64,000 nucleotides of DNA from Porphyrobacter sp. LM 6 (GTDB lineage: Bacteria > Pseudomonadota > Alphaproteobacteria > Sphingomonadales > Sphingomonadaceae). How positions within the stretch are numbered: position 1 is the first letter of the stretch; each line of letters opens with the position of its first letter. Positions 1 to 64,000 of this stretch are shown here, in pieces. A program made the translations under genes and the position numbers. The notes under the pieces are model-generated. The model searched no databases. It was not told the DNA's origin and was given only the letters and a program-made list of their open reading frames with translations. The stretch covers positions 2,418,001 through 2,482,000 of the forward strand of contig NZ_CP017113.1 of the NCBI RefSeq assembly GCF_001720465.1. The letters are read 5' to 3'.

Positions 1-1728
1 CGCCTTCACCCCGTTGGCGAATTCGATCTGCTCGACTTCGAGCACGCCGATCGGCCGCGCCGCTGCAACAGTGCCGGGCGCACCGACGGGCGGAAGATCG
101 GCAAAGGAAATGCTCTGCGCGGCAAGCCGGGCGCTGCCATCGACCACGGCCTCCTTGGTCAGCGCCATCCGCAGCGCCGGCACATCGGCCTCGCCCGCCG
201 TCGGCGTGACATAGACCGCGCGCGTCACCGTGCCTTCGAACAGGACCTGAGTGCGGGCCAGCACTTCCTTCGGATTGAGCCGTCCCTTCATGCCCCGGAA
301 CACCCCGAGCACCACATCGGGCGCGGCAACAGTCTCGCGGATATCGACCGCATTGACGAGGTTGTCGGCAAGGGTCGGGCCGGCCTGAACGCTTTCCTGT
401 TCGACCTGATTGGCGAAGACGACATCGAACTCGGCCACCTCGCGGTCGATTTCCTCCTGCGTCGGCGGGTTGGCGAGCGCATCGGCAATCACTGCGCGGA
501 CATCGGCCAGCGCGGCCTGCCAGTCGCCGGTGAGCGGCGCAAAGGTAACGAAGGTTGCATCGGTCGAGCGCGAGACATCATCCTGCTGGACCTGCGCGTA
601 GAGGAAGCTGCCGCCGCCGCGGGCGCGGGATTCGAGCCGCCGGTTGATGATCGCCTGCGCCACCGCATCGATCAGCAAGCCCTCGTTATAGGCAATCGTA
701 TCATTGACCGGCCGCCATGGGCGCATCACCGCATAGGTCAGGCTGCGCGGCAGATCGGTTTCGACCCCTACCGCCAACTCGCCAATCGGTGCGGCAGGGC
801 CAGCCGAAACAGGCGCGCCAGCGGGGGCGACGGGATCGCCGAAGCCGGGCGCAACGCCGGGCTTGCCGGTGCCCTTCCAGTCGCCGAACCACTGTTCGAC
901 AAGGCCGGCCAGCACCATCGGATCGGCATCGCCTGCGACGACAATCACGGTGTTTTCCGGACGATACCAGCGATCGTAAAACGCCTTGACCGCCTTGCCG
1001 CTCGCTGCCTTGAGCGTCTCGTCGGTGCCGATCGGATTGCGCACGGCAAGGCGCTGACCGGCAAAGAAGGTCTTGCGGGTCAGATCCGCCATGCGCTCGC
1101 CCGCGCCGCCGCGCTCACGCTTTTCAGCGAGCACGATCGGGCGTTCGGCAGCGACATTGGAATCATTGATCACCGGCTCGCGGATCATGCCTGAAAGCAG
1201 CTTGAAGCTCTCCGACAGCTTGGCGCGGTCGATATTGGGAATGTCGAGCTTGTAGACGGTGTGGGTCGGGCTGGTCTCGGCATTGGCATCGCTACCGAAC
1301 GTGGCGCCGAGCCGCTGCCACGCGGAAATCGCTTCGGCCTGCCCGAGATACTTGCTCTCGCGGAACAGCATATGTTCGAGCAGGTGCGCGTAGCCCTGTT
1401 CGCTGTCGGTTTCGTACATCGATCCGGCATCGATCCGCACCCGGATCGCCACCTGACGCGGCGGCACACCGTTGCGACGCACGGCGTAGCGCAGGCCGTT
1501 CTTCATCTGACCGAACAACCATTGCTCATCGACCGGAACATCCGAGCCGCGATAGAGCCAGGCCTCTTCCTTGCTTTGCAGCGCACGCGGTGTCGGGATC
1601 GGTGCCTCTGCCGGTGCGGCAGCCGCTGGCCTCGGCGTTGTCGCCTGCTGGGCGAGCACCGGCTGCAGCAGCACAGCAGGGGCGAGAAGGACTACGAGCG
1701 TGCGGCCAGCGCGGGAGAACAACGTCAT
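1..1728 (-). CDS. M16 family zinc metallopeptidase, 3' end cut off by the window
   Basis: Reads on the minus strand from ATG at 1728 to the window edge without a stop: 576 codons of a protein that in this family is often about 900–950 residues. Residues 1–26 form a signal peptide (charged start, Leu/Val core, LAQQ cleavage region), so it is exported. The inverted zinc motif HLLEH lies at 115–119 and the likely third ligand, Glu195, about 76 residues further on, the pitrilysin/insulinase spacing. A second M16-type domain begins before the edge. M16 enzymes degrade peptides within a clam-shell chamber; the substrate here is unknown. Starts 102 bases from the divergent Nfu gene. Confidence 0.88.
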   Translation of the reverse strand, partial: MTLFSRAGRTLVVLLAPAVLLQPVLAQQATTPRPAAAAPAEAPIPTPRALQSKEEAWLYRGSDVPVDEQWLFGQMKNGLRYAVRRNGVPPRQVAIRVRIDAGSMYETDSEQGYAHLLEHMLFRESKYLGQAEAISAWQRLGATFGSDANAETSPTHTVYKLDIPNIDRAKLSESFKLLSGMIREPVINDSNVAAERPIVLAEKRERGGAGERMADLTRKTFFAGQRLAVRNPIGTDETLKAASGKAVKAFYDRWYRPENTVIVVAGDADPMVLAGLVEQWFGDWKGTGKPGVAPGFGDPVAPAGAPVSAGPAAPIGELAVGVETDLPRSLTYAVMRPWRPVNDTIAYNEGLLIDAVAQAIINRRLESRARGGGSFLYAQVQQDDVSRSTDATFVTFAPLTGDWQAALADVRAVIADALANPPTQEEIDREVAEFDVVFANQVEQESVQAGPTLADNLVNAVDIRETVAAPDVVLGVFRGMKGRLNPKEVLARTQVLFEGTVTRAVYVTPTAGEADVPALRMALTKEAVVDGSARLAAQSISFADLPPVGAPGTVAAARPIGVLEVEQIEFANGVKA

Positions 1729-1829
1729 AACGCGGCTTATAGGGCGGCTAAGTCTGAAGCGATAGTGAATGGTTGGGCGCAGGCATTGCGCCCTTGTCGC
1801 TTGCGTCCCCGACCCCTAGATGGACTGTC

Positions 1830-2411
1830 ATGTTCATCGAAACCGAAACCACGCCCAATCCTGCGGCGCTCAAGTTCCTGCCGGGCCAGACCGTGATGGC
1901 CGCCGGCACCCGCGAATTCGCCACCCCCGAGGCAGCCGAAGCGAGCCCGCTCGCGCAGGCGATCTTCGACACGGGCGAGGTCGTGAACGTGTTCTTCGGC
2001 GCGGACTTCGTCAGCGTCACCGCTGCGCCGGGTGCCGACTGGAGCGCCTTGAAGCCGCAGGTGATCGCCATCCTGCTCGATCACTTCGTTTCCGAAGCGC
2101 CGCTGTTCACTCCCGGCACCGCGAGCGGCATCGCCGTTCCCCCGCCCGAGGAAGACCTTGCGGTCGAAGAACGCCCCGAGGACGCCGAAGTCATCGCCGC
2201 GATCAACGAATTGCTCGAAACCCGCGTACGCCCTGCCGTGGCGGGTGACGGCGGTGATATCGCCTATCGCGGCTTCCGCGACGGCGTGGTCTATCTGACT
2301 CTGCAAGGCTCGTGCTCGGGCTGCCCGTCGAGCACCGCCACGCTCAAGCACGGCATCGAAGGCCTGCTCAAGCACTACGTCCCCGAAGTGACCGAAGTGC
2401 GCGCCGCATGA
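1830..2411 (+). CDS. Nfu-type iron–sulfur cluster carrier (NFU1-like)
   Basis: 193-residue Fe-S scaffold/carrier. An N-terminal Nfu domain (about 1–90, beginning MFIETETTPNPAALKF) is followed by an acidic linker and a C-terminal NifU-like domain (about 115–190) with the cluster-binding CSGC at 162–165. This two-domain layout is the mitochondrial NFU1/alphaproteobacterial form, which passes 4Fe-4S clusters to target enzymes in the cytoplasm. ATG at 1830 starts the conserved Nfu N-domain; an in-frame start at 1773 would add unconserved residues. The stop overlaps the next start in an ATGA, so the two genes are probably translated together. Confidence 0.93.
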   Translation: MFIETETTPNPAALKFLPGQTVMAAGTREFATPEAAEASPLAQAIFDTGEVVNVFFGADFVSVTAAPGADWSALKPQVIAILLDHFVSEAPLFTPGTASGIAVPPPEEDLAVEERPEDAEVIAAINELLETRVRPAVAGDGGDIAYRGFRDGVVYLTLQGSCSGCPSSTATLKHGIEGLLKHYVPEVTEVRAA

Positions 2412-3016
2412 CCATGCAATTTCATGACCACACGCTCTCGCCCGAGGCGCTGGCGCAACTGTTCACCGAGGCACGCAGCTACAACGGTTGGCTCGACAAG
2501 CCGGTGTCGGACGAACAGCTGCACGCCATCTGGAACCTCGTGAAGATGGCCCCGACCTCGGCCAATATGCAGCCCGCGCGGATCGTGTGGGTCAAATCGG
2601 CAGACGCCAAGGCGAAGCTTGCCGCCTGCGTCATGGAAGGCAACAAGGCCAAGGTGCTCGGTGCGCCCGTCACCGCGGTGATCGGCTACGACATCGATTT
2701 TCACGAGGAACTGCCCTGGCTGTTCCCGCATACCGATGCCAAGAGCTGGTTCGAAGGCAACGAAGCCGGGCGTGAGGAAGGGGCGTTCCGCAACTCCTCG
2801 CTGCAAGGCGCCTATCTGATGCTCGCCGCGCGCGCGCTGGGGCTGGATTGCGGGCCGATGTCGGGCTTTGATCCTGCCGCCGTCAACGCTGCCTTCTTTG
2901 CCGATGAGCCGCGCCACCGGGTCAATTTCATCTGCTCGGTCGGCTATGGTGATCCGGCGAGCATCTTCGATCGCTCGCCCCGCCCCGATTTCGACCGCTT
3001 CAACCGCATCGCCTGA
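2408..3016 (+). CDS. rutE: RutE/HadB-type nitroreductase-family protein (probable malonic semialdehyde reductase)
   Basis: 202-residue FMN-dependent nitroreductase-fold protein. The sequence around KMAPTSANMQPARIVWV (about 45–62) and the glycine-rich C-terminal SVGYGDP match the RutE/HadB subgroup, which reduces malonic semialdehyde or related aldehydes in pyrimidine breakdown and detoxification. No other rut genes are nearby, so the physiological substrate is uncertain and 'nitroreductase family' is the safe call. The start overlaps the stop of the Nfu gene by four bases. A gap of about 50 bases separates it from tsaB. Confidence 0.85.
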   Translation: MTMQFHDHTLSPEALAQLFTEARSYNGWLDKPVSDEQLHAIWNLVKMAPTSANMQPARIVWVKSADAKAKLAACVMEGNKAKVLGAPVTAVIGYDIDFHEELPWLFPHTDAKSWFEGNEAGREEGAFRNSSLQGAYLMLAARALGLDCGPMSGFDPAAVNAAFFADEPRHRVNFICSVGYGDPASIFDRSPRPDFDRFNRIA

Positions 3017-3066
3017 CGCGCGCATCGCGCTTGCACCCGCCCCCGCACTGAGGCAGGGCGGACGCG

Positions 3067-3693
3067 ATGCGGACCCTTGCCATCGAAACCGCCTACGAAG
3101 CGTGCAGCATCGCCCTTGTCGAGGGCAATGGGCTGATCGCGCATGATCACCGCGTGATCGGTCGCGGCCATGCCGAGGCGCTGGTGCCGATGATCGGCGC
3201 GCTGCCGGGGAAGGGACGCGCGGATCGCATTCTGGTCTCGCTCGGCCCGGGCAGCTTCACCGGCGTGCGGATCGGCCTAGCCACGGCGCGCGCGCTCGGC
3301 TTTGCGTGGGGCACCGAGGTGCTCGGCTACCCGACCCTTGATCTGGTGGCGGCGATGGCCCGCGCGCAGCATCCCGCCAGTGCGATCACCGTGTGCATGA
3401 ACGGCGGCCACGGCGAATGGTTCGTGCAGGATTTTGAGGACGCGAAGCCCGGCAACGCCCTGCGCTCGCTCACCCCGGCACAGGCGCAGACCGCGGGAGC
3501 ACAGGCGGTGATTGCCGGCAACCGCGCGGAGGAATTTACCGGAATGCTCGGTGGTGACCGGACAGCCATCGCGCTGCTTCCCGATGCCGCGCTGGTGCGA
3601 CTGGTGCCCGAGCAACTTCTCACCCGCGACCTCGCGCCGATTTATGGCCGCGGTGCCGATGCCACCCCGATGGCCGAGCGTAACCAGGCATGA
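3067..3693 (+). CDS. tsaB: tRNA threonylcarbamoyladenosine biosynthesis protein TsaB
   Basis: 208-residue ASKHA-fold protein, the partner and activator of TsaD in making t6A37 on ANN-decoding tRNAs in the cytoplasm. It opens with MRTLAIETAYEACSIAL and carries the family signature LGPGSFTGVRIGLATARALG at about 59–78. Length is slightly short of the E. coli protein but usual for alphaproteobacteria. The stop overlaps the rimI start (ATGA at 3690–3693), the common tsaB–rimI pairing. Confidence 0.95.
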   Translation: MRTLAIETAYEACSIALVEGNGLIAHDHRVIGRGHAEALVPMIGALPGKGRADRILVSLGPGSFTGVRIGLATARALGFAWGTEVLGYPTLDLVAAMARAQHPASAITVCMNGGHGEWFVQDFEDAKPGNALRSLTPAQAQTAGAQAVIAGNRAEEFTGMLGGDRTAIALLPDAALVRLVPEQLLTRDLAPIYGRGADATPMAERNQA

Positions 3694-4163
3694 CAGCGCG
3701 CGCCGACACCATCGACCGGATCATGGCGGTGATGACTGCCGCCTTTGACCCGGCCTATGGCGAGGCGTGGAACCGGCGACAGGTCAGCGATGCGTTGACC
3801 ATGCCCAGCACGCAGGCACTGGTGATCGATGCCGAAGGCCGTCTGATCCCCGATGAAGACCCCGCAGCGATCCCGGCCGGCTTCGTCCTCAGCCGCCACG
3901 TGCTCGACGAAGAGGAGTTGCTGCTCATCGCGGTCGCCCCGGAGGCACGGCGGCGCGGGATCGGTGCAGCCCTGATCGAACACCTGTTCGCCGCCGCGCG
4001 CGGCCGCGGTATCACCCGCATCTTCCTCGAAATGCGGCGCGGCAATCCGGCGATCCACCTCTATCTGAAGTTCGGCTTCGAACCGATTGGCGAGCGGCGT
4101 AACTATTATCGCATGGAAAATGGCGAAAGAATCGATGCGATTACTTTCGGTCGCACGATTTGA
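3690..4163 (+). CDS. rimI: Ribosomal protein S18-alanine N-acetyltransferase RimI
   Basis: 157-residue GNAT-fold acetyltransferase. The acetyl-CoA loop EARRRGIGAALIEHL (about 88–102) and the following strand with FLEMRRGNPAIHLYLKFGF are typical of RimI. In E. coli it acetylates the N-terminal alanine of S18; alphaproteobacterial members may have wider targets. Translationally coupled to tsaB by a 4-base overlap. No terminator is evident in the 116 bases before the MucR gene. Confidence 0.9.
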   Translation: MTARADTIDRIMAVMTAAFDPAYGEAWNRRQVSDALTMPSTQALVIDAEGRLIPDEDPAAIPAGFVLSRHVLDEEELLLIAVAPEARRRGIGAALIEHLFAAARGRGITRIFLEMRRGNPAIHLYLKFGFEPIGERRNYYRMENGERIDAITFGRTI

Positions 4164-4279
4164 TTTGAAACCGGTCGCCACACGACTGGTTCATTGCGAA
4201 GCAAACGAGTTGCCATTTCCCCGGCTTTGCCCCAAGGGCCAATAACCGTCGCACAATGAACGACGAAACCGAGGCTCGC

Positions 4280-4723
4280 ATGCAACAACCGGAATTCGAA
4301 ATGAAAGAAACGCTTATTACGCTGACCAGCGATATTGTCGCTGCGCACGTCAGCAACAATGATGTGGCAGTCGCCGATCTTCCTGGCCTTATCACCAACG
4401 TCTACAACGCCCTCGCCAATCTTGGCGAGACGGTCGTGGTCGAGGAAGCCAAGCCGCAGCCGGCGGTGGCTATCCGCAATTCGGTGAAGCCGGATTACAT
4501 CGTGTGCCTTGAAGACGGCAAGAAGCTCAAGATGCTCAAGCGCTACCTGCGCACCAATTACGACATGTCGCCCGAAGATTACCGCGCCCGCTGGGGCCTG
4601 CCGGCCGACTATCCGATGGTTGCCCCCAACTACGCCGAAACGCGCCGCGATCTTGCCAAGAAGATCGGTCTGGGCCGCAAGCCCGGCACCGTCGTCCGCA
4701 AGGGCCGCGCCAAGAAGGCCTGA
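4280..4723 (+). CDS. mucR: MucR/Ros family transcriptional regulator with degenerate zinc ligands
   Basis: 147-residue regulator starting at ATG 4280, chosen because GAGG lies five bases upstream; ATG 4256 would add eight residues and has no clear ribosome site. The N-terminal helix (ETLITLTSDIVAAHVSNN) is the oligomerisation part of MucR/Ros; the C-terminal half is the DNA-binding domain with the near-invariant WGLPADYPMVAPNYAE. In Ros-type fingers Cys, Asp and two His bind zinc. Here Cys76 and Asp79 remain, but the first His position is Tyr89 and the second falls in TNY (residues 92–94). Such proteins act as broad H-NS-like silencers in alphaproteobacteria. The Lys-rich tail supports nucleic-acid binding. 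Confidence 0.92.
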   Translation: MQQPEFEMKETLITLTSDIVAAHVSNNDVAVADLPGLITNVYNALANLGETVVVEEAKPQPAVAIRNSVKPDYIVCLEDGKKLKMLKRYLRTNYDMSPEDYRARWGLPADYPMVAPNYAETRRDLAKKIGLGRKPGTVVRKGRAKKA

Positions 4724-4772
4724 TCCCGGCGCGCCGTTCGCCTGTTGAGAGGGCGGTCGGCCCGCTTGAGCA

Positions 4773-4808
4773 AGCAGCCTCGTCCCTGTAGGGATGAGGC
4801 TGCTTTGC
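4773..4808 (+). terminator. Rho-independent terminator of the mucR transcript
   Basis: A 14-bp stem (4773–4786 with 4791–4804, one G·U pair) around the loop TGTA is followed by a short T tract. It lies 50 bases after the mucR stop and just before the fur-family gene, so it probably ends the mucR transcript. Confidence 0.75.
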
Positions 4809-4848
4809 TGTAATGACGTCGTATCCCGTGGCGGGCGCGCGTGTGGCG

Positions 4849-5283
4849 ATGGAGCTATCCTTGACCCAGAAGATCGATCTCGAACAACTTTGCGCCGAGA
4901 AAGGCCTCAGGATCACCGAACAGCGCCGGGTGATCGCGAAGGTGCTGTCGGAAAGCGACGATCACCCCGATGTCGAACTGCTGCACAGCCGTGCCGCTGC
5001 GGTCGACCCGCGCATCTCGATTGCGACCGTCTATCGCACCGTGCGCCTGTTCGAAGAGGCCGGCATCCTCGATCGCCACGATTTCGGCGATGGCCGCTCG
5101 CGCTACGAACCCGTGCCCGAAGCGCACCACGATCACCTGATCGATGTCGAAACCGGCAAGGTCGTCGAATTCGTCGATCCGGAAGTCGAGGCATTGCAAC
5201 GCCAGATTGCCGAGCGGCTGGGCTACCGGCTGGTCGATCACCGCATGGAACTCTACGGCGTGCGCCTGTCGCGCAATGACTGA
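4849..5283 (+). CDS. fur: Fur family metal-responsive transcriptional regulator lacking CXXC zinc pairs
   Basis: 144 residues: winged-helix DNA-binding domain (about 10–88, with ISIATVYRTVRLFEEAGI) and dimerisation domain with the regulatory metal site HHDH at 93–96. Classical Fur has two CXXC pairs for structural zinc. Here the corresponding segment reads HHDHLIDVETGKVVEF and the only cysteine is Cys15, so that site is absent, as in the alphaproteobacterial Fur/Mur branch, which may sense iron or manganese. ATG 4849 begins at the conserved segment; ATG 4813 is possible but would sit at the foot of the preceding terminator. The plsC start overlaps its last codons by 8 nt. Confidence 0.9.
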   Translation: MELSLTQKIDLEQLCAEKGLRITEQRRVIAKVLSESDDHPDVELLHSRAAAVDPRISIATVYRTVRLFEEAGILDRHDFGDGRSRYEPVPEAHHDHLIDVETGKVVEFVDPEVEALQRQIAERLGYRLVDHRMELYGVRLSRND

Positions 5284-6142
5284 CGCCGAACTGCGCGAGG
5301 CAGCAGCGCGGGGCGAAAGCACGCCGCTGACCGCAATCGGATGGGCGTACCTGATCACGCGGGCGCTGGCGCTGGTGGCGCTGATCGCGATCTTCGTGCC
5401 GCTGCACTACCTCTACCGGGTGTTCGCCTATGGCTCGCCCTTCCCGATGCTGTTCCTGCGCTATGCCGCGAGGGTCTGCGGGGCGCGGGTCGAGGTGATC
5501 GGCACGCACCTGAAACGCGATGTGTTTTACGTCGCCAACCACCTTTCGTGGGTCGACATCCTCGCGCTGGCAGGCGCAAGCGGCACCGCCTTTGTCGCAA
5601 AGGCCGAACTGGCCGATGCCCCGGTGGTCGGCTGGCTTGCAAGCCTCAACCGCACCGTCTTCGTCAAGCGCGAACACCGCATGGGCGTGGCCGAGCAGAT
5701 CAATGCGCTGAAGGATGCGCTGGTCGATAACTGGTCGGTGACGGTGTTCCCAGAAGGCACCACCACCGACGGGCAATCGCTGCTGCCGTTCAAGACTTCG
5801 ATGCTCTCGGTGCTCGAACCGCCCCCGCCGAGCGTGCTGGTGCAGCCGGTGATCCTGGATTACGGCCCCGTGGCCGAATGGATCGGATGGATCGGGGTCG
5901 AGAGCGGAATCAACAACGCCAAGCGTGTGCTTTCACGTCCGGGCAGCTTCAAGCTGCGGCTACATTTCCTCGAGCCTTTCTCGCCCGAGGAGTTTCCGGG
6001 CCGCAAGAAAATCGGCCAGGAATCGCGCCGCCGGATCGAGGAAGCGCTGGTCGAGATCCTCGGCAAGCCGCTGCGTCCCTTCGCGCACGCCGTTGGCCCG
6101 GTGCGCTACGAACCCAAGGTCGAGGATCAGGCGGCGGATTAA
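5276..6142 (+). CDS. plsC: 1-acyl-sn-glycerol-3-phosphate acyltransferase PlsC
   Basis: 288 residues. A membrane segment at about 20–42 anchors it to the inner membrane. The acyltransferase motifs NHLSWVD (88–94, catalytic His89 and Asp94) and FPEGT (158–162) are intact. It adds the second acyl chain to lysophosphatidic acid, downstream of the PlsX/PlsY step. The start at 5276 overlaps the fur-family stop. The 3' end overlaps the convergent LysR gene by four bases, so there is no room for a separate terminator. Confidence 0.93.
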   Translation: MTDAELREAAARGESTPLTAIGWAYLITRALALVALIAIFVPLHYLYRVFAYGSPFPMLFLRYAARVCGARVEVIGTHLKRDVFYVANHLSWVDILALAGASGTAFVAKAELADAPVVGWLASLNRTVFVKREHRMGVAEQINALKDALVDNWSVTVFPEGTTTDGQSLLPFKTSMLSVLEPPPPSVLVQPVILDYGPVAEWIGWIGVESGINNAKRVLSRPGSFKLRLHFLEPFSPEEFPGRKKIGQESRRRIEEALVEILGKPLRPFAHAVGPVRYEPKVEDQAAD

Positions 6143-7023
6143 AGCCCAGCGCGCACCAGCCAGTCGTGGAAGATCCGCACCGGGCGGCTTTCCAGCGCGA
6201 CGGGCTTGCATACGAACCAGTAGCTATAGGGGCTCTCCACCGGTGGTCCGGGGAGATTGGTGAGGCGGTTGTCGTTGGCGCGGCGCAGGTGATCATCGTG
6301 CATGATCGCGATGCCCAGCCCCTGCGCGGCAGCTTCAAGCATCAGTGCGCCCGAATCGTAATGGTCGATCGCCGCCGGGTCCATCTGCTCGAGCCCATTG
6401 GCCTTCTTCCAGGCGACGAAGCTTTCGGGCAGCTCGTTGTGGATCAGGAAGGTCTGCTTGGTCATCGCCTCTGGGGTGATGTCGGGGCCGATGGCGCGGG
6501 CCGTGTCCTTCGAACAAATCGCGTGGACGAGATTGTGGTCGAGCCGCACTGCATGCAGCCCGCTCGCCGGCCCGCGTGACAGGATGATCGCGGCGTCGAG
6601 CGTATCGCCCACCCGGTCTTCGAGATGCGGCGCAGTGTCGATATCGATGTGCAGCAGCGGGTGGCGCTTGCGCAGCTCGCCGAGACGCGGAAACAGGCGC
6701 TGGCTGCCGAACATCGGCAGCACGCCGAGGCGCAGGCGCAGCAGCGCGATATTGTCCGACTGGCTTTCCACCGCGCGGGCGAGCGCCTCCATGTGCGGGT
6801 TCACCGCTTCGTAGAACGCCTGCCCTTCGTCGGTCAGTTGCATCGACTGGCGGGCGCGGGTGAACAGCTTCTTACCGACGAACTCTTCGAGATTGCTGAT
6901 CCGCCGCGACAGGGCCGAAGGGCTGAGGCCGATCTCCTCCGCCGCCGCGCGGGCCGAGCCGAGACGCACGGTTCGCATGAACGCTTCAAGCGCGCGCAGA
7001 GGGGGCAGGCGACGAACAGGCAT
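6139..7023 (-). CDS. LysR family transcriptional regulator (GcvA-like)
   Basis: 294 residues. An N-terminal winged helix-turn-helix (about 6–65; RLPPLRALEAFMRTV, LSPSALSRRISNLEEFVG) is followed by a periplasmic-binding-like effector domain. The N-terminal pattern resembles the GcvA group. No adjacent divergent target gene is present: its neighbour upstream is corC on the same strand and its 3' end meets plsC. The regulated genes and effector cannot be told from the sequence. Confidence 0.9.
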   Translation of the reverse strand: MPVRRLPPLRALEAFMRTVRLGSARAAAEEIGLSPSALSRRISNLEEFVGKKLFTRARQSMQLTDEGQAFYEAVNPHMEALARAVESQSDNIALLRLRLGVLPMFGSQRLFPRLGELRKRHPLLHIDIDTAPHLEDRVGDTLDAAIILSRGPASGLHAVRLDHNLVHAICSKDTARAIGPDITPEAMTKQTFLIHNELPESFVAWKKANGLEQMDPAAIDHYDSGALMLEAAAQGLGIAIMHDDHLRRANDNRLTNLPGPPVESPYSYWFVCKPVALESRPVRIFHDWLVRAGL

Positions 7024-7116
7024 GGCAAAACTCCTTGGTCGCGGGAGATACGCGCCAAAAGCATTTTGGATGCAAAAAATCGAAGAAAAAATGCGCCCCT
7101 GCTTGTGGCGTTGCAG

Positions 7117-8046
7117 CTACTGCACGTCCTCTTCCGGCGTCGGCGGGTGCAGACGCAGGCGGGTCACGTGGGTTTCATCGCCCGCTGTCACTTCGATCCG
7201 CCAGCCGCTCGGGTGTTCGAGCACCGTGCCGACCGCAGGCACCGCCTCGGCCAGCACAAAGGCCAGGCCGCCCAGCGTATCGACCGCTTCCTCGACTTCG
7301 GCGAGGCGCGGATCGACCAGTTCGGCGACGTCGTCGAGCTCAGCACGCGCGTCGCAATCCCACATGCCCTCGCCGATCGGCACGATCAGCGCTTCGGGGG
7401 CTTCGTCATGCTCGTCCTCGATCTCGCCGACGATCTCTTCGACCAAATCCTCGATCGTGATGAGGCCGTCAGTGCCGGAAAATTCGTCGAGGACGATCGC
7501 AAGGTGCACGCGGTTGGCGCGCATGTCGGCCAGCACATCGAGCGCACCGCGCGCCTGCGGCACGTAGAGCGGCTGGCGCATCAGTGTCGTCCAGTCCTCG
7601 GGCGGCAGGGTGCCATTGGCGAGGAACGGGAACACATCCTTGATGTGGATCATCCCGATCACGGAATCGAGCGTCTCGCGGTAGACCGGCATGCGCGAAT
7701 GGCCGTGTTCGGAGAAGGCGGCGACCATCTCCTCCCAGCTGATCGAGGCTTCGACCGCGATGATCTCGCCGCGCGGCACGGCCACGTCATCGGCATCATG
7801 TTCGGAGAAATGGAGCAGATTGCGCAGCATCTCGCGCTCGGCCCGCGACAGATCGCCGCCAGCCGCAGCGCTATCCTCGCTGCCCGAAGCGCTGTTTTCG
7901 TCCTCGTGCTCGTCGATGGCTTCCTCGAGCTGTTCGCGAAGGGAGCGCGCCCCTTCGAGCCCGAGCATTTTGCGCAAGGCAGGCCAAAGCCCGCTGCTAC
8001 TGTCCGCGTCTCCCGATTGAGGCGCGGAGGAATGGGAATCGGCCAT
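7117..8046 (-). CDS. CorC/HlyC-type CBS-pair protein
   Basis: 309 residues without membrane segments: an acidic N-terminal region, two CBS domains (about 75–200; SRMPVYRETLDSVIGMIHIKD and AIVLDEFSGTDGLITIEDLVEE) and a C-terminal CorC_HlyC domain (about 215–300). The family is linked to magnesium/cobalt efflux and binds adenine nucleotides through the CBS pair; 'hemolysin' names are historical. It lies directly after ybeY, the usual phoH–ybeY–corC order. In many alphaproteobacteria lnt follows; here the next gene is a LysR regulator. Confidence 0.9.
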   Translation of the reverse strand: MADSHSSAPQSGDADSSSGLWPALRKMLGLEGARSLREQLEEAIDEHEDENSASGSEDSAAAGGDLSRAEREMLRNLLHFSEHDADDVAVPRGEIIAVEASISWEEMVAAFSEHGHSRMPVYRETLDSVIGMIHIKDVFPFLANGTLPPEDWTTLMRQPLYVPQARGALDVLADMRANRVHLAIVLDEFSGTDGLITIEDLVEEIVGEIEDEHDEAPEALIVPIGEGMWDCDARAELDDVAELVDPRLAEVEEAVDTLGGLAFVLAEAVPAVGTVLEHPSGWRIEVTAGDETHVTRLRLHPPTPEEDVQ

Positions 8047-8063
8047 GGCCTTCGATTGGGCTC

Positions 8064-8552
8064 CTAGTGGTTTCCATCGCCATATGGGTCAGCGATGCCC
8101 AGTTTGGCAAGTATCGCGGTCTCCAGCGCCTCCATCGCCTCGGCCTGTTCGTCGCTGTCGACATGGTCGTGACCGGCAAGGTGGAGGAGCCCGTGGACGA
8201 TCAGATGGGTCGCATGGGCCTCAAGCGTGACGCCCTTTTCCGCCGCCTCGCGGGCGCAGGTTGCATAGGCAAGCGCGATATCGCCGAGCATTTCGGGCGG
8301 GCCATCTGGAGTGAGGTCTTCGAGTTCCTCGCGCTCCAGCATCGGGAAAGAGAGCACATTGGTCGGCTTGTCGCGCTGCCGCCATTCGCGATTGAGCGCG
8401 TGGACTTCATCGTCCGAGGTGAACAGCACGCTGGCGACGAGGCGCGGGTTGGCGAGCAGCCGCTCGCCCTCCCCTGCCGCAGCCGCCGCGCGGGTCGCCA
8501 AAGCGTCCCAATCGCCTTCGGGCCAATCTTCGATGTCGATATCGAGTTGCAT
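8064..8552 (-). CDS. ybeY: Endoribonuclease YbeY
   Basis: 162-residue single-strand endoribonuclease needed for 16S rRNA 3' end maturation and ribosome quality control. The zinc motif HGLLHLAGHDH occupies 120–130 (ligands His120, His124, His130). The start at 8552 gives MQLDIDIEDW, a usual YbeY beginning; a longer frame to 8870 runs back into the neighbouring orphan and is rejected. corC follows after 17 bases. The gene normally adjoins phoH, but here one orphan lies between them. Confidence 0.94.
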   Translation of the reverse strand: MQLDIDIEDWPEGDWDALATRAAAAAGEGERLLANPRLVASVLFTSDDEVHALNREWRQRDKPTNVLSFPMLEREELEDLTPDGPPEMLGDIALAYATCAREAAEKGVTLEAHATHLIVHGLLHLAGHDHVDSDEQAEAMEALETAILAKLGIADPYGDGNH

Positions 8553-8598
8553 AAGGGGTGGCTTGGTCCCGGATTGCGGCCCATGCAAGCTCTTGCGG

Positions 8599-9192
8599 TC
8601 AATAACCCAACCTCGCCTTTCGTGCCGGCAGGCCATATTCGGGCACCTGGATGGCTCGGTCGCAAACCCAGACGTCTCCGACCAGATCATCCAAGATGTC
8701 TCCTTCGTGATGATCAACGGGACGCTGCTGATAAAATCGTTCGCCGGAAATCGGGTCACGTATCCCGTCAGGCAGATCGAAATCCCTCGCTTTGCAGCGA
8801 AACCTGCGGAGATCCTTGCAGAATTCCTGCCAATAGTCTTCAGTTTCGCAACCAAACTGTGCGGGGCCATAGCGGCCTTGTCGCCAATGCTCGCTAATCA
8901 GCGAAATCAAATCAAGCGACGGGGTCGCTGCTGCTGGATCCTCGCGGTGACTCGACATTTCTTTGACCGCGCCAAACGCCATGGACTTCCAGAAGGCTTC
9001 GGCCGCGGTCCCGCGATCACAATCGGGACGTGTTACGATCCATGTTAGGACGCGCGCGCCGAACGGGTCTTGTGCTCCAAAATTGCTGGCCACGGTCCGG
9101 CGACAGACATGCGGATGTGTATCAAGCCAATCGATCAAAGCTTGCGCCGGATCATGTGGCTTCTTTCCGAACAATTTGCTGAAAATGCCCAT
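8599..9192 (-). CDS. Hypothetical protein inserted between phoH and ybeY (possible DUF4274-like)
   Basis: 197 residues, no signal peptide or membrane segment. The N-terminal half has a short helical repeat and the stretch WIVTRPDCDRGTAAEAFW (about 51–68), which reminds me of DUF4274 proteins, though I cannot confirm this. The remainder is rich in charged and aromatic residues. Base composition is visibly more AT-rich than the flanking genes. It splits the phoH–ybeY pair, which is contiguous in most alphaproteobacteria, so it is probably a later insertion. Function unknown. Confidence 0.7.
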   Translation of the reverse strand: MGIFSKLFGKKPHDPAQALIDWLDTHPHVCRRTVASNFGAQDPFGARVLTWIVTRPDCDRGTAAEAFWKSMAFGAVKEMSSHREDPAAATPSLDLISLISEHWRQGRYGPAQFGCETEDYWQEFCKDLRRFRCKARDFDLPDGIRDPISGERFYQQRPVDHHEGDILDDLVGDVWVCDRAIQVPEYGLPARKARLGY

Positions 9193-9206
9193 GGCTCAGC
9201 CCGAAC

Positions 9207-10238
9207 TTATGCCCCCTCGCCCTCGTAAGCCTCGACGATCCGGCCCACGATCGGGTGGCGCACCACGTCGGCGGCGGTGAAGCGGATGGTGCCGAAGCCT
9301 TCGACACCTTCCAACCGCTGCACGGCATCGTTCAATCCACTCATGTTCGGCCCGCCAGGAATGTCGACCTGCCGCGGGTCGCCGCAGATCACCATCCGGC
9401 TGTTCTGGCCGAAGCGCGTGAGGAACATCTTCATCTGCTCGCGCGTGGTGTTCTGTGCCTCGTCGAGGATGATGAAGCTGTCGGCCAGCGTGCGCCCGCG
9501 CATGAAGGCAATCGGCGCGATCTCGATTTCGCCGTTCGCCAGCCGCCGCTCGACCTGCTCGGGCGGCATGCAGTCGTTGAGCGCGTCATAGAGCGGGCGC
9601 AGATAGGGATCGACCTTCTCTTTCATGTCGCCGGGTAGGAAGCCGAGCTTTTCCCCCGCTTCCACCGCCGGACGCGAGAGGATCAGGCGCTGCACGCTGC
9701 CGCTGATGAGCTGGCTGACCGCCTGCGCCACCGCGATATAGGTCTTGCCCGTGCCAGCCGGGCCAAGCGCGAAAATGATGTCATCCTTGGCCAGGCTGCG
9801 CATATATTCGATCTGCGTCGCCGAGCGCGGGACGATGGTTTTCTTGCGCGTGCGGATCATGATCGGCGGCGCGCCCTCGTCGCCCGAGATGATCCCTTCG
9901 AGCGTGGGTTCGGCCGACATGGCGATGAGGCTTTCGACCGCCCCGCTATCGAGCGCTTCGCCGCGGGCGAGCCGGTCGTACATGGTCTTCAAGGTTTCGC
10001 GGGCGCGGGCGACGTCGTCTTCCGGCCCCTCGATCACCACCTGATGCCCACGCGCGTGGATGAATACCCCGAGCCGGTTCTCGACCTGCACCAGATTGGC
10101 GTCGAACTGTCCGAACAAGGGGCCGAGCAGGGCCTGGTTCTCGAACGTCAGGTCAACACGAGCGCGCCGGGTGTTGGGAATACCACGCGGATCGGGCGAG
10201 AGCGCCGGGTGTGCGGCACGAGAGGGTCGTCGGCCCAT
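9207..10238 (-). CDS. ybeZ: PhoH family ATPase (YbeZ type)
   Basis: 343 residues. A KH-like N-terminal part (about 28–95) precedes a P-loop ATPase with Walker A GPAGTGKT at 159–166 and Walker B FIILDEAQN near 250. YbeZ works with YbeY in ribosome-associated RNA processing. The order miaB–phoH–(orphan)–ybeY–corC on one strand implies a shared transcript. A gap of 110 bases separates it from miaB. Confidence 0.93.
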   Translation of the reverse strand: MGRRPSRAAHPALSPDPRGIPNTRRARVDLTFENQALLGPLFGQFDANLVQVENRLGVFIHARGHQVVIEGPEDDVARARETLKTMYDRLARGEALDSGAVESLIAMSAEPTLEGIISGDEGAPPIMIRTRKKTIVPRSATQIEYMRSLAKDDIIFALGPAGTGKTYIAVAQAVSQLISGSVQRLILSRPAVEAGEKLGFLPGDMKEKVDPYLRPLYDALNDCMPPEQVERRLANGEIEIAPIAFMRGRTLADSFIILDEAQNTTREQMKMFLTRFGQNSRMVICGDPRQVDIPGGPNMSGLNDAVQRLEGVEGFGTIRFTAADVVRHPIVGRIVEAYEGEGA

Positions 10239-10348
10239 AGGTTCCTTTGCTTGCAGGCCGAAGGACGATCCCTAGCCCTTGAGTCGCGAAGGTAAGCGGG
10301 GCGGGACGGATAGCAAGCCGGGTGCGACGCAATGACGGTGGATAGTCG

Positions 10349-11692
10349 TCAGACTGTCATCGTCTCGCGCACCAGACCCTTGAGCGAGTTGGGGCCGGCC
10401 TCGGCGAGGGTGACCTCAACCAGATCGCCGATTGCAGCAGGCGCTTCGAACCACACCGATTGCAGCCACGGCGATTTGCCGAGCCATTGGCCGGGGTGGC
10501 GACCGGTGCGTTCGACGAGGACCTGACAGGTCTTGCCGATGCTCGCCTGGTTGAAGGCGTATTGGTGATGGCCGATGCGCTGCTGGAGACGCCGGAGGCG
10601 ATCGTCCATAACCTCGGCTGCGATCTGGCCGTCCATGGTCGCGGCCGGGGTGCCTGGGCGCGGGGAGTATTTGAAGCTGAAGCACGCGGCGTAGCGGACT
10701 TCATCGACGATGCTGAGGGTGTCCTGAAACTCCGCCTCGGTCTCGCCCGGGAAGCCGACGATGAAGTCGCCCGACAGCGCGATATCGGGGCGCGCGGCGC
10801 GGAATTTTTCGATCAGTTTCAGATAGCTGTCCGCGGTGTGCTGGCGGTTCATCGCCTTGAGAATACGGTCGTTTCCGGCCTGCACGGGCAGGTGCAGGTA
10901 AGGCATCAGCTTGTCCACCTCGCCATGTGCGGCGATCAGGGCATCGTCCATGTCGTTGGGGTGGCTGGTGGTGTAGCGGATGCGCGCAAGGCCATCGATC
11001 CTGGCGAGCGCATGGATGAGGCCCGCGAGGCCCGTCTTGCGGCCCTTGTCATCCTCGCCGCTCCACGCATTGACGTTCTGGCCGAGCAGCGTGATCTCCT
11101 TCGCGCCCGCTTCGACCAGCTTGTGTGCCTCGGCCAACAGATGGCTGAAAGGCCGCGAGATTTCCGCGCCGCGGGTATAGGGGACGACGCAATAGGTGCA
11201 GAACTTGTCGCAGCCTTCCTGCACCGTCAGGAAGGCGCTCGGCCCGCGCTTCTTGCGCTGGGGGAGCGCATCGAACTTGGCAATGGCGGGCATGTCGGTA
11301 TCGGTCGCGCGCTCGCCTTTGGCTGCCTTATCAAGCATTTCCGGCAGGCGGTGATAGGCCTGCGGGCCGACCACGATGCTCACCGCAGGCGCGCGCGCCA
11401 TGATCTCTTCGCCCTCGGCCTGCGCGACGCAGCCGGCGACGGCAATCAGCGGAGCCTTGCCCTTCTCCTTGCCCGCAGCGACCAGCCGGCCGATGTCCGA
11501 ATAGACCTTTTCCGCCGCCTTTTCGCGGATGTGGCAGGTGTTGAGGATGACGAGGTCCGCCTCTTCACCTTCCGGCGCAGGCTGGATGCCGCGCTCGCCC
11601 AGCAGCTCGGCCATGCGCTCGCCGTCATAGACGTTCATCTGGCAGCCGAAGCTCTTGACCCGATAGGTTTGGGGAGGCGCGGAGGGTTTCAT
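10349..11692 (-). CDS. miaB: tRNA-2-methylthio-N6-dimethylallyladenosine synthase MiaB
   Basis: 447 residues from ATG 11692. The methylthiotransferase domain holds the auxiliary-cluster cysteines Cys17, Cys53 and one in [10 protein letters not shown]. The radical SAM domain has CDKFCTYC (CX3CX2C), and a TRAM domain closes the protein. It adds the 2-methylthio group to i6A37 in tRNAs reading UNN codons, using two 4Fe-4S clusters. A longer reading from 11776 begins MFHVEHW because it translates the parS palindrome and is rejected; 11707 is a second possible start. Confidence 0.94.
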
Positions 11693-11759
11693 GAGGGGGC
11701 CGCCCATAGCGCCCTTGGGAACTGCATTCAATCGGCCTGTGCGGGCGCGAAAAGGCCAA

Positions 11760-11775
11760 TGTTCCACGTGGAACA
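11760..11775. other. parS centromere site (ParB binding), perfect palindrome
   Basis: The 16-bp sequence TGTTCCACGTGGAACA is a perfect inverted repeat and the standard alphaproteobacterial parS. ParB binds it, spreads using CTP, and recruits SMC and ParA for origin segregation. It lies 67 bases upstream of the miaB start, in the miaB–ppi intergenic space. An identical site occurs at 47929–47944. Confidence 0.93.
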
Positions 11776-11786
11776 TTGGCCTAAAG

Positions 11787-11841
11787 GGGGTCTAGCAGGG
11801 GTCTAAGGGGGGTCTAGAGGGGGTCAAGGCCGGGTCTGAAC
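11787..11841. repeat. 11-bp tandem repeat, five units, next to parS
   Basis: Five consecutive 11-base units with core GGGGTCTA: 11787–11797, 11798–11808, 11809–11819, 11820–11830 and a more diverged 11831–11841. The period is about one DNA helical turn, so the repeated faces line up. It begins 11 bases after the parS palindrome, in the gap between the divergently arranged miaB promoter side and the 3' end of the cyclophilin gene. No coding role is seen. Confidence 0.7.
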
Positions 11842-11884
11842 CGGCCTAGAAACCACCACATCACGCATTTAGGCCCCTGAGAAA

Positions 11885-12346
11885 TTAGGCCACCGTCGCC
11901 TTGACGATCTTGCCCGGTGCACGCGGCGGTTCGCCCTTGGGGATGGCGTGGACGTGTTCCATGCCGCTGATCACATTGCCCCACACGGTATACTGCTTGT
12001 CGAGGAAGCGCGCGTCGTCGAGGCAGATGAAAAACTGCGAGTTGGCGCTGTTCGGGTTCTGCGCGCGGGCCATCGAGCAGGTGCCTTCGACGTGCGGCTC
12101 GGCGTTGAATTCGGCTGCAAGGTCGGGCTTGTCGCTGCCGCCCATGCCGGTGCCGGTCGGATCGCCGCCCTGCGCCATGAAGCCGGCGATCACGCGGTGG
12201 AAGATCACGCCGTCGTAGAAGCCTTCCTGCGCCAGCTCGGTGATGCGCGCGACGTGGCCGGGGGCAACGTCCGGGCGCAGCTTGATCACGACGTCCTTGG
12301 GTTCGCCATCGCCGGTATCGAGGGTGAAGGTGAGGGTTTCGGCCAT
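11885..12346 (-). CDS. Cyclophilin-type peptidyl-prolyl cis-trans isomerase
   Basis: 153-residue single-domain cyclophilin without signal peptide, so cytoplasmic (PpiB type). The core motifs FHRVIAGFMAQGGDPTGTG (about 49–67) and FFICLDDARFLDKQYTVWG are intact, including the catalytic Arg of FHRV. It speeds proline isomerisation during folding. A GGAGAT ribosome site precedes ATG 12346. It is transcribed away from mgtE. Confidence 0.93.
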   Translation of the reverse strand: MAETLTFTLDTGDGEPKDVVIKLRPDVAPGHVARITELAQEGFYDGVIFHRVIAGFMAQGGDPTGTGMGGSDKPDLAAEFNAEPHVEGTCSMARAQNPNSANSQFFICLDDARFLDKQYTVWGNVISGMEHVHAIPKGEPPRAPGKIVKATVA

Positions 12347-12449
12347 TTTGTGTATCTCCTGAGGGAATTTGGCGCGTTCTATAGCGTGCCAAGCAGGCCT
12401 GTCACCCTCCAGCCTTGCTTTTCACCCCTCCCCGCCTAAACGCCTCATC

Positions 12450-13895
12450 ATGGCCGACGATCGCATCCTCGATGAAGACCTGCTGACTGCCGAAGCGGCA
12501 GAGGTCGAGGTGCGTCCGGATGACCGCGTCGACGATGAACGCCACGACGAGGAAAACCGGCTCAAGCCGTCCTTCGTCAGCGCGGTGCACGATGCGCTGG
12601 AAGCGGGCGACAAGGGCGCGGTTTACGACCTTGTCGAACCGCTCCACGCCGCCGACATCGCCGACCTGATCGAACTGCTCGAACGCTCCGAACGCGCGCA
12701 GCTTGCCCGCGCGATCAGCGATCTGATGACCAGCGACGTCATCGCCGAACTCAACGATTACGTCCGCGAAGATCTGATGGAGGCCCTGCCCGCGCAGGCC
12801 GTCGCCACCATCGCCGAACAGCTCGACACCGACGATGCGGTGCAGCTGATCGAGGATTTGGACGAGGCCGACCAGCGCGCGGTGATCGCCGAGCTGGAGC
12901 CCGAAACCCGCGAGGCGGTTGCCTCGGCGCTGGCCTATCCGGAAGAAACCGCTGGCCGATTGATGAGCCGGCATTTCGTCGCGGTGCCCGAGCATCTGAC
13001 GGTCGGCAATCTGATCGATTTCCTGCGCGAGGAAGGCGATCTCGAACACGATTTCTTCGAAGTCTTCGTGATCGACGAGCGCCACCATCCGGTCGGCACC
13101 TGCGCGCTGTCGTGGATCCTCACGACCCCGCGCAACGTCAAGCTGACCGACGTGATGAAGCGCGACCAGACCCTGATCCCGGTAACGATGGATCAGGAAG
13201 AAGCGGCGCTGATGTTCCAGAAATACGCGCTGATCTCGGCTGCGGTGGTGGACGAAAGCGGGCGGCTGGTCGGGCAGATGACGGTGGACGATATCGTCCA
13301 CATTATCTCCGAAGAAGCGGGCGAGGACGCGCTGCTGCTGTCCGGCGCGGGCGACGGCGACATCAACGAGCCGATCCGCGAAGCCTATACCGCGCGCGTG
13401 CGCTGGCTGATCGCAAACCTGGGGACGGCGGTGGTCGCCTCCTCGATCATCGCCTTCTTCGGGGCGGCGATCGAAGAGCTGGTGGCACTCGCCGTGCTGA
13501 TGCCGATCGTCGCCAGCATTGGCGGCAACGCCGGCACGCAGACCATGGCGGTGGCCGTACGCGCGATCGCAACCAACCAGCTCACCCGATCGAACACCCG
13601 CCGCATCCTGTGGCGCGAGTTCCGCGTGGCGCTGCTCAATGGCGGCACGGTCGCCCTGCTGATCGGCCTTGCGGCTGGGTTCCTGTTCAGCCCGATGATG
13701 GGCGTGGTGATTGCCATGGCAATGGTGATCAACATTGCCGTCGCGGGCCTCGCGGGCGTGCTGGTGCCGGTAATCTTCGAACGGCTGGATCAGGACCCGG
13801 CAGTGGCTTCATCCGTGTTCGTGACCATGATCACGGATTCGATGGGCTTCTTTGCCTTCTTAGGTTTGGCAGTGGCGATGGGTCTGACCGGCTGA
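12450..13895 (+). CDS. mgtE: Magnesium transporter MgtE
   Basis: 481 residues: an acidic N-terminal MgtE superhelical domain (about 40–155), a CBS pair (about 160–285) that senses cytoplasmic Mg2+, and a C-terminal membrane domain of about five helices (from about 310) with the pore region MPIVASIGGNAGTQTM. The start at 12450 (MADDRILDED) is preferred over an upstream in-frame ATG at 12369, which would add a non-conserved leader. No room for a magnesium riboswitch is seen in the 103-base upstream gap. Confidence 0.93.
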   Translation: MADDRILDEDLLTAEAAEVEVRPDDRVDDERHDEENRLKPSFVSAVHDALEAGDKGAVYDLVEPLHAADIADLIELLERSERAQLARAISDLMTSDVIAELNDYVREDLMEALPAQAVATIAEQLDTDDAVQLIEDLDEADQRAVIAELEPETREAVASALAYPEETAGRLMSRHFVAVPEHLTVGNLIDFLREEGDLEHDFFEVFVIDERHHPVGTCALSWILTTPRNVKLTDVMKRDQTLIPVTMDQEEAALMFQKYALISAAVVDESGRLVGQMTVDDIVHIISEEAGEDALLLSGAGDGDINEPIREAYTARVRWLIANLGTAVVASSIIAFFGAAIEELVALAVLMPIVASIGGNAGTQTMAVAVRAIATNQLTRSNTRRILWREFRVALLNGGTVALLIGLAAGFLFSPMMGVVIAMAMVINIAVAGLAGVLVPVIFERLDQDPAVASSVFVTMITDSMGFFAFLGLAVAMGLTG

Positions 13896-13926
13896 TAGCC
13901 CTCTCCCAAACACAAGGGAGAGAGCG

Positions 13927-14685
13927 ATGGCAGGACGGGTTTCGGGCAAGGTGGTGTTGCTGACCGGCGGGGCGATGGGCCTCGGCAAGGCGGCAACCAA
14001 GGCGCTGCTGGCCGAGGGTGCGACTGTCATCATCACCGATATCGATGAAGCGGCGGGCCGCGCCACGGCGGCAGAGCTCGGCTGCGGCTATATCCACCAG
14101 GACGTGACCGACTGGGCGCGCTGGCAGGAGGTGATCGCCGAGGTCGAGGCCACCCACGGGCGGCTCGACGTGCTGGTCAACAATGCCGCGATCACCGTGT
14201 TCGGCTCCATCGCCGACATCAGCCCTGAAGATTTCAAGCGCTGCTACACGGTCGATGTCGATTCGATCTTCATGGGCTGCAAGGCAGCGATCCCGCTGAT
14301 GGCGAAGAGCGGCGGCGGGTCGATCGTCAACTTCTCCTCTGCGGCAGGCAACAAGGTCTCGCCCGATCTGGCCGCCTATAACAGCGCCAAGGCGGCGGTG
14401 GTGACGCTGACCAAGAGCATCGCGCTCTATTGCGCGCGCGAGCAGAACGGGGTGCGGGTCAATTCGGTGCAGCCGGGCACGATCCTGACGCCCAACGTGG
14501 AAAGCGTGATCGCCGGCACGCCCGATCCCGATGCGACCCGCGCCGCCTTCTCGGTGGCGCAACCCATCGGCCGGATGGGCGAAGTCGATGATATCGCGCA
14601 TCTGGTGGTCTATCTCGCCAGCGACGAAAGCAAGTTCGCCACCGGCGCGCCGTTCATCGTCGACGGCGGCTTGAGCATCGCGTGA
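13927..14685 (+). CDS. Short-chain dehydrogenase/reductase (SDR)
   Basis: 252-residue classical SDR: NAD(P) loop TGGAMGLG near the N-terminus, NNAA, catalytic Ser and the YNSAK (YxxxK) pair, and a C-terminal VDGG. A strong GGGAGAG ribosome site lies just before ATG 13927. The stop overlaps the start of the NTF2-like gene, and the Rieske oxygenase follows, so all three look like one operon. This suggests oxidation of an alcohol or dihydrodiol-type intermediate, but the substrate is unknown. Confidence 0.9.
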   Translation: MAGRVSGKVVLLTGGAMGLGKAATKALLAEGATVIITDIDEAAGRATAAELGCGYIHQDVTDWARWQEVIAEVEATHGRLDVLVNNAAITVFGSIADISPEDFKRCYTVDVDSIFMGCKAAIPLMAKSGGGSIVNFSSAAGNKVSPDLAAYNSAKAAVVTLTKSIALYCAREQNGVRVNSVQPGTILTPNVESVIAGTPDPDATRAAFSVAQPIGRMGEVDDIAHLVVYLASDESKFATGAPFIVDGGLSIA

Positions 14686-15188
14686 TGGCGGGGGCGGACG
14701 ACCGCTTCGCGATCATCGATCTCGCCGCGCTCTACATGCGCGGGCTCGACCGGCTGGACGGCGAGCTGCTGGTCAGCCAGTTCTGGCCCGAGGCGCGGTG
14801 CGAATATGGCATCTTCAGCGGCAGTCCGTCGGACTTCGCCGACTTCTGTATGGCGGCGCTCAAGGATCATGTCCGCAACCAGCACATGCTCGGCCAGCAT
14901 CTGATCGACTTCACCTCGGACGACGAGGCCTATGGCGAGGTCTATTATCAGGCCTACCACCGCGTGCATGACGAGGCGGGCGCGGCGCGCGACCTCGTGA
15001 TCGCGGGCCGCTATGTCGATCGCTACGAACGGCGCGGGGGTGTGTGGAAGATCGCCTACCGCTCCGAACTGGTCGACTGGCTGCGCGATGATCCGGCATC
15101 CGACGCGATGCTGGAGGCTGCGCCCTTCATCCTCGGCCAGCGCAAGCCCGCCGACCCGCTCTATGACCGTAAGGCGATGCAAGCATGA
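14685..15188 (+). CDS. SnoaL/NTF2-like protein
   Basis: 167 residues in a single SnoaL/NTF2-like cone fold; FAIIDLAALYMRGLDRLDGELLVSQFWPEA at the start and GRYVDRYERRGGVWKIAYR near residue 110 are typical. Related proteins serve as small subunits of ring-hydroxylating oxygenases, as isomerases or as dehydratases. It overlaps the SDR stop by one base and the Rieske start by four, so the cassette is tightly coupled. Which of these roles it has cannot be read from the sequence. Confidence 0.83.
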   Translation: MAGADDRFAIIDLAALYMRGLDRLDGELLVSQFWPEARCEYGIFSGSPSDFADFCMAALKDHVRNQHMLGQHLIDFTSDDEAYGEVYYQAYHRVHDEAGAARDLVIAGRYVDRYERRGGVWKIAYRSELVDWLRDDPASDAMLEAAPFILGQRKPADPLYDRKAMQA

Positions 15189-16558
15189 GCAAGCCCGATC
15201 TGACCGCCCCCGCCGATCCCGCACTCGCCCCCGGAGAGGCACGCTGCCCCGGCCCGTCGATGCAGGACATCCTCGATGCCGACGGGGACAATCCCCCTGC
15301 CCCGATGCGCGCGCAGGCCTACACCTTCCTCGGCGATGAAGACCTGCCCTTCGCGCGCTACACCGATCCGGCGTTCCACGATCTGGAGATGGAGCGCCTG
15401 TGGCCCAACGTATGGCAATGGGCCTGCCGCGAGGAGCATATTCCGGGTCCGGGCGACCGCTACGTCTACGATGTCGGCCACCATTCGGTGCTGGTGGTGC
15501 GCGGGGCGGACATGGCAATCCGCGCCTTCGTCAATTCCTGCCCGCACCGGGGGATGAAGTTCGCGTCCGAAGGCTCGCGCGGGGTGCGCCGTGCCAATAT
15601 CCGCTGCCCGTTCCACGGGATGAGCTGGAACCTTGACGGCACTTTGCGCGAAGTGCCCTGCCGCTGGGACTTCCCCCACATCAGCGACGAGACCTTCGGC
15701 CTCGACGAAGTCGCCTGCGACACCTGGGGCGGGTTCGTGTTCATCCACATGGGCGAAAACCCCCCGCCGCTCGCCGAGCAGCTCGAAATCATCCCCGAAC
15801 ACTTCAAGCTCTGGCCGATGGATGACCGCTACGTGGCGATGCACACCGAAAAGGTGCTGCCCGCCAACTGGAAGATGGCGATGGAGGCCTTCCTCGAGGC
15901 CTTCCACGTGCTCGAAACCCACGCGCAGGCGGTCTACACCGCGGCTGACGCCAACGCGCAATACGACATTTTCGGCAAGCACGTGTCGCGCTTCATCCAC
16001 GCAATCGGCTTTCCCAGCCCGCATCTCCGGCAGGAGGTGAGCGAGGCCACGTTGTTCGGCAAGCTCGGCCGCGATCCCGCCGCCCTGCCCGAAGGCGCCA
16101 ACGCCCGCGCCGAACACGCCCGCCTTCTGCGCGAGGAACTGGGCGCGGCCTTCGGCACCGATCTGTCGGGCGTTTCCACCACCGAGATGATGGATTCGAT
16201 CGAGTATTTCCTCTTCCCCAATGCCTTCTTCTTCCCCGGCATCGGCATCCGCCTGTGCTACCGCTTCCGTCCGCTGGGGCCGGACGAATGCCTTCACGAA
16301 ATCCTCGTGCTCCAGCCGCTCCCCGCCAATGGCGAGCGCCCTGCCCCTGCCACGCCGATCCGGCTTGGCATCGAGGACAGCTACACCACCGTCCCCGGCT
16401 TCGCGCTCGCCGAGATCCTCGATCAGGATACCGACAACCTCGCCCTCCAGCGCGACGGGGCCAAGGCCTCGCGCAAAGGGGCGCAGACACTCGGGAACTA
16501 TCAGGAAGCCCGCATCCGGCAGCTGCATCTGACGCTCGACGAATACCTCAGCCGTTGA
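15185..16558 (+). CDS. Rieske non-heme iron oxygenase, alpha subunit
   Basis: 457 residues. The Rieske 2Fe-2S ligands are Cys119-x-His121 (CPHRG) and Cys141-x2-His144 (CPFHG). The catalytic domain has NWKMAMEAFLEAFHVLETH with the two-His facial triad region, followed by DANAQY. It belongs to the aromatic-ring-hydroxylating/steroid-type oxygenases that insert oxygen into hydrophobic substrates. No ferredoxin or reductase gene is nearby, so electron donors must be encoded elsewhere. Coupled to the NTF2-like gene by a 4-base overlap. Confidence 0.9.
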   Translation: MSKPDLTAPADPALAPGEARCPGPSMQDILDADGDNPPAPMRAQAYTFLGDEDLPFARYTDPAFHDLEMERLWPNVWQWACREEHIPGPGDRYVYDVGHHSVLVVRGADMAIRAFVNSCPHRGMKFASEGSRGVRRANIRCPFHGMSWNLDGTLREVPCRWDFPHISDETFGLDEVACDTWGGFVFIHMGENPPPLAEQLEIIPEHFKLWPMDDRYVAMHTEKVLPANWKMAMEAFLEAFHVLETHAQAVYTAADANAQYDIFGKHVSRFIHAIGFPSPHLRQEVSEATLFGKLGRDPAALPEGANARAEHARLLREELGAAFGTDLSGVSTTEMMDSIEYFLFPNAFFFPGIGIRLCYRFRPLGPDECLHEILVLQPLPANGERPAPATPIRLGIEDSYTTVPGFALAEILDQDTDNLALQRDGAKASRKGAQTLGNYQEARIRQLHLTLDEYLSR

Positions 16559-16589
16559 CTCTCGCAGGCGGGTGCCGGAAAGCCGCGCC

Positions 16590-16982
16590 ATGCCGCTTCA
16601 CCTGACCAAGATCGCCTTCGGGGCGAAAAGCTATGACCAATTGGCCGGATGGTATGAGGGGCGCGGGGACATCTGCCTCACCACCCGCAACCGCCCGACG
16701 CGGCACGAGGAATGCGTCGGCGGATCGCTGTTCTGGATCATCAACCACGCGATTGTCGCGCGCTCGACCATCCTCGGGTTCGAAAAGACCGATGACGGCC
16801 GCTGGGACATCGTGCTGGAGCCGCGCCTGATCCGCGTCCACCAGGTCCCCAAGCGCGCCCATCAGGGTTGGCGCTACCTCACCGACGAAAAGGCTGCGAA
16901 GGATGTGGCCGAGGGCGAGGATATCGGCGATGCGCTCCCCGGCAAGTTGGCAATGAAGCTGGAGCGGCTGGGGCTGGTTTAG
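16590..16982 (+). CDS. DUF1489 family protein
   Basis: 130-residue cytoplasmic protein of the alphaproteobacterial DUF1489 family. It starts MPLHLTKIAFGAKSYDQL and has the conserved GGSLFWIINHAIVARSTI (about 48–65) and HQGWRYL segments. Function unknown. ATG 16590 matches the usual family start; 16572 would add six residues. The 3' end overlaps the convergent DsbA-family gene by three bases. Confidence 0.88.
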   Translation: MPLHLTKIAFGAKSYDQLAGWYEGRGDICLTTRNRPTRHEECVGGSLFWIINHAIVARSTILGFEKTDDGRWDIVLEPRLIRVHQVPKRAHQGWRYLTDEKAAKDVAEGEDIGDALPGKLAMKLERLGLV

Positions 16983-17662
16983 CCCGCCGCCCGCGTCTTT
17001 TCCGCCACCCGCCGCAGCGCGTTGACGTAGACCTCGGGTGACTGTGCGCCGGGAATCAGGAACTTGTTCTCCACGATCATCGCGGGAACGCCGGAGATGT
17101 TCATGTCCCACGCCTGCGCCTCCTCGGCGAGCACGCGGGCTTCGAGTTCAGGATCATCAAGCGCCGCCTTGGCTGCCTCGCGGTGCAGGCCGACACCGGC
17201 GGCGATATCGAGCAGCACAGCGCGATCACCCAGATTGCGGCGTTCGTTGAAGTGCGCGCGGAACAGCGCGAGCTTTAAGGCGGTCTGCACCTGCGGCCCG
17301 GCCTCGATCAGCGCGAAGGTCAGCAGCTTGTGGCAGTCGCGCGTGTTCCACATCATCGCAGGCGGAGCTTCGCCCTCACCTTCCCACGACAGCGAAACGC
17401 CCGCCCCATCGGCAATCGCCTTCATATGCCCGCGAATCCGCGCGCCTTCTTCTGCGGGGCGGCCATATTTGCGCTGGAGGTGGGCTTCCTGCTCCTCGCC
17501 CTCCAGCGGCATTTGCGGGTTCAGCTCGAACGGACGCCAGCGGATTTCGGCGGCAATCTCGCCTTCCAGCTCCTTCAATGCCTTGGTCAGCTGGCCGTAG
17601 CCGATCAGGCACCACGGGCACATGACATCGGAATAGATGTCGATGGCGAGGTTCTGGGTCAT
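16979..17662 (-). CDS. DsbA family oxidoreductase, FrnE-like
   Basis: 227 residues with no signal peptide, so cytoplasmic. A thioredoxin-fold active site CPWC (about 15–18, in DIYSDVMCPWCLIG) and the inserted helical domain place it with FrnE/2-hydroxychromene-2-carboxylate isomerase relatives; the cis-proline loop SGVPAMIVE is present. FrnE proteins act as disulfide isomerases in stress resistance. ATG 17662 overlaps the end of nudC, which is transcribed just before it on the same strand. Confidence 0.9.
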   Translation of the reverse strand: MTQNLAIDIYSDVMCPWCLIGYGQLTKALKELEGEIAAEIRWRPFELNPQMPLEGEEQEAHLQRKYGRPAEEGARIRGHMKAIADGAGVSLSWEGEGEAPPAMMWNTRDCHKLLTFALIEAGPQVQTALKLALFRAHFNERRNLGDRAVLLDIAAGVGLHREAAKAALDDPELEARVLAEEAQAWDMNISGVPAMIVENKFLIPGAQSPEVYVNALRRVAEKTRAAG

Positions 17663-18555
17663 CGGTCGAGCCACCATGTCACGAGGTGATGCGCAATCGC
17701 GAAGGGGCGCGGGAAGTAGAGCAGGTCCGTCCCCGCCTCGCCCGCCGCGCGCGCCGCTTCCAGCTCCTCGCGGGTGAACCAGCGCGCGTCTTCCAGTTCG
17801 GTGGTGTCGATGTTGAGCGTCGGATCATCCGCCACGCTGGTGCAGCCGATCATCAGCTGGCTCGGGAAGGGCCACGGCTGGCTGGCGATGTATTTCACAT
17901 CGCGCACCCGCACGCCCGCTTCCTCGTGGATCTCGCGGGCCACGGCTTCCTCGATGGTCTCGCCCGGTTCGACGAAGCCGGCGAGCGCAGAATACATCTT
18001 GGGCGGAAAGCGCGGCTGGCGGCCAAGCAGCAGCTTGCCGTCATGCTCGACCAGCATGATCGTCACCGGATCGGTGCGCGGGAAGTGGTCGGCGCCGCAC
18101 GCATCGCAATGCCGCTGCCACCCGCCCTTGACCAGCTTCGTCTTCGATCCGCAGCGCGCGCAAAAGCGGTGGCGCGCGTGCCAGTCGGCAAGGCTGCGCG
18201 CCCCGCCGTAGATCGCGAGATCGGGCGGCGAAAGCTGGGTCATCAGCTGCCACGCGCGCGGCATGGCGTAAGCCGGGCCTTCCGCGCCCTCGCCCGGAAC
18301 GGGGACGAAATGCGCCTTGCCGTCCATCATGCCAAGGAACACCAGCTCGGCATTCTCCGGCACATCGGCAAGGCTGCCCCAGACGAGGCCACCCATATAG
18401 TCCACGCCGGGGAGCAGGCCGTCGAGCACCAGCACCTTGGCGCGCCAGTTCATCAGGCCCGCCAGAGCCTCGTCATCGACACGGATATGATCCGCCCGGT
18501 CGAGCGGCGATCCGGCGAAGGCCATCACCGGCCCAGTGGCGGCGGGGGCGTGCAT
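17659..18555 (-). CDS. nudC: NAD+/NADH diphosphatase NudC
   Basis: 298 residues. A zinc ribbon (Cys132, Cys135, Cys150, Cys153) precedes the Nudix box (about 193–215; GFVEPGETIEEAVAREIHEE), and the NudC-specific SQPWPFP lies at 225–231. It cleaves NAD(H) to NMN(H) and AMP and in E. coli also removes NAD caps from RNA. Start and stop overlap the serine-hydrolase and DsbA-family genes by 1 and 4 bases, an apparent three-gene operon. Confidence 0.94.
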   Translation of the reverse strand: MHAPAATGPVMAFAGSPLDRADHIRVDDEALAGLMNWRAKVLVLDGLLPGVDYMGGLVWGSLADVPENAELVFLGMMDGKAHFVPVPGEGAEGPAYAMPRAWQLMTQLSPPDLAIYGGARSLADWHARHRFCARCGSKTKLVKGGWQRHCDACGADHFPRTDPVTIMLVEHDGKLLLGRQPRFPPKMYSALAGFVEPGETIEEAVAREIHEEAGVRVRDVKYIASQPWPFPSQLMIGCTSVADDPTLNIDTTELEDARWFTREELEAARAAGEAGTDLLYFPRPFAIAHHLVTWWLDR

Positions 18556-19877
18556 CAGGCCGCCTTCTTCTTGTCGCGCAGAGCCTTGAGATCGGCGTCG
18601 ATCGCGGCGAGGAATTCATCGCGGATCGGGTAGGCTTCGGCCGGCATATACTGGGTGAAGAGCCCGGTTCTGAGCCCAAGGTCGAAATCGACCGCCGCCA
18701 GCGTGCCCGCCGCGCCGCCCCAGCCGAAGGTGCTGCCGGTCGAACGCCCGCCCGCGCCGTGGCCTTCGCCCGCGATCCAGCTGCCCGAAGTATCGACGCT
18801 GGCCGGGAGCAGGTTCGACGTGCCGACGCGCACGGCCTCCTCGCTCATCACGAACTTGCCGTCGATCCGGCCATATCCGAGCAGCATTCGCAGGAAGCGG
18901 TCGTAGTCCTTGGGGCTCGACACCAGCCCGCCGCCGCCGGCCGGCACTTCGGGCGGATCGGTGTAGATCGAGCTGGGGCCGGGATCGAGCGGGAAGGGAT
19001 TGCCACCGACGATGCCGTAATTGTCGGTCAGGCGATGCGCCTCGCTAGAGGGGACCTGGAACCACGTGCTGGTCATGCCGCAGGGGTCAAAGATGCGCGC
19101 CTTGAGGAACGCCTCGAACTCCATCCCGCTGGCGACTTCGATCACCCGGCCAAGCAGGTCGATCGAGCAGGAATAGCTCCACTTGGTCGCCGGTTGATAC
19201 ATAAGCGGCAAGGTCGCCAGCCGGTCGGCCCAGACGGCGAGGCCCGGTGCAGGGGTCACCTTGGGGAAGCCCGGGATCGGCATGCGGCTGACCCGTCCGC
19301 CGACGAGGCCAAGCTCGTTATAGGCCTGCTGGAGCGGGCCCTTGCTGATGATCTGGTAGCCCAGCCCCGAGGTGTGGGTGAGCAGCTGGCGAATGGTGAT
19401 CGGCTGGTTGGCGGGCACGGTATCGTCGAGCGAGCCGGCAGGATCGACCAGCACCTGCATCTGGCGGAACGCGGGCAGGATATCGCCGAGCGGCTGATCG
19501 AGGCCGAGCTTGCCCTCGTCGATCAGGATCATCGTCGCCATGCCGGTGATCGGCTTCGACATCGAATAGATGCGGAACAGCGAATCCATGTCGACCGGCG
19601 CGGGCCGCGCGAGCGACAGGGTGCCGCCGCCCACGGTGTGCGCCATGTCCTCCTGCCCCCAGCCGAAGGTCATCAGCAGGTTGGCGACCTTACGTTCGCT
19701 CAGATAGCGGTTGGCCAGCGCGGCGACATGGGGCCAGCTTTCGTCCACCGAATGTGCGCGCAGCATCTGCCCGAACGGCAGGCCCGAAAGCGCAGCCCCG
19801 CCCGCCAGCAGCGCACTGCCGCGCAGCAGCGCACGGCGCGAAAGGACGGACATATCGAGGGCGGTCGTGGTCGGCAT
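18555..19877 (-). CDS. Serine hydrolase, beta-lactamase/penicillin-binding protein-like, Tat exported
   Basis: 440 residues. The N-terminus has a twin-arginine signal (SRRALLRGS followed by a hydrophobic Ala/Leu/Gly stretch), so it is exported folded. The class C beta-lactamase-like domain carries the nucleophile motif SMSK (SxxK), the usual HTSGLGY segment and a YSCS in the YxN position. Family members are esterases or peptidases. ATG 19877 directly precedes the signal peptide; an upstream in-frame start at 19964 would push the Tat signal inside. First gene of the nudC–dsbA set. Confidence 0.9.
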   Translation of the reverse strand: MPTTTALDMSVLSRRALLRGSALLAGGAALSGLPFGQMLRAHSVDESWPHVAALANRYLSERKVANLLMTFGWGQEDMAHTVGGGTLSLARPAPVDMDSLFRIYSMSKPITGMATMILIDEGKLGLDQPLGDILPAFRQMQVLVDPAGSLDDTVPANQPITIRQLLTHTSGLGYQIISKGPLQQAYNELGLVGGRVSRMPIPGFPKVTPAPGLAVWADRLATLPLMYQPATKWSYSCSIDLLGRVIEVASGMEFEAFLKARIFDPCGMTSTWFQVPSSEAHRLTDNYGIVGGNPFPLDPGPSSIYTDPPEVPAGGGGLVSSPKDYDRFLRMLLGYGRIDGKFVMSEEAVRVGTSNLLPASVDTSGSWIAGEGHGAGGRSTGSTFGWGGAAGTLAAVDFDLGLRTGLFTQYMPAEAYPIRDEFLAAIDADLKALRDKKKAA

Positions 19878-19993
19878 GAGGCAGAATCTCCGGAATGGTG
19901 CGCGCGGTTGTGTGCGGCAGGCGCGCGCAAGGGTCAATCGGGCCAAGCACCTGAACGCTTGCAAAATGCAGGTGTGCTACTTATATAACACAC

Positions 19994-20215
19994 ATGCTGA
20001 ACGTGCTCGCCTATCTGATCGGCCTTGTCAGCCTGGTCATCGTCTTCCCCGCACAACTCCCGCTGCTCGGCTGGGCCAACTGGTTTGCCCTGCCGCTGAT
20101 CGTGGTCGGCGTCATCATCGGGGCGCTGTCGTCGAAGGACGGCGGGCGCAATTTCTGTCTGGTGGTACTGCTGATCGCTGCGGTGCGGCTGATGCTCGGC
20201 GGCGGGTTTTTCTAG
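19994..20215 (+). CDS. Small inner-membrane protein
   Basis: 73 residues with about three hydrophobic segments (roughly 4–22, 27–45 and 52–70) separated by short loops, the middle one holding SSKDGGRN. No soluble domain. It ends in GGGFF and its stop overlaps the convergent mutY by four bases. Coding is supported by the membrane-protein pattern and lack of a better frame. Function unknown. Confidence 0.65.
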   Translation: MLNVLAYLIGLVSLVIVFPAQLPLLGWANWFALPLIVVGVIIGALSSKDGGRNFCLVVLLIAAVRLMLGGGFF

Positions 20216-21249
20216 TCTGACGCCAGCGCAAGCTGCGCGGCCTTGAGGAACAGGGTCGCCAGCCCCGCCTCGGCAATCCGTTCGACCGGCCACCACTGGC
20301 CCTCGCCCTCGGGCGCATCGGCTGTTTCCAGCGCGATCACCCGCAGGGTCAGGCTGGCGTGGGTGAAGCCGTGGCGCACCGCGCCCAATTCGCGCCATTC
20401 GCCCGCCAGCGGCACCTCGCCCGATCCGTCTTCGCGCGCGCTCCAGCCGTCATCGGGCAACGCGCGCATTCCGCCGAGCATTCCGGTGCCGGGACGGGTG
20501 ACAAGCCAGACCTCCGATCCGCGCGTGATCCAGAACGCCGTCCCGCGCCGCTCGGGCACGGCCTTCTTGGCAGGCTTGACCGGCAGGCGTTCAGGCTCGC
20601 CTGCCTTGCGGCCCGCGCATGGCCCGGAGAGCGGGCAGATGAGGCAGCGCGGGGCGCGGCTGGTGCAGATCTGCGCGCCCAAGTCCATCATGGCCTGCGC
20701 GAAATCGCCCGCGCGCTGCTGCGGCGTGATCGTGTCAGCAGCCGCACGGATGGCCTTGCGCGCGCCCGGCAAAGGCTCGGCGATCGCGAACAGGCGCGCC
20801 ACCACCCGCTCGACATTGGCATCGACCACCACCGCCCGCTCGCCAAAGGCAATCGCGGCGATCGCGGCGGCGGTGTAATCGCCCAGCCCCGGAAGCGCGC
20901 GGAGTTCTGCCTCGGTGGAGGGAAACCCGCCCCGCTCCGCCACGGCCTTCGCGCATTTCACCAGATTGCGCGCCCGCGAGTAATAGCCCAGCCCCGCCCA
21001 TGCCGCCATGATCGCATCCTCGGGCGCAGCGGCAAGCGCTTCGACCGTGGGCCAGGTTTCGGTGAACTTGGCGAAATAGGGCTTCACCGCCGCCACGGTG
21101 GTCTGTTGCAGCATCACTTCGGACAGCCACACGCGATAGGGCCACGCCGGATCCTCGGGCAGCGCCGCGCCCGGTGCCAGCCGCCACGGCAGATCGCGGG
21201 CGTGCTGGTCGTACCAGGTGAGCAATTGGTCGGAGATGCTGGCAGTCAC
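20212..21249 (-). CDS. mutY: A/G-specific adenine DNA glycosylase MutY
   Basis: 345 residues. N-terminal catalytic domain with VMLQQT, the helix-hairpin-helix LPGLGDYTAAAI, catalytic Asp in VDANVERV, and the 4Fe-4S loop C-x6-C-x2-C-x5-C (CTSRAPRCLICPLSGPC). A C-terminal Nudix-like domain recognises 8-oxoG. It removes adenine paired with 8-oxoguanine. Divergent from the DUF721/dciA gene with only 14 bases between starts, so the promoters must overlap coding sequence or the genes share a short region. Confidence 0.94.
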   Translation of the reverse strand: MTASISDQLLTWYDQHARDLPWRLAPGAALPEDPAWPYRVWLSEVMLQQTTVAAVKPYFAKFTETWPTVEALAAAPEDAIMAAWAGLGYYSRARNLVKCAKAVAERGGFPSTEAELRALPGLGDYTAAAIAAIAFGERAVVVDANVERVVARLFAIAEPLPGARKAIRAAADTITPQQRAGDFAQAMMDLGAQICTSRAPRCLICPLSGPCAGRKAGEPERLPVKPAKKAVPERRGTAFWITRGSEVWLVTRPGTGMLGGMRALPDDGWSAREDGSGEVPLAGEWRELGAVRHGFTHASLTLRVIALETADAPEGEGQWWPVERIAEAGLATLFLKAAQLALASD

Positions 21250-21263
21250 GCGCGGCCTATGGC

Positions 21264-21818
21264 ATGGCGGGCGGACATATGGGAAGCGACACCTCCAAGA
21301 CCCCGAAACCTTATACCCGCCCGCGCGGCAAGGGCGCGCGCGCGATCGGTGATCTGATGCCCGAAATCGGGCGCACCGCCTTCCGCCGTTTCGGCTTCGT
21401 GCAGTCCTCGGTCGTCACCCGCTGGCCCGAGATCGTCGGCCCCCAGCACGCCCGCGTGTGCAGCCCCGAGGCGATCCGCTTCCCCCCCGGCGAAAAGGCA
21501 GAGGGCATCCTGCAACTGGTGGTCGTGCCCGCCCATGCCCCGCTGATTACCCAGGTCATCCCCGAGATCATCGAGCGGGTGAACCGCTTCTTCGGTTACA
21601 ACGCCGTCGCCCGCGTCAAATTGCGGCAAGGCGTGGTTCAGGCACCGGCGGATAATCGCCCTGCGAAACCGCCGCCGTCCTTGAAGCCGATCCCGCTGGA
21701 ATTGGGCGAAAGCTTGCGCGATATCGGCGATCCCGAACTGCGGACCGTGCTCGAATCGCTCGCCCGCAGCCTCGGCAACAGTGAATCAAAACCCCGACGG
21801 GAAGACGACCCCACATGA
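21264..21818 (+). CDS. dciA: DUF721 protein, DciA-like replicative helicase operator
   Basis: 184 residues. The DUF721 domain (about 25–115; AFRRFGFVQSSVVTRWPEIVG) resembles DciA, which helps load DnaB helicase in bacteria that lack DnaC/DnaI. The C-terminal part is proline-rich and charged. The mutY–DUF721–dsbA–smc neighbourhood is common in alphaproteobacteria and fits a replication/chromosome role. ATG 21279 is an alternative start. The stop overlaps the next start in an ATGA. Confidence 0.85.
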   Translation: MAGGHMGSDTSKTPKPYTRPRGKGARAIGDLMPEIGRTAFRRFGFVQSSVVTRWPEIVGPQHARVCSPEAIRFPPGEKAEGILQLVVVPAHAPLITQVIPEIIERVNRFFGYNAVARVKLRQGVVQAPADNRPAKPPPSLKPIPLELGESLRDIGDPELRTVLESLARSLGNSESKPRREDDPT

Positions 21819-22582
21819 TCAAGCCGCTTATCCTTGCCGCCACCGCCGCTGCCGCACTCGCGCTGGGTGCCGGAGCCGCATCCGGCCAGCAGAGCCTTGC
21901 CTCGCCCGGCAGCGCGTTCAAGCCCAAGGACAATCCCGGCAACTGGCAGACCACGATTGCGCGCACCGAGCGCGGGCATCTGATCGGCAACCCCGATGCC
22001 GACCGCAAGCTGATCGAGTTCATCAGCTACACCTGCCCGCACTGTGCCGATTTCACCGCGCGCGGCGAACCGGCGCTGGAACTGACCGCGCTGATGCCCG
22101 GCACGGTCAGCCTCGAAGTGCGCCCGGTGATCCGCAACGCGCTCGATCTCACGCTGTCGCTGCTCGCCGGTTGCGGCGATCCGGCGGGCTTCAAGGGCCG
22201 CCACCAGACGCTGATGCTCACTCAGGCCGAATGGTTCGGCAAGGCCCGCGCCGCGCCCGAAAGCCAGCGCGCGATCTGGGGCCGCGGCGACAAGGCTTCG
22301 CGGATGAACGTCGCCAGCGCGCTCGGCCTCACCGAGATGCTGGTCAAGCGCGGGCAATCGCAGGCCGAGCTTGACGCCTGCGTCTCCGACGATGCCGCCG
22401 CGCGCAAGCTGATGGACAATAGCCGCGCCGATTACACCGATTTCGGGGTGCCCGGCACCCCCAGCTTCGCGCTCGACGGCAAGCTGCTCAGCGAGGTTCA
22501 CAGCTGGGAAGCGCTCTACCCGGTGCTGAGCGAGAAACTCGCCCAGGCCGCCGCCGCGCCGACGCTCGGCACCACCCAGTAG
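21815..22582 (+). CDS. Periplasmic DsbA-like thioredoxin-fold protein
   Basis: 255 residues with a cleavable signal peptide (about 1–24, ending GAASGQ). The active site CPHC lies in FISYTCPHCADF (about 69–80), and the cis-proline loop is GVPGTPSF. Such proteins oxidise or shuffle disulfides in the periplasm. A second, related gene follows; the two share the layout …GNPDA…E-S/G-S-TCP-x-C. Coupled to dciA by a 4-base overlap. Confidence 0.9.
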   Translation: MIKPLILAATAAAALALGAGAASGQQSLASPGSAFKPKDNPGNWQTTIARTERGHLIGNPDADRKLIEFISYTCPHCADFTARGEPALELTALMPGTVSLEVRPVIRNALDLTLSLLAGCGDPAGFKGRHQTLMLTQAEWFGKARAAPESQRAIWGRGDKASRMNVASALGLTEMLVKRGQSQAELDACVSDDAAARKLMDNSRADYTDFGVPGTPSFALDGKLLSEVHSWEALYPVLSEKLAQAAAAPTLGTTQ

Positions 22583-22674
22583 ATCAGTTGTTCACAGCCG
22601 CCGCGCCGCCCTTGCTGCAACGGCGCGCGCGCGGCTATCTTCGCTCTCTTGAATCCCCCCAAGGAACCGCATCG

Positions 22675-23421
22675 ATGACTTTTGCCCGCCTGACAAAGCT
22701 TTCCCTGCTTGCCCTTGCCCCGCTGGCGCTGGCCGCTTGCGGTGATGATGCCGCCAGCGGCGATACCGCGCGCGGCGAGCCGCTGCCGATGGTCGCTGCC
22801 CCGGCCGGGACGAGCTGGACCCAGAAAGTCGTCACGACCGAGGAAGGCGGCTATCTGGTCGGCAACCCCGATGCGCCGCTCAAGCTGGTCGAATATGGCT
22901 CGCTCACCTGCCCCGCCTGCGCGCGCTTTGCCGCAGAAGGCGTGCCGCCGCTGATGGAGAAGTATGTCGCTTCGGGCCGCGTGAGCTTCGAGTTCCGCAG
23001 CTTCCTGATCCACGGCCCGCTCGATCTGGCGCTGACCCGTCTGATCGGCTGTTCGACCCCCGAAGCCGCGCTGCCGCTGGCCGATCAGGTCTGGGCCAAC
23101 CTCGGCCCGATCCAGGACCGCGCTTTCGCCAATCAGGCCGCCCTCGCCAGCACCAACGGCCTGCCCGAAAACGAACGCTTCGTGAAGTTCGGCGAGCTGA
23201 CCGGTCTCTACGAATTCTTTGCCGCGCGCGGGATCAGCGAAGATCAGGCGCGCACCTGCATGGCCGACTTCGCTTCGCTGGAACGCCTCGCCAAGCTGTC
23301 GGAAGGCTATTCGAGCGATGGGATCAACCAGACGCCGACCTTCATGCTCAACGGGCGCAAGGTCGAAGGCGGTTCGTGGTCGCAGCTCGAGCCGGCGCTC
23401 CAGCGCGCCGGCGCGCGCTGA
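22675..23421 (+). CDS. DsbA-like thioredoxin-fold lipoprotein
   Basis: 248 residues. The signal peptide ends in a lipobox LAAC (Cys about 22), predicting a membrane-anchored lipoprotein. The thioredoxin-fold active site is CPAC in YGSLTCPACARF, with cis-proline in NQTPTFML. ATG 22675 has AAGGAA nine bases upstream; an in-frame start at 22588 would bury the signal peptide. It is a tandem paralogue of the preceding gene with a different CXXC dipeptide, suggesting a different redox potential or partner. smc follows after 28 bases. Confidence 0.9.
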   Translation: MTFARLTKLSLLALAPLALAACGDDAASGDTARGEPLPMVAAPAGTSWTQKVVTTEEGGYLVGNPDAPLKLVEYGSLTCPACARFAAEGVPPLMEKYVASGRVSFEFRSFLIHGPLDLALTRLIGCSTPEAALPLADQVWANLGPIQDRAFANQAALASTNGLPENERFVKFGELTGLYEFFAARGISEDQARTCMADFASLERLAKLSEGYSSDGINQTPTFMLNGRKVEGGSWSQLEPALQRAGAR

Positions 23422-23449
23422 GGCGTAACGGGGGCGGATACCCGACCCG

Positions 23450-26400
23450 ATGCAGATCCACCGGCTCAAGCTCAGCGGTTTCAAGAGCTTCGTCGAACCG
23501 GCGGACTTGCGTATCGAGCCGGGGCTGACCGGCGTCGTCGGCCCCAACGGCTGCGGCAAATCCAATCTGCTCGAAGCGATTCGCTGGGTCATGGGGGAAA
23601 CCTCGGCCAAGTCGATGCGCTCGGGCGGGATGGAGGATGTGATCTTCGCGGGCACCTCCACCCGCCCCCCGCGCGACTTTGCCGAAGTCGTGCTCCACGC
23701 CGAGGATGACGGCGGCGAGGAGCTGGTCGTCACCCGCCGGATCGAGCGCGGCGCGGGCAGCGCCTACCGCGTCAACGGGCGCGACGTGCGCGCCAAGGAT
23801 GTGGCACTCACCTTCGCCGATGCCGCAACCGGCGCGCATTCGCCTGCGCTCGTCAGTCAGGGCAAGATCGCGCAGGTGATCGCCGCCAAGCCCGCCGAAC
23901 GCCGCGCGATGCTCGAAGAAGCCGCCGGGATCGCGGGCCTTCACGTCCGCCGCAAGGATGCCGAGAGCAAGCTGCGCGGGGCCGAGGCGAACCTTGCGCG
24001 GCTCGAAGACCTGATGGCGGGGCTCGACGCGCAGATCGCCACGCTCAAGCGGCAGGCCAAGCAGGCCGAACGCTACACCGAACTCACCCACAAGATTCAG
24101 GGCGCCGAAGCCCGCCTGCTGTTCGCCCGCTGGCGCGAGGCTGCGGCGGCCGCCAAGGAAGCGCGCGCCGCTGCCGGTGCGGCCGAGGAACAGGTCGCCG
24201 CGACCCAGGCCGAGGTTGCTCAGGCGCAGGCCGAACAGGCCGCCGCCGCGCAAGCGCTCGCCGATGCGCGCGACGAACTCGCCGACCGCCGCGACGATGC
24301 CAGCGCGCACGGGCACCGCATGGCCGCGCTCGCCGAAAAGCTGGAAGCCGCCGAAACCCGCCTCACCGATCTTGCGCGCCAACAGCAGCGGCTGGAAGAA
24401 GACCGCGCCGATGCCGACCGCTTGACCTCGGCCGCAGTCGAGGCGCTGGCGCGGTTGACGACCGAACTGGCCGCCAGCCGCGAAGCGGTCAGCACCGCCG
24501 AAGCCGCGCGCCCTGCGCTTGCCGAAAAGGCCGAAGACCGCGAACGCGCGCACCGCGCCGCCGAACTCGCGCTCGCCAAGGCGACCGCCGATCATGCCGG
24601 CGTGGAAGCAGAATGGCGCGTTGCCGAAGCAGCGGTCGAACAGGCCGAGGCGCGGCTCGCCCGGATCGAAGCCGAAGCCGCGCGCCTCGCCCGCGCCCGC
24701 GCAGAGCTTGCAGCAAGCGGCGATGCCGAGGCCGAAGTCATCGCCGCGCGCACCGCCGCTGATGATGCGGCGAAAACGCTCTCCGGTTTGCGCGAAAAGC
24801 TCGCCGCCGATCAGGCGCGCAAGGGCGAATTGCAGACCGCGCGTGACGAGGCTGCCACGGCGCTCGCCGCCGCCCGCGCCGAACTGGCCGGGATCGAGCG
24901 CGAACACACCGCCCTCGCCCGCGACCGCGAGGCCCGCAGCCGACGCGAAGCAGGGCGGCAGGGCATGGCGACCGCGCTTGACAAGGTGAGCGTCGCGCCG
25001 GGTTACGAACGCGCGCTCGCCGCCGTGCTGGGCCGCGATGGCAAGTCACCGCTCGGTGCGCCTGCCAGCCCGCAGGACGGGCGGTTCTGGACGGGGGCCG
25101 CCGCGCCCAAGCCAGTCGCGGACAGTCTGCTTTCACACCTCAAGGATTGCCCCGCCGAACTCGCTGCCCGCCTCGCGCTGGTGCATTGTGCCGAGACGGA
25201 TGATGGCCGCGCCCTCGCCCCCGGCGAATGGCTGGTTACCCGCGCCGGACACTTGCGCCGCTGGGACGGGTTCGTCGCCCGCGGCGAAGGTGCGGCGGAA
25301 GCCGCCCAGCTCGAAGCCGCGAACCGCTTTGCCGAACTCGACGCCGCGCTTCCACCCTTACGCGAAGCCGCCGCCCGCGCCGAGGCCGAGGACAAGGCCG
25401 TGCGCGAGGAGCTTGCCGCGCTGCAAACCGCGCTCATCGCGCAGGAACGCAGCATCGCGGGCGCAATCGAGGCCGAACGCCAGGCGCTGCGCCGGCTCGA
25501 TCAGGCCGAAGCCGCGAAGGAACGCCTGGCCGCCCGCCTCGCCGAACTGGCCGCCAGCAGCGAGGAAATCGAGACCCAGATCGCCGCCGCCGCCGGTGAT
25601 GTCACCGCCGCGCGCGAGGCCCGCGAACGTCTGCCTGCCCGCGATGCCGGGCGCGCGTCGCTGGAGGCCGCGCAGGCCAAGAACGAAGCCGCCCGCGCCG
25701 GGGTGCAGGCTGCGCTCGCTGAACTCGCCGCGCAGGATCAGGCGCTGGCCGTGGCGCGCGAGCGGCTCGCCGCCCAGTCCGCCGACCACGCCGGATGGCA
25801 GGCGCGATCGAGCGATGCCGAACGCCGCATGGCCGAAACCAGCCGCCGCCTCGCCGAAATCGAGGAAGAACGCGCTATCCACGCCGCCAAGCCCGCCGCG
25901 CTGACCGCCGAAATCGAAGCGGGCGAGGCCACCCGCAGCCGCCTTGCTGCCGAGCTTGCCGAAGCCGAAGGTGTGATGCGCGAGGCCGAGGCGCGCCAGC
26001 GCGCTGCCGACGCCGCGCTCGCCGCCCGCACCGAAACCCTCGCCCAGGCCCGCGAACGCCGCGCCAGTCTGGTCGCGCGGGCCGAGAACGAGGAGCAGCG
26101 CCGCACCGAAATGGCGCGCGTTTCGGGCGAACGCTTCCAGTGCCCGCCGCCGCTGCTGGGCGAGAAGTTCGGCTTTGACGAAGGCGACCTCGCCCTCGCC
26201 AGCGACGAATCCGCCGAGCTTGAACGCCTCACCGCTGCGCGCGAACGGATCGGGCCGGTCAACCTCGTCGCGGCTGACGAGCTCGCCCGGATCGAGGGCG
26301 AACACGGCACCAGCGCGCAGGAACAGGCCGAACTGGTCGAAGCGATTGCGCGGCTGCGCGGGTCGATCGGCAGCCTGAACCGCGAGGGGCGCGAACGGCT

Positions 26401-26872
26401 GCGTGCCGCCTTCGAGGAAGTCGACGGGCATTTCCGCGTGCTTTTCACCCGGCTGTTCGAAGGCGGGCAAGCGCACCTTGCGCTGGTCGACAGCGACGAT
26501 CCGCTCGAAGCCGGTCTCGAAATCTACGCCCAACCGCCAGGCAAGCGGCTGCAATCGCTCTCGCTGCTATCGGGCGGCGAACAGGCGCTGACGGCGACGG
26601 CGCTGATCTTCGCGCTGTTCCTCACAAATCCTGCGCCGATCTGCGTGCTCGACGAAGTCGACGCCCCGCTCGACGATGCCAACGTCGAACGCTTCTGCGA
26701 TCTGCTCGATTCGATGGTGCGCACCACCACCACCCGCTACCTGATCGTCACCCACAACGCGGTGACGATGAGCCGGATGCACCGCCTGTTCGGGGTGACG
26801 ATGGCCGAACGCGGCGTCTCGCGCCTTGTCAGCGTCGATCTGGGTGAAGCGGCTCTGCTCGCCGCGGAGTAG
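23450..26872 (+). CDS. smc: Chromosome segregation ATPase SMC
   Basis: 1140 residues. Head motifs: Walker A GPNGCGKS at 31–38, C-terminal signature LSGGEQALTA and Walker B CVLDEVDAPLDD. Between them are two long Ala/Glu/Arg-rich coiled coils (about 170–500 and 640–960) around a hinge near 500–620 (GYERALAAVLG). It compacts and aligns the chromosome after loading by ParB at parS. Two parS sites in this window flank it (12 kb to the left, 21 kb to the right). The 3' end nearly touches the convergent merR gene. Confidence 0.95.
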   Translation: MQIHRLKLSGFKSFVEPADLRIEPGLTGVVGPNGCGKSNLLEAIRWVMGETSAKSMRSGGMEDVIFAGTSTRPPRDFAEVVLHAEDDGGEELVVTRRIERGAGSAYRVNGRDVRAKDVALTFADAATGAHSPALVSQGKIAQVIAAKPAERRAMLEEAAGIAGLHVRRKDAESKLRGAEANLARLEDLMAGLDAQIATLKRQAKQAERYTELTHKIQGAEARLLFARWREAAAAAKEARAAAGAAEEQVAATQAEVAQAQAEQAAAAQALADARDELADRRDDASAHGHRMAALAEKLEAAETRLTDLARQQQRLEEDRADADRLTSAAVEALARLTTELAASREAVSTAEAARPALAEKAEDRERAHRAAELALAKATADHAGVEAEWRVAEAAVEQAEARLARIEAEAARLARARAELAASGDAEAEVIAARTAADDAAKTLSGLREKLAADQARKGELQTARDEAATALAAARAELAGIEREHTALARDREARSRREAGRQGMATALDKVSVAPGYERALAAVLGRDGKSPLGAPASPQDGRFWTGAAAPKPVADSLLSHLKDCPAELAARLALVHCAETDDGRALAPGEWLVTRAGHLRRWDGFVARGEGAAEAAQLEAANRFAELDAALPPLREAAARAEAEDKAVREELAALQTALIAQERSIAGAIEAERQALRRLDQAEAAKERLAARLAELAASSEEIETQIAAAAGDVTAAREARERLPARDAGRASLEAAQAKNEAARAGVQAALAELAAQDQALAVARERLAAQSADHAGWQARSSDAERRMAETSRRLAEIEEERAIHAAKPAALTAEIEAGEATRSRLAAELAEAEGVMREAEARQRAADAALAARTETLAQARERRASLVARAENEEQRRTEMARVSGERFQCPPPLLGEKFGFDEGDLALASDESAELERLTAARERIGPVNLVAADELARIEGEHGTSAQEQAELVEAIARLRGSIGSLNREGRERLRAAFEEVDGHFRVLFTRLFEGGQAHLALVDSDDPLEAGLEIYAQPPGKRLQSLSLLSGGEQALTATALIFALFLTNPAPICVLDEVDAPLDDANVERFCDLLDSMVRTTTTRYLIVTHNAVTMSRMHRLFGVTMAERGVSRLVSVDLGEAALLAAE

Positions 26873-26875
26873 CGA

Positions 26876-27304
26876 TCAGGCGTCGAGCGCGGCGGCCAGC
26901 CGGCTGCGGATCGCTTTCAGAGCCTGGATGGTTTCGGCCATGTCCGGCCCGTCGTTCACCAGCAACCGCACGCCTGGGCCTTCGCTTTCGGCGTCCGCCC
27001 TGCGGTCACCGCTGCGCCGGTCAAGCCGCCGCCGGTCGAGATCGGATTTGGCTGCCGCGCGCAGCACCGCCTCGGCGCCCTTGAGGGTATAGCCTTCGCG
27101 GTTCACCAGCCGGTCGATGGTTTCCACCAGCGCAACGTCGCTGGCGCGGTAATAGCGCCGCCCGCCGCTGCGCTTGAGCGGTTTCAGCAGCGGGAACTGC
27201 GCTTCCCAGTATCGCAGCACGTGAGGTTTGATGCCGAGCGCCTCGCTGACTTCGCCGATGGTGCGCAGCGCGCCCTCGTCCTTGCCGTCATCGAACCCGG
27301 TCAT
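26876..27304 (-). CDS. MerR family transcriptional regulator
   Basis: 142 residues. N-terminal MerR winged helix (about 13–80; TIGEVSEALGIKPHVLRYWEAQF and GGRRYYRASDVALVETI) followed by a short basic and helical tail with no metal-binding cysteines. It is the small MerR protein that regularly follows ihfA after fabH in alphaproteobacteria; its targets are unknown. ATG 27304 is preferred over an in-frame TTG one codon upstream. Confidence 0.9.
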   Translation of the reverse strand: MTGFDDGKDEGALRTIGEVSEALGIKPHVLRYWEAQFPLLKPLKRSGGRRYYRASDVALVETIDRLVNREGYTLKGAEAVLRAAAKSDLDRRRLDRRSGDRRADAESEGPGVRLLVNDGPDMAETIQALKAIRSRLAAALDA

Positions 27305-27323
27305 CAAACCTCACCTTTGCTGG

Positions 27324-27620
27324 TTAGCCTTTAGCGATCCGCTCCTTGAGCAGCTGGCTCGCGCGGAACGTCATCACCCGGCGCGGGGTGATCGGCACTT
27401 CCACACCCGTTTTCGGGTTGCGGCCGATCCGTTCGTTCTTGTCGCGCAGCACGAAGCTGCCGAAGCCCGAAATCTTGACATTCTCGCCCCGGGCGAGCGC
27501 GTCACTCATCTTGCCGAGAATGGCTTCCACCATTTCGAGCGATTCTGCCCTGCTGAAGCCCATCTTTCGATTGATGGTTTCTGCCAAATCAGCGCGGGTC
27601 AGTGTGCCTACCGAACGCAT
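27324..27620 (-). CDS. ihfA: Integration host factor alpha subunit
   Basis: 98-residue HU/IHF-family DNA-bending protein. [21 protein letters not shown] begins the dimerising helices and the arm region contains [12 protein letters not shown] with the DNA-intercalating proline, followed by [16 protein letters not shown]. Acts as a heterodimer with IhfB in replication, recombination and transcription. Two adjacent ATG codons (27623 and 27620) follow a GGAG ribosome site. Usual position between fabH and merR; a 127-base AT-richer gap upstream probably holds its own promoter. Confidence 0.94.
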
Positions 27621-27750
27621 CATGCGGTTTCTCCTTCGCGGTGCGACCCGTACGAAGGCGTTCAGCTTACGATTTTCCGGCGCTTTTGCAATGCGATGCC
27701 ACCCGCATTGTTGAGTTTTAAGCAATTATGTTAGGCGCGGGGTGCAAGTG

Positions 27751-29808
27751 TCACAGGCGGATCAGGCTCGCGCCCCAGGTAAATCCGCCACCCATCGCCT
27801 CCAGCATCACCAGATCGCCCGCCTTGATCCGCCCGTCCTTGCGCGCGATATCGAGCGCCAGCGGCACAGATGCGGCCGAGGTGTTGGCGTGGTCCTGCAC
27901 GGTGACGACCACCTTGTCGGGCGAAATGCCGAGCTTGCGTGCGGTCGCATCAAGGATGCGGGCATTGGCCTGATGCGGCACCACCCAGTCGATCTCCTCG
28001 ACCGCGACACCGGTGACTTCAAGCACTTCCTTGAGCACGTCGGCGAGATTGACCACCGCGTGGCGGAACACTTCCTGCCCGCGCATCCGTACATGGCCGA
28101 CGGTCTGCGTGGTCGATGGGCCGCCATCGACATAGAGCAGATCATGGCAGGTCCCATCGGCGTGCAGGCGCGTGCCGAGAATGCCGGGGGCATCCTTGCC
28201 GCTCGCCTCGCCTGTGGGGGCTTCAAGCACCACCGCGCCGGCTCCGTCGCCGAACAGCACGCAGGTGGTGCGGTCTTCCCAGTCGAGAATGCGGCTGAAG
28301 GTTTCCGCGCCGATCACCAGCGCGCGCTTGGCCATGCCGGTCCGCAGCAGCGAATCGGCAGTGGCGAGCGCATAGAGGAAGCCCGAACACACCGCCGCGA
28401 CATCGAAGGCGATCCCGCCGGTGCAGCCGAGCGCGGCCTGCACCTTGGTCGCCGTGGCGGGGAAGGTATTGTCGGGCGTAGCGGTGGCGAGCACGATCAG
28501 CCCGATCGAGGCCGCGTCCACTCCCGCATCTTCAAGCGCCGCGCGGGCGGCGGCGGTGGCGAGCGTCGCGGTGGTTTCGTCCGGCCCGGCGATATGGCGC
28601 TGGCGGATGCCGGTGCGCGCGATGATCCATTCGTCCGAGGTGTCGACCGTTTTGGCCAGCTCGTCATTGGTGACGATGCGGCGCGGCAGGGCCGAGCCCG
28701 TGCCGATGATGCGCGATCCGTTCACTTGGCCGCCCCGGCGTTCTTCCGCGGGCTTGGCGCGGCCGTTCTGCTTGAGCGTATCGGCGCCCAGCTGCGAAAG
28801 GTCATGCGCGATCCGCTGGGTCAGCTCGTTTTCGAGCAGGCGCGCGGTCACCGCGACGGCATGGGCGACGCCCTTGGCATTGGCGCTGCCATGGCTCTTC
28901 ACCACCACGCCGTTAAGGCCGAGGAACACTGCGCCGTTGTGATTGTTCGGATCGAGGTGGTGCTTGAGCAGCTCGGTCGCGGGGCGTGAGACCAGAAACC
29001 CGATCTTCGAACGCAGCGAGGAGGTGAAGGCCTGACGCAGCAGGTCGGTAACAAAGCGCGCCGAGCCTTCGATCGCCTTGAGCGCGATATTGCCCGAAAA
29101 ACCGTCGGTCACCACCACATGGGTTTCGCCGCGGTTGATCTTGTCGCTTTCTACGAAGCCGTCGAATTGCAGCGCCAGCCCGCCATTGGCCGAGGCCGCG
29201 GTGAGCATCGCGGCGGCATCGCGCAGCTCTTCGGTGCCCTTGATCTCTTCGGTGCCGATATTGAGCAGCCGCACCACCGGCCTGTCGAAGCCGTTGACGA
29301 TGCGCGAATAGGCCGCGCCCATCACCGCATACTGGACGAGGTTGCGCGCATCCGCCTCGGTATTGGCGCCGAGGTCGAGCATCACGACGTCATGGGCTTG
29401 CAAGGTCGGCATAATCGCAGCGAGCGCCGGGCGATCGATCCCCGGCATGGTGCGCAGCGCCAGCTTGCTCATCGCCATCAGCGCGCCGGTATTGCCTGCA
29501 CTGACAGCCGCGCCGGCGTCGCCGGTCTTCACCGCATTGACCGCAAGGCCCATGCTGGTGGTCTTGGCACGGCGGATCGCCTTGCTGGGCAGCTCGTCGC
29601 CGCCCACCACATCGTCGCAGTGCAGGATTTCGGATGCCGCCCTGAGGTTGGGATGGCTTTCAAGCGCGGCTTCGATCCGCGCGCTATCGCCAACCAGCAG
29701 GAACTTGAACTTGTCGTGATCGCGCCGCGCCAGCGCCGCGCCTTCGATCATGACGCGCACGCCTTCATCGCCGCCCATCGCGTCAACGGCGATACGCGGG
29801 AGGCTCAT
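27751..29808 (-). CDS. plsX-fabH: Continuous PlsX–FabH reading frame: phosphate acyltransferase joined to 3-oxoacyl-ACP synthase III
   Basis: One open frame of 685 residues. Residues 1–about 355 are a complete PlsX (starts [34 protein letters not shown]), which makes acyl-phosphate from acyl-ACP for phospholipid synthesis. Residues 362–685 are a complete FabH with the catalytic triad Cys474, His612 and Asn642, which begins fatty-acid elongation from acetyl-CoA and malonyl-ACP. A short polar linker ([15 protein letters not shown]) joins them and no stop separates them. A GTG at 28725 in the same frame sits where FabH normally starts, so a separate FabH could also be made. Normally these are two adjacent genes. 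A lost stop codon, a base error in the sequence or a true fusion are all possible. Confidence 0.85.
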
Positions 29809-29846
29809 GATGCGCTTCTCCGGATTATCGAGTGGGCCACCGGCAA

Positions 29847-30023
29847 TCAGCCGACGGCAACAACCTGACGCCCGTTGTAGTGGCCGCAGTGGCCGCAGAT
29901 GTTGTGGGGGCGCTTCAGCTCACCGCAGTTCGAGCATTCACCGAAGGCTTCAACCTTCAGCGCATCGTGCGAACGACGCATGCCGCGACGGGAAGGCGAT
30001 ACTTTTCTCTTGGGGACAGCCAT
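29847..30023 (-). CDS. rpmF: 50S ribosomal protein L32
   Basis: 58 residues, starting [20 protein letters not shown] and ending QVVAVG. A zinc ribbon is formed by Cys30, Cys33, Cys43 and Cys46. It is the standard first gene of the rpmF–plsX–fabH lipid cluster and lies 38 bases upstream of plsX on the same strand. The 221-base gap to the divergent MAPEG gene must carry both promoters. Confidence 0.96.
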
Positions 30024-30244
30024 GGCGGCACCATTTCCTCAAATAACTGACATGCGCCACCGGCGCTTTGATTCTCGAAGGCCGCCCTTACGGCAAGGAA
30101 GAGGAGCGCACAAGCAGCAGCAGGTGCGCGCATTCCTTGGCCAGCAGCGGCGGGAAGGCGCGCGCTATAGCGGAAAATTCGCGCGTTGCAACCCGCGCGG
30201 CGCGGCCCTAGCAATGGGGCCATACAAACGAGGGGATCTCATTC

Positions 30245-30640
30245 ATGACCGTGCTTCCTGTTACGCTCGCCGCTGCGGCGGCTGCCGCCGTGCTCAACAT
30301 CTGGCTGGGGATCCGCATCGGCGCATTGCGCACCGCGCTCCAGATCAGCGTCGGCGATGGCGGGAGCGAGCGGCTCCAGCGCCGGATGCGCGCGCAGCTC
30401 AACTTCGTCGAGAACACCGCCTTCGTGCTGATCCTGATCGCCGCGATCGAGCTGGCCGGCAAAGGCAGCTGGTGGCTGGCCTATGTGGCGGCGGTCTATT
30501 TCCTCGGCCGCATCGGCCACGGCTTCGGCATGGACGGCGGCAAGGCGCAGGTCGGGCGGATGATCGGCACGATCGTGACGATGCTCACCCAGCTCGGCCT
30601 CGCGGTTGTCGCCGCGCTGGTGGCTGCGGGGGTGATGTAA
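30245..30640 (+). CDS. MAPEG family membrane protein
   Basis: 131 residues with four predicted membrane helices. RMRAQLNFVENTAFVLILI (about 48–66) and YFLGRIGHGFGM are hallmarks of the MAPEG superfamily (membrane-associated proteins in eicosanoid and glutathione metabolism), whose bacterial members are glutathione transferase-like. The substrate is unknown. GAGGGG precedes ATG 30245. A cluster of hairpins follows the gene. Confidence 0.87.
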   Translation: MTVLPVTLAAAAAAAVLNIWLGIRIGALRTALQISVGDGGSERLQRRMRAQLNFVENTAFVLILIAAIELAGKGSWWLAYVAAVYFLGRIGHGFGMDGGKAQVGRMIGTIVTMLTQLGLAVVAALVAAGVM

Positions 30641-30663
30641 CCCTTAGACCAATGGCGCTATTC

Positions 30664-30767
30664 GGCCCGCCAACGGGCGGGCCGCGAGGCCACGCGGCCG
30701 AGCCGCAGGTGTTCGATCCCGCAGGGATCGAAACAGCACCGAGGACGAACGCGCGGAGGCGCGTTCG
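30664..30767. repeat. Cluster of four perfect hairpins between convergent genes
   Basis: Four inverted repeats in 104 bases: 30664–30683 (8-bp arms), 30680–30699 (7-bp arms, overlapping the first), 30712–30732 (9-bp arms, TTCGATCCC) and 30746–30767 (9-bp arms, CGAACGCGC). They fill the whole gap between the MAPEG and metallo-hydrolase genes, whose 3' ends face each other. They may end transcription in both directions or be a composite repetitive palindromic element; no T tract follows them. Confidence 0.7.
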
Positions 30768-30770
30768 CAA

Positions 30771-31442
30771 TCAGGAAAGAATGTAGTCGCTTACGAACGC
30801 ATTGGTCTTGCGCTCGCGGCCGAAGGTGCTGGTGGGCCCGTGGCCGGGGATGAACATCACATCCTCGCCGAGAGGCCAGAGGCGCTGGGTGATCGAATCG
30901 ATCAAATCTTGGTGATTGCCCTTCGGGAAGTCGGTGCGGCCGATGCTGCCCTGGAACAGCACGTCGCCGACAATCGCGAAGCGGCTGGGCGCGTGGTAGA
31001 ACACCACGTGGCCCGGCGTGTGGCCGGGGCAGTGGATCACGTCGAGCGTGAGTTCGCCCACCGTCACCGTGTCGCCATGCTTGAGCCAGCGGGTCGGGGT
31101 GAAGCTCTTGGCGACCATGCCATAGCGCGGGCCATCATCATCGAGCTGATCGATCCAGAAGCGGTCATCCTCGTGCGGGCCTTCGATGGGGAGGCCCAAC
31201 TCGTCCGCCAGCATGCCCGTCTGCCCGCAATGGTCGAGATGCCCGTGAGTGACGAGCAGCTTTTCGAGCGTCACGCCCGCCTTGGCGACGCCCGCCTTAA
31301 GCTTGTCGAGATCCCCGCCAGGATCGACCAGCGCGCCTTTCATCGTCTTGGTGCACCAGATCAGCGAGCAATTCTGCTGAAGGGGCGTCACCGGGATGAT
31401 CGCGGCGCGCATGGGGAGTTGGGGGGTGGCGGTGTCGGTCAT
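30771..31442 (-). CDS. MBL-fold metallo-hydrolase, glyoxalase II-like
   Basis: 223 residues. The metallo-beta-lactamase motif THGHLDH (HxHxDH, about 64–70) is followed by further ligands in CPGHTPGH and GDVLFQGSIGRTD, and FIPGHGPTS. This group (YcbL-like) resembles glyoxalase II and hydrolyses thioesters; the true substrate is uncertain. ATG 31442 begins MTDTATPQ; further upstream in-frame starts look non-conserved. Confidence 0.88.
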   Translation of the reverse strand: MTDTATPQLPMRAAIIPVTPLQQNCSLIWCTKTMKGALVDPGGDLDKLKAGVAKAGVTLEKLLVTHGHLDHCGQTGMLADELGLPIEGPHEDDRFWIDQLDDDGPRYGMVAKSFTPTRWLKHGDTVTVGELTLDVIHCPGHTPGHVVFYHAPSRFAIVGDVLFQGSIGRTDFPKGNHQDLIDSITQRLWPLGEDVMFIPGHGPTSTFGRERKTNAFVSDYILS

Positions 31443-31452
31443 GATGGTGGGC

Positions 31453-32133
31453 TTAAATCCTCCCTCCCTTCCACACAACCCGCCCGATGATCGCCACTTC
31501 CTCGGCCGCCACCTCCACCGGCGGGTAGGCGAGGTTCTGGGATAGCAGCGCCAGCCGCCCTGCCCCCATGCTGGCGACGCGCTTCACCATCAGCGTATCG
31601 CCGAGCCGCACCACGTGGATGCCGTCGCGGAAGGCGCGCGGGCTGCAATCGACGAGGATTTCGTCGCCATTGTTGAGCAGCGGCTCCATCGAATCCCCCT
31701 CGACCGTGATCGCGGATAGCTGCGCGCGCTCCAGCCCCTGTTCGGCGAGCCAGCGGCGCGAGAAGCGGAAGGTGTCGAACGCGGCTTCATCCCCCGCCAC
31801 CCGCCCCGGCCCCGCCGAGGCGCCGAGATCGAGCCGCGGAACATCGACCCACTCGCCCGATTCGCGCGGCTTAATCGGCGCAGTATAGGAATTATCCTTA
31901 ACGTCGCGCAGTTCCTCCTCGCCCACCCCGAAAAAGCGCGCAAGCGTCGCGCGGTCCTGCTCCTCCAGCTTGCGCGGGCTGCCCTTGCGGATGAACTGCT
32001 GAAGATAGGACGGGTTACGCCCGAGCAGATCGGACAGCGCCGAGAGACTCACCCCCCGCTTCTGCGACAATTCGAGCAGCCGCGCACGCGGGCCGGACAG
32101 GGTTTCAAGCGTCATCTGTTGGGTTTCCTTCAT
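31453..32133 (-). CDS. S24/LexA-like repressor with N-terminal helix-turn-helix
   Basis: 226 residues. An N-terminal helix-turn-helix (about 20–75; SLSALSDLLGRNPSYLQQFIRKG) is joined to a C-terminal S24 peptidase domain with nucleophile Ser148 (VEGDSMEP) and Lys184 (LMVKRV). Ala-Gly pairs at 107–108 and 113–114 lie where LexA/CI proteins self-cleave. This layout predicts a repressor inactivated by RecA-stimulated autoproteolysis, or a non-cleaving relative. It is not the canonical LexA sequence. Divergent from two small unknown genes, with a direct repeat between them that may be its operator. Confidence 0.88.
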   Translation of the reverse strand: MKETQQMTLETLSGPRARLLELSQKRGVSLSALSDLLGRNPSYLQQFIRKGSPRKLEEQDRATLARFFGVGEEELRDVKDNSYTAPIKPRESGEWVDVPRLDLGASAGPGRVAGDEAAFDTFRFSRRWLAEQGLERAQLSAITVEGDSMEPLLNNGDEILVDCSPRAFRDGIHVVRLGDTLMVKRVASMGAGRLALLSQNLAYPPVEVAAEEVAIIGRVVWKGGRI

Positions 32134-32139
32134 GGTTAC

Positions 32140-32166
32140 TTCCTACACGAAGGAGTTTTCCTAGAC
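32140..32166 (-). promoter_or_regulatory. Direct repeat upstream of the S24 regulator, possible operator
   Basis: On the minus strand GTSTAGGAA occurs twice, 18 bases apart (32158–32166 and 32140–32148), ending seven bases before ATG 32133. The position over the ribosome site/promoter fits autoregulation by the S24 repressor, but this is inference. Confidence 0.35.
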
Positions 32167-32267
32167 AAGCTCGAAAAAAGCTGGAACATTTCAGGAACAT
32201 CAGGCGATTCGCCCGATGCCGAATACCACCGCCGCCCATCCTTTGAGCACCAACAGGGACGCAAACC

Positions 32268-32471
32268 ATGCTGCTTCGGACGATCGAAACCTTCCTGCGG
32301 GACCACGCCATGCCCGCCACCAAATTCGGGCGGCTCGCTGCCCATGACCCGCGCTTCGTGCTCGACCTCCGGATGGGGCGCATCCCCCGCCCCGATACCG
32401 AGCTGCGCACCCGCGCATGGATGCAGGGCTATGCCGACCGCGATGCCGCCGCGCAGAAGGAGGCCGCATGA
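32268..32471 (+). CDS. Small conserved-looking protein beside the S24 regulator
   Basis: 67 residues: MLLRTIETFLRDHAMPATKF followed by GRLAAHDPRFVLDLRMGR, a pattern resembling a minimal helix-turn-helix with a basic turn, then an acidic/alanine-rich tail. Its stop overlaps the start of the next gene in ATGATG/TGA, so the pair is coupled. Transcribed divergently from the S24 regulator. Function unknown; a DNA-binding or regulatory role is a guess. Confidence 0.65.
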   Translation: MLLRTIETFLRDHAMPATKFGRLAAHDPRFVLDLRMGRIPRPDTELRTRAWMQGYADRDAAAQKEAA

Positions 32472-32881
32472 TGCTGACCGAGTCTTTACGCGACCCCTTC
32501 GCCCACCTGTTCGCCGATTCCGACCAGATCGAAGTGAAGTCCGCCGCCGGAGCCGCCTTCCGCCAGCGCCGCACCACTGCCGACCGCGTGCGCGCGGCGC
32601 TGATGGGGCTGACGGGCGGGTTCGGCACGTTGCTCTCGCACGAAGAGAAGGCCTGGGCCTCGATCACCTTCTCGGGCACCCGCCACGAGGTCGTGCTGGA
32701 GTTCTGCGGGATTGACGCGGTCACCGGCGGCGAGGCCCTGATCGAGCGCCTACCCGATCACGAATTCGCGATCCCCGGCCAGCTGGTCGCCGATGCCACC
32801 GTGACCAAGGTCGACCACCGCTTCGGCGCGATGGAGCGGCTAGAGGTGACCGCGGTGCTGCTGCTGCTCGACGAGGGGTAA
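32468..32881 (+). CDS. Hypothetical protein coupled to the small upstream gene
   Basis: 137 residues, soluble, no signal peptide. Recognisable stretches are HEEKAWASITFSGTRHEVVLEF and LPDHEFAIPGQLVADATV, followed by a beta-rich C-terminus. I do not recognise a named domain. Two tandem ATG codons (32468, 32471) overlap the stop of the 67-residue gene. Together they form a two-gene unit facing the S24 regulator. Confidence 0.7.
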   Translation: MMLTESLRDPFAHLFADSDQIEVKSAAGAAFRQRRTTADRVRAALMGLTGGFGTLLSHEEKAWASITFSGTRHEVVLEFCGIDAVTGGEALIERLPDHEFAIPGQLVADATVTKVDHRFGAMERLEVTAVLLLLDEG

Positions 32882-32901
32882 GCCCTCTCCCCGCCCCGCG
32901 C

Positions 32902-33840
32902 TCAGTAACCCAGTCGTGGGTCGAACACCGGGCCGACCGGCTCCCCGCGCAGATACTTGCCCAGATTGTCGAGGAAGCGGTCGCCGGAGCGGATGAACAT
33001 CTTGCTCTGCGCGCGGCCGGACAGGTGCATCGAGATATGCGCGTTATCGAGGCCCCACAGCGGGTGGTCGGCGGGGAGCGGCTCAGGCGTGGTGACGTCG
33101 AGAAACGCCCCGCCGATCGCCTTCCTTTCGAGCGCCTCCACCAACGCGGGCTGATCGATCACCGATCCGCGCGCGATGTTGACGATCACGGCGTCCGATT
33201 TCATCGCCGCCAGTTCCGCCGCGCCGATCATGCCTTCCGTCTCGGGCGTGGCGGGCACGGCGAGGATCACCCAGTCGAACTCCCCCAGCCGCGCGCGCCA
33301 TTCATCGGGGCCGAGCGTGTTGTCGCCAGGTGAACGGCGCACCACGCTGACCTCGACATCGAAGGCCTTGAGGCGCGGCTCGATCAGCTTGCCGATCGCG
33401 CCATAGCCCAAGAGCAGCGCCTTTGTTCCGGCGAGCTCGACCTTGCCGGGGCTGTCGAACAACCACTCGCGGCGATCCTGCGCGCGCACCACATCGCGGT
33501 AGCCCTTGGCGATGTTGAGCATGCCCATCACCACATATTCGGCGATGGTGATCGCATTGATCCCCGCGCCGTTGGTGACGGTGATCCCGCGCTCGATCAG
33601 CACGTCCATGGGCATGAAGTCGAGGCCGGCGTAGATCGAATTGAGCCACTTGAGCTTCTTGGCGGCGCGCAGCGTTTCGGCCATCGCCTCCTTGTCGTTC
33701 ATGTCGAACCAGCCAATCTCGGCCTCGGCAACGGCCTCCATCGCCTCCTCGTGGGTCATGAACCAGCGCACGTCGAGCCCTTCCGGCAGACGGCTTTCGA
33801 GCATCGGGCGGATCAGCCCGGAAATGGCGAGGATGGTCAT
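32902..33840 (-). CDS. D-isomer-specific 2-hydroxyacid dehydrogenase
   Basis: 312 residues. The NAD-binding Rossmann part has LLGYGAIGKLIEPRLKAF (GxGxxG, about 142–159) and the catalytic region shows NIARGSVIDQPALVEAL and GGAFLDVTTPEPLP. The usual active-site His in the C-terminal part lies in ISMHLSG. Members reduce 2-keto acids; substrate not predictable. Start ATG 33840. Palindromic repeats separate it from cysS on the same strand. Confidence 0.9.
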   Translation of the reverse strand: MTILAISGLIRPMLESRLPEGLDVRWFMTHEEAMEAVAEAEIGWFDMNDKEAMAETLRAAKKLKWLNSIYAGLDFMPMDVLIERGITVTNGAGINAITIAEYVVMGMLNIAKGYRDVVRAQDRREWLFDSPGKVELAGTKALLLGYGAIGKLIEPRLKAFDVEVSVVRRSPGDNTLGPDEWRARLGEFDWVILAVPATPETEGMIGAAELAAMKSDAVIVNIARGSVIDQPALVEALERKAIGGAFLDVTTPEPLPADHPLWGLDNAHISMHLSGRAQSKMFIRSGDRFLDNLGKYLRGEPVGPVFDPRLGY

Positions 33841-33859
33841 GGATACTTCCCCCTTTATC

Positions 33860-33942
33860 GTCACCCCGGACTTGATCCGGGGCCCCGCTTCTTTTGTGTT
33901 GCGGTTGAAGGCAGCGGGGCCCCGGGTCAAGCCCGGGGAGAC
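33860..33942. repeat. Pair of inverted dispersed palindromic repeats
   Basis: Two copies of a 34-base element (33860–33893 and, inverted, 33909–33942) face each other. Each copy itself holds a 7-bp hairpin (such as CCCCGGA/TCCGGGG around CTTGA), and together they can form a long stem of about 30 bp. A third copy lies at 45985–46018, matching the first at 30 of 34 positions. This is a repetitive extragenic palindrome of the kind common in alphaproteobacterial genomes; it may end cysS transcription. Confidence 0.8.
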
Positions 33943-33949
33943 GTAAGGG

Positions 33950-35446
33950 CTAGCCGAGCTTCCACTCCCAGCCGAGCGGGTCGCCGTCCATCACCTCGAC
34001 GCCTTGGGCGGTGAGTTCGTCGCGGATCGCATCGGAGGCTGCGAAGTCCTTGGCCGCCCGTGCCCCCTTGCGGCGGGCGAGCGCGGCTTCGATTTCGTCC
34101 TCGGTGATGGTGGCAGACTTGGGGCGGATGCGTAGGTCGGCGCGGGTGAGGCTCAGGAGGTTGAGGCCGAGGACGGAGTCCATGAGTATTGCCGACGCTA
34201 CTATGGTATCGACAAACGCTGCTCCCTTGATTCCAATCGCAGCCTCAAAGGCGACCAAAGCCTCGGCCGTGTTAAGATCATCCGAGATTGCGGCTTCAAA
34301 ACGCTCGAGACACTGGCGCGTTCGATCTTCAAGCCTTTCAAACAATTCTTCCCGGCCAAGCAACTGCATTTCATCGACTGAGATTTGCTGAAGGGTCCGA
34401 GCCGAACTCTCAACCGCCATCACCATCCGCTTCAACCGCGTCAGTGCTGCCTGCAAGCCCTCCCACGAGAACTCAAGCTCGCTGCGGTAGTGCGCCTGAA
34501 GGCACATCAGGCGATAGGCCAGCGGGTGGTAGCCCTTGTCGATCAGCAATTGCAGCCGCAGGAACTCGCCCGACGACTTCGACATCTTCCCCGATCGTTC
34601 GACGAGGAAGTTGTTGTGCATCCAGATCTTCGCACCCGAATTGCGCGGATCGTCCAAGCCATTTGTGCAGCAATGCGCCTGGTTCTGCGCGATCTCGTTG
34701 GGGTGGTGGATTTCGCGGTGGTCGATCCCGCCGGTGTGGATATCGAACGGGAAGCCGAGCACCTCGCCGCTCATCACCGAGCATTCGAGATGCCAGCCGG
34801 GCGCGCCCTTGCCCCACGGGGAGTCCCATTCCATCTGCCGGGTCTCGCCCGCCGGGGTCTTGCGCCAGATCGCGAAGTCGGCCGCGTTGCGCTTGCCCTC
34901 GACCGCCTCGATGCGCCCCTCACCCTCTTCGGTGTTGGCGCGGGCCAAACGGCCGTAATCGGCCACGGTCGAGACATCGAAATAGAGGCCGCTCTCAAGC
35001 TCGTAGCAGTGCTTGTCGGCAATGCCCTTGGCAAAGGTGATCATCTGCGGGACGTAGTCGGTGGCAACCGTCCACTGCGCGGGCTGGCGGATGTTGAGGG
35101 CCTTCACGTCGGCCCAGTAGGCCTGCTTGTAATGCTCGGCGATGTCCCAGATCGACTGCGCGCGTTCGGCAGCCATCTTTTCCATCTTGTCCTCACCCGC
35201 ATCGGCATCGTCGGTCAGGTGGCCCACATCGGTGATGTTGATCACGTGGGTGAGCTTCAGGCCCTTCCAGCTCAACGTGCGCCCCAGCACATCGGCGAAG
35301 ACATAGGCGCGCATATTGCCGATGTGGGGGTAGTTATAGACGGTCGGCCCGCAGGTGTAGACGCGCGCCTCGCCGGCATGGACGGGCTCGAACACCTCGA
35401 GCGAGCGGGTGAGCGAGTTGAACAGTTTGAGAGGCGCGTCAGTCAT
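33950..35446 (-). CDS. cysS: Cysteine–tRNA ligase
   Basis: 498 residues. Class I motifs HIGN (41–44, in CGPTVYNYPHIGNMRAY) and KMSKS (in RSGKMSKSSGEFLR); zinc ligands include Cys32. It charges tRNA-Cys. Codon use changes within the gene: about 34180–34440, coding for the C-terminal helical domain, is visibly more AT-rich than the rest, though the frame stays open. Usual length, so apparently functional. Confidence 0.95.
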   Translation of the reverse strand: MTDAPLKLFNSLTRSLEVFEPVHAGEARVYTCGPTVYNYPHIGNMRAYVFADVLGRTLSWKGLKLTHVINITDVGHLTDDADAGEDKMEKMAAERAQSIWDIAEHYKQAYWADVKALNIRQPAQWTVATDYVPQMITFAKGIADKHCYELESGLYFDVSTVADYGRLARANTEEGEGRIEAVEGKRNAADFAIWRKTPAGETRQMEWDSPWGKGAPGWHLECSVMSGEVLGFPFDIHTGGIDHREIHHPNEIAQNQAHCCTNGLDDPRNSGAKIWMHNNFLVERSGKMSKSSGEFLRLQLLIDKGYHPLAYRLMCLQAHYRSELEFSWEGLQAALTRLKRMVMAVESSARTLQQISVDEMQLLGREELFERLEDRTRQCLERFEAAISDDLNTAEALVAFEAAIGIKGAAFVDTIVASAILMDSVLGLNLLSLTRADLRIRPKSATITEDEIEAALARRKGARAAKDFAASDAIRDELTAQGVEVMDGDPLGWEWKLG

Positions 35447-35490
35447 GGTCGGGGCCTTTGCCCCAATCCATCACCCGAGCGCAAGCCGCC

Positions 35491-36153
35491 TCACTCGAAC
35501 CCGATGAACTTGACCTGCTCGGCGAGCGGCACACGCTGGCGTTCGAAGTTGTTCACCGGCGCGTCCGGATCGCGGTAGCCGATCGCCATGCCGCAGAAGA
35601 ACATGTAACGTTCGTGATCGAGGCCGAGGAAGTCGCGGATAGTGTTGGCGTAGAGCGCCATGAACTCCTGGAAGCAGCTATCCAGTCCCTCTTCGCGCAG
35701 CAGCAGGGCGACGGTCTGGAGCCACATGCCGACATCGGACCACTGCGGTTCCTTCATCAGGCGCGGGAAATAGACGAACAGCACCGCGGGCGCATCGAAG
35801 CTGGTGGTGTTCTTGGCCATCGCCGCCATGCGGCCCGCACCGTCATCGCGCGCAATGCCCATCGCGCCGAACATGCCGGCCGAAACCCCGTCGAGCCGCG
35901 CCTTGTAGGCCTCTTCCTGCCCGGGCGCGGCCCAGTCATATTCGGCGGCACCGGGGCCGTTGGCGATGATCTTCGCCTGCAAGTCCTTGAGCGGCTGGCC
36001 GGTGACGATGCTCGCTTCCCACGGCTGGTAATTGCAGCCCGACGCTGCCCAGCGCGCCTTGTCCATCACGCGGGTGATGGTTTCGAGATCCACCGGCGTG
36101 TCGAGAAAGGCGCGGATCGAGCGGCGGGTGGTGACGGCTTCGGTAACGTTCAT
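35491..36153 (-). CDS. Nitroreductase family protein
   Basis: 220 residues of the FMN-dependent nitroreductase fold; TTRRSIRAFLDTPV (about 8–21) is the FMN-binding start and ARWAASGCNYQPWEA the second conserved block. SFDAPAVLFVYFPRLMKEPQWSDVGMW marks the later part. Reduces nitro compounds or quinones with NAD(P)H; physiological substrate unknown. ATG 36153 has GGAGG-like sequence upstream (ATGGGAGGATC on the plus strand reads out the opposite way, so the site itself is weak). Confidence 0.88.
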   Translation of the reverse strand: MNVTEAVTTRRSIRAFLDTPVDLETITRVMDKARWAASGCNYQPWEASIVTGQPLKDLQAKIIANGPGAAEYDWAAPGQEEAYKARLDGVSAGMFGAMGIARDDGAGRMAAMAKNTTSFDAPAVLFVYFPRLMKEPQWSDVGMWLQTVALLLREEGLDSCFQEFMALYANTIRDFLGLDHERYMFFCGMAIGYRDPDAPVNNFERQRVPLAEQVKFIGFE

Positions 36154-36267
36154 GGGAGGATCTCTGCAAAAAGGAATGTGGGCGACGTCTTGCCGTCCAA
36201 AGCATCGGGGCCGCAAGCGACAAAATCGCCAGCGGCCCCGAGTTTTTTGATCGCGCGTGGCGCGGTG

Positions 36268-36756
36268 TCAGGGGTAGTTGGTGGCCTTCACGGCTTCCGA
36301 CATGTCATCGGCATCGACCAGCTTGGGGCTCTTGTACTTGCCCCGGAACTCGGCCTCGGTGCTCGGCGCGATATCGGCGCGGCCCGACATGAAGCCCGAC
36401 TTGATCTTGCAGCGCACGAACTGGGTTTCACCTTCTTCGATCTCGAGCGCGAGCGCGTCCTTGGTTTCGAGCGACTTCACGGTGAAGCTGCGCGGACCCG
36501 GATCGGACACCAGCACGAAATAGCGGCCCGCGCCGAGCGAGCTGAGCTTGTCGGTCGCGCCGACATCGAACACCGCACAGCCGAGCGCCGCACCGCTGAG
36601 GCCGCCGGTGCGGTAGAAGATCACCTGGCCCTTACCAGCGGGCGGGGTCGGGATCTTGTACTCGCCTTCGGCCTGCGCGAGGGCAGCAGGCGCGGTGCCC
36701 ATCATGGCGACCGGCGCGGCAATCGCGACAGCCGCTGCGACCAGAAACTTCTTCAT
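36268..36756 (-). CDS. Secreted hypothetical protein, DUF2846-like
   Basis: 162 residues with a signal peptide (about 1–27, ending ALAQA). The mature part is a small beta domain: GKGQVIFYRTGGLSGAALGCAVFD, then LGAGRYFVLVSDPGPRSFTVKS, a layout like DUF2846 proteins. Function unknown. ATG 36756 overlaps the stop of the preceding secreted protein (36753–36755), so the two are coupled. Confidence 0.75.
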   Translation of the reverse strand: MKKFLVAAAVAIAAPVAMMGTAPAALAQAEGEYKIPTPPAGKGQVIFYRTGGLSGAALGCAVFDVGATDKLSSLGAGRYFVLVSDPGPRSFTVKSLETKDALALEIEEGETQFVRCKIKSGFMSGRADIAPSTEAEFRGKYKSPKLVDADDMSEAVKATNYP

Positions 36757-37415
36757 TGCATACTCTCCCCTGCTTTGGGTTCTTCAGGAACTGTTGCTGC
36801 CGCCGGAGCCTGAACCGCTGCGCCTTCCGGCAGGGTGAAGACCTCGACATTGCGCGTTTTGGCCGTGGCAATCGTGCCCGGCTCGATCAGCGTGTTGCCT
36901 CCGCCGATCAGGAAGCCGAGCGGCCCGATCACTGCGTTGGTCGCCGATGCGAGACCCACATTGTCCTTGCCTTTGGTGGAGGCCTGATCCTCCGCTTCGA
37001 GAAACTTGAAGCTGCGAAGTTCGATCCGGCGGCCGTGGAAATCAAGGTAACGCGCGGCGAGCACCAACTCGCCGGCAGAACCTGCCATCCCGCCTTTCTT
37101 GGCGTGGACCACCTGCCCCTCGCCCTTGAGCCCGGCGGGCAGCACTTCAACGCCATCGACCACCACTGGCTCGACCAGGCGGATCGGGAAGCTCTGGCCG
37201 GTCTGGCTGACCTTCGATCCGACCTGCGCTTCGAGAGCAATCTTGATCGACGTGGCGGCTGGCAGGGTAATGGCGGGCACAGGCGCGGCGGGCGCGTCTG
37301 CATCGAGCGTGGCGGTGACGGTCTCGGCCAAAGCCTCAGCGGGCGGCGGAACCTGGTCCGCCGCAGCGGTCGCGGGGGCCTGCTGCAACAGCAAGGCCAG
37401 AGCCAATGAGAACAA
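36753..37415 (-). CDS. Secreted hypothetical protein with TTG start
   Basis: 220 residues. The start is TTG 37415, supported by a strong GGAGGGGG ribosome site eight bases upstream; no ATG or GTG lies nearby in frame. A short signal peptide is followed by a Pro/Ala-rich linker and a beta-rich domain with GQSFPIRLVEPVVVDGVEVLPAGLKG (split across the conserved core) and a glycine-rich GPLGFLIGGGN. Possibly a cell-envelope protein; no domain recognised. Coupled to the DUF2846-like gene. Confidence 0.7.
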   Translation of the reverse strand: MFSLALALLLQQAPATAAADQVPPPAEALAETVTATLDADAPAAPVPAITLPAATSIKIALEAQVGSKVSQTGQSFPIRLVEPVVVDGVEVLPAGLKGEGQVVHAKKGGMAGSAGELVLAARYLDFHGRRIELRSFKFLEAEDQASTKGKDNVGLASATNAVIGPLGFLIGGGNTLIEPGTIATAKTRNVEVFTLPEGAAVQAPAAATVPEEPKAGESMQ

Positions 37416-37500
37416 GCGACACCCCCTCCAGAGCTGTTAGCCGCAGGATTTCAACCAAGTGCGCGCCCGCGTCAATGGCTAATGCGAAGGCGATCGGGGA

Positions 37501-39339
37501 TCAGCGCTTCGCCTTCACGCCCTTCTCGTCCTCGAACAGTTCGGCGAGCTGCTCCATGATCGTACCGCCAAGCTGTTCCACGTCCATAATCGTTACCGCG
37601 CGGCGGTAATACCGCGTCACATCATGCCCGATGCCGATGGCGACCAGCTGGACGGGGGAGACCTTTTCGATCCACTCGATCACGCTGCGCAGGTGCGCCT
37701 CGAGATAACCCGCCGAGTTCACCGACAAAGTCGAATCGTCCACCGGCGCGCCGTCGCTGATCACCATCAGAATGCGGCGTTCCTCGGGGCGGTAGAGCAG
37801 GCGGCTGTGCGCCCAGATCAGCGCCTCGCCGTCGATGTTTTCCTTCAGCAGCCCCTCGCGCATCATCAACCCGAGATTGCGGCGCGCGCGGCGCCACGGC
37901 TCGTCGGCCTGCTTGTAGATGATGTGGCGCAGGTCGTTGAGGCGCCCCGGGTTCTGCGGCTTGCCATCGGCGAGCCACGCCTCGCGGCTCTGCCCGCCCT
38001 TCCACGCGCGGGTGGTGAAGCCGAGGATCTCGGTCTTGACGCCGCAGCGTTCGAGCGTGCGCGCGAGAATGTCGGCGCTGATTGCGGCGATGGAGATCGG
38101 CCGCCCGCGCATTGAGCCCGAATTGTCGATCAACAGGGTGACGATCGTGTCCTTGAACTCGACGTCGCGCTCGACCTTGTAGGAGAGCGCCGTGCCGGGC
38201 GAGATGATCACGCGGGCCAGCCGAGCGGCATCGAGCACGCCTTCTTCCTGGTCGAAATCCCAGCTGCGGTTCTGCTGCGCCATCAGGCGGCGCTGGAGCC
38301 GGTTGGCAAGGCGCGTCACCACGCCCTGAAGGCCGGTCAGTTGGCTATCGAGATAGGCGCGCAGGCGATCGAGTTCCTCCGCGTCGCACAGGTCGGGCGC
38401 GGCGACTTCCTCGTCGAAGCGGGTGGTGAAGGCCTTGTAGTCGATGCTCGCGGGGACTTCGGCCTGCGGGCGGTTGGGACGGACGGGCGCGTTGGTGGCA
38501 TCGCCGTCCTCGCCCGGTTCGCCTTCGGACATTTCGCTGTCGGTCTGGGTGTCGGAGGATTGCTCGCCCTCGCCCTCGCCTTCGGCCATGTCGCCCGCCA
38601 TCTCGGCCGATTGCGGATCGCCTTCGGATTGGTTTTCGTCCTCGCCCTCGCTGTCGTCGGGGCCTTCCTCGTCGTCCGCGTCGTCGGAATCGCTTTCGTC
38701 CGGCGCGTCGGTCGGGCGGGTGAGATCGAGTTCACGCAGCATATCGAGCGCGAGCTTCTGGAAGGCTTCCTGATCGCCGATCTTCTCGGCAAGGCCCGCA
38801 AAATCGCCGCCGACCTTCTCCTCCAGGAAGTCGCGCACCAGCTCGATCCCGCCCTGCGCGCGGGCCGGCACGGCCTCGCCGGTCAGCGCCTCGCGCACCA
38901 GCAGGGCAAGCGCAGTCTGCAAGGGCACTTCGGAGGAATTCTGCGCCCGCACGATCTTGTCGGATGCGGTGCGCATCTCGGTCGCGGCGTCGAGATTGGC
39001 CTTGATCCCGCCGAAGCGGTTCGCGCCCAGCGCCTCGTAACGCACCTGCTCGATCGCATCATAGCAGGCGCGCGCGATCGGTTCGGGCGGCGCGGATTTG
39101 GCGTGGAGCGCCGCGTCGTGGTGCCGCAGCTTCAGCGCAAACGAATCGGCAAAGCCGCGCGCCTCGGTCACCTGTTCGGCGGGCAGATCGCGCCCCGGCA
39201 GCGGCACGCGGAAGCGGTTGCCCGCGCTCCCCGGCACATCCGCGCTCCACGCAACCTCGACCTCCGGATCGCGCGCAATCGCCCGCGATGCGCCGGTAAG
39301 CGCCTGCTTGAACAGATCGAGCGGGGACTGGTCGGCCAT
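37501..39339 (-). CDS. cobT: Cobaltochelatase CobT subunit
   Basis: 612 residues. An N-terminal CobT domain (about 10–290), a long acidic Asp/Glu/Ser-rich linker (about 215–290) and a C-terminal von Willebrand A-type domain with [13 protein letters not shown]. CobT works with the AAA+ CobS and with CobN to insert cobalt into hydrogenobyrinate in aerobic B12 synthesis. cobS usually sits next to it; here neither cobS nor cobN is adjacent. The neighbours are a transaldolase and secreted hypotheticals. Confidence 0.92.
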
Positions 39340-39362
39340 TACCTGCTCTCGCTAGCAACTTG

Positions 39363-39428
39363 TGCGCTCCTGCGAAAGCAGGAGCGCATTGAGGGGTCCC
39401 GATCCATGGACTCCTGCTTGCGCAGGAG
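39363..39428. repeat. Two-hairpin palindromic repeat
   Basis: Hairpin one: 11-bp arms at 39363–39373 and 39378–39388 around a GAAA tetraloop. Hairpin two: 7-bp arms (CTCCTGC) at 39411–39417 and 39422–39428. Both contain the CTCCTGC/GCAGGAG core and are joined by a GGGTCCC-containing spacer. This is an extragenic repeat type familiar from sphingomonad genomes; it lies between the transaldolase stop and cobT start and may act as a terminator. Confidence 0.72.
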
Positions 39429-39443
39429 ATCACCAGCTCGGGC

Positions 39444-40097
39444 TTAAAGGATGCTCTGGCCGGTCTTGGCCCAGTCGGCCATGAAGCCTTCGATGCCCTT
39501 GTCGGTCAGCACGTGCTTGAACAGCGCGTGGATCACGGCAGGCGGCGCGGTCATCACGTCGGCGCCGATCTTGGCGGCTTGCAGCACGTGGGTGGTGTGA
39601 CGCACGCTCGCCACGAGGATTTCGGTGGCGAAGTTGTAGTTGTCGTAGATCAGGCGAATGTCCTCGATCAGGTCCATCCCGTCGAAGCCGTTGTCATCGT
39701 GCCGGCCGACGAAGGGCGAGATGAAGGTCGCGCCCGCCTTGGCCGCGAGCAGCGCCTGGTTGGCCGAGAAGCACAGGGTGACATTGACCATCGTGCCATC
39801 GCTGGTGAGCGCCTTGCAGGTCTTGAGGCCATCGACCGTCAGCGGCACCTTGATGCAGACATTGTCCGCGATCTTGCGGAGCACTTCGGCCTCTTTCATC
39901 ATCGTGACATGATCGAGTGCGACCACTTCGGCGCTGACCGGTCCATCGACGATCCCGCAGATTTCGCGCGTCACTTCCATGAAGTCGCGCCCCGACTTGG
40001 CGATCAGCGAGGGATTGGTCGTCACCCCGTCGAGCAGGCCGGTGGCAGCGAGTTCGCGGATCGGCTCGATCTCGGCGGTGTCGACGAAGAATTTCAT
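39444..40097 (-). CDS. Transaldolase, small (TalC/fructose-6-phosphate aldolase) type
   Basis: 217 residues, the short decameric form. Schiff-base lysine Lys83 is in NVCIKVPLT, with [15 protein letters not shown] near the N-terminus and [25 protein letters not shown]. It moves dihydroxyacetone units in the pentose phosphate pathway. ATG 40097; a longer frame to 40250 lacks homology. Divergent from the DUF2490 gene with a 59-base gap. Confidence 0.93.
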
Positions 40098-40156
40098 GGG
40101 TTCACTCCCGTATTTTTCAGGTAGCCAGCGCAGGTGCACATGGCCATGAGGCAAGC

Positions 40157-40813
40157 ATGACACGAATGTCGATGCGTTTCGCGCTGCTGCTTGCCGCCCT
40201 CGTTGCGGCTTGGCAACCGTCGAAAGCGCGGGCCAGTGACGAAGACACACAATTCTGGCTGGTGGTGAACGCGACAGGCGATATCGCCGACGGCACGCGG
40301 CTGACGATCGATGCCTCGCAGCGCTGGCGCGAGGAGGCCCGCGGCGACGAGCAGCAGACCTTCCGCTTCAATATCGATCAGACCGTGGCCAAGCACCTGC
40401 GGATCGGCGGCGGGGCGATGGTGCTTGATGCCGGGGGCGACACCGAAATTCGCCCGCACCAGCAGATCATCGTCACGCTTGGCCGATTCGAGGCGCGCAC
40501 GCGGATGGAAGAGCGCTTCTTCGACGGCGCCGACCGGGTCGAGCTGCGACTACGCCAACGGCTGCAATATACCCAGCCGCTCGGCGAAAGCTGGCGAGCG
40601 ACGCTGGGCGGCGAATGGTTCGGGACGCTGCAAGGGCGCAACAATGGCCAGGGCGCATCGACCGACCAGTGGCGCGCGCTCACAGGCGTGGCTTACAAGC
40701 TCAACGACAAGCTCGAGATCGGGGCCAATTACTGGCTGCTGGCGTTTCCGCGCGGCGATCGACCGGCGCGTTACACCCACCTGCCGCAAGCCGTGCTGAC
40801 CTACCGCTTCTAA
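40157..40813 (+). CDS. DUF2490 outer-membrane-like protein
   Basis: 218 residues. A signal peptide (about 1–26) precedes alternating beta strands ([33 protein letters not shown]) ending in a C-terminal phenylalanine (VLTYRF), the typical outer-membrane barrel end. The family is DUF2490, function unknown. Convergent with the DUF4197 gene, 6 bases apart. An ATG four codons later (40169) is also possible. Confidence 0.83.
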
Positions 40814-40819
40814 GCCACG

Positions 40820-41515
40820 TCAGACCCGGCTGCCCAGCCCGAACACCCCGATCAGTACCGGATCGCGGGTCTTGCCCGGATCGGCGCGGATCGCGGCTTC
40901 CTCGCGGGCAATCTCGCCCCAGATCGCATCATCGACCTCGCGCCCGATGCGGCTGGCGACGCTGGAGACATCGACGCCGGTGAGCGCCGCAATCGCCTGC
41001 CCGACCAGCGGATCATCCGCCAACCGGATCGCATCGCCCAGCTGCGGCACCATCGCATCGAGCAGCGCCGTGCCCATCTCCCCGCGCAGGAAGGTGCTCG
41101 CTGCCGAAGGCCCGCCGCGCACCAGTTCGAGCGCGTTGGCAAAGCCGATTACCTCGACCGCCTCGGTCACGACCGGCGCGGCGCGATAGCTCGCATCAAT
41201 CGCGAAGGTAGCGAATCGCTCCTCCAGCCGGTCCTTGAACAGCGAGGAGGTGAGGATGCGCGAGAGTGTGTTGCCCCGCGCGCCGAGGAAATTCTCCAGC
41301 CCGATCCGCGCGACCTGCTCGTCCCAGAACCCGCCGGGTTCGGTCAGGCGGGCAAAGGCGTTTTCCGAGGCGCGCAGCAGCAGACGGCGCACCGCTTCGA
41401 CCATGCTGAACCCGCCGGTGCTCGCGCATCCGGGCAGCAACGCCAGCGTGGCCGCTCCTGCGGCTCCGGTCAGCAGCGCGCGGCGGGTGGGCGTGAAGGT
41501 GGTGATTGCGGACAT
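40820..41515 (-). CDS. DUF4197 family Tat-type lipoprotein
   Basis: 231 residues. The signal combines a twin arginine (TRRALLTGAAG) with a lipobox LPGC (Cys about 29), so it should be a lipoprotein exported by the Tat route. The DUF4197 domain follows (LENFLGARGNTLSRILTSSLFKD; GGPSAASTFLRGEMGTALL). Function unknown; it is divergent from priA with 57 bases between starts. Confidence 0.85.
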   Translation of the reverse strand: MSAITTFTPTRRALLTGAAGAATLALLPGCASTGGFSMVEAVRRLLLRASENAFARLTEPGGFWDEQVARIGLENFLGARGNTLSRILTSSLFKDRLEERFATFAIDASYRAAPVVTEAVEVIGFANALELVRGGPSAASTFLRGEMGTALLDAMVPQLGDAIRLADDPLVGQAIAALTGVDVSSVASRIGREVDDAIWGEIAREEAAIRADPGKTRDPVLIGVFGLGSRV

Positions 41516-41572
41516 CTTTTTGGGGTCTCCAAGCTTGCCCGATCATCATGCCGCCCCCCATATGGCGCTACG

Positions 41573-43738
41573 ATGAACCGCATCCGCCTGCTTGTCCTCA
41601 ACGCCGCGCTCGGCCCGCTGGATTACCGGCTGCCCGAGGGAGTGGACGCGCCTGCGGGAAGCGTGGTGATCGCCCCGCTGGGGCCGCGCAAGGTGACCGG
41701 CATCGTGTGGGACGAGGGCCGCCTGCCGGGCGAGGAAATCGCCTTCGAGCGGCTGCGCCCGATCCTTGAAGTGCTGCCCGTGCCGCCGATCCCGGCCCCG
41801 CTGCGCCGCCTGATCGAATGGACCGCCGACTATTACTGCGCAGCCCTCGCCAGCGTTGCCCGCATGACGCTGGCGAGCGGCGGAGCCTTGGGCGGCCCGG
41901 CGGTGATGACCGAATATCGCCTCTCGGGCGGCATCCCCGAACGCATGACCGCCCAGCGCCTTGCCGCAATCGAGGCGCTCGAGGGCGAACAGGGCACGAT
42001 GCGCGAACTGTCGGGGATCGCGGGCGTTTCCGAAGGGGTGCTGCGCGGGCTCGTCAATCAGGGGGTAATCGAGCCGGTGACGGTCAACATCGATCGCCCC
42101 TACCCGTCCGCCGATCCCGATCACGACCAGCCCGGCCTCTCTCCCGAACAATCCGCCGTCGCCGCGCGGCTGGTGGCGGCGGTTGAGGCGCGCGCCTTTG
42201 CCCCCTTCCTGCTCGACGGGGTGACCGGTTCGGGCAAGACCGAAACCTATTTCGAGCCTGTCGCTGAAGCTCTCAGGATGGGGCGACAGGTGCTCGTCCT
42301 GCTCCCAGAAATCGCGTTGACCGAGAACTTCCTCAGCCGCTTTGCCGCGCGCTTCGGGGCGGCGCCGGTGCTGTGGCATTCCTCATTGAAATCGACCGAG
42401 CGCCGCCGCGCATGGCGGGCGATTGCCGATGGTTCCGCGCAGGTCGTGGTCGGCGCGCGTTCGGCGCTGTTCCTGCCCTATGACAATCTCGGGCTGATCG
42501 TGGTCGATGAAGCGCACGAGATCAGCTTCAAGCAGGATGACGGGGTGCGCTACAACGCCCGCGACGTGGCGGTGATGCGCGCGCGGTTCGAAGGCGTGCC
42601 GGTGGTGCTCGCCAGCGCCACCCCCGCGCTTGAAAGCCTGCACATGGCGACGCAGGGGGTTTACGAGAAGCTCGACCTGCCGAGCCGTTTCGGCGGGGCG
42701 AGCCTGCCGAGCGTGCGGCTCATCAACCTTACGCAAGAAAAGCCGGGGAGCCAGCGCTGGCTCGCTGGGCCGCTGATCGATGCCCTGCGCGACCGGCTGG
42801 AAAAGGGCGAGCAATCGCTGCTGTTCCTCAATCGCCGCGGCTATGCGCCGCTGACGCTTTGCAGGAATTGCGGGCACCGCTTCAAATGCCCCTCGTGCAG
42901 CGCATGGCTGGTCGAGCATCGCCTCTCCGCCCGCCTCGCCTGCCATCATTGCGGGTTCGAAACGCGAGTGCCCGATGCCTGCCCCGAATGCGGGGAGAGC
43001 GATTGTCTGGTGGCCTGCGGCCCCGGCGTGGAACGGATCGCGGCCGAAGTCGCCGAGCTGTTTCCCGAAGCGCGCGTGGCGGTGGCAACCTCGGACACCC
43101 TAAACACCCCCGACCGCGCGGCGGAGTTCATCGCGCAGGCGGAAGGCAAAGCCATCGACATCATCATCGGCACGCAGCTGGTGACCAAGGGCTTCCACTT
43201 CCCCGATCTCACGTTGGTGGGCGTGGTCGATGCCGATCTGGGCCTCGAGGGCGGCGATCTGCGCGCGGGCGAGCGCACCTTCTCGCAAATCGCGCAGGTC
43301 GCGGGCCGTGCGGGGCGCGGGGCCAAGCCGGGCGAGGTGCTGATCCAGACCCGCCACCCCGATGCCCCCGTGATCGCCGCGCTGGCGGATGGTGACCGCG
43401 ACGGGTTCTACGCAGCCGAAACCGCCGCGCGCCGCGATGCCAATGCTCCGCCGTTCGGGCGCTGGGCGGCGATCATCCTCTCCTCCGAGGACGAGAAGGA
43501 AGCGCGCGAGGCTGCCGCACGATTGGGCGACAAGCGCCCGCGCCTGCCCGATGTCCAGATCCTCGGCCCTGCCCCTGCCCCGCTGGCGCTGCTGCGCGGA
43601 CGCTACCGCTACCGCTTCCTCGTCAACGCCAAGCGCAGCGCCAATCTGCAAGCCGCCTTGCGCGACTGGATCGGAGCTGTGCAATTCGCCCCCGGCGTAA
43701 GGGTGGGCGTGGATATCGATCCCTATTCCTTCGTCTGA
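41573..43738 (+). CDS. priA: Primosomal protein N' (PriA helicase)
   Basis: 721 residues. An N-terminal 3' DNA-binding domain (about 1–105) precedes a superfamily 2 helicase with Walker A GVTGSGKTE and DEAH (VVDEAHEISF), and a zinc-binding insertion with four CXXC pairs (CRNCGHRFKCPSC, CHHCG, CPECG). It restarts stalled replication forks. Length and motifs are complete. The photolyase gene follows after 35 bases. Confidence 0.95.
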   Translation: MNRIRLLVLNAALGPLDYRLPEGVDAPAGSVVIAPLGPRKVTGIVWDEGRLPGEEIAFERLRPILEVLPVPPIPAPLRRLIEWTADYYCAALASVARMTLASGGALGGPAVMTEYRLSGGIPERMTAQRLAAIEALEGEQGTMRELSGIAGVSEGVLRGLVNQGVIEPVTVNIDRPYPSADPDHDQPGLSPEQSAVAARLVAAVEARAFAPFLLDGVTGSGKTETYFEPVAEALRMGRQVLVLLPEIALTENFLSRFAARFGAAPVLWHSSLKSTERRRAWRAIADGSAQVVVGARSALFLPYDNLGLIVVDEAHEISFKQDDGVRYNARDVAVMRARFEGVPVVLASATPALESLHMATQGVYEKLDLPSRFGGASLPSVRLINLTQEKPGSQRWLAGPLIDALRDRLEKGEQSLLFLNRRGYAPLTLCRNCGHRFKCPSCSAWLVEHRLSARLACHHCGFETRVPDACPECGESDCLVACGPGVERIAAEVAELFPEARVAVATSDTLNTPDRAAEFIAQAEGKAIDIIIGTQLVTKGFHFPDLTLVGVVDADLGLEGGDLRAGERTFSQIAQVAGRAGRGAKPGEVLIQTRHPDAPVIAALADGDRDGFYAAETAARRDANAPPFGRWAAIILSSEDEKEAREAAARLGDKRPRLPDVQILGPAPAPLALLRGRYRYRFLVNAKRSANLQAALRDWIGAVQFAPGVRVGVDIDPYSFV

Positions 43739-43773
43739 CGAAACCAAACCGGGGTGCCCGGCGTAACCCACCC

Positions 43774-45351
43774 ATGACCCGCCCCGTTCTCGTGCCGATC
43801 CTCGGCGATCAATTGTCGCGCAGCCTCTCCAGCCTTGACGGCCTCACCCCCGAAAACACCCGCATCCTGATGATGGAGGTGTGGGACGAGGCGACTTACG
43901 TGAAGCACCACAAGCAAAAGATCGTGCTGATCTTCGCCGCGATGCGCCACTTCGCCGAAGAGCTGCGCGCCGAGGGCTGGCAGGTCGATTACGTGCGGCT
44001 GGACGATCCGGCTAACACCGGCAGCTTCACCGGTGAAGTCGCCCGCGCGGTGGAACGCCATGCCCCGTCCGAAGTGCGCGTCACCGAAAGCGGTGAATGG
44101 CGTGTTGCTCAGGCGATGTGCGAATGGGAGGGCCGCTTCCCCTGCCCTGTCAGCATCCTCGCTGACACCCGCTTCATCGCCACCCACGCCGACTTCCGCG
44201 CCTTTGCCGACGGGCGCAAGCACCTGACGATGGAGTATTTCTACCGCGAGATGCGCCGCAAGACAGGCCTCCTGATGGAGGGCGACAAGCCCACCAGCGG
44301 CGTGTGGAACCTCGATGCTGAAAACCGCGAACCGCCGAAGGAAGGCCTCAAGGCACCGCCGACGCCGAAGTTCACCCCCGATGCCATCACGCAGGAAGTG
44401 ATCGCGCTGGTGGGGGCGCGCTTCCCCGATCACTTCGGCGATCTTGAACCCTTCGGCTGGCCCGTCACCCGCGCCGAGGCGCTGGAGGCCGCCGAGGCCT
44501 TCTTCGCCCGACGCCTCGCCCTGTTCGGCCCCTATCAGGACGCGATGCTGCATAGAGAGGACGACCTCTACCACTCGATGCTATCGACCAGCCTCAATAT
44601 CGGTCTGCTCACCCCGCTCGAACTGTGCCAACGCGCCGAGGCCGAATACCGCGCCGGCCGCGCACCCTTGAATTCGGTCGAGGGGTTCATCCGCCAGATC
44701 ATCGGCTGGCGCGAATATGTGCGCGGGTTCTACTGGCACCAGATGCCGGGACTGGCCGAAGCCAATGAACTCAAGGCCCACCGCCCGCTGCCCGACTTCT
44801 TCTGGACCGGCGAGACCGACATGCGCTGCCTTGCCGATTGCATCCGCACCACCCGCGAGGATGCCCACGCGCACCACATCCAGCGGCTGATGGTACTCGG
44901 CAATTTCTGCCTGATCGCCGGGATCGATCCGCGGGCAGTCGCCGACTGGTATCTCGCGGTGTACGCCGATGCCTTCGAATGGGTCGAGCTGCCCAATGTG
45001 GCGGGCATGGTGCTCTATGCCGATGGCGGCCGGCTGGCGACCAAGCCCTATGCGGCGTCCGGCAACTACATCAACAAGATGTCGAACTACTGCGGCGGCT
45101 GCCGCTACAAGGTCGCGCAGAAGACGGGGCCGAACGCCTGCCCCTTCAACCCGCTCTACTGGCACTTCATGGATGCCAACCGCTTGGCGCTCGAAAGCAA
45201 CCACCGCATCGGCCGCATCTATGCCACCTGGGACCGCATGGGCGCGGCCAAGCAGCGTGAATATCTGGAAAGCGCCGAAAAATTCCTCGACTCTCTCGTG
45301 CCTGCGCGTGAAGGATGGGCGCGACACACTGAGGGGAGAGAGCCATGCTGA
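43774..45351 (+). CDS. Cryptochrome/photolyase family protein, Fe-S bacterial type (PhrB-like)
   Basis: 525 residues. N-terminal alpha/beta domain starting VPILGDQLSRSLSSLDG and a C-terminal helical FAD-binding domain (EGFIRQIIGWREYVRGFYW). Four cysteines expected for a 4Fe-4S cluster are visible: one in MRCLADCIRTT and three in CGGCRYKVAQKTGPNACPFN. This matches the Fe-S cryptochrome/photolyase group, whose Agrobacterium member PhrB repairs (6-4) photoproducts with light. The GST start overlaps its last codons by 7 bases. Confidence 0.9.
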   Translation: MTRPVLVPILGDQLSRSLSSLDGLTPENTRILMMEVWDEATYVKHHKQKIVLIFAAMRHFAEELRAEGWQVDYVRLDDPANTGSFTGEVARAVERHAPSEVRVTESGEWRVAQAMCEWEGRFPCPVSILADTRFIATHADFRAFADGRKHLTMEYFYREMRRKTGLLMEGDKPTSGVWNLDAENREPPKEGLKAPPTPKFTPDAITQEVIALVGARFPDHFGDLEPFGWPVTRAEALEAAEAFFARRLALFGPYQDAMLHREDDLYHSMLSTSLNIGLLTPLELCQRAEAEYRAGRAPLNSVEGFIRQIIGWREYVRGFYWHQMPGLAEANELKAHRPLPDFFWTGETDMRCLADCIRTTREDAHAHHIQRLMVLGNFCLIAGIDPRAVADWYLAVYADAFEWVELPNVAGMVLYADGGRLATKPYAASGNYINKMSNYCGGCRYKVAQKTGPNACPFNPLYWHFMDANRLALESNHRIGRIYATWDRMGAAKQREYLESAEKFLDSLVPAREGWARHTEGREPC

Positions 45352-45980
45352 CCATCCACCACCTGCGCCTGTCGCAATCCGAACGCATCGTCTGGCTCGC
45401 CGAGGAGCTGGGGATCGCATACGACCTCAAGCTCTACACCCGCCGCACCGATAATCGTCTGGCTCCTGATGAATACAAGGCGCTGCACCCGATGGGCATT
45501 GCGCCCGTCATCACCGATGGCGATCTGGTGCTGGGCGAAAGCGGCGCGATCATGGATTACATCGTGGCGAAGTATGCGCCCGGCACGGCGCTGGTGCCGG
45601 GAGTGGACCATCCCGACTTTGCCGACCACCTGTTCTACTACCACTGGGCCAACGCGACCTTCATGACCAACGGCATGATGGCGCTGGTGGCGCAGTTCAT
45701 GGGCGCGACCGAACTGCCGCCCTTCGTCGCCGACCGTGTGGCCAAAGGCTGGGCGATCGTCGAAAAGCGGCTGGGCGAAGCGGACTATTTCGGCGGTTCG
45801 CAGCTCACTACGGCGGACATCATGATGGGCTTCCAGCTCACCACCAGCCGCGCAATGAGCGGCATGAGCATCGACCACCTGCCGAACCTCAAGGCCTACC
45901 TGAAGCGCATCGGCGAACGGCCCGCCTATCAGGCCGCAATGGCGAAATGCGAACCGGGGATGCCGCCGAAGCTGGATTGA
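45345..45980 (+). CDS. Glutathione S-transferase family protein
   Basis: 211 residues: thioredoxin-like N-domain (MLTIHHLRLSQSERIVWLAEEL; catalytic Ser or Tyr region LRLSQS; GIAPVITDGD with cis-proline; GESGAIMDYI for glutathione gamma-Glu binding) and an all-helical C-domain. Function probably detoxification; substrate unknown. Overlaps the photolyase stop by seven bases. Confidence 0.9.
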   Translation: MLTIHHLRLSQSERIVWLAEELGIAYDLKLYTRRTDNRLAPDEYKALHPMGIAPVITDGDLVLGESGAIMDYIVAKYAPGTALVPGVDHPDFADHLFYYHWANATFMTNGMMALVAQFMGATELPPFVADRVAKGWAIVEKRLGEADYFGGSQLTTADIMMGFQLTTSRAMSGMSIDHLPNLKAYLKRIGERPAYQAAMAKCEPGMPPKLD

Positions 45981-45984
45981 CAAC

Positions 45985-46018
45985 GTCGCCCCGGGCTTGA
46001 CCCGGGGTCCCGCTTCTT
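45985..46018. repeat. Third copy of the dispersed 34-base palindromic repeat
   Basis: Matches 33860–33893 at 30 of 34 positions and holds a perfect 7-bp hairpin (CCCCGGG/CCCGGGG around CTTGA). It fills the gap between the convergent GST gene and the unknown gene on the minus strand, and may serve as a terminator for both. Confidence 0.75.
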
Positions 46019-46845
46019 CAGACCCTTCCGCCTGCCAGCGGTACAGCCTCCTCGAGCAGCCAATAGGTCGTCGTGGCTGGCGTGCACCAGAAGCCCTCGA
46101 AGCCTTCTTCTGGTCGCGCAGCTTCCAGCCGCGCCCGGGTACCGAAGATTGCGGTATAAAAGCTGTCCCAGTGCACCCAAACCAGCAGCGAGCGGTCGGG
46201 CGCGATGATCCGGCGTACGCCCCATTTGGGAAGGTCATCCCGCAAATCCCACGGTTCCTCGTCCTCCAGCGCGTCAAGTGGCATCAGCCTTTCTTCATCG
46301 CCAAACTCGTTAGAGAGGATCACCTCGCTAATCCCTGCGCGGCGCAGCATGGCGATCAGCGAGGCTTCCATCAGCGGCTGGATCACGCCTTCGGTGGGGA
46401 GAAAAATCTTCTCACGAGCACAATAGTCCGTCAGCCTTCGGGCCGCGACTTCATCTGCAAATTCCTTGCGCAGGCCCTTGATGTCAGTGCGCAATGCACA
46501 ATCGAGCATGCAGTGATCATTCATCCCGAGCGTGGCGAGGATTTTGCCCCAACCGATCGGGCGGCCGAATCCTTTTGCAATACCCGGCATGGAACCGCTC
46601 TGCACCTCCTTGCCCTCACGCCGCGCAGCCCCCTCTTCGTCCATCCATTCGAGAAGGCTTGCGCCTTCAGGCATCTCCGAGCGGGCGAACACCATCGTGC
46701 CGTGAACACAGGCGGAAGGGTCAAGACCCTCGACCGTGAAGAAGGGATGCAGCGCGATAAAGCCCGCATCGAACACGCCCTTATACCAGGGCAACATCGC
46801 ATCATCTTCGGGCGGCGGCCACTTGCTGCGTTCGATTTCGGTCAT
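46018..46845 (-). CDS. Hypothetical protein
   Basis: 275 residues, soluble, rich in Trp and acidic residues. Visible stretches: DAGFIALHPFFTVEGLD, GKILATLGMNDHCMLDCALRTDIKGL, and LLVWVHWDSFYTAIFGTR. No domain recognised with confidence. Its base composition is more AT-rich than the surrounding genes, so it may be a later arrival. Its stop codon touches the palindromic repeat shared with the convergent GST gene. Confidence 0.72.
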   Translation of the reverse strand: MTEIERSKWPPPEDDAMLPWYKGVFDAGFIALHPFFTVEGLDPSACVHGTMVFARSEMPEGASLLEWMDEEGAARREGKEVQSGSMPGIAKGFGRPIGWGKILATLGMNDHCMLDCALRTDIKGLRKEFADEVAARRLTDYCAREKIFLPTEGVIQPLMEASLIAMLRRAGISEVILSNEFGDEERLMPLDALEDEEPWDLRDDLPKWGVRRIIAPDRSLLVWVHWDSFYTAIFGTRARLEAARPEEGFEGFWCTPATTTYWLLEEAVPLAGGRV

Positions 46846-46889
46846 TCAAGCAGTAATGCCAAGACCTTGCGATCAAAGCAACTTACCCC

Positions 46890-47972
46890 TCAAACCCCCT
46901 CCCGCCGCAACAACTCCGCCTTGATCTCCAGCCCGTAGGCATAGCCGCCCAGCGTGCCATCCGCCGCGATCACCCTGTGGCAGGGGATCAGCACCGCGAC
47001 ATTGTTCGCCCCGTTCGCCCCGCCTACCGCGCGGCTCGCTTTGGGATTGCCGAGCGCCGCTGCCAACTCGCCATACGACCTGGTTTCGCCGTGCGGGATG
47101 CGGCGGAGTTCTTCCCATACGCGTTGCTGGAAGGCGGTGCCCTTCACGTCGAGCGGGATCGCGGCGCTGCCCGGGCCGGGTTGTTCCACTGCCTCCACCA
47201 CCGCCGCGAACAGCGCGCGGAAATCCTCGCCGGCGGGCACCAGCTGCGCCTTGGGGAAGCGTGCGGCGAGTTCCGGCTCGCCCTCTCCGAAGGCGAGGCA
47301 GCACACGCCCTTGTCGGTCGCGGCGACCAGCATCGGCCCGAGCGAGGTCGGCAGCACTGCCCAGTTGACCACGCGGCCCGCGCCGCCTTTGCTCCAGTCA
47401 CTCGGGTTCATGCCCAGCCTGCCTTTCGTGCTTTCGTAGAACTGTTTAGACCCCCCGTAGCCCGCGCTAGACAGGGCTTCGGTCACGTTCAAGCCACGGC
47501 TCAGCGCCTCGCGCACCCGCTCTTCGCGCAGTGCTCTGGCAAAGGCGGCGGGACTCATGCCGACCGTGCGTTTGAACAGCCGTTGGAAGTGCGTGGGGGC
47601 ATAGCCGGTGAGATCGGACAGCGCCTCGAGCGTCATCGTGCCGCCCGCCTCCACCTCGGCCCGGATCGCGGCAATCGCGGCGAGCACGCAGGCCTCCTCG
47701 GCGCTTTGCGTGTTGGGAGAGCAGCGTTTACAAGGCCTTAATCCCGCTTCTTCAGCATCTTTCGAGGTTGCGTAGAAGCGCACATTCTTGCGCAGCGGCA
47801 TCCGCGCCGGGCACGAGGGGCGACAATAGATGCCGGTCGAATGAACGCCGGTGACAAACGCGCCGTCGAACCGCCGGTCCTTGGCCTGTGCGATCCGCCA
47901 GCGATCGTCATCGGTGATGTTCTGAAAATGTTCCACGTGGAACAATTTGCCACACCTGCCCCCAGCCTGCAC
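46890..47972 (-). CDS. ada: Bifunctional Ada: methylphosphotriester-DNA repair, transcription activator and O6-methylguanine transferase
   Basis: 360 residues from GTG 47972. The N-terminal Ada zinc domain has Cys50, Cys54, Cys81 and Cys84, the same 4/27/3 spacing as E. coli Cys38/42/69/72. An AraC-type helix-turn-helix and a C-terminal Ogt domain with PCHRV follow. It repairs alkylated DNA and switches on the adaptive response. A perfect parS palindrome lies within codons 10–15. Start is uncertain: TTG or GTG inside parS would also fit. Confidence 0.9.
   Translation of the reverse strand: MQAGGRCGKLFHVEHFQNITDDDRWRIAQAKDRRFDGAFVTGVHSTGIYCRPSCPARMPLRKNVRFYATSKDAEEAGLRPCKRCSPNTQSAEEACVLAAIAAIRAEVEAGGTMTLEALSDLTGYAPTHFQRLFKRTVGMSPAAFARALREERVREALSRGLNVTEALSSAGYGGSKQFYESTKGRLGMNPSDWSKGGAGRVVNWAVLPTSLGPMLVAATDKGVCCLAFGEGEPELAARFPKAQLVPAGEDFRALFAAVVEAVEQPGPGSAAIPLDVKGTAFQQRVWEELRRIPHGETRSYGELAAALGNPKASRAVGGANGANNVAVLIPCHRVIAADGTLGGYAYGLEIKAELLRREGV
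47929..47944. other. Second parS site, perfect palindrome inside ada
   Basis: TGTTCCACGTGGAACA, identical to the site at 11760–11775. It overlaps the start of ada and is translated as FHVEH there. The pair are 36 kb apart and flank smc. Confidence 0.92.
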
Positions 47973-48028
47973 CCCCGGAGTTTGCGTTCAATGTCGCATG
48001 GCCGCGAAAAGTGGTTATAACCCGCGCC

Positions 48029-49597
48029 ATGTTGCGTCGCCTCATTGCTCTCGTCCTCATCGTCCTCGCCTTACCCAGCGCCCCCGCCGCCGCCGATCCC
48101 GGCGATGTCGAGGCCGCCGCGCGCGGCGTGGTGCGGGTGGTGATCATCGGCGAGGACGGCGGCGATCCTGCGCCGATCAGCCACGGCACCGGCTTTGCCG
48201 TCAGCCCCACCCGCATCGTCACCAACGCCCATGTCGTCACCGAGGCGTTGCAGGACGATACGCTGCGGATCGGGATCGTGCCGAGCGAAGGTGATGGCGG
48301 GGCGTTTGCGCGGGTAATCGCAGTGTCCCCGCGCAACGATCTGGCGCTGCTGGAGATTGCGCGGGGGAGCCTGCGCCTGCCGCCGCTGGCGCTCGCATCG
48401 GGGGTGAGCGGAAATCTCGGCGAGGTGTCGGCCGTGGGCTATCCGATGAACGTCGATCTTGCCCAAGGCCTTGGTATCAATGATATTTTCCGCGCACAGC
48501 CGCCTGTAAAATCACGCGGATTCCTGTCGGGCGAGCGGCCCAGCCGGCAGTTCGACACGATCCTCCACACCGCACCCATTGCACGCGGCAATTCGGGCGG
48601 GCCGCTGCTTGATCCCTGCGGACGGGTGATCGGGGTCAACAGCTTCAGCGCGGATTCGGCGAGCGGCGATGCGGAGTTCTACTTCGCCGTCTCCTTGCGC
48701 GAACTGCTGCCGTTCCTGCGCAGCAACGGGGTGGAGCCCGTCACCAACGCCCTGCCCTGCCGCTCGATCGACGAGTTGAACGCCGAGGAACGCCAGCGGC
48801 TCGAAGCCGAACAGAGCGCCGCCCGCCAGCGCATGGCGGAACGGGCCGAAAGCTTGCGCGAAGTGCGCGAGACCGCGCGACTCAAGGCGCAGATGGACGT
48901 GCTGGGCGAGCGTGAGAATGCGATGGCCCTCGCACTGATCGCCCTGCTCGGCGCAGTTGGCGGGGCCTATGCCGCTGCCGTGTGGCGCGGAGATAGGCAG
49001 CGCCGCAAGCACGCCGGAATCGCCGCCGCGCTGGCGGGCATATCGCTGCTCGCGGCGATCCTTCTCTGGGTCACCCGCCCCGGCCTCGACGCGATCGAGG
49101 ACCGGGTTGCTGCCGCGGTCGCCGAGGCCGAAGGCCGCGCAGCGCCGGGCAGCACCGACAGCGCCAACCCCTCGCTCGCCGCCGAGGGTGCGCTTATCTG
49201 CACGCTGGTGCCCGAACGCAGCCGCGTCACTTCGGCCCGCACCGATGATGTCGCCTTCGAGTGGACGGCGGACGGCTGCGTCAACGGGCGCACGCAATAT
49301 GGCCTTGGACAAGGCGGCGAATGGCAGCGGGTGTTCGCCGCGCAGGATGATGCCGCGGTCGCGGTCAACACCTATGATCCCGAGACCCGCACCCTGCGCA
49401 CCGACCGCTATCTGTTGGGCCAGACCGCTCTATCCGCCGCGCGCGAGGCCCGCGCCGCCTACACGCCGCCGTCCTGCGGGGTGAGCGATGGTGCACGCAC
49501 GCTGGGCGAGCAGCAATCGGCACTGATCGCAGGCCTGCCCGATCGCCCCAACGAACGGCTGGTCTACAGCTGCTCTGCCAGGGTCGACGCGCGGTGA
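48029..49597 (+). CDS. Membrane-anchored trypsin-like serine protease
   Basis: 522 residues. Signal peptide (about 1–25) leads to a trypsin-like S1 protease domain with His in TNAHVV, Asp in NDLALL and Ser in GNSGGP. A charged coiled coil (about 255–300) is followed by two membrane segments (about 302–320 and 332–350) and a C-terminal periplasmic domain with four cysteines that may form disulfides. DegP-like core without an obvious PDZ domain. Start ATG 48029; 48011 would lie before the signal peptide. A 4-base GTGA overlap links it to a small membrane gene. Confidence 0.85.
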   Translation: MLRRLIALVLIVLALPSAPAAADPGDVEAAARGVVRVVIIGEDGGDPAPISHGTGFAVSPTRIVTNAHVVTEALQDDTLRIGIVPSEGDGGAFARVIAVSPRNDLALLEIARGSLRLPPLALASGVSGNLGEVSAVGYPMNVDLAQGLGINDIFRAQPPVKSRGFLSGERPSRQFDTILHTAPIARGNSGGPLLDPCGRVIGVNSFSADSASGDAEFYFAVSLRELLPFLRSNGVEPVTNALPCRSIDELNAEERQRLEAEQSAARQRMAERAESLREVRETARLKAQMDVLGERENAMALALIALLGAVGGAYAAAVWRGDRQRRKHAGIAAALAGISLLAAILLWVTRPGLDAIEDRVAAAVAEAEGRAAPGSTDSANPSLAAEGALICTLVPERSRVTSARTDDVAFEWTADGCVNGRTQYGLGQGGEWQRVFAAQDDAAVAVNTYDPETRTLRTDRYLLGQTALSAAREARAAYTPPSCGVSDGARTLGEQQSALIAGLPDRPNERLVYSCSARVDAR

Positions 49598-49728
49598 GCG
49601 CTAAAAGGTGGCTCGTGCTGGTCGCCGCGGTGCTGGTGCTGCTTGCCGGTGGCCGGATGGTGCTTCGCTATCTTGATTATCAGGCCTCGCAAGCCGCCCG
49701 GGAAGCGCCGAGCACGGCCCGGCACTGA
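49594..49728 (+). CDS. Small single-pass membrane protein coupled to the protease
   Basis: 44 residues from GTG 49594 (VSAKRWLVLVAAVLVLLAGG...). One hydrophobic helix of about 15 residues sits after a basic start, then a short polar tail. It overlaps the protease stop by GTGA, which suggests translational coupling and supports it as real; the small size makes it uncertain. Confidence 0.45.
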   Translation: MSAKRWLVLVAAVLVLLAGGRMVLRYLDYQASQAAREAPSTARH

Positions 49729-49756
49729 CCGACTTTCTTCTCGCACCTGCACAAAT

Positions 49757-49782
49757 CCCGCCCAGCGGCTTGCGCTGGCGGG
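49757..49782 (+). terminator. Hairpin between the small membrane gene and atpH
   Basis: Ten-base-pair stem with one bulged base (CCCGCC/GGCGGG plus AGCG/CGCT around a GCTTG loop), not followed by a T tract. It may stop the upstream transcript before the ATP synthase operon. Confidence 0.4.
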
Positions 49783-49887
49783 AATCAATTGCTAGGCGCG
49801 CGCCAACCTTGAGGGCAGCCCTTGCGCTCGCCCCACTCCCAAGGCCCAAGCATTACCCTTTTTAGCTTCCGAGAGGATTGCAAGCGC

Positions 49888-51982
<2,095 letters not shown>

Positions 51983-51994
51983 GGACGCCCTGAC

Positions 51995-52864
51995 GTGCCC
52001 TCACTCAAGGAACTCAAGGGCCGGATCAACTCGGTCAAGTCGACCCAGAAGATCACCAAGGCCAAGCAGATGGTCGCGGCGGCCAAGCTGCGCCGTGCCC
52101 AGGCTGCGGCCGAGGCCGGCCGGCCCTACGCCTCGCGCCTTGCTGCGGTGATGGCCTCGCTGGCAAGCAAGGTGTCGGGTGATTCCGCGCCCAAGCTGCT
52201 GGCCGGTACGGGCAGTGACAAGCGCAACCTCCTCGTCGTGGTCAACACCGACAAGGGGCTGTGTGGCGGTCTCAACTCGAACCTCGTCAAGGCTGCCAAG
52301 CTCAAGGCGCGCGAGTTGCAGGCGGCTGGCAAGACGGTCGAATTCTACCTCGTCGGCAAGAAGGGCCGCGCGCCGCTGAAGCGCGAATTCCCGAACCTGA
52401 TCGGCGAGGGCTTCGACACCAGCGCCGTCAAGACCCCGGGTTTCACCGAGGCCGAAGCGATCACGAACGAGCTCATCGCGATGTTCGAGGCTGGCAAATT
52501 TGACGTTGCGCACCTGATCTACCCGACCTTCAAGTCGGCGCTGGCGCAGGATCCGACGATCAATCAGCTGATCCCCGTCCCCGCCCCCGACAAGGCGGCT
52601 TCGGCCGATGCCGTGGTCGATTACGAGCCGGGCGAAGAGGAAATCCTCGAAGAGCTGCTGCCGCGCTACGTGCGCACCCAGCTGTTCGGCGCGCTGCTCG
52701 AGCGTGAGGCTTCCGAACAGGGCGCCTCGATGACCGCGATGGACAACGCCACGCGCAACGCGGGCGAGCTGATCCAGAAGCTGACCATCCAGTACAACCG
52801 CAGCCGTCAGGCCGCGATCACCACCGAACTCATTGAAATCATTGCTGGCGCGGAAGCGCTGTAG
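51995..52864 (+). CDS. atpG: ATP synthase F1 subunit gamma
   Basis: 289 residues, GTG start 51995. The N-terminal helix ([20 protein letters not shown]) and C-terminal helix ([28 protein letters not shown] in part) form the rotating shaft inside the alpha/beta hexamer; [14 protein letters not shown] is the central domain. Usual order between atpA and atpD. Confidence 0.96.
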
Positions 52865-52898
52865 CAACAACTTAAACACGGGCGCAGAAGCGCTCTAA

Positions 52899-54410
<1,512 letters not shown>

Positions 54411-54416
54411 GTCATC

Positions 54417-54674
54417 ATGCCCCTCCACTTCGAACTCGTCACGCCTGCCAAGCTCGTCCGTTCGGAAGACGTCCACATGGTGGTCGTCCCCGGCACCGAA
54501 GGCGAATTCGGCGTGCTGGAAGGCCATGCGCCCTTCATGAGCACCATCCGCGACGGTGCGGTGCAGGTCTACACCAGCGCCACCGGCGCGCCGGAAGTGA
54601 TCCAGGTGCGCGGCGGCTTTGCCGAGGTCAACGAAAAGGGCCTCACCGTGCTCGCCGAGCACGTCGAAGGCTGA
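54417..54674 (+). CDS. atpC: ATP synthase F1 subunit epsilon, short form
   Basis: 85 residues, just the N-terminal beta-sandwich ([33 protein letters not shown]). The C-terminal two-helix domain that inhibits ATP hydrolysis in E. coli is missing, because the frame ends naturally at 54674. Other alphaproteobacteria use zeta for inhibition. Followed by a terminator. Confidence 0.94.
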
Positions 54675-54699
54675 CGTTTTCGACAATGAGAAACACAAG

Positions 54700-54727
54700 A
54701 GGGCGGGCCATTGGTCCGCCCTTTTTG
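54700..54727 (+). terminator. Rho-independent terminator of the atpHAGDC operon
   Basis: A 10-bp stem (54700–54709 with 54713–54722, one G·U pair) with a three-base ATT loop is followed by TTTTG. It lies 26 bases after the atpC stop. Confidence 0.85.
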
Positions 54728-54798
54728 TTTGAATCCCCTTCCCTTTCCGCGTCCCGCTCGCCACAACACCGGCCTGCACTTCCTTGAGGAGAGGACGC

Positions 54799-56940
54799 TT
54801 GAAACTTGTCTCCACATTCGCACTGGCTCTCGCAATGACAATCGCATCAACAACCGGCGCTTCGGCGCAGGAAGCCCCCGGCGACGGCGTCCCCGGCCCC
54901 GAGCAGGATCCGTACATCTTCCTTGAAGAAGCCCGCAGCCCCGAGGCGCTCGACTGGGTGGCCAAGGAGAACGCGCGCACCCTCGCCGCGTTCGAGGCCG
55001 ATCCGCGTTACGCGCAGCTCAAGGCCGAAGCGCTGGCGATCTTCGACAGCAACGACCGCATCCCCTTCGTCAGCTTCCGCCCCGACGGCCTGTATAATTT
55101 CTGGCAGGACAAGACGAACCCCAAGGGCATTCTGCGCCGCACCACGCTTGAAAGCTACCGCACCGACAAGCCGGAATGGGAAGTGATCCTCGATGTCGAT
55201 GCGCTCGCCAAGGCGGAGGGCAAGGAGTGGGTCTATCAGGGCTCGTCCTGCCTGCCCCCGGCGATGAACAAGTGCATGATCGCGCTCTCGGACGGCGGCG
55301 AGGATGCCACCATCATGCGCGAATTCGACATGGCGAAGAAGCAATTCGTCGAAGGCGGCTTTGTGCTGGGCAGCAAGAGCCAGGGCGGCATCGAGTGGGT
55401 GGACGAGAACACCCTGCTCGTCAGCCGCGACTTCGGCGAAGGAACGCTGACCGAGAGCGAATACCCCTTCACCACTCGCGAATGGAAGCGCGGCACCGCC
55501 ATTGCCGATGCGCCGGAAATCTTCCGCGGCGATGCCAAGGACGTCTCGTCCGGCGCGGCGCTGCTGCGCGACAATGACAGCGTGATCCACGCGCGCATCG
55601 CCTATCGCGGGATCAGCTTCCACGAGCGGCTGTGGTATGTCTGGAAGGACGGCCAGTGGCTCCAGCTCGAGCTTCCCACCAAGGCGAACCCGGTCGGCAT
55701 CGTCGACGGGCACATGCTGTTCTCGCCCGATGTCGACTGGACGGTCGGCGACCAGACCTTCCCCGCCGACAGCCTCGTCGCGGTCAATCTGGCGGAATGG
55801 AAGAAGGACCCCAACGGCGCCAAGAAGGCGCTGGTGTGGGCGCCGGGCTACCGCCAGACCAAGCAGGGCAGCACGGTTACCGCAGGCGGGCTCTATGTGT
55901 CGCTGCTCGACAACGTCGTGGGCAAGGTGCTGAAGTTCAACTTCGCCGATGGCAAGTGGGCATCCAAGCAAGTGCCGCTGCCCGACAATGCGACGATCGG
56001 CATCGCCGCCTCGTCTGACGAAACCGACCAGATCATGTACACCGTGAGCGGCTTCCTCGAGCCGACCACGCTCTATTACACCGATGGCACGACGGCGCCG
56101 GCGGTACTCAAGACCAGCCCGGCCTATTTCGATCCGGCGGGCATGGATGTCGAACAGCACGAGGCGGTGAGCAAGGACGGGACCAAGATCCCCTACTTCA
56201 TCGTCAAGCCCAAGGGGATGAAGGCCGATGGCTCCACCGCCACGCTGCTGACCGGCTATGGCGGCTTCCAGGTCCCCCGCCTGCCCGCCTATCTCGGTTC
56301 GACCGGCAAGCTGTGGGTCGAAAAGGGCGGCGCCTATGTCCTCGCCAACCTGCGCGGCGGCGGCGAGTTCGGGCCGAACTGGCACCAGACCGCGATCCGC
56401 GAGAACAAGCAGCGCACCTGGGACGATTTCATCGCGGTCGGCGAGGATCTGGTCAAGCGCGGCTTCACTTCGCCGCAGCACCTCGGCATCCAGGGCGGCT
56501 CGCAAGGGGGGCTGCTGGTCGGCACCTTCTTCACCCAGCGGCCCGACCTGCTGGGCGCGGCGATCGTCCAGATCCCGCTGTTCGATATGCTGCGCTATCA
56601 CCTGATCGGGCGCGGGGCTTCGTGGATCGGCGAATATGGCGATCCGCGCATTCCCGAACAGCGCAAGTGGATCGAGGGCTATTCGCCCTACCAGAAGATC
56701 GTCGCGGGGGTTGAGTATCCCGCGCCGTTCCTGTGGGCCTCGACCGCCGACGACCGCACCCACCCCGCGCACGCGCGCAAGGGGGCGGCACGGCTCAAGG
56801 AACTGGGCCAGCCCTATTACTACTTCGAGGATACCACCGGCGGCCATTCGGGCGGGGTCGACAACGACCAGCGCGCGAAGCTTCAGGCGCTCCAGTTCAT
56901 CTATCTGATGCAGCGTCTGATGGACGCCCGGAGCAAGTGA
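54799..56940 (+). CDS. Prolyl oligopeptidase family (S9A) serine peptidase, secreted
   Basis: 713 residues from TTG 54799, supported by AGGAGAGG five bases upstream; a TTG at 54784 lies in front of that site. Signal peptide about 1–25 (ends ASAQEA), then a seven-bladed propeller domain and an alpha/beta-hydrolase domain with the nucleophile in GGSQGG, acid in DDRTHPAH and His in TGGHSGG. Cleaves proline-containing peptides in the periplasm. Followed by a strong terminator. Confidence 0.92.
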   Translation: MKLVSTFALALAMTIASTTGASAQEAPGDGVPGPEQDPYIFLEEARSPEALDWVAKENARTLAAFEADPRYAQLKAEALAIFDSNDRIPFVSFRPDGLYNFWQDKTNPKGILRRTTLESYRTDKPEWEVILDVDALAKAEGKEWVYQGSSCLPPAMNKCMIALSDGGEDATIMREFDMAKKQFVEGGFVLGSKSQGGIEWVDENTLLVSRDFGEGTLTESEYPFTTREWKRGTAIADAPEIFRGDAKDVSSGAALLRDNDSVIHARIAYRGISFHERLWYVWKDGQWLQLELPTKANPVGIVDGHMLFSPDVDWTVGDQTFPADSLVAVNLAEWKKDPNGAKKALVWAPGYRQTKQGSTVTAGGLYVSLLDNVVGKVLKFNFADGKWASKQVPLPDNATIGIAASSDETDQIMYTVSGFLEPTTLYYTDGTTAPAVLKTSPAYFDPAGMDVEQHEAVSKDGTKIPYFIVKPKGMKADGSTATLLTGYGGFQVPRLPAYLGSTGKLWVEKGGAYVLANLRGGGEFGPNWHQTAIRENKQRTWDDFIAVGEDLVKRGFTSPQHLGIQGGSQGGLLVGTFFTQRPDLLGAAIVQIPLFDMLRYHLIGRGASWIGEYGDPRIPEQRKWIEGYSPYQKIVAGVEYPAPFLWASTADDRTHPAHARKGAARLKELGQPYYYFEDTTGGHSGGVDNDQRAKLQALQFIYLMQRLMDARSK

Positions 56941-56975
56941 CGCGCCTTTAGAAAAGGCGCCCGCAAGGCACACAG

Positions 56976-57010
56976 ACGGGGCGATTCCTTCGCGGGAATC
57001 GCCCCGTTTG
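56976..57010 (+). terminator. Rho-independent terminator after the prolyl oligopeptidase
   Basis: A perfect 13-bp stem (56976–56988 with 56995–57007) around TTCGCG, followed by a short TT tract. Ends the peptidase transcript. Confidence 0.78.
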
Positions 57011-57108
57011 CGTTAGTGCCAAAAGTCAACGCAACTACCTGTAAAACAAGCCGACACTTTGCGCTCAACTCGTCGCGCGCAGCGCACGGGAGAGGTCCTC
57101 AACGCTGA

Positions 57109-57155
57109 TTTAACCATGTCCCTCAGCCCCTCGTTAAGCCTGCCCGTCAAGATTC
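57109..57155 (+). promoter_or_regulatory. Possible CtrA/CcrM-type motifs upstream of the SciP-like gene
   Basis: TTTAACCAT at 57109–57117 resembles a CtrA half-site and a second TTAA is at 57134–57137. A GANTC (GATTC, 57151–57155) is the CcrM methylation site. The spacing is not the classical TTAA-N7-TTAA, so this is only suggestive of cell-cycle control. Confidence 0.3.
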
Positions 57156-57198
57156 AGCCCATCGGGGGCGATGACGAGCACACACGAGGAGCTGAGCA

Positions 57199-57438
57199 AT
57201 GGCCTATCCCAGAGACATCTCGATTGCCGACGCGATCAAGCGTTACGGCTTGCCCCAGAGCCACCGCGTCCACTGGTCGAAGGCGCGGAAGGACGATGTC
57301 GTGCGGGCGGTGCGCGAACAGGCGATCAGCTTCCACGAAGCACGCGAACGCTATCTCCTGAGCCGCAGCGAGTTCGAGCAGTGGGAACGCGATTATGTCG
57401 CAGCTGGCGGCGAAGTCGCCCGGATGCAGGACGCGTAA
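57199..57438 (+). CDS. DUF1153 protein, SciP-like CtrA antagonist
   Basis: 79 residues. The DUF1153 helix-turn-helix core (HRVHWSKARKDDVVRAVREQ and ISFHEARERYLLSRSEFEQWERD) resembles Caulobacter SciP, the small protein that blocks CtrA-activated transcription. GAGGAGC ribosome site nine bases before ATG 57199. It stands alone between the peptidase and unknown genes. Which genes it controls here is inference. Confidence 0.85.
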   Translation: MAYPRDISIADAIKRYGLPQSHRVHWSKARKDDVVRAVREQAISFHEARERYLLSRSEFEQWERDYVAAGGEVARMQDA

Positions 57439-57519
57439 GGCTGTCCTGGCGCATCGGTGCCTTGGCGATGGCGGCGAAGGGGCAGTGCGGCCCCTTCTGA
57501 CATCGGGGCCGAGCGGGAT

Positions 57520-58659
57520 CTAGAACCGATAGCCTTTGAGCCTCAGCCATAGTGCGGGGATCATCAGGTCAAAGTGGACGTCGGTTCCGAGATCACCGCC
57601 CGGCCCGACCAAGCCTTCGCCCACGATGCGCAAGCCCGCAGCCGCCTTCTCCAGGTCGATCACCAGCCGTTCGAATGCCTGGGGTTTTGGCCCGCCCTGT
57701 TCCATTGGCCAGGTCGTCACCCCGTCGACAAAGCCGATGCCGGGGCCAGTGAAGGCCATTCGCGCACGGCCTCGGTTGTTCAGCGCAGCCTCGAAATGGG
57801 CCGCGCCGATCATCAATTCGAGAATACCTTCTGCCCCCGCATACCGCGCCAAGCCCGTCGCCAGCCGGGCAACCCGCTTGACCGGCTTGAGCGACATGCT
57901 GTGTTTCTCGATGCCACACGACACCCATGGGCCGGTCGGGCTGGGATGCCGGCTTTGGGGGTTATTCCAGTCAAGGGTGCCGCGCGCGGCGATCCCACTG
58001 CCGGTTGTCGCAAGATCGCCGATGCTTGTCTGGCGAGGCTGCCAGCCCTCGATCTCGACCGTAGTCGCCTGCGCTTTGCGAGATGAAAAGCCAAGAAACG
58101 GCAGCGCGTTGTCAGGCACAAGGCATTGCACCCGCAACTGCGCGCCGAGCTCGACGCTGCCCTTGTGCACGCGATCATTGGCTGAAAGCCGGGCAGACAG
58201 TCCGATCGTCAGGCCATGCTCCGAAAAGTCGTAGGCGATTTCGACAGCACGGCCGGAAAGGTACAGCGAACCGCCCTCTACGCTGACGTAGGGCGTGTCC
58301 CGAAGCGCAACCGAAACCAGGAGTTCGTTCTCGCTCGCGATGGTCACGCGGTCGGATGTACTGGTCCAGCTGCTGATAAAGGATGGCATCGCCGAAGCGG
58401 GTCCGCCAAGGCTGATGTGCCCTTGCGGCGCCCGCCAATTTCCATGCTGGTTCGAGGTGAAGAGCCCATCACCCTGCACCTCGAGATGTGGCCAGAAATC
58501 CATGCTGAACTGCCGGTCATTCCGACCGAGCGCCAACGTCGGCGTGCACCCGCGCAGCTGCGCGGCAAGGTCAGTGCCATCATCGGCGAGCAATTCGATC
58601 GACGCTTCAACCAGCGGCGCGCCAAGCACGTGGATACGCGGAAGTGAATTTCGGTCCAT
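57520..58659 (-). CDS. Hypothetical protein
   Basis: 379 residues, mostly predicted beta structure, no signal peptide. Recognisable stretches: LALGRNDRQFSMDFWPHLEVQGDG, RAVEIAYDFSEHGLTIGLSARL, and GPGIGFVDGVTTWPMEQGGPKPQ. No domain recognised. Base composition is slightly more AT-rich than the surroundings. Its neighbours (SciP-like and HNH genes) do not suggest a function. Confidence in coding is good because the frame is long and the antisense frames are shorter. Confidence 0.72.
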   Translation of the reverse strand: MDRNSLPRIHVLGAPLVEASIELLADDGTDLAAQLRGCTPTLALGRNDRQFSMDFWPHLEVQGDGLFTSNQHGNWRAPQGHISLGGPASAMPSFISSWTSTSDRVTIASENELLVSVALRDTPYVSVEGGSLYLSGRAVEIAYDFSEHGLTIGLSARLSANDRVHKGSVELGAQLRVQCLVPDNALPFLGFSSRKAQATTVEIEGWQPRQTSIGDLATTGSGIAARGTLDWNNPQSRHPSPTGPWVSCGIEKHSMSLKPVKRVARLATGLARYAGAEGILELMIGAAHFEAALNNRGRARMAFTGPGIGFVDGVTTWPMEQGGPKPQAFERLVIDLEKAAAGLRIVGEGLVGPGGDLGTDVHFDLMIPALWLRLKGYRF

Positions 58660-58691
58660 GATGGCCCCTTACCATCAAAGAGTTAAGGCAC

Positions 58692-58967
58692 TTACCGCGT
58701 CGGCGCGTCGAAATCGGCGGGCTTGTTCGCGATCCAGGCGACGAATTTGGCGATCGCCGGATGGCCGCGAATGATCGTCACATCATCGCCGATCCGCGCC
58801 AGTTCGTTGTTGGTGAAGTTGGCGTGGATCGTCTTGTGGCAGATCGGGTGGATCGGCACCTTCAGCTTGCCCTTCTTGGCCTTGGGGACAGGGTGATGCC
58901 ACTGGACGATATCGCCCAAGGGACGATCGCACAGCCAGCAGTCGAGGGGGGCAAGGTCGTTACTCAT
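58692..58967 (-). CDS. Small HNH endonuclease-like protein
   Basis: 91 residues. A CxxC pair (CWLCDRPLG, about 10–18), WHHPVPKAKKG with the His-His of an HNH fold, and HPICHKTIHANF follow in the correct order for a zinc-stabilised HNH nuclease. ATG 58967 starts within the last codons of the overlapping lipoprotein gene (8-base overlap), so the true start is supported by coupling. Role unknown. Confidence 0.75.
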   Translation of the reverse strand: MSNDLAPLDCWLCDRPLGDIVQWHHPVPKAKKGKLKVPIHPICHKTIHANFTNNELARIGDDVTIIRGHPAIAKFVAWIANKPADFDAPTR

Positions 58968-59568
58968 GGTCAGTTGGGTCCGCACGGATGGTTTCATCGG
59001 TGAACAATTCGCGCTCATCCTCCCACACGGCGTTGGCGGCACCGGTCTGGACGGGCAGCACATCGGGATCATGGCACAGCCGGATCGCGGCAAACTTGCC
59101 CGCTCGCTCGATCACCACGCCGTCGCTGATCGCCGGGACATTGTGGCCCTCATCGTCCCAGCCGGTGCGAACCATGCGGCTGAAGACGATGTAGCGGGTA
59201 TCGCCGTTATCGAAGGCGATCTGGTCCTCACCGCCCCCTGAATACATCGCGTTGGCGTATTTCCCGCCCGATAGCTCGAGTTCGGGGGTGGCACCGCCAA
59301 AGCGGTAATACCCCAGCCATTCGCCCGCGCCGCACACCGCGACGCGCTTGCCGTCGGCGAAGGTGCAGGTGAAGATCGGGGTCTCGTCCGGCTTGCAGGC
59401 GGCTTGGTGGATTCGCTTTTGCCGGGCGACCTCTTCGGCGAGAGCCGGAGAAACGTAGGCGGAGGCTGAGGGCGTCGCAGTTGGCTCGGCCGCCACGGCC
59501 TGTTCGACCGGCTCGCCCTTGCAGGCGACGATCATTGTCACGGCCATGAGAGCAAGTGCTGCCCTCAC
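58960..59568 (-). CDS. Hypothetical lipoprotein
   Basis: 202 residues, GTG start 59568 overlapping the glmU stop by GTGA. The signal ends in a lipobox VAC (Cys about 16), then a Thr/Ala/Pro linker and a domain with four cysteines beyond the lipid one (CKPDETPIFTCTFADGKRVAVC). No known domain. Likely co-transcribed with glmU and the HNH gene. Confidence 0.78.
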   Translation of the reverse strand: MRAALALMAVTMIVACKGEPVEQAVAAEPTATPSASAYVSPALAEEVARQKRIHQAACKPDETPIFTCTFADGKRVAVCGAGEWLGYYRFGGATPELELSGGKYANAMYSGGGEDQIAFDNGDTRYIVFSRMVRTGWDDEGHNVPAISDGVVIERAGKFAAIRLCHDPDVLPVQTGAANAVWEDERELFTDETIRADPTDHE

Positions 59569-60935
59569 CCTTTCTTCTCCGCCGCCTTCTTCTTTTTCAT
59601 CGTGTCGTGGAAACGATCGGCCCAGCCGGGTTTGACCAGCTGTTCGGCGCGGACCATCCGCAGCTCTCCGGGTGCGACATCGCGGCTGACGGTCGATCCA
59701 GCAGCAACAATCGCATCCGCGCCGATGGTGACAGGCGCGACCAGCGCCGAGTTCGAGCCGATGAAGGCCCCCGGCCCGATCACGGTGCGATACTTGAAAT
59801 AGCCATCGTAATTGCAGGTGATCGTCCCTGCACCGATATTGGCCTTCTCGCCGATGGTGGCATCGCCCAGATAGGTCAGGTGACTGGCCTTGGCGCCGGG
59901 GGCGAGCACAGCGTTCTTCACCTCGACGAAGTTGCCGATGAAGCTGCCCTCTTCCAGCACCGTGCCGGGGCGCAGGCGCGCGAAGGGGCCGACCTTGACC
60001 CCGGTCGCCAGCTTGGCTCCCTCGATATGGCTGTTGGCGCGCACCAGCACATTGTCGGCGATGGTGACGCCGGGGCCGAAGAACACGTTGGGCTCGATCG
60101 TGACATCGCGGCCCACCACCGTGTCATGGGCGAAGAACACCGTTTCGGGCGCGATCAGGGTCGCGCCTTCGTCCATCGCCCGGAGACGGCGCGCGGCCTG
60201 CCAGCGCCCTTCGGCAGCAGCGAGTTCGGCGCGCGAGTTGATACCCGCTACCTCGTCGGCACTGTCGGCCACGATCACCGCGCAGGTGCGCCCGTCGGCA
60301 ATCGCGATGTTGACGATATCGGGGAGGTAATACTCCCCCTGCGCGTTGTCGTTGCCGACCCGCGCCAGCAGCGCGAAGAGATCGGCCGCGCGCGCGGCGA
60401 TCAGGCCCGAATTGCACAGGTGGCAGGCGCGCTCGCCCTCGTCGGCGTCCTTGTATTCGACCATCTTGAGGATGGCGCCGTCATCGTCGGCAATCACCCG
60501 CCCATAGTGCAGCGGATCGGCCGGCTCGAAGCCGAGCACCACGGCGGCCGGGCTGTCGGCGCCGTGGAGCCGCTCCAGCATCGCGCGCATGGTTGCCGCC
60601 TTCACGAAGGGCACATCGCCATAGAGCACCAGCACATCGCCGCCGAAGCCTGTCAGCGCGCCCTCAGCCTGCTGCACTGCATGGCCGGTGCCGAGCTGGG
60701 GTTCCTGAAGGCAGGTGACCGCGCGGTCCCCCACCGCCTTTTCGATCTGCTCACGCCCTGCGCCAACAACCACGGCCAGCCTTTCCGGCCCCAGCTCGGC
60801 AACGCTTGCCATCAGATGTTCGAGCATCGGCTGCCCGGCGATCTTGTGGAGCACCTTGTGCGTGTCGCTCTTCATGCGGGTGCCCTTGCCCGCAGCAAGG
60901 ATAATGGCAGCGAAAGGATGTGTCGTCGTGATCAT
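59565..60935 (-). CDS. glmU: Bifunctional UDP-GlcNAc pyrophosphorylase/glucosamine-1-P acetyltransferase GlmU
   Basis: 456 residues. N-terminal nucleotidyltransferase with LAAGKGTRM near residue 14, then a C-terminal left-handed beta-helix of hexapeptide repeats. It acetylates glucosamine-1-phosphate and couples it to UTP, giving UDP-GlcNAc for peptidoglycan and lipopolysaccharide. ATG 60935 has GGGGGAAG just upstream; the extra N-terminal residues of a longer frame to 61001 are not conserved. Divergent from gph. Confidence 0.95.
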   Translation of the reverse strand: MITTTHPFAAIILAAGKGTRMKSDTHKVLHKIAGQPMLEHLMASVAELGPERLAVVVGAGREQIEKAVGDRAVTCLQEPQLGTGHAVQQAEGALTGFGGDVLVLYGDVPFVKAATMRAMLERLHGADSPAAVVLGFEPADPLHYGRVIADDDGAILKMVEYKDADEGERACHLCNSGLIAARAADLFALLARVGNDNAQGEYYLPDIVNIAIADGRTCAVIVADSADEVAGINSRAELAAAEGRWQAARRLRAMDEGATLIAPETVFFAHDTVVGRDVTIEPNVFFGPGVTIADNVLVRANSHIEGAKLATGVKVGPFARLRPGTVLEEGSFIGNFVEVKNAVLAPGAKASHLTYLGDATIGEKANIGAGTITCNYDGYFKYRTVIGPGAFIGSNSALVAPVTIGADAIVAAGSTVSRDVAPGELRMVRAEQLVKPGWADRFHDTMKKKKAAEKKG

Positions 60936-61024
60936 GCTTCCCCCTGTAAGCAAAGCCGCGTCTGCCAGCAAATGCTTGCGGTTTGAAGTCGCCTGCGCCA
61001 CCGCCCCGAACTCTGGAGACGCGC

Positions 61025-61720
61025 ATGACCAAGATCCCCTTCGATGCCATCGGTTTCGACCTCGACGGCACCCTGCTCGATACCTTCCGCGATCTGGGCG
61101 CGGCGGTGAACCACGCGCTCACTCTGGGCGGATTTTCGGAAGTTTCGGTCGAAAGCTCGAAAGACCTGATCGGCGGCGGGGCCAAGATCATGCTGGCCCG
61201 GGCGGTCGAGGCGCAAGGCGGCCTGCCCGAGGACGAGTTCAAGCGGCTCTACAAGGCGATGCTTGGATATTACGAGCAGCACAACGCGGTCCACACCGTG
61301 CCCTATCCCGGCGTGCGCGAGGCGCTGGCCGAGCTCGCGGCACAGGGCGTGCGGATGGCGGTGGTGACCAACAAGTTCGAAGCCTTCGCGCGCAACGTCC
61401 TCACCCAGCTGGATCTGATCGGCGCGTTCGAAACCGTGATCGGCGGCGATTCGATGGGCAAGGGCGCGGACGGGCAATTCCTTGCCAAGCCCCACCCTGC
61501 CCCCGTCATCGCCGCGCGCGCAGCAACCGGAGACGGCCGCTTCGTGTTCATCGGCGATTCCACCTATGATGTGCGCGCGGCCAAGGCGGCGGGCGTTCCG
61601 GTGGTCGCGGCGGCCTATGGCTATTGCGACCGACCCCCGCACGAGCTGGGTGCAGACACGGTGATCGATTCGTTTGACGCGCTGATTCCCGCGCTGGCGG
61701 GGCTTTCGCCCTCAGCCTGA
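61025..61720 (+). CDS. gph: Phosphoglycolate phosphatase-like HAD hydrolase
   Basis: 231 residues of the HAD superfamily: DLDGTLLDT (nucleophile Asp in FDLDGT), VVTNKF for motif II, Lys in AKPHPAP and [14 protein letters not shown] for the acidic motif. Gph recycles 2-phosphoglycolate from DNA repair. ATG 61025 begins at the HAD motif; an upstream ATG at 60983 adds an unconserved leader. Confidence 0.88.
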
Positions 61721-61797
61721 CCCTACGGCATCGCACCCTGTCAGTTCGGCTGTTGCAAGGTGCTCACGAAAGTGCCACGCAGCGCGCCGCATATCGG

Positions 61798-61813
61798 TTT
61801 ACGCGGGCGTAAA
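61798..61813 (+). promoter_or_regulatory. Perfect inverted repeat upstream of an SDR gene, possible operator
   Basis: TTTACGC-GG-GCGTAAA with 7-bp perfect arms, 44 bases before ATG 61857. It resembles operators of TetR-type regulators of acyl-CoA metabolism. No regulator gene is adjacent. Confidence 0.45.
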
Positions 61814-61856
61814 GCGCACAGCGCTCCGCCCTCTCGCAACACAGGAGAGAACAGAC

Positions 61857-62786
61857 ATGACCATCAGCTTCAAGGACAAGGTCGCCATCGTCACCGGCGC
61901 CGGCGGCGGGCTCGGCAAGGCCTATGCGCTCGAACTCGCGCGTCGCGGCGCGAAGGTTGTCGTCAATGACCTCGGCGGTTCGCGCGATGGCACCGGCACC
62001 TCGGATGCAGCCGCGCAGGTCGTCGAGGAAATCCTCGCCGCAGGCGGTGAAGCTATCGCCAACGGCCACTCGGTGACCGAATACGACCAGATGGAAGCGA
62101 TGGTCGCCCAGGCCAAGGAAAAGTGGGGCGGCGTGCACGTCCTCATCAACAACGCCGGCGTGCTGCGCGACAAGACCTTCGCCAAGATGGAGCCGGCCGA
62201 CTTCGAATTCGTCGTCAAGGTGCACCTCACCGGCTCGGCCTTCGCCACCAAGGCCGTGTGGGAAACCATGCGCGAGCAGGGCTATGGCCGCATCCTGATG
62301 ACCGCCTCGTCGACCGGCCTGTTCGGCAACTTCGGCCAGGCCAACTACGGCGCGGCGAAGCTCGGTCTTGCCGGCCTCACCAAGACGCTGGCGCTTGAAG
62401 GCGCGAAGTACAACGTGCGCTGCAACACCCTTTCGCCGGTCGCGGGCACCCGCATGACCGCCGATCTGTTCCCCGAAGAGGCCTTCAAGCTGTTCGCGCC
62501 GGAAAACGTGGTCCCGGCCGCGCTGTTCCTCGTCAGTGAAGACGCGCCGACCAACGCCATCGTCGGCGCGGGTGCGGGCGGGTTCCACTCCTCGTGGACC
62601 GTAATGAACGATGCCGTGTGGCTACCGGAAGCCGATCGCACCGTCGAAGGCTTCGCCGCGCACTGGGAAGAGATCAATTCCTTCACCAACCTGATCGCCC
62701 CGCAATCGGGCAGCGAGCAGTCGGGCAACATCCTCAAGGCGATGCAGAAGGTGACCGGCACGGGGCCTGCCAGCGCGCGCGGCTGA
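61857..62786 (+). CDS. SDR dehydrogenase, 3-hydroxyacyl-CoA/MFE2-type
   Basis: 309 residues. NAD loop [27 protein letters not shown] (G-x3-GxG), NNAGVLRD, catalytic Ser and YGAAK (YxxxK) and a C-terminal extension to [13 protein letters not shown] sequence ([10 protein letters not shown]). The extended length and the LGGSRDGTG segment resemble the dehydrogenase domain of peroxisomal multifunctional protein 2, so a role in fatty-acyl or steroid side-chain oxidation is likely. GGAGAGA precedes ATG 61857. Confidence 0.9.
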
Positions 62787-62804
62787 TCGCCCTTAACGCC
62801 AATA

Positions 62805-62840
62805 AAAAAGGCCCGTCCCCGCAAGGGGGCGGGCCTTTGC
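62805..62840 (+). terminator. Rho-independent terminator after the SDR gene
   Basis: A 14-bp stem (62805–62818 with 62823–62836, one G·U pair) around a GCAA tetraloop ends in AAAGGCCCG...TTT. On the minus strand it reads as well, so it may also end the convergent transcript. Confidence 0.83.
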
Positions 62841-62854
62841 TTTGGGCGGCGCGC

Positions 62855-63625
62855 TCAGTTTGCTGAGGGCCATTTCGTCAGCATCTGGGCAACTCGCTTG
62901 TCGGCCGAAGCTGCTTTGCGCAGGTCACCACCAAAGGCGCCATCGGCGAAAAACCAAACCACCTTGCCATCTCGCAAATCGACCAGCATCGAGAAGCCGA
63001 AATGGGGCGGGGGCGCCATCGTATTGACGCCGTCGGACATGACGTTCCCCATGCCACCCAGCAACCGCGCCAGCTTCGCGCCATCGGTGGTGTACGCGTC
63101 GTGCATCTTGATCAACAGAGCAAAGTCCGCCGCGCCGTAGGTCTGGCGGATTTCCTCGACGGCGCTCATTGGCAAGGCATATGCGTGAGGGCCTTTCGGC
63201 AGGCCCTTGAAACGCTTCTGCCAATCCTCGCCCGGCGCGATGGGAAAGCTTCCTTGCGGCACTTTGAAGACGATATCGCTTTGGATGAACTGCGTGGTCT
63301 TCCAGAAGCCTTCGGAGAGCGGCTTGTTCTGAGGATCGTTCCAATCATCAAACCGCAATTGCGCGGTTTTGGCCGCCGGGTGACGCTTCAAGGCTTCCTG
63401 CAAGTTGCTATGCGCCTGCGCCAGCCATTCCGGGTCCTCGATCTGGCGATTGGCGGAATCGAGCGTGCCCATGAACAGGCTGGGCCGCACCACCACCACT
63501 TGCGGTTTCTCCTGGGCGTCGAAGGCAAACCCTTGCGCGGTGTACTTTGCGCCCGCTGCGAGCGGCAGGACGGGCACCGCGGCGACCAGAGCAGCCGCCA
63601 AACCTGCGCGAATCCATGATTTCAT
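62855..63625 (-). CDS. Hypothetical periplasmic protein
   Basis: 256 residues with a signal peptide (about 1–25, ending PLAAGA). The mature part has no recognised domain: LRFDDWNDPQNKPLSEGFWK, KGPHAYALPMSAVEEIRQTYG and GFSMLVDLRDGKVVWFFADGAFGGDLR. The last stretch ends with a pattern of a curli-assembly-like or lipoprotein-associated (CsgG-like) protein, but this is a loose resemblance only. Composition is slightly more AT-rich than the neighbours. Confidence 0.7.
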   Translation of the reverse strand: MKSWIRAGLAAALVAAVPVLPLAAGAKYTAQGFAFDAQEKPQVVVVRPSLFMGTLDSANRQIEDPEWLAQAHSNLQEALKRHPAAKTAQLRFDDWNDPQNKPLSEGFWKTTQFIQSDIVFKVPQGSFPIAPGEDWQKRFKGLPKGPHAYALPMSAVEEIRQTYGAADFALLIKMHDAYTTDGAKLARLLGGMGNVMSDGVNTMAPPPHFGFSMLVDLRDGKVVWFFADGAFGGDLRKAASADKRVAQMLTKWPSAN

Positions 63626-63649
63626 TGCGCTCCCCTTCCCGCTACCGCT

Positions 63650-64000
63650 CTAGTCCTCGACCGCCTTGAGCAGCCGCCGCTCCATCGGGGCCAGCACATT
63701 TGCCAAGTCATGGCCGCGCTTCAGGATCTGGCCGTGTTCGCCGAACAGCGTCCACATCCCCTGCTTGGCCCTGAGCGCCGGGCGTTTCTCCAGTCGCGCT
63801 TGCGGGCGTTCGGCGGTGCGGCGGAAGGCGGCGAAGCTGGCGGCGTGGCGGTCAAAATCCATTGCGTAGTCGCGCCATTCTCCGGCGGCGACCATGCGGC
63901 CATAGAGGTCGAGGATCCGCATCAGCTCGGCGCGTTCGAACCCGACCTGATCAGCCCCCCGTCCGGGAAAGGCAACCACCACCTGTCCGGCGAACCCGGG
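63650..64000 (-). CDS. DUF2794 family protein, start beyond window
   Basis: At least 110 residues to the stop at 63650; the open frame continues to the window edge, so the start may lie outside (first in-window start GTG 63982). The DUF2794 core is evident: LMRILDLYGRMVAAGEWRDY, AFRRTAERPQARLEKRP, LKRGHDLANVL. Small alphaproteobacterial cytoplasmic protein, function unknown. Confidence 0.85.
   Translation of the reverse strand, partial: PGFAGQVVVAFPGRGADQVGFERAELMRILDLYGRMVAAGEWRDYAMDFDRHAASFAAFRRTAERPQARLEKRPALRAKQGMWTLFGEHGQILKRGHDLANVLAPMERRLLKAVED

Follow-up and report, generated by a model that had tools for sequence, protein, structure and literature searches.

Is the uninterrupted reading frame that joins plsX to fabH in Porphyrobacter sp. 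LM 6 an evolved gene fusion, or was it produced by an accident at the junction of two ordinary genes? We examined this question in a window of DNA, by which we mean the whole stretch of 64,000 nucleotides that was analyzed. The minus strand of the window contains one open reading frame at 27751-29808 that begins with ATG, runs for 685 codons plus a stop codon, and has zero internal stops. The features of this locus are as follows.

26876-27292, minus strand: MerR-family regulator (PF13411), next gene downstream, with a provisional start codon
27324-27620, minus strand: HU/IHF-type DNA-binding protein (PF00216), downstream neighbor, which we take to be ihfA-like
27751-29808, minus strand: single frame encoding PlsX and then FabH (from the ORF translation)
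27751-28725, minus strand: FabH (KAS III), from the usual GTG to the stop (TIGR00747, NF006829, PF08545, PF08541)
28722-28725, minus strand: GTGA, the overlap of fabH start and plsX stop in relatives; the TGA is outside the plsX frame here
28726-28788, minus strand: variable tail of plsX, residues 341-361 (from comparison with the loci of relatives)
28789-29796, minus strand: PlsX domain, phosphate acyltransferase, residues 5-340 (TIGR00182 and PF02504)
29847-30023, minus strand: rpmF, encoding ribosomal protein L32 (PF01783), upstream neighbor

Both halves of the protein exceed the curated cut-offs of their family models across nearly the entire models. TIGR00182 (PlsX) matched residues 5-340 with 324.3 bits (cut-off 243.4), covering model positions 2-330 of 337, and TIGR00747 (FabH) matched residues 365-684 with 405.6 bits (cut-off 292.1), covering model positions 3-321 of 322. 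NF006829 (FabH) matched residues 364-685, the Pfam domains concur with both assignments, and the halves of the 685 amino acid protein each match solved structures, one of PlsX and the other of FabH. Residues C474, H612, and N642, which we take to be the catalytic triad of FabH, did not vary when 13 two-domain proteins were aligned. The whole chain has a calculated mass of 71.6 kDa; the part before the GTG accounts for 38.0 kDa and the part from the GTG onward for 33.6 kDa. These results bear out much of the first-pass annotation of this DNA, which had described a single 685-codon frame without a stop, a complete PlsX and a complete FabH with the residues Cys474/His612/Asn642, an in-frame GTG (28725-28723) at the usual start of FabH that we accept as a possible internal start, and products of about 72, 38, and 34 kDa. 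It gave the linker as about 15 residues, which is too short; the family models are separated by 23 residues (341-363). Since both domains are strong homologues, chance is not at issue, and the real question is why the intervening stop is out of frame.

A structure model made with 13 sequences was of low confidence (mean pLDDT 67.1, pTM 0.49); it was too weak for a fold search and was used for the linker alone. In this low-confidence model residues 341-362 had pLDDT values below 50, as is expected of a flexible linker.

The genome that contains the window (G000) consists of one contig of 2,979,257 bases and is 99.99% complete. In the whole genome there is one match to PF02504 and one fabH above the cut-off, both at the 27751-29808 locus. 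We considered whether a second plsX or fabH copy makes this locus dispensable and rejected this, none being found genome-wide above the cut-off. With a sole plsX and a sole fabH above the cut-off, the cell would depend on the 27751-29808 locus. A second KAS III-like protein is encoded at G000:C1:1634309-1635139 (L201), and a weaker KAS III-like match is present at 295588-295842; both are below the fabH cut-off.

Comparison with relatives placed the anomaly at the junction. In close relatives from Erythrobacter and Porphyrobacter, the plsX stop and the fabH start mostly share the four letters GTGA, an overlap of about 4 nt, and in other close relatives fabH starts just after the plsX stop. Of 31 loci compared, 27 have fabH in phase 2 with respect to plsX; in these, plsX stops either where fabH starts or immediately upstream, and in most of them the two meet in GTGA. 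The remaining four are the window itself (L001), a locus in phase 0 with an intervening stop (L003), and two unclassified loci (L002, L027). The window resembles the overlapping pairs of Erythrobacter and Porphyrobacter (L005, L006, L007, and L066) in gene order, in the completeness of both domains, and in the GTGA at the junction, which it retains at 28725-28722. It differs from them in that their plsX frame is closed by the TGA within the overlap, whereas the plsX frame of the window skips this TGA and reads through, its tail being one base off.

The size of this difference was seen when the distance was measured from an anchor where conserved PlsX ends to one where conserved FabH begins. 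This anchor-to-anchor distance is 81 nt in the window and 80 nt in both L005 and L007; most other loci have other distances with the same phase as L005 and L007. This comparison had 139 entries, of which 75 without both anchors were left out. Of the 64 entries with both anchors, 61 are in phase 2 and one in phase 0, all of these with a stop; the window, which was entered twice, is in phase 0 and free of stops. Thus, the plsX tail of the window is one base (modulo 3) out of phase, and the exact site of the change is ambiguous. The tails of the relatives differ in length and sequence. The tail in the window is GC-rich and has a run of four G at 28733-28736 (C on the plus strand). The first-pass annotation had advised checking the junction for an indel or a lost stop, and a one-base phase shift is what the comparison with relatives gave. 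RNA structure at the junction, of the kind associated with recoding, was not unusual (z-scores of 0.65 and -0.83), and since the frame is already open no recoding is needed.

Separate genes are the rule beyond these close relatives, too. Of 120 loci we classified 119, leaving out L002 because it is without one of the domains. Separate genes were found at 118 of the 119 loci (80 in phase 2, and 38 in phase 0 where a stop intervenes); some contigs were taken in by two routes, so these 118 loci represent fewer independent genomes. The sole fused locus is that of the window. We then surveyed 114 genomes of the genus (112 matched), 397 of the family (395 matched), 396 of the order (391 matched, using the fused protein record P0001 as query), and 385 of the class (375 matched). 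The four surveys share members and comprise 1,073 distinct genomes in all. Among the matches listed for these 1,073 genomes, a stop-free row over both domains occurred in G000 only, and every other listed row spanning both domains had at least one stop. These figures rest on the best rows listed, among which a fused gene would be expected near the top. A fusion common to related genomes was not seen among the matches listed, where the counts were 1 of 114 in the genus and 1 of 397 in the family, each time G000.

Searches with the single proteins gave a similar picture. The closest PlsX proteins (P0121 and P0122) have 98% identity, are separate, and are 359 aa long. The best 120 PlsX-only matches are 344-388 aa long and the best 120 FabH-only matches 318-329 aa, from searches designed to exclude proteins as long as 685 aa. 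No independent sequence was demonstrably from the same species: the best PlsX match, at 98%, has a different tail and the best FabH matches are at 90-91%.

Two-domain records do occur in protein collections. Among the best 120 of 1,299 matches to the full-length protein, 10 have both domains near-whole, 62 have both in part, and 48 have one only. Each of the 10 near-full-length fused records is a cluster of one or two sequences, and they have no conserved linker: 4 to 44 residues separate the domain alignments, and the linkers are dissimilar by eye. The protein encoded in the window was itself absent among these best 120 of 1,299 matches; clustering at 90% could conceal near-identical members of this collection. 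P0001, a PlsX-FabH record of 674 aa with 77% identity, comes from a 690-kb contig. It is like the protein of the window in having both domains in one predicted chain and unlike it in its linker, and it is a single sequence. Three near-full-length fused records (P0002, P0034, and P0043) come from eukaryote-labeled data and are perhaps contamination. One of them, P0043, is named after a spider (Trichonephila) and combines ribosomal L32, PlsX, and FabH domains in a single chain, which may represent bacterial genes that were run together. In P0005 and P0014 there appears, by eye, to be a change of frame inside the conserved PlsX part, which suggests that such PlsX-FabH records can arise from indels. 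The first-pass annotation knew of no described PlsX-FabH fusion. We also found none in the accessible portions of the literature, and in this sense the statement stands; it does not extend to protein collections, which hold these sporadic records.

We also gauged how often reading frames are broken elsewhere in this assembly. Over 600 kb, G000 and a relative (G070) have 545 and 521 gene-like ORFs with counterparts, respectively, counts in which some non-coding frames are included; splits number 4 and 3. Inspected by eye, these splits contain one clear frame break in G000 besides plsX-fabH and none in G070; the remaining splits are upstream extensions or non-coding frames. This count rests on the 7 splits and not on the 112 and 91 ORFs with in-frame stops in the counterpart. 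The other break in G000 is outside the window on the minus strand (L138, G000:C1:2526644-2527254), where a one-base frame change occurs at a five-C run in a gene for what we take from its motif to be a LuxR-type regulator; the counterpart in G070 is 206 aa long. With one other clear frame break in 600 kb, the assembly is not riddled with indel errors. So low a rate is compatible with a handful of residual errors or with a handful of natural indels. According to the available part of one study, singleton frame transitions are likely to come from indel mutation or sequencing error (PMC3711429).

Based on these results, we consider it very likely that an accidental change joined an ordinary overlapping pair of genes, the probability being shared about equally between a residual sequencing or assembly error and a recent private indel. 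The window differs in phase from relatives in which the two genes overlap and in which, among the matches listed, the fusion is absent, and we infer that the phase change was an accident. If it is an error, for which we see close to an even chance, the overlap at GTGA is present as usual in the DNA of the strain, which makes two proteins. The restriction of the one-base change to a single genome and to a GC-rich tail with a four-G run points to this, as do the position of the sole other clear frame break at a five-C run, the occurrence of the ten near-full-length fused records (among the best 120 of 1,299 matches) as singletons or a pair, and the apparent frame shifts within conserved PlsX in P0005 and P0014. 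However, few frame breaks were found in G000, and four G make a short run. The chance that the indel is genuine, recent, and private to this strain, which would then make a real PlsX-FabH fusion, falls a little short of even. With both domains complete and the junction in a tail that varies among relatives in length and sequence, such a fusion could be tolerated. The low pLDDT of residues 341-362 in the low-confidence model and the presence at this locus of the only plsX and the only fabH above the cut-off are consistent with this, but among the matches listed no other of the 1,073 surveyed genomes has such a row, and no independent sequence was demonstrably from the same species.

Some evidence counts against this reading: the genome is one nearly complete contig with one other clear frame break in 600 kb, the two domains are intact, which would be needed for a real mutation to be tolerated, the fused record P0001 of similar sequence exists, and there are 62 further matches with both domains in part among the best 120 of 1,299. 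We nonetheless regard an evolved, selected bifunctional protein that couples chain initiation to phospholipid synthesis as highly improbable. Fused records are found sporadically in several lineages, P0001 included, but no fused clade was seen, the near-full-length clusters have one or two members, the linkers are dissimilar between records, and the nearest relatives have separate genes. Among the matches listed, no stop-free two-domain frame came from a surveyed relative, and on that ground we rejected an evolved fusion as the main reading. The suggestion in the first-pass annotation of a functional, evolved arrangement was therefore not upheld; relatives keep separate genes and the window differs from them by a one-base phase change. 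That the base count is right and the strain lives on one 72-kDa protein carrying its sole PlsX and its sole FabH above the cut-off is possible, although we are inclined to doubt it.

An accident of this kind would have occurred in an ordinary rpmF-plsX-fabH cluster whose plsX and fabH would otherwise overlap at GTGA, like those of close relatives. In those relatives, the anatomy of the overlap suggests that fabH is translated by stop-and-restart after plsX. In the window, the non-conserved tail of plsX would have been shifted by one base (modulo 3); with the tail out of phase, the plsX frame passes over the TGA of the overlap and a single frame covers both genes. If the base sequence is correct, elongating ribosomes would yield a chain of about 72 kDa in which a linker of about 23 residues, probably unstructured, connects two complete enzymes, and the GTG at 28725 would perhaps give some free FabH as well.

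If the joined frame is an accident it matters little in itself, and a one-base slip across an overlap is then one route by which PlsX-FabH "fusion proteins" enter databases. If the indel is genuine, the strain is a small natural experiment on the tethering of the chain-starting enzyme to the one that commits to phospholipids. With the base count right, this would be a natural gene-fusion accident in which two key lipid enzymes work when tethered.

A known point of comparison is the fab cluster of Escherichia coli, in which, according to the accessible text of two sources, plsX and fabH are separate and adjacent and are followed by fabD, fabG, acpP, and fabF (PMC2837039; PMC13060810). The two loci are alike in having adjoining genes for the same two enzymes. 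They differ in that the E. coli genes are separate and lead into fabD-fabG-acpP-fabF, whereas the joined frame in the window is followed by HU/IHF-type and MerR-type genes.
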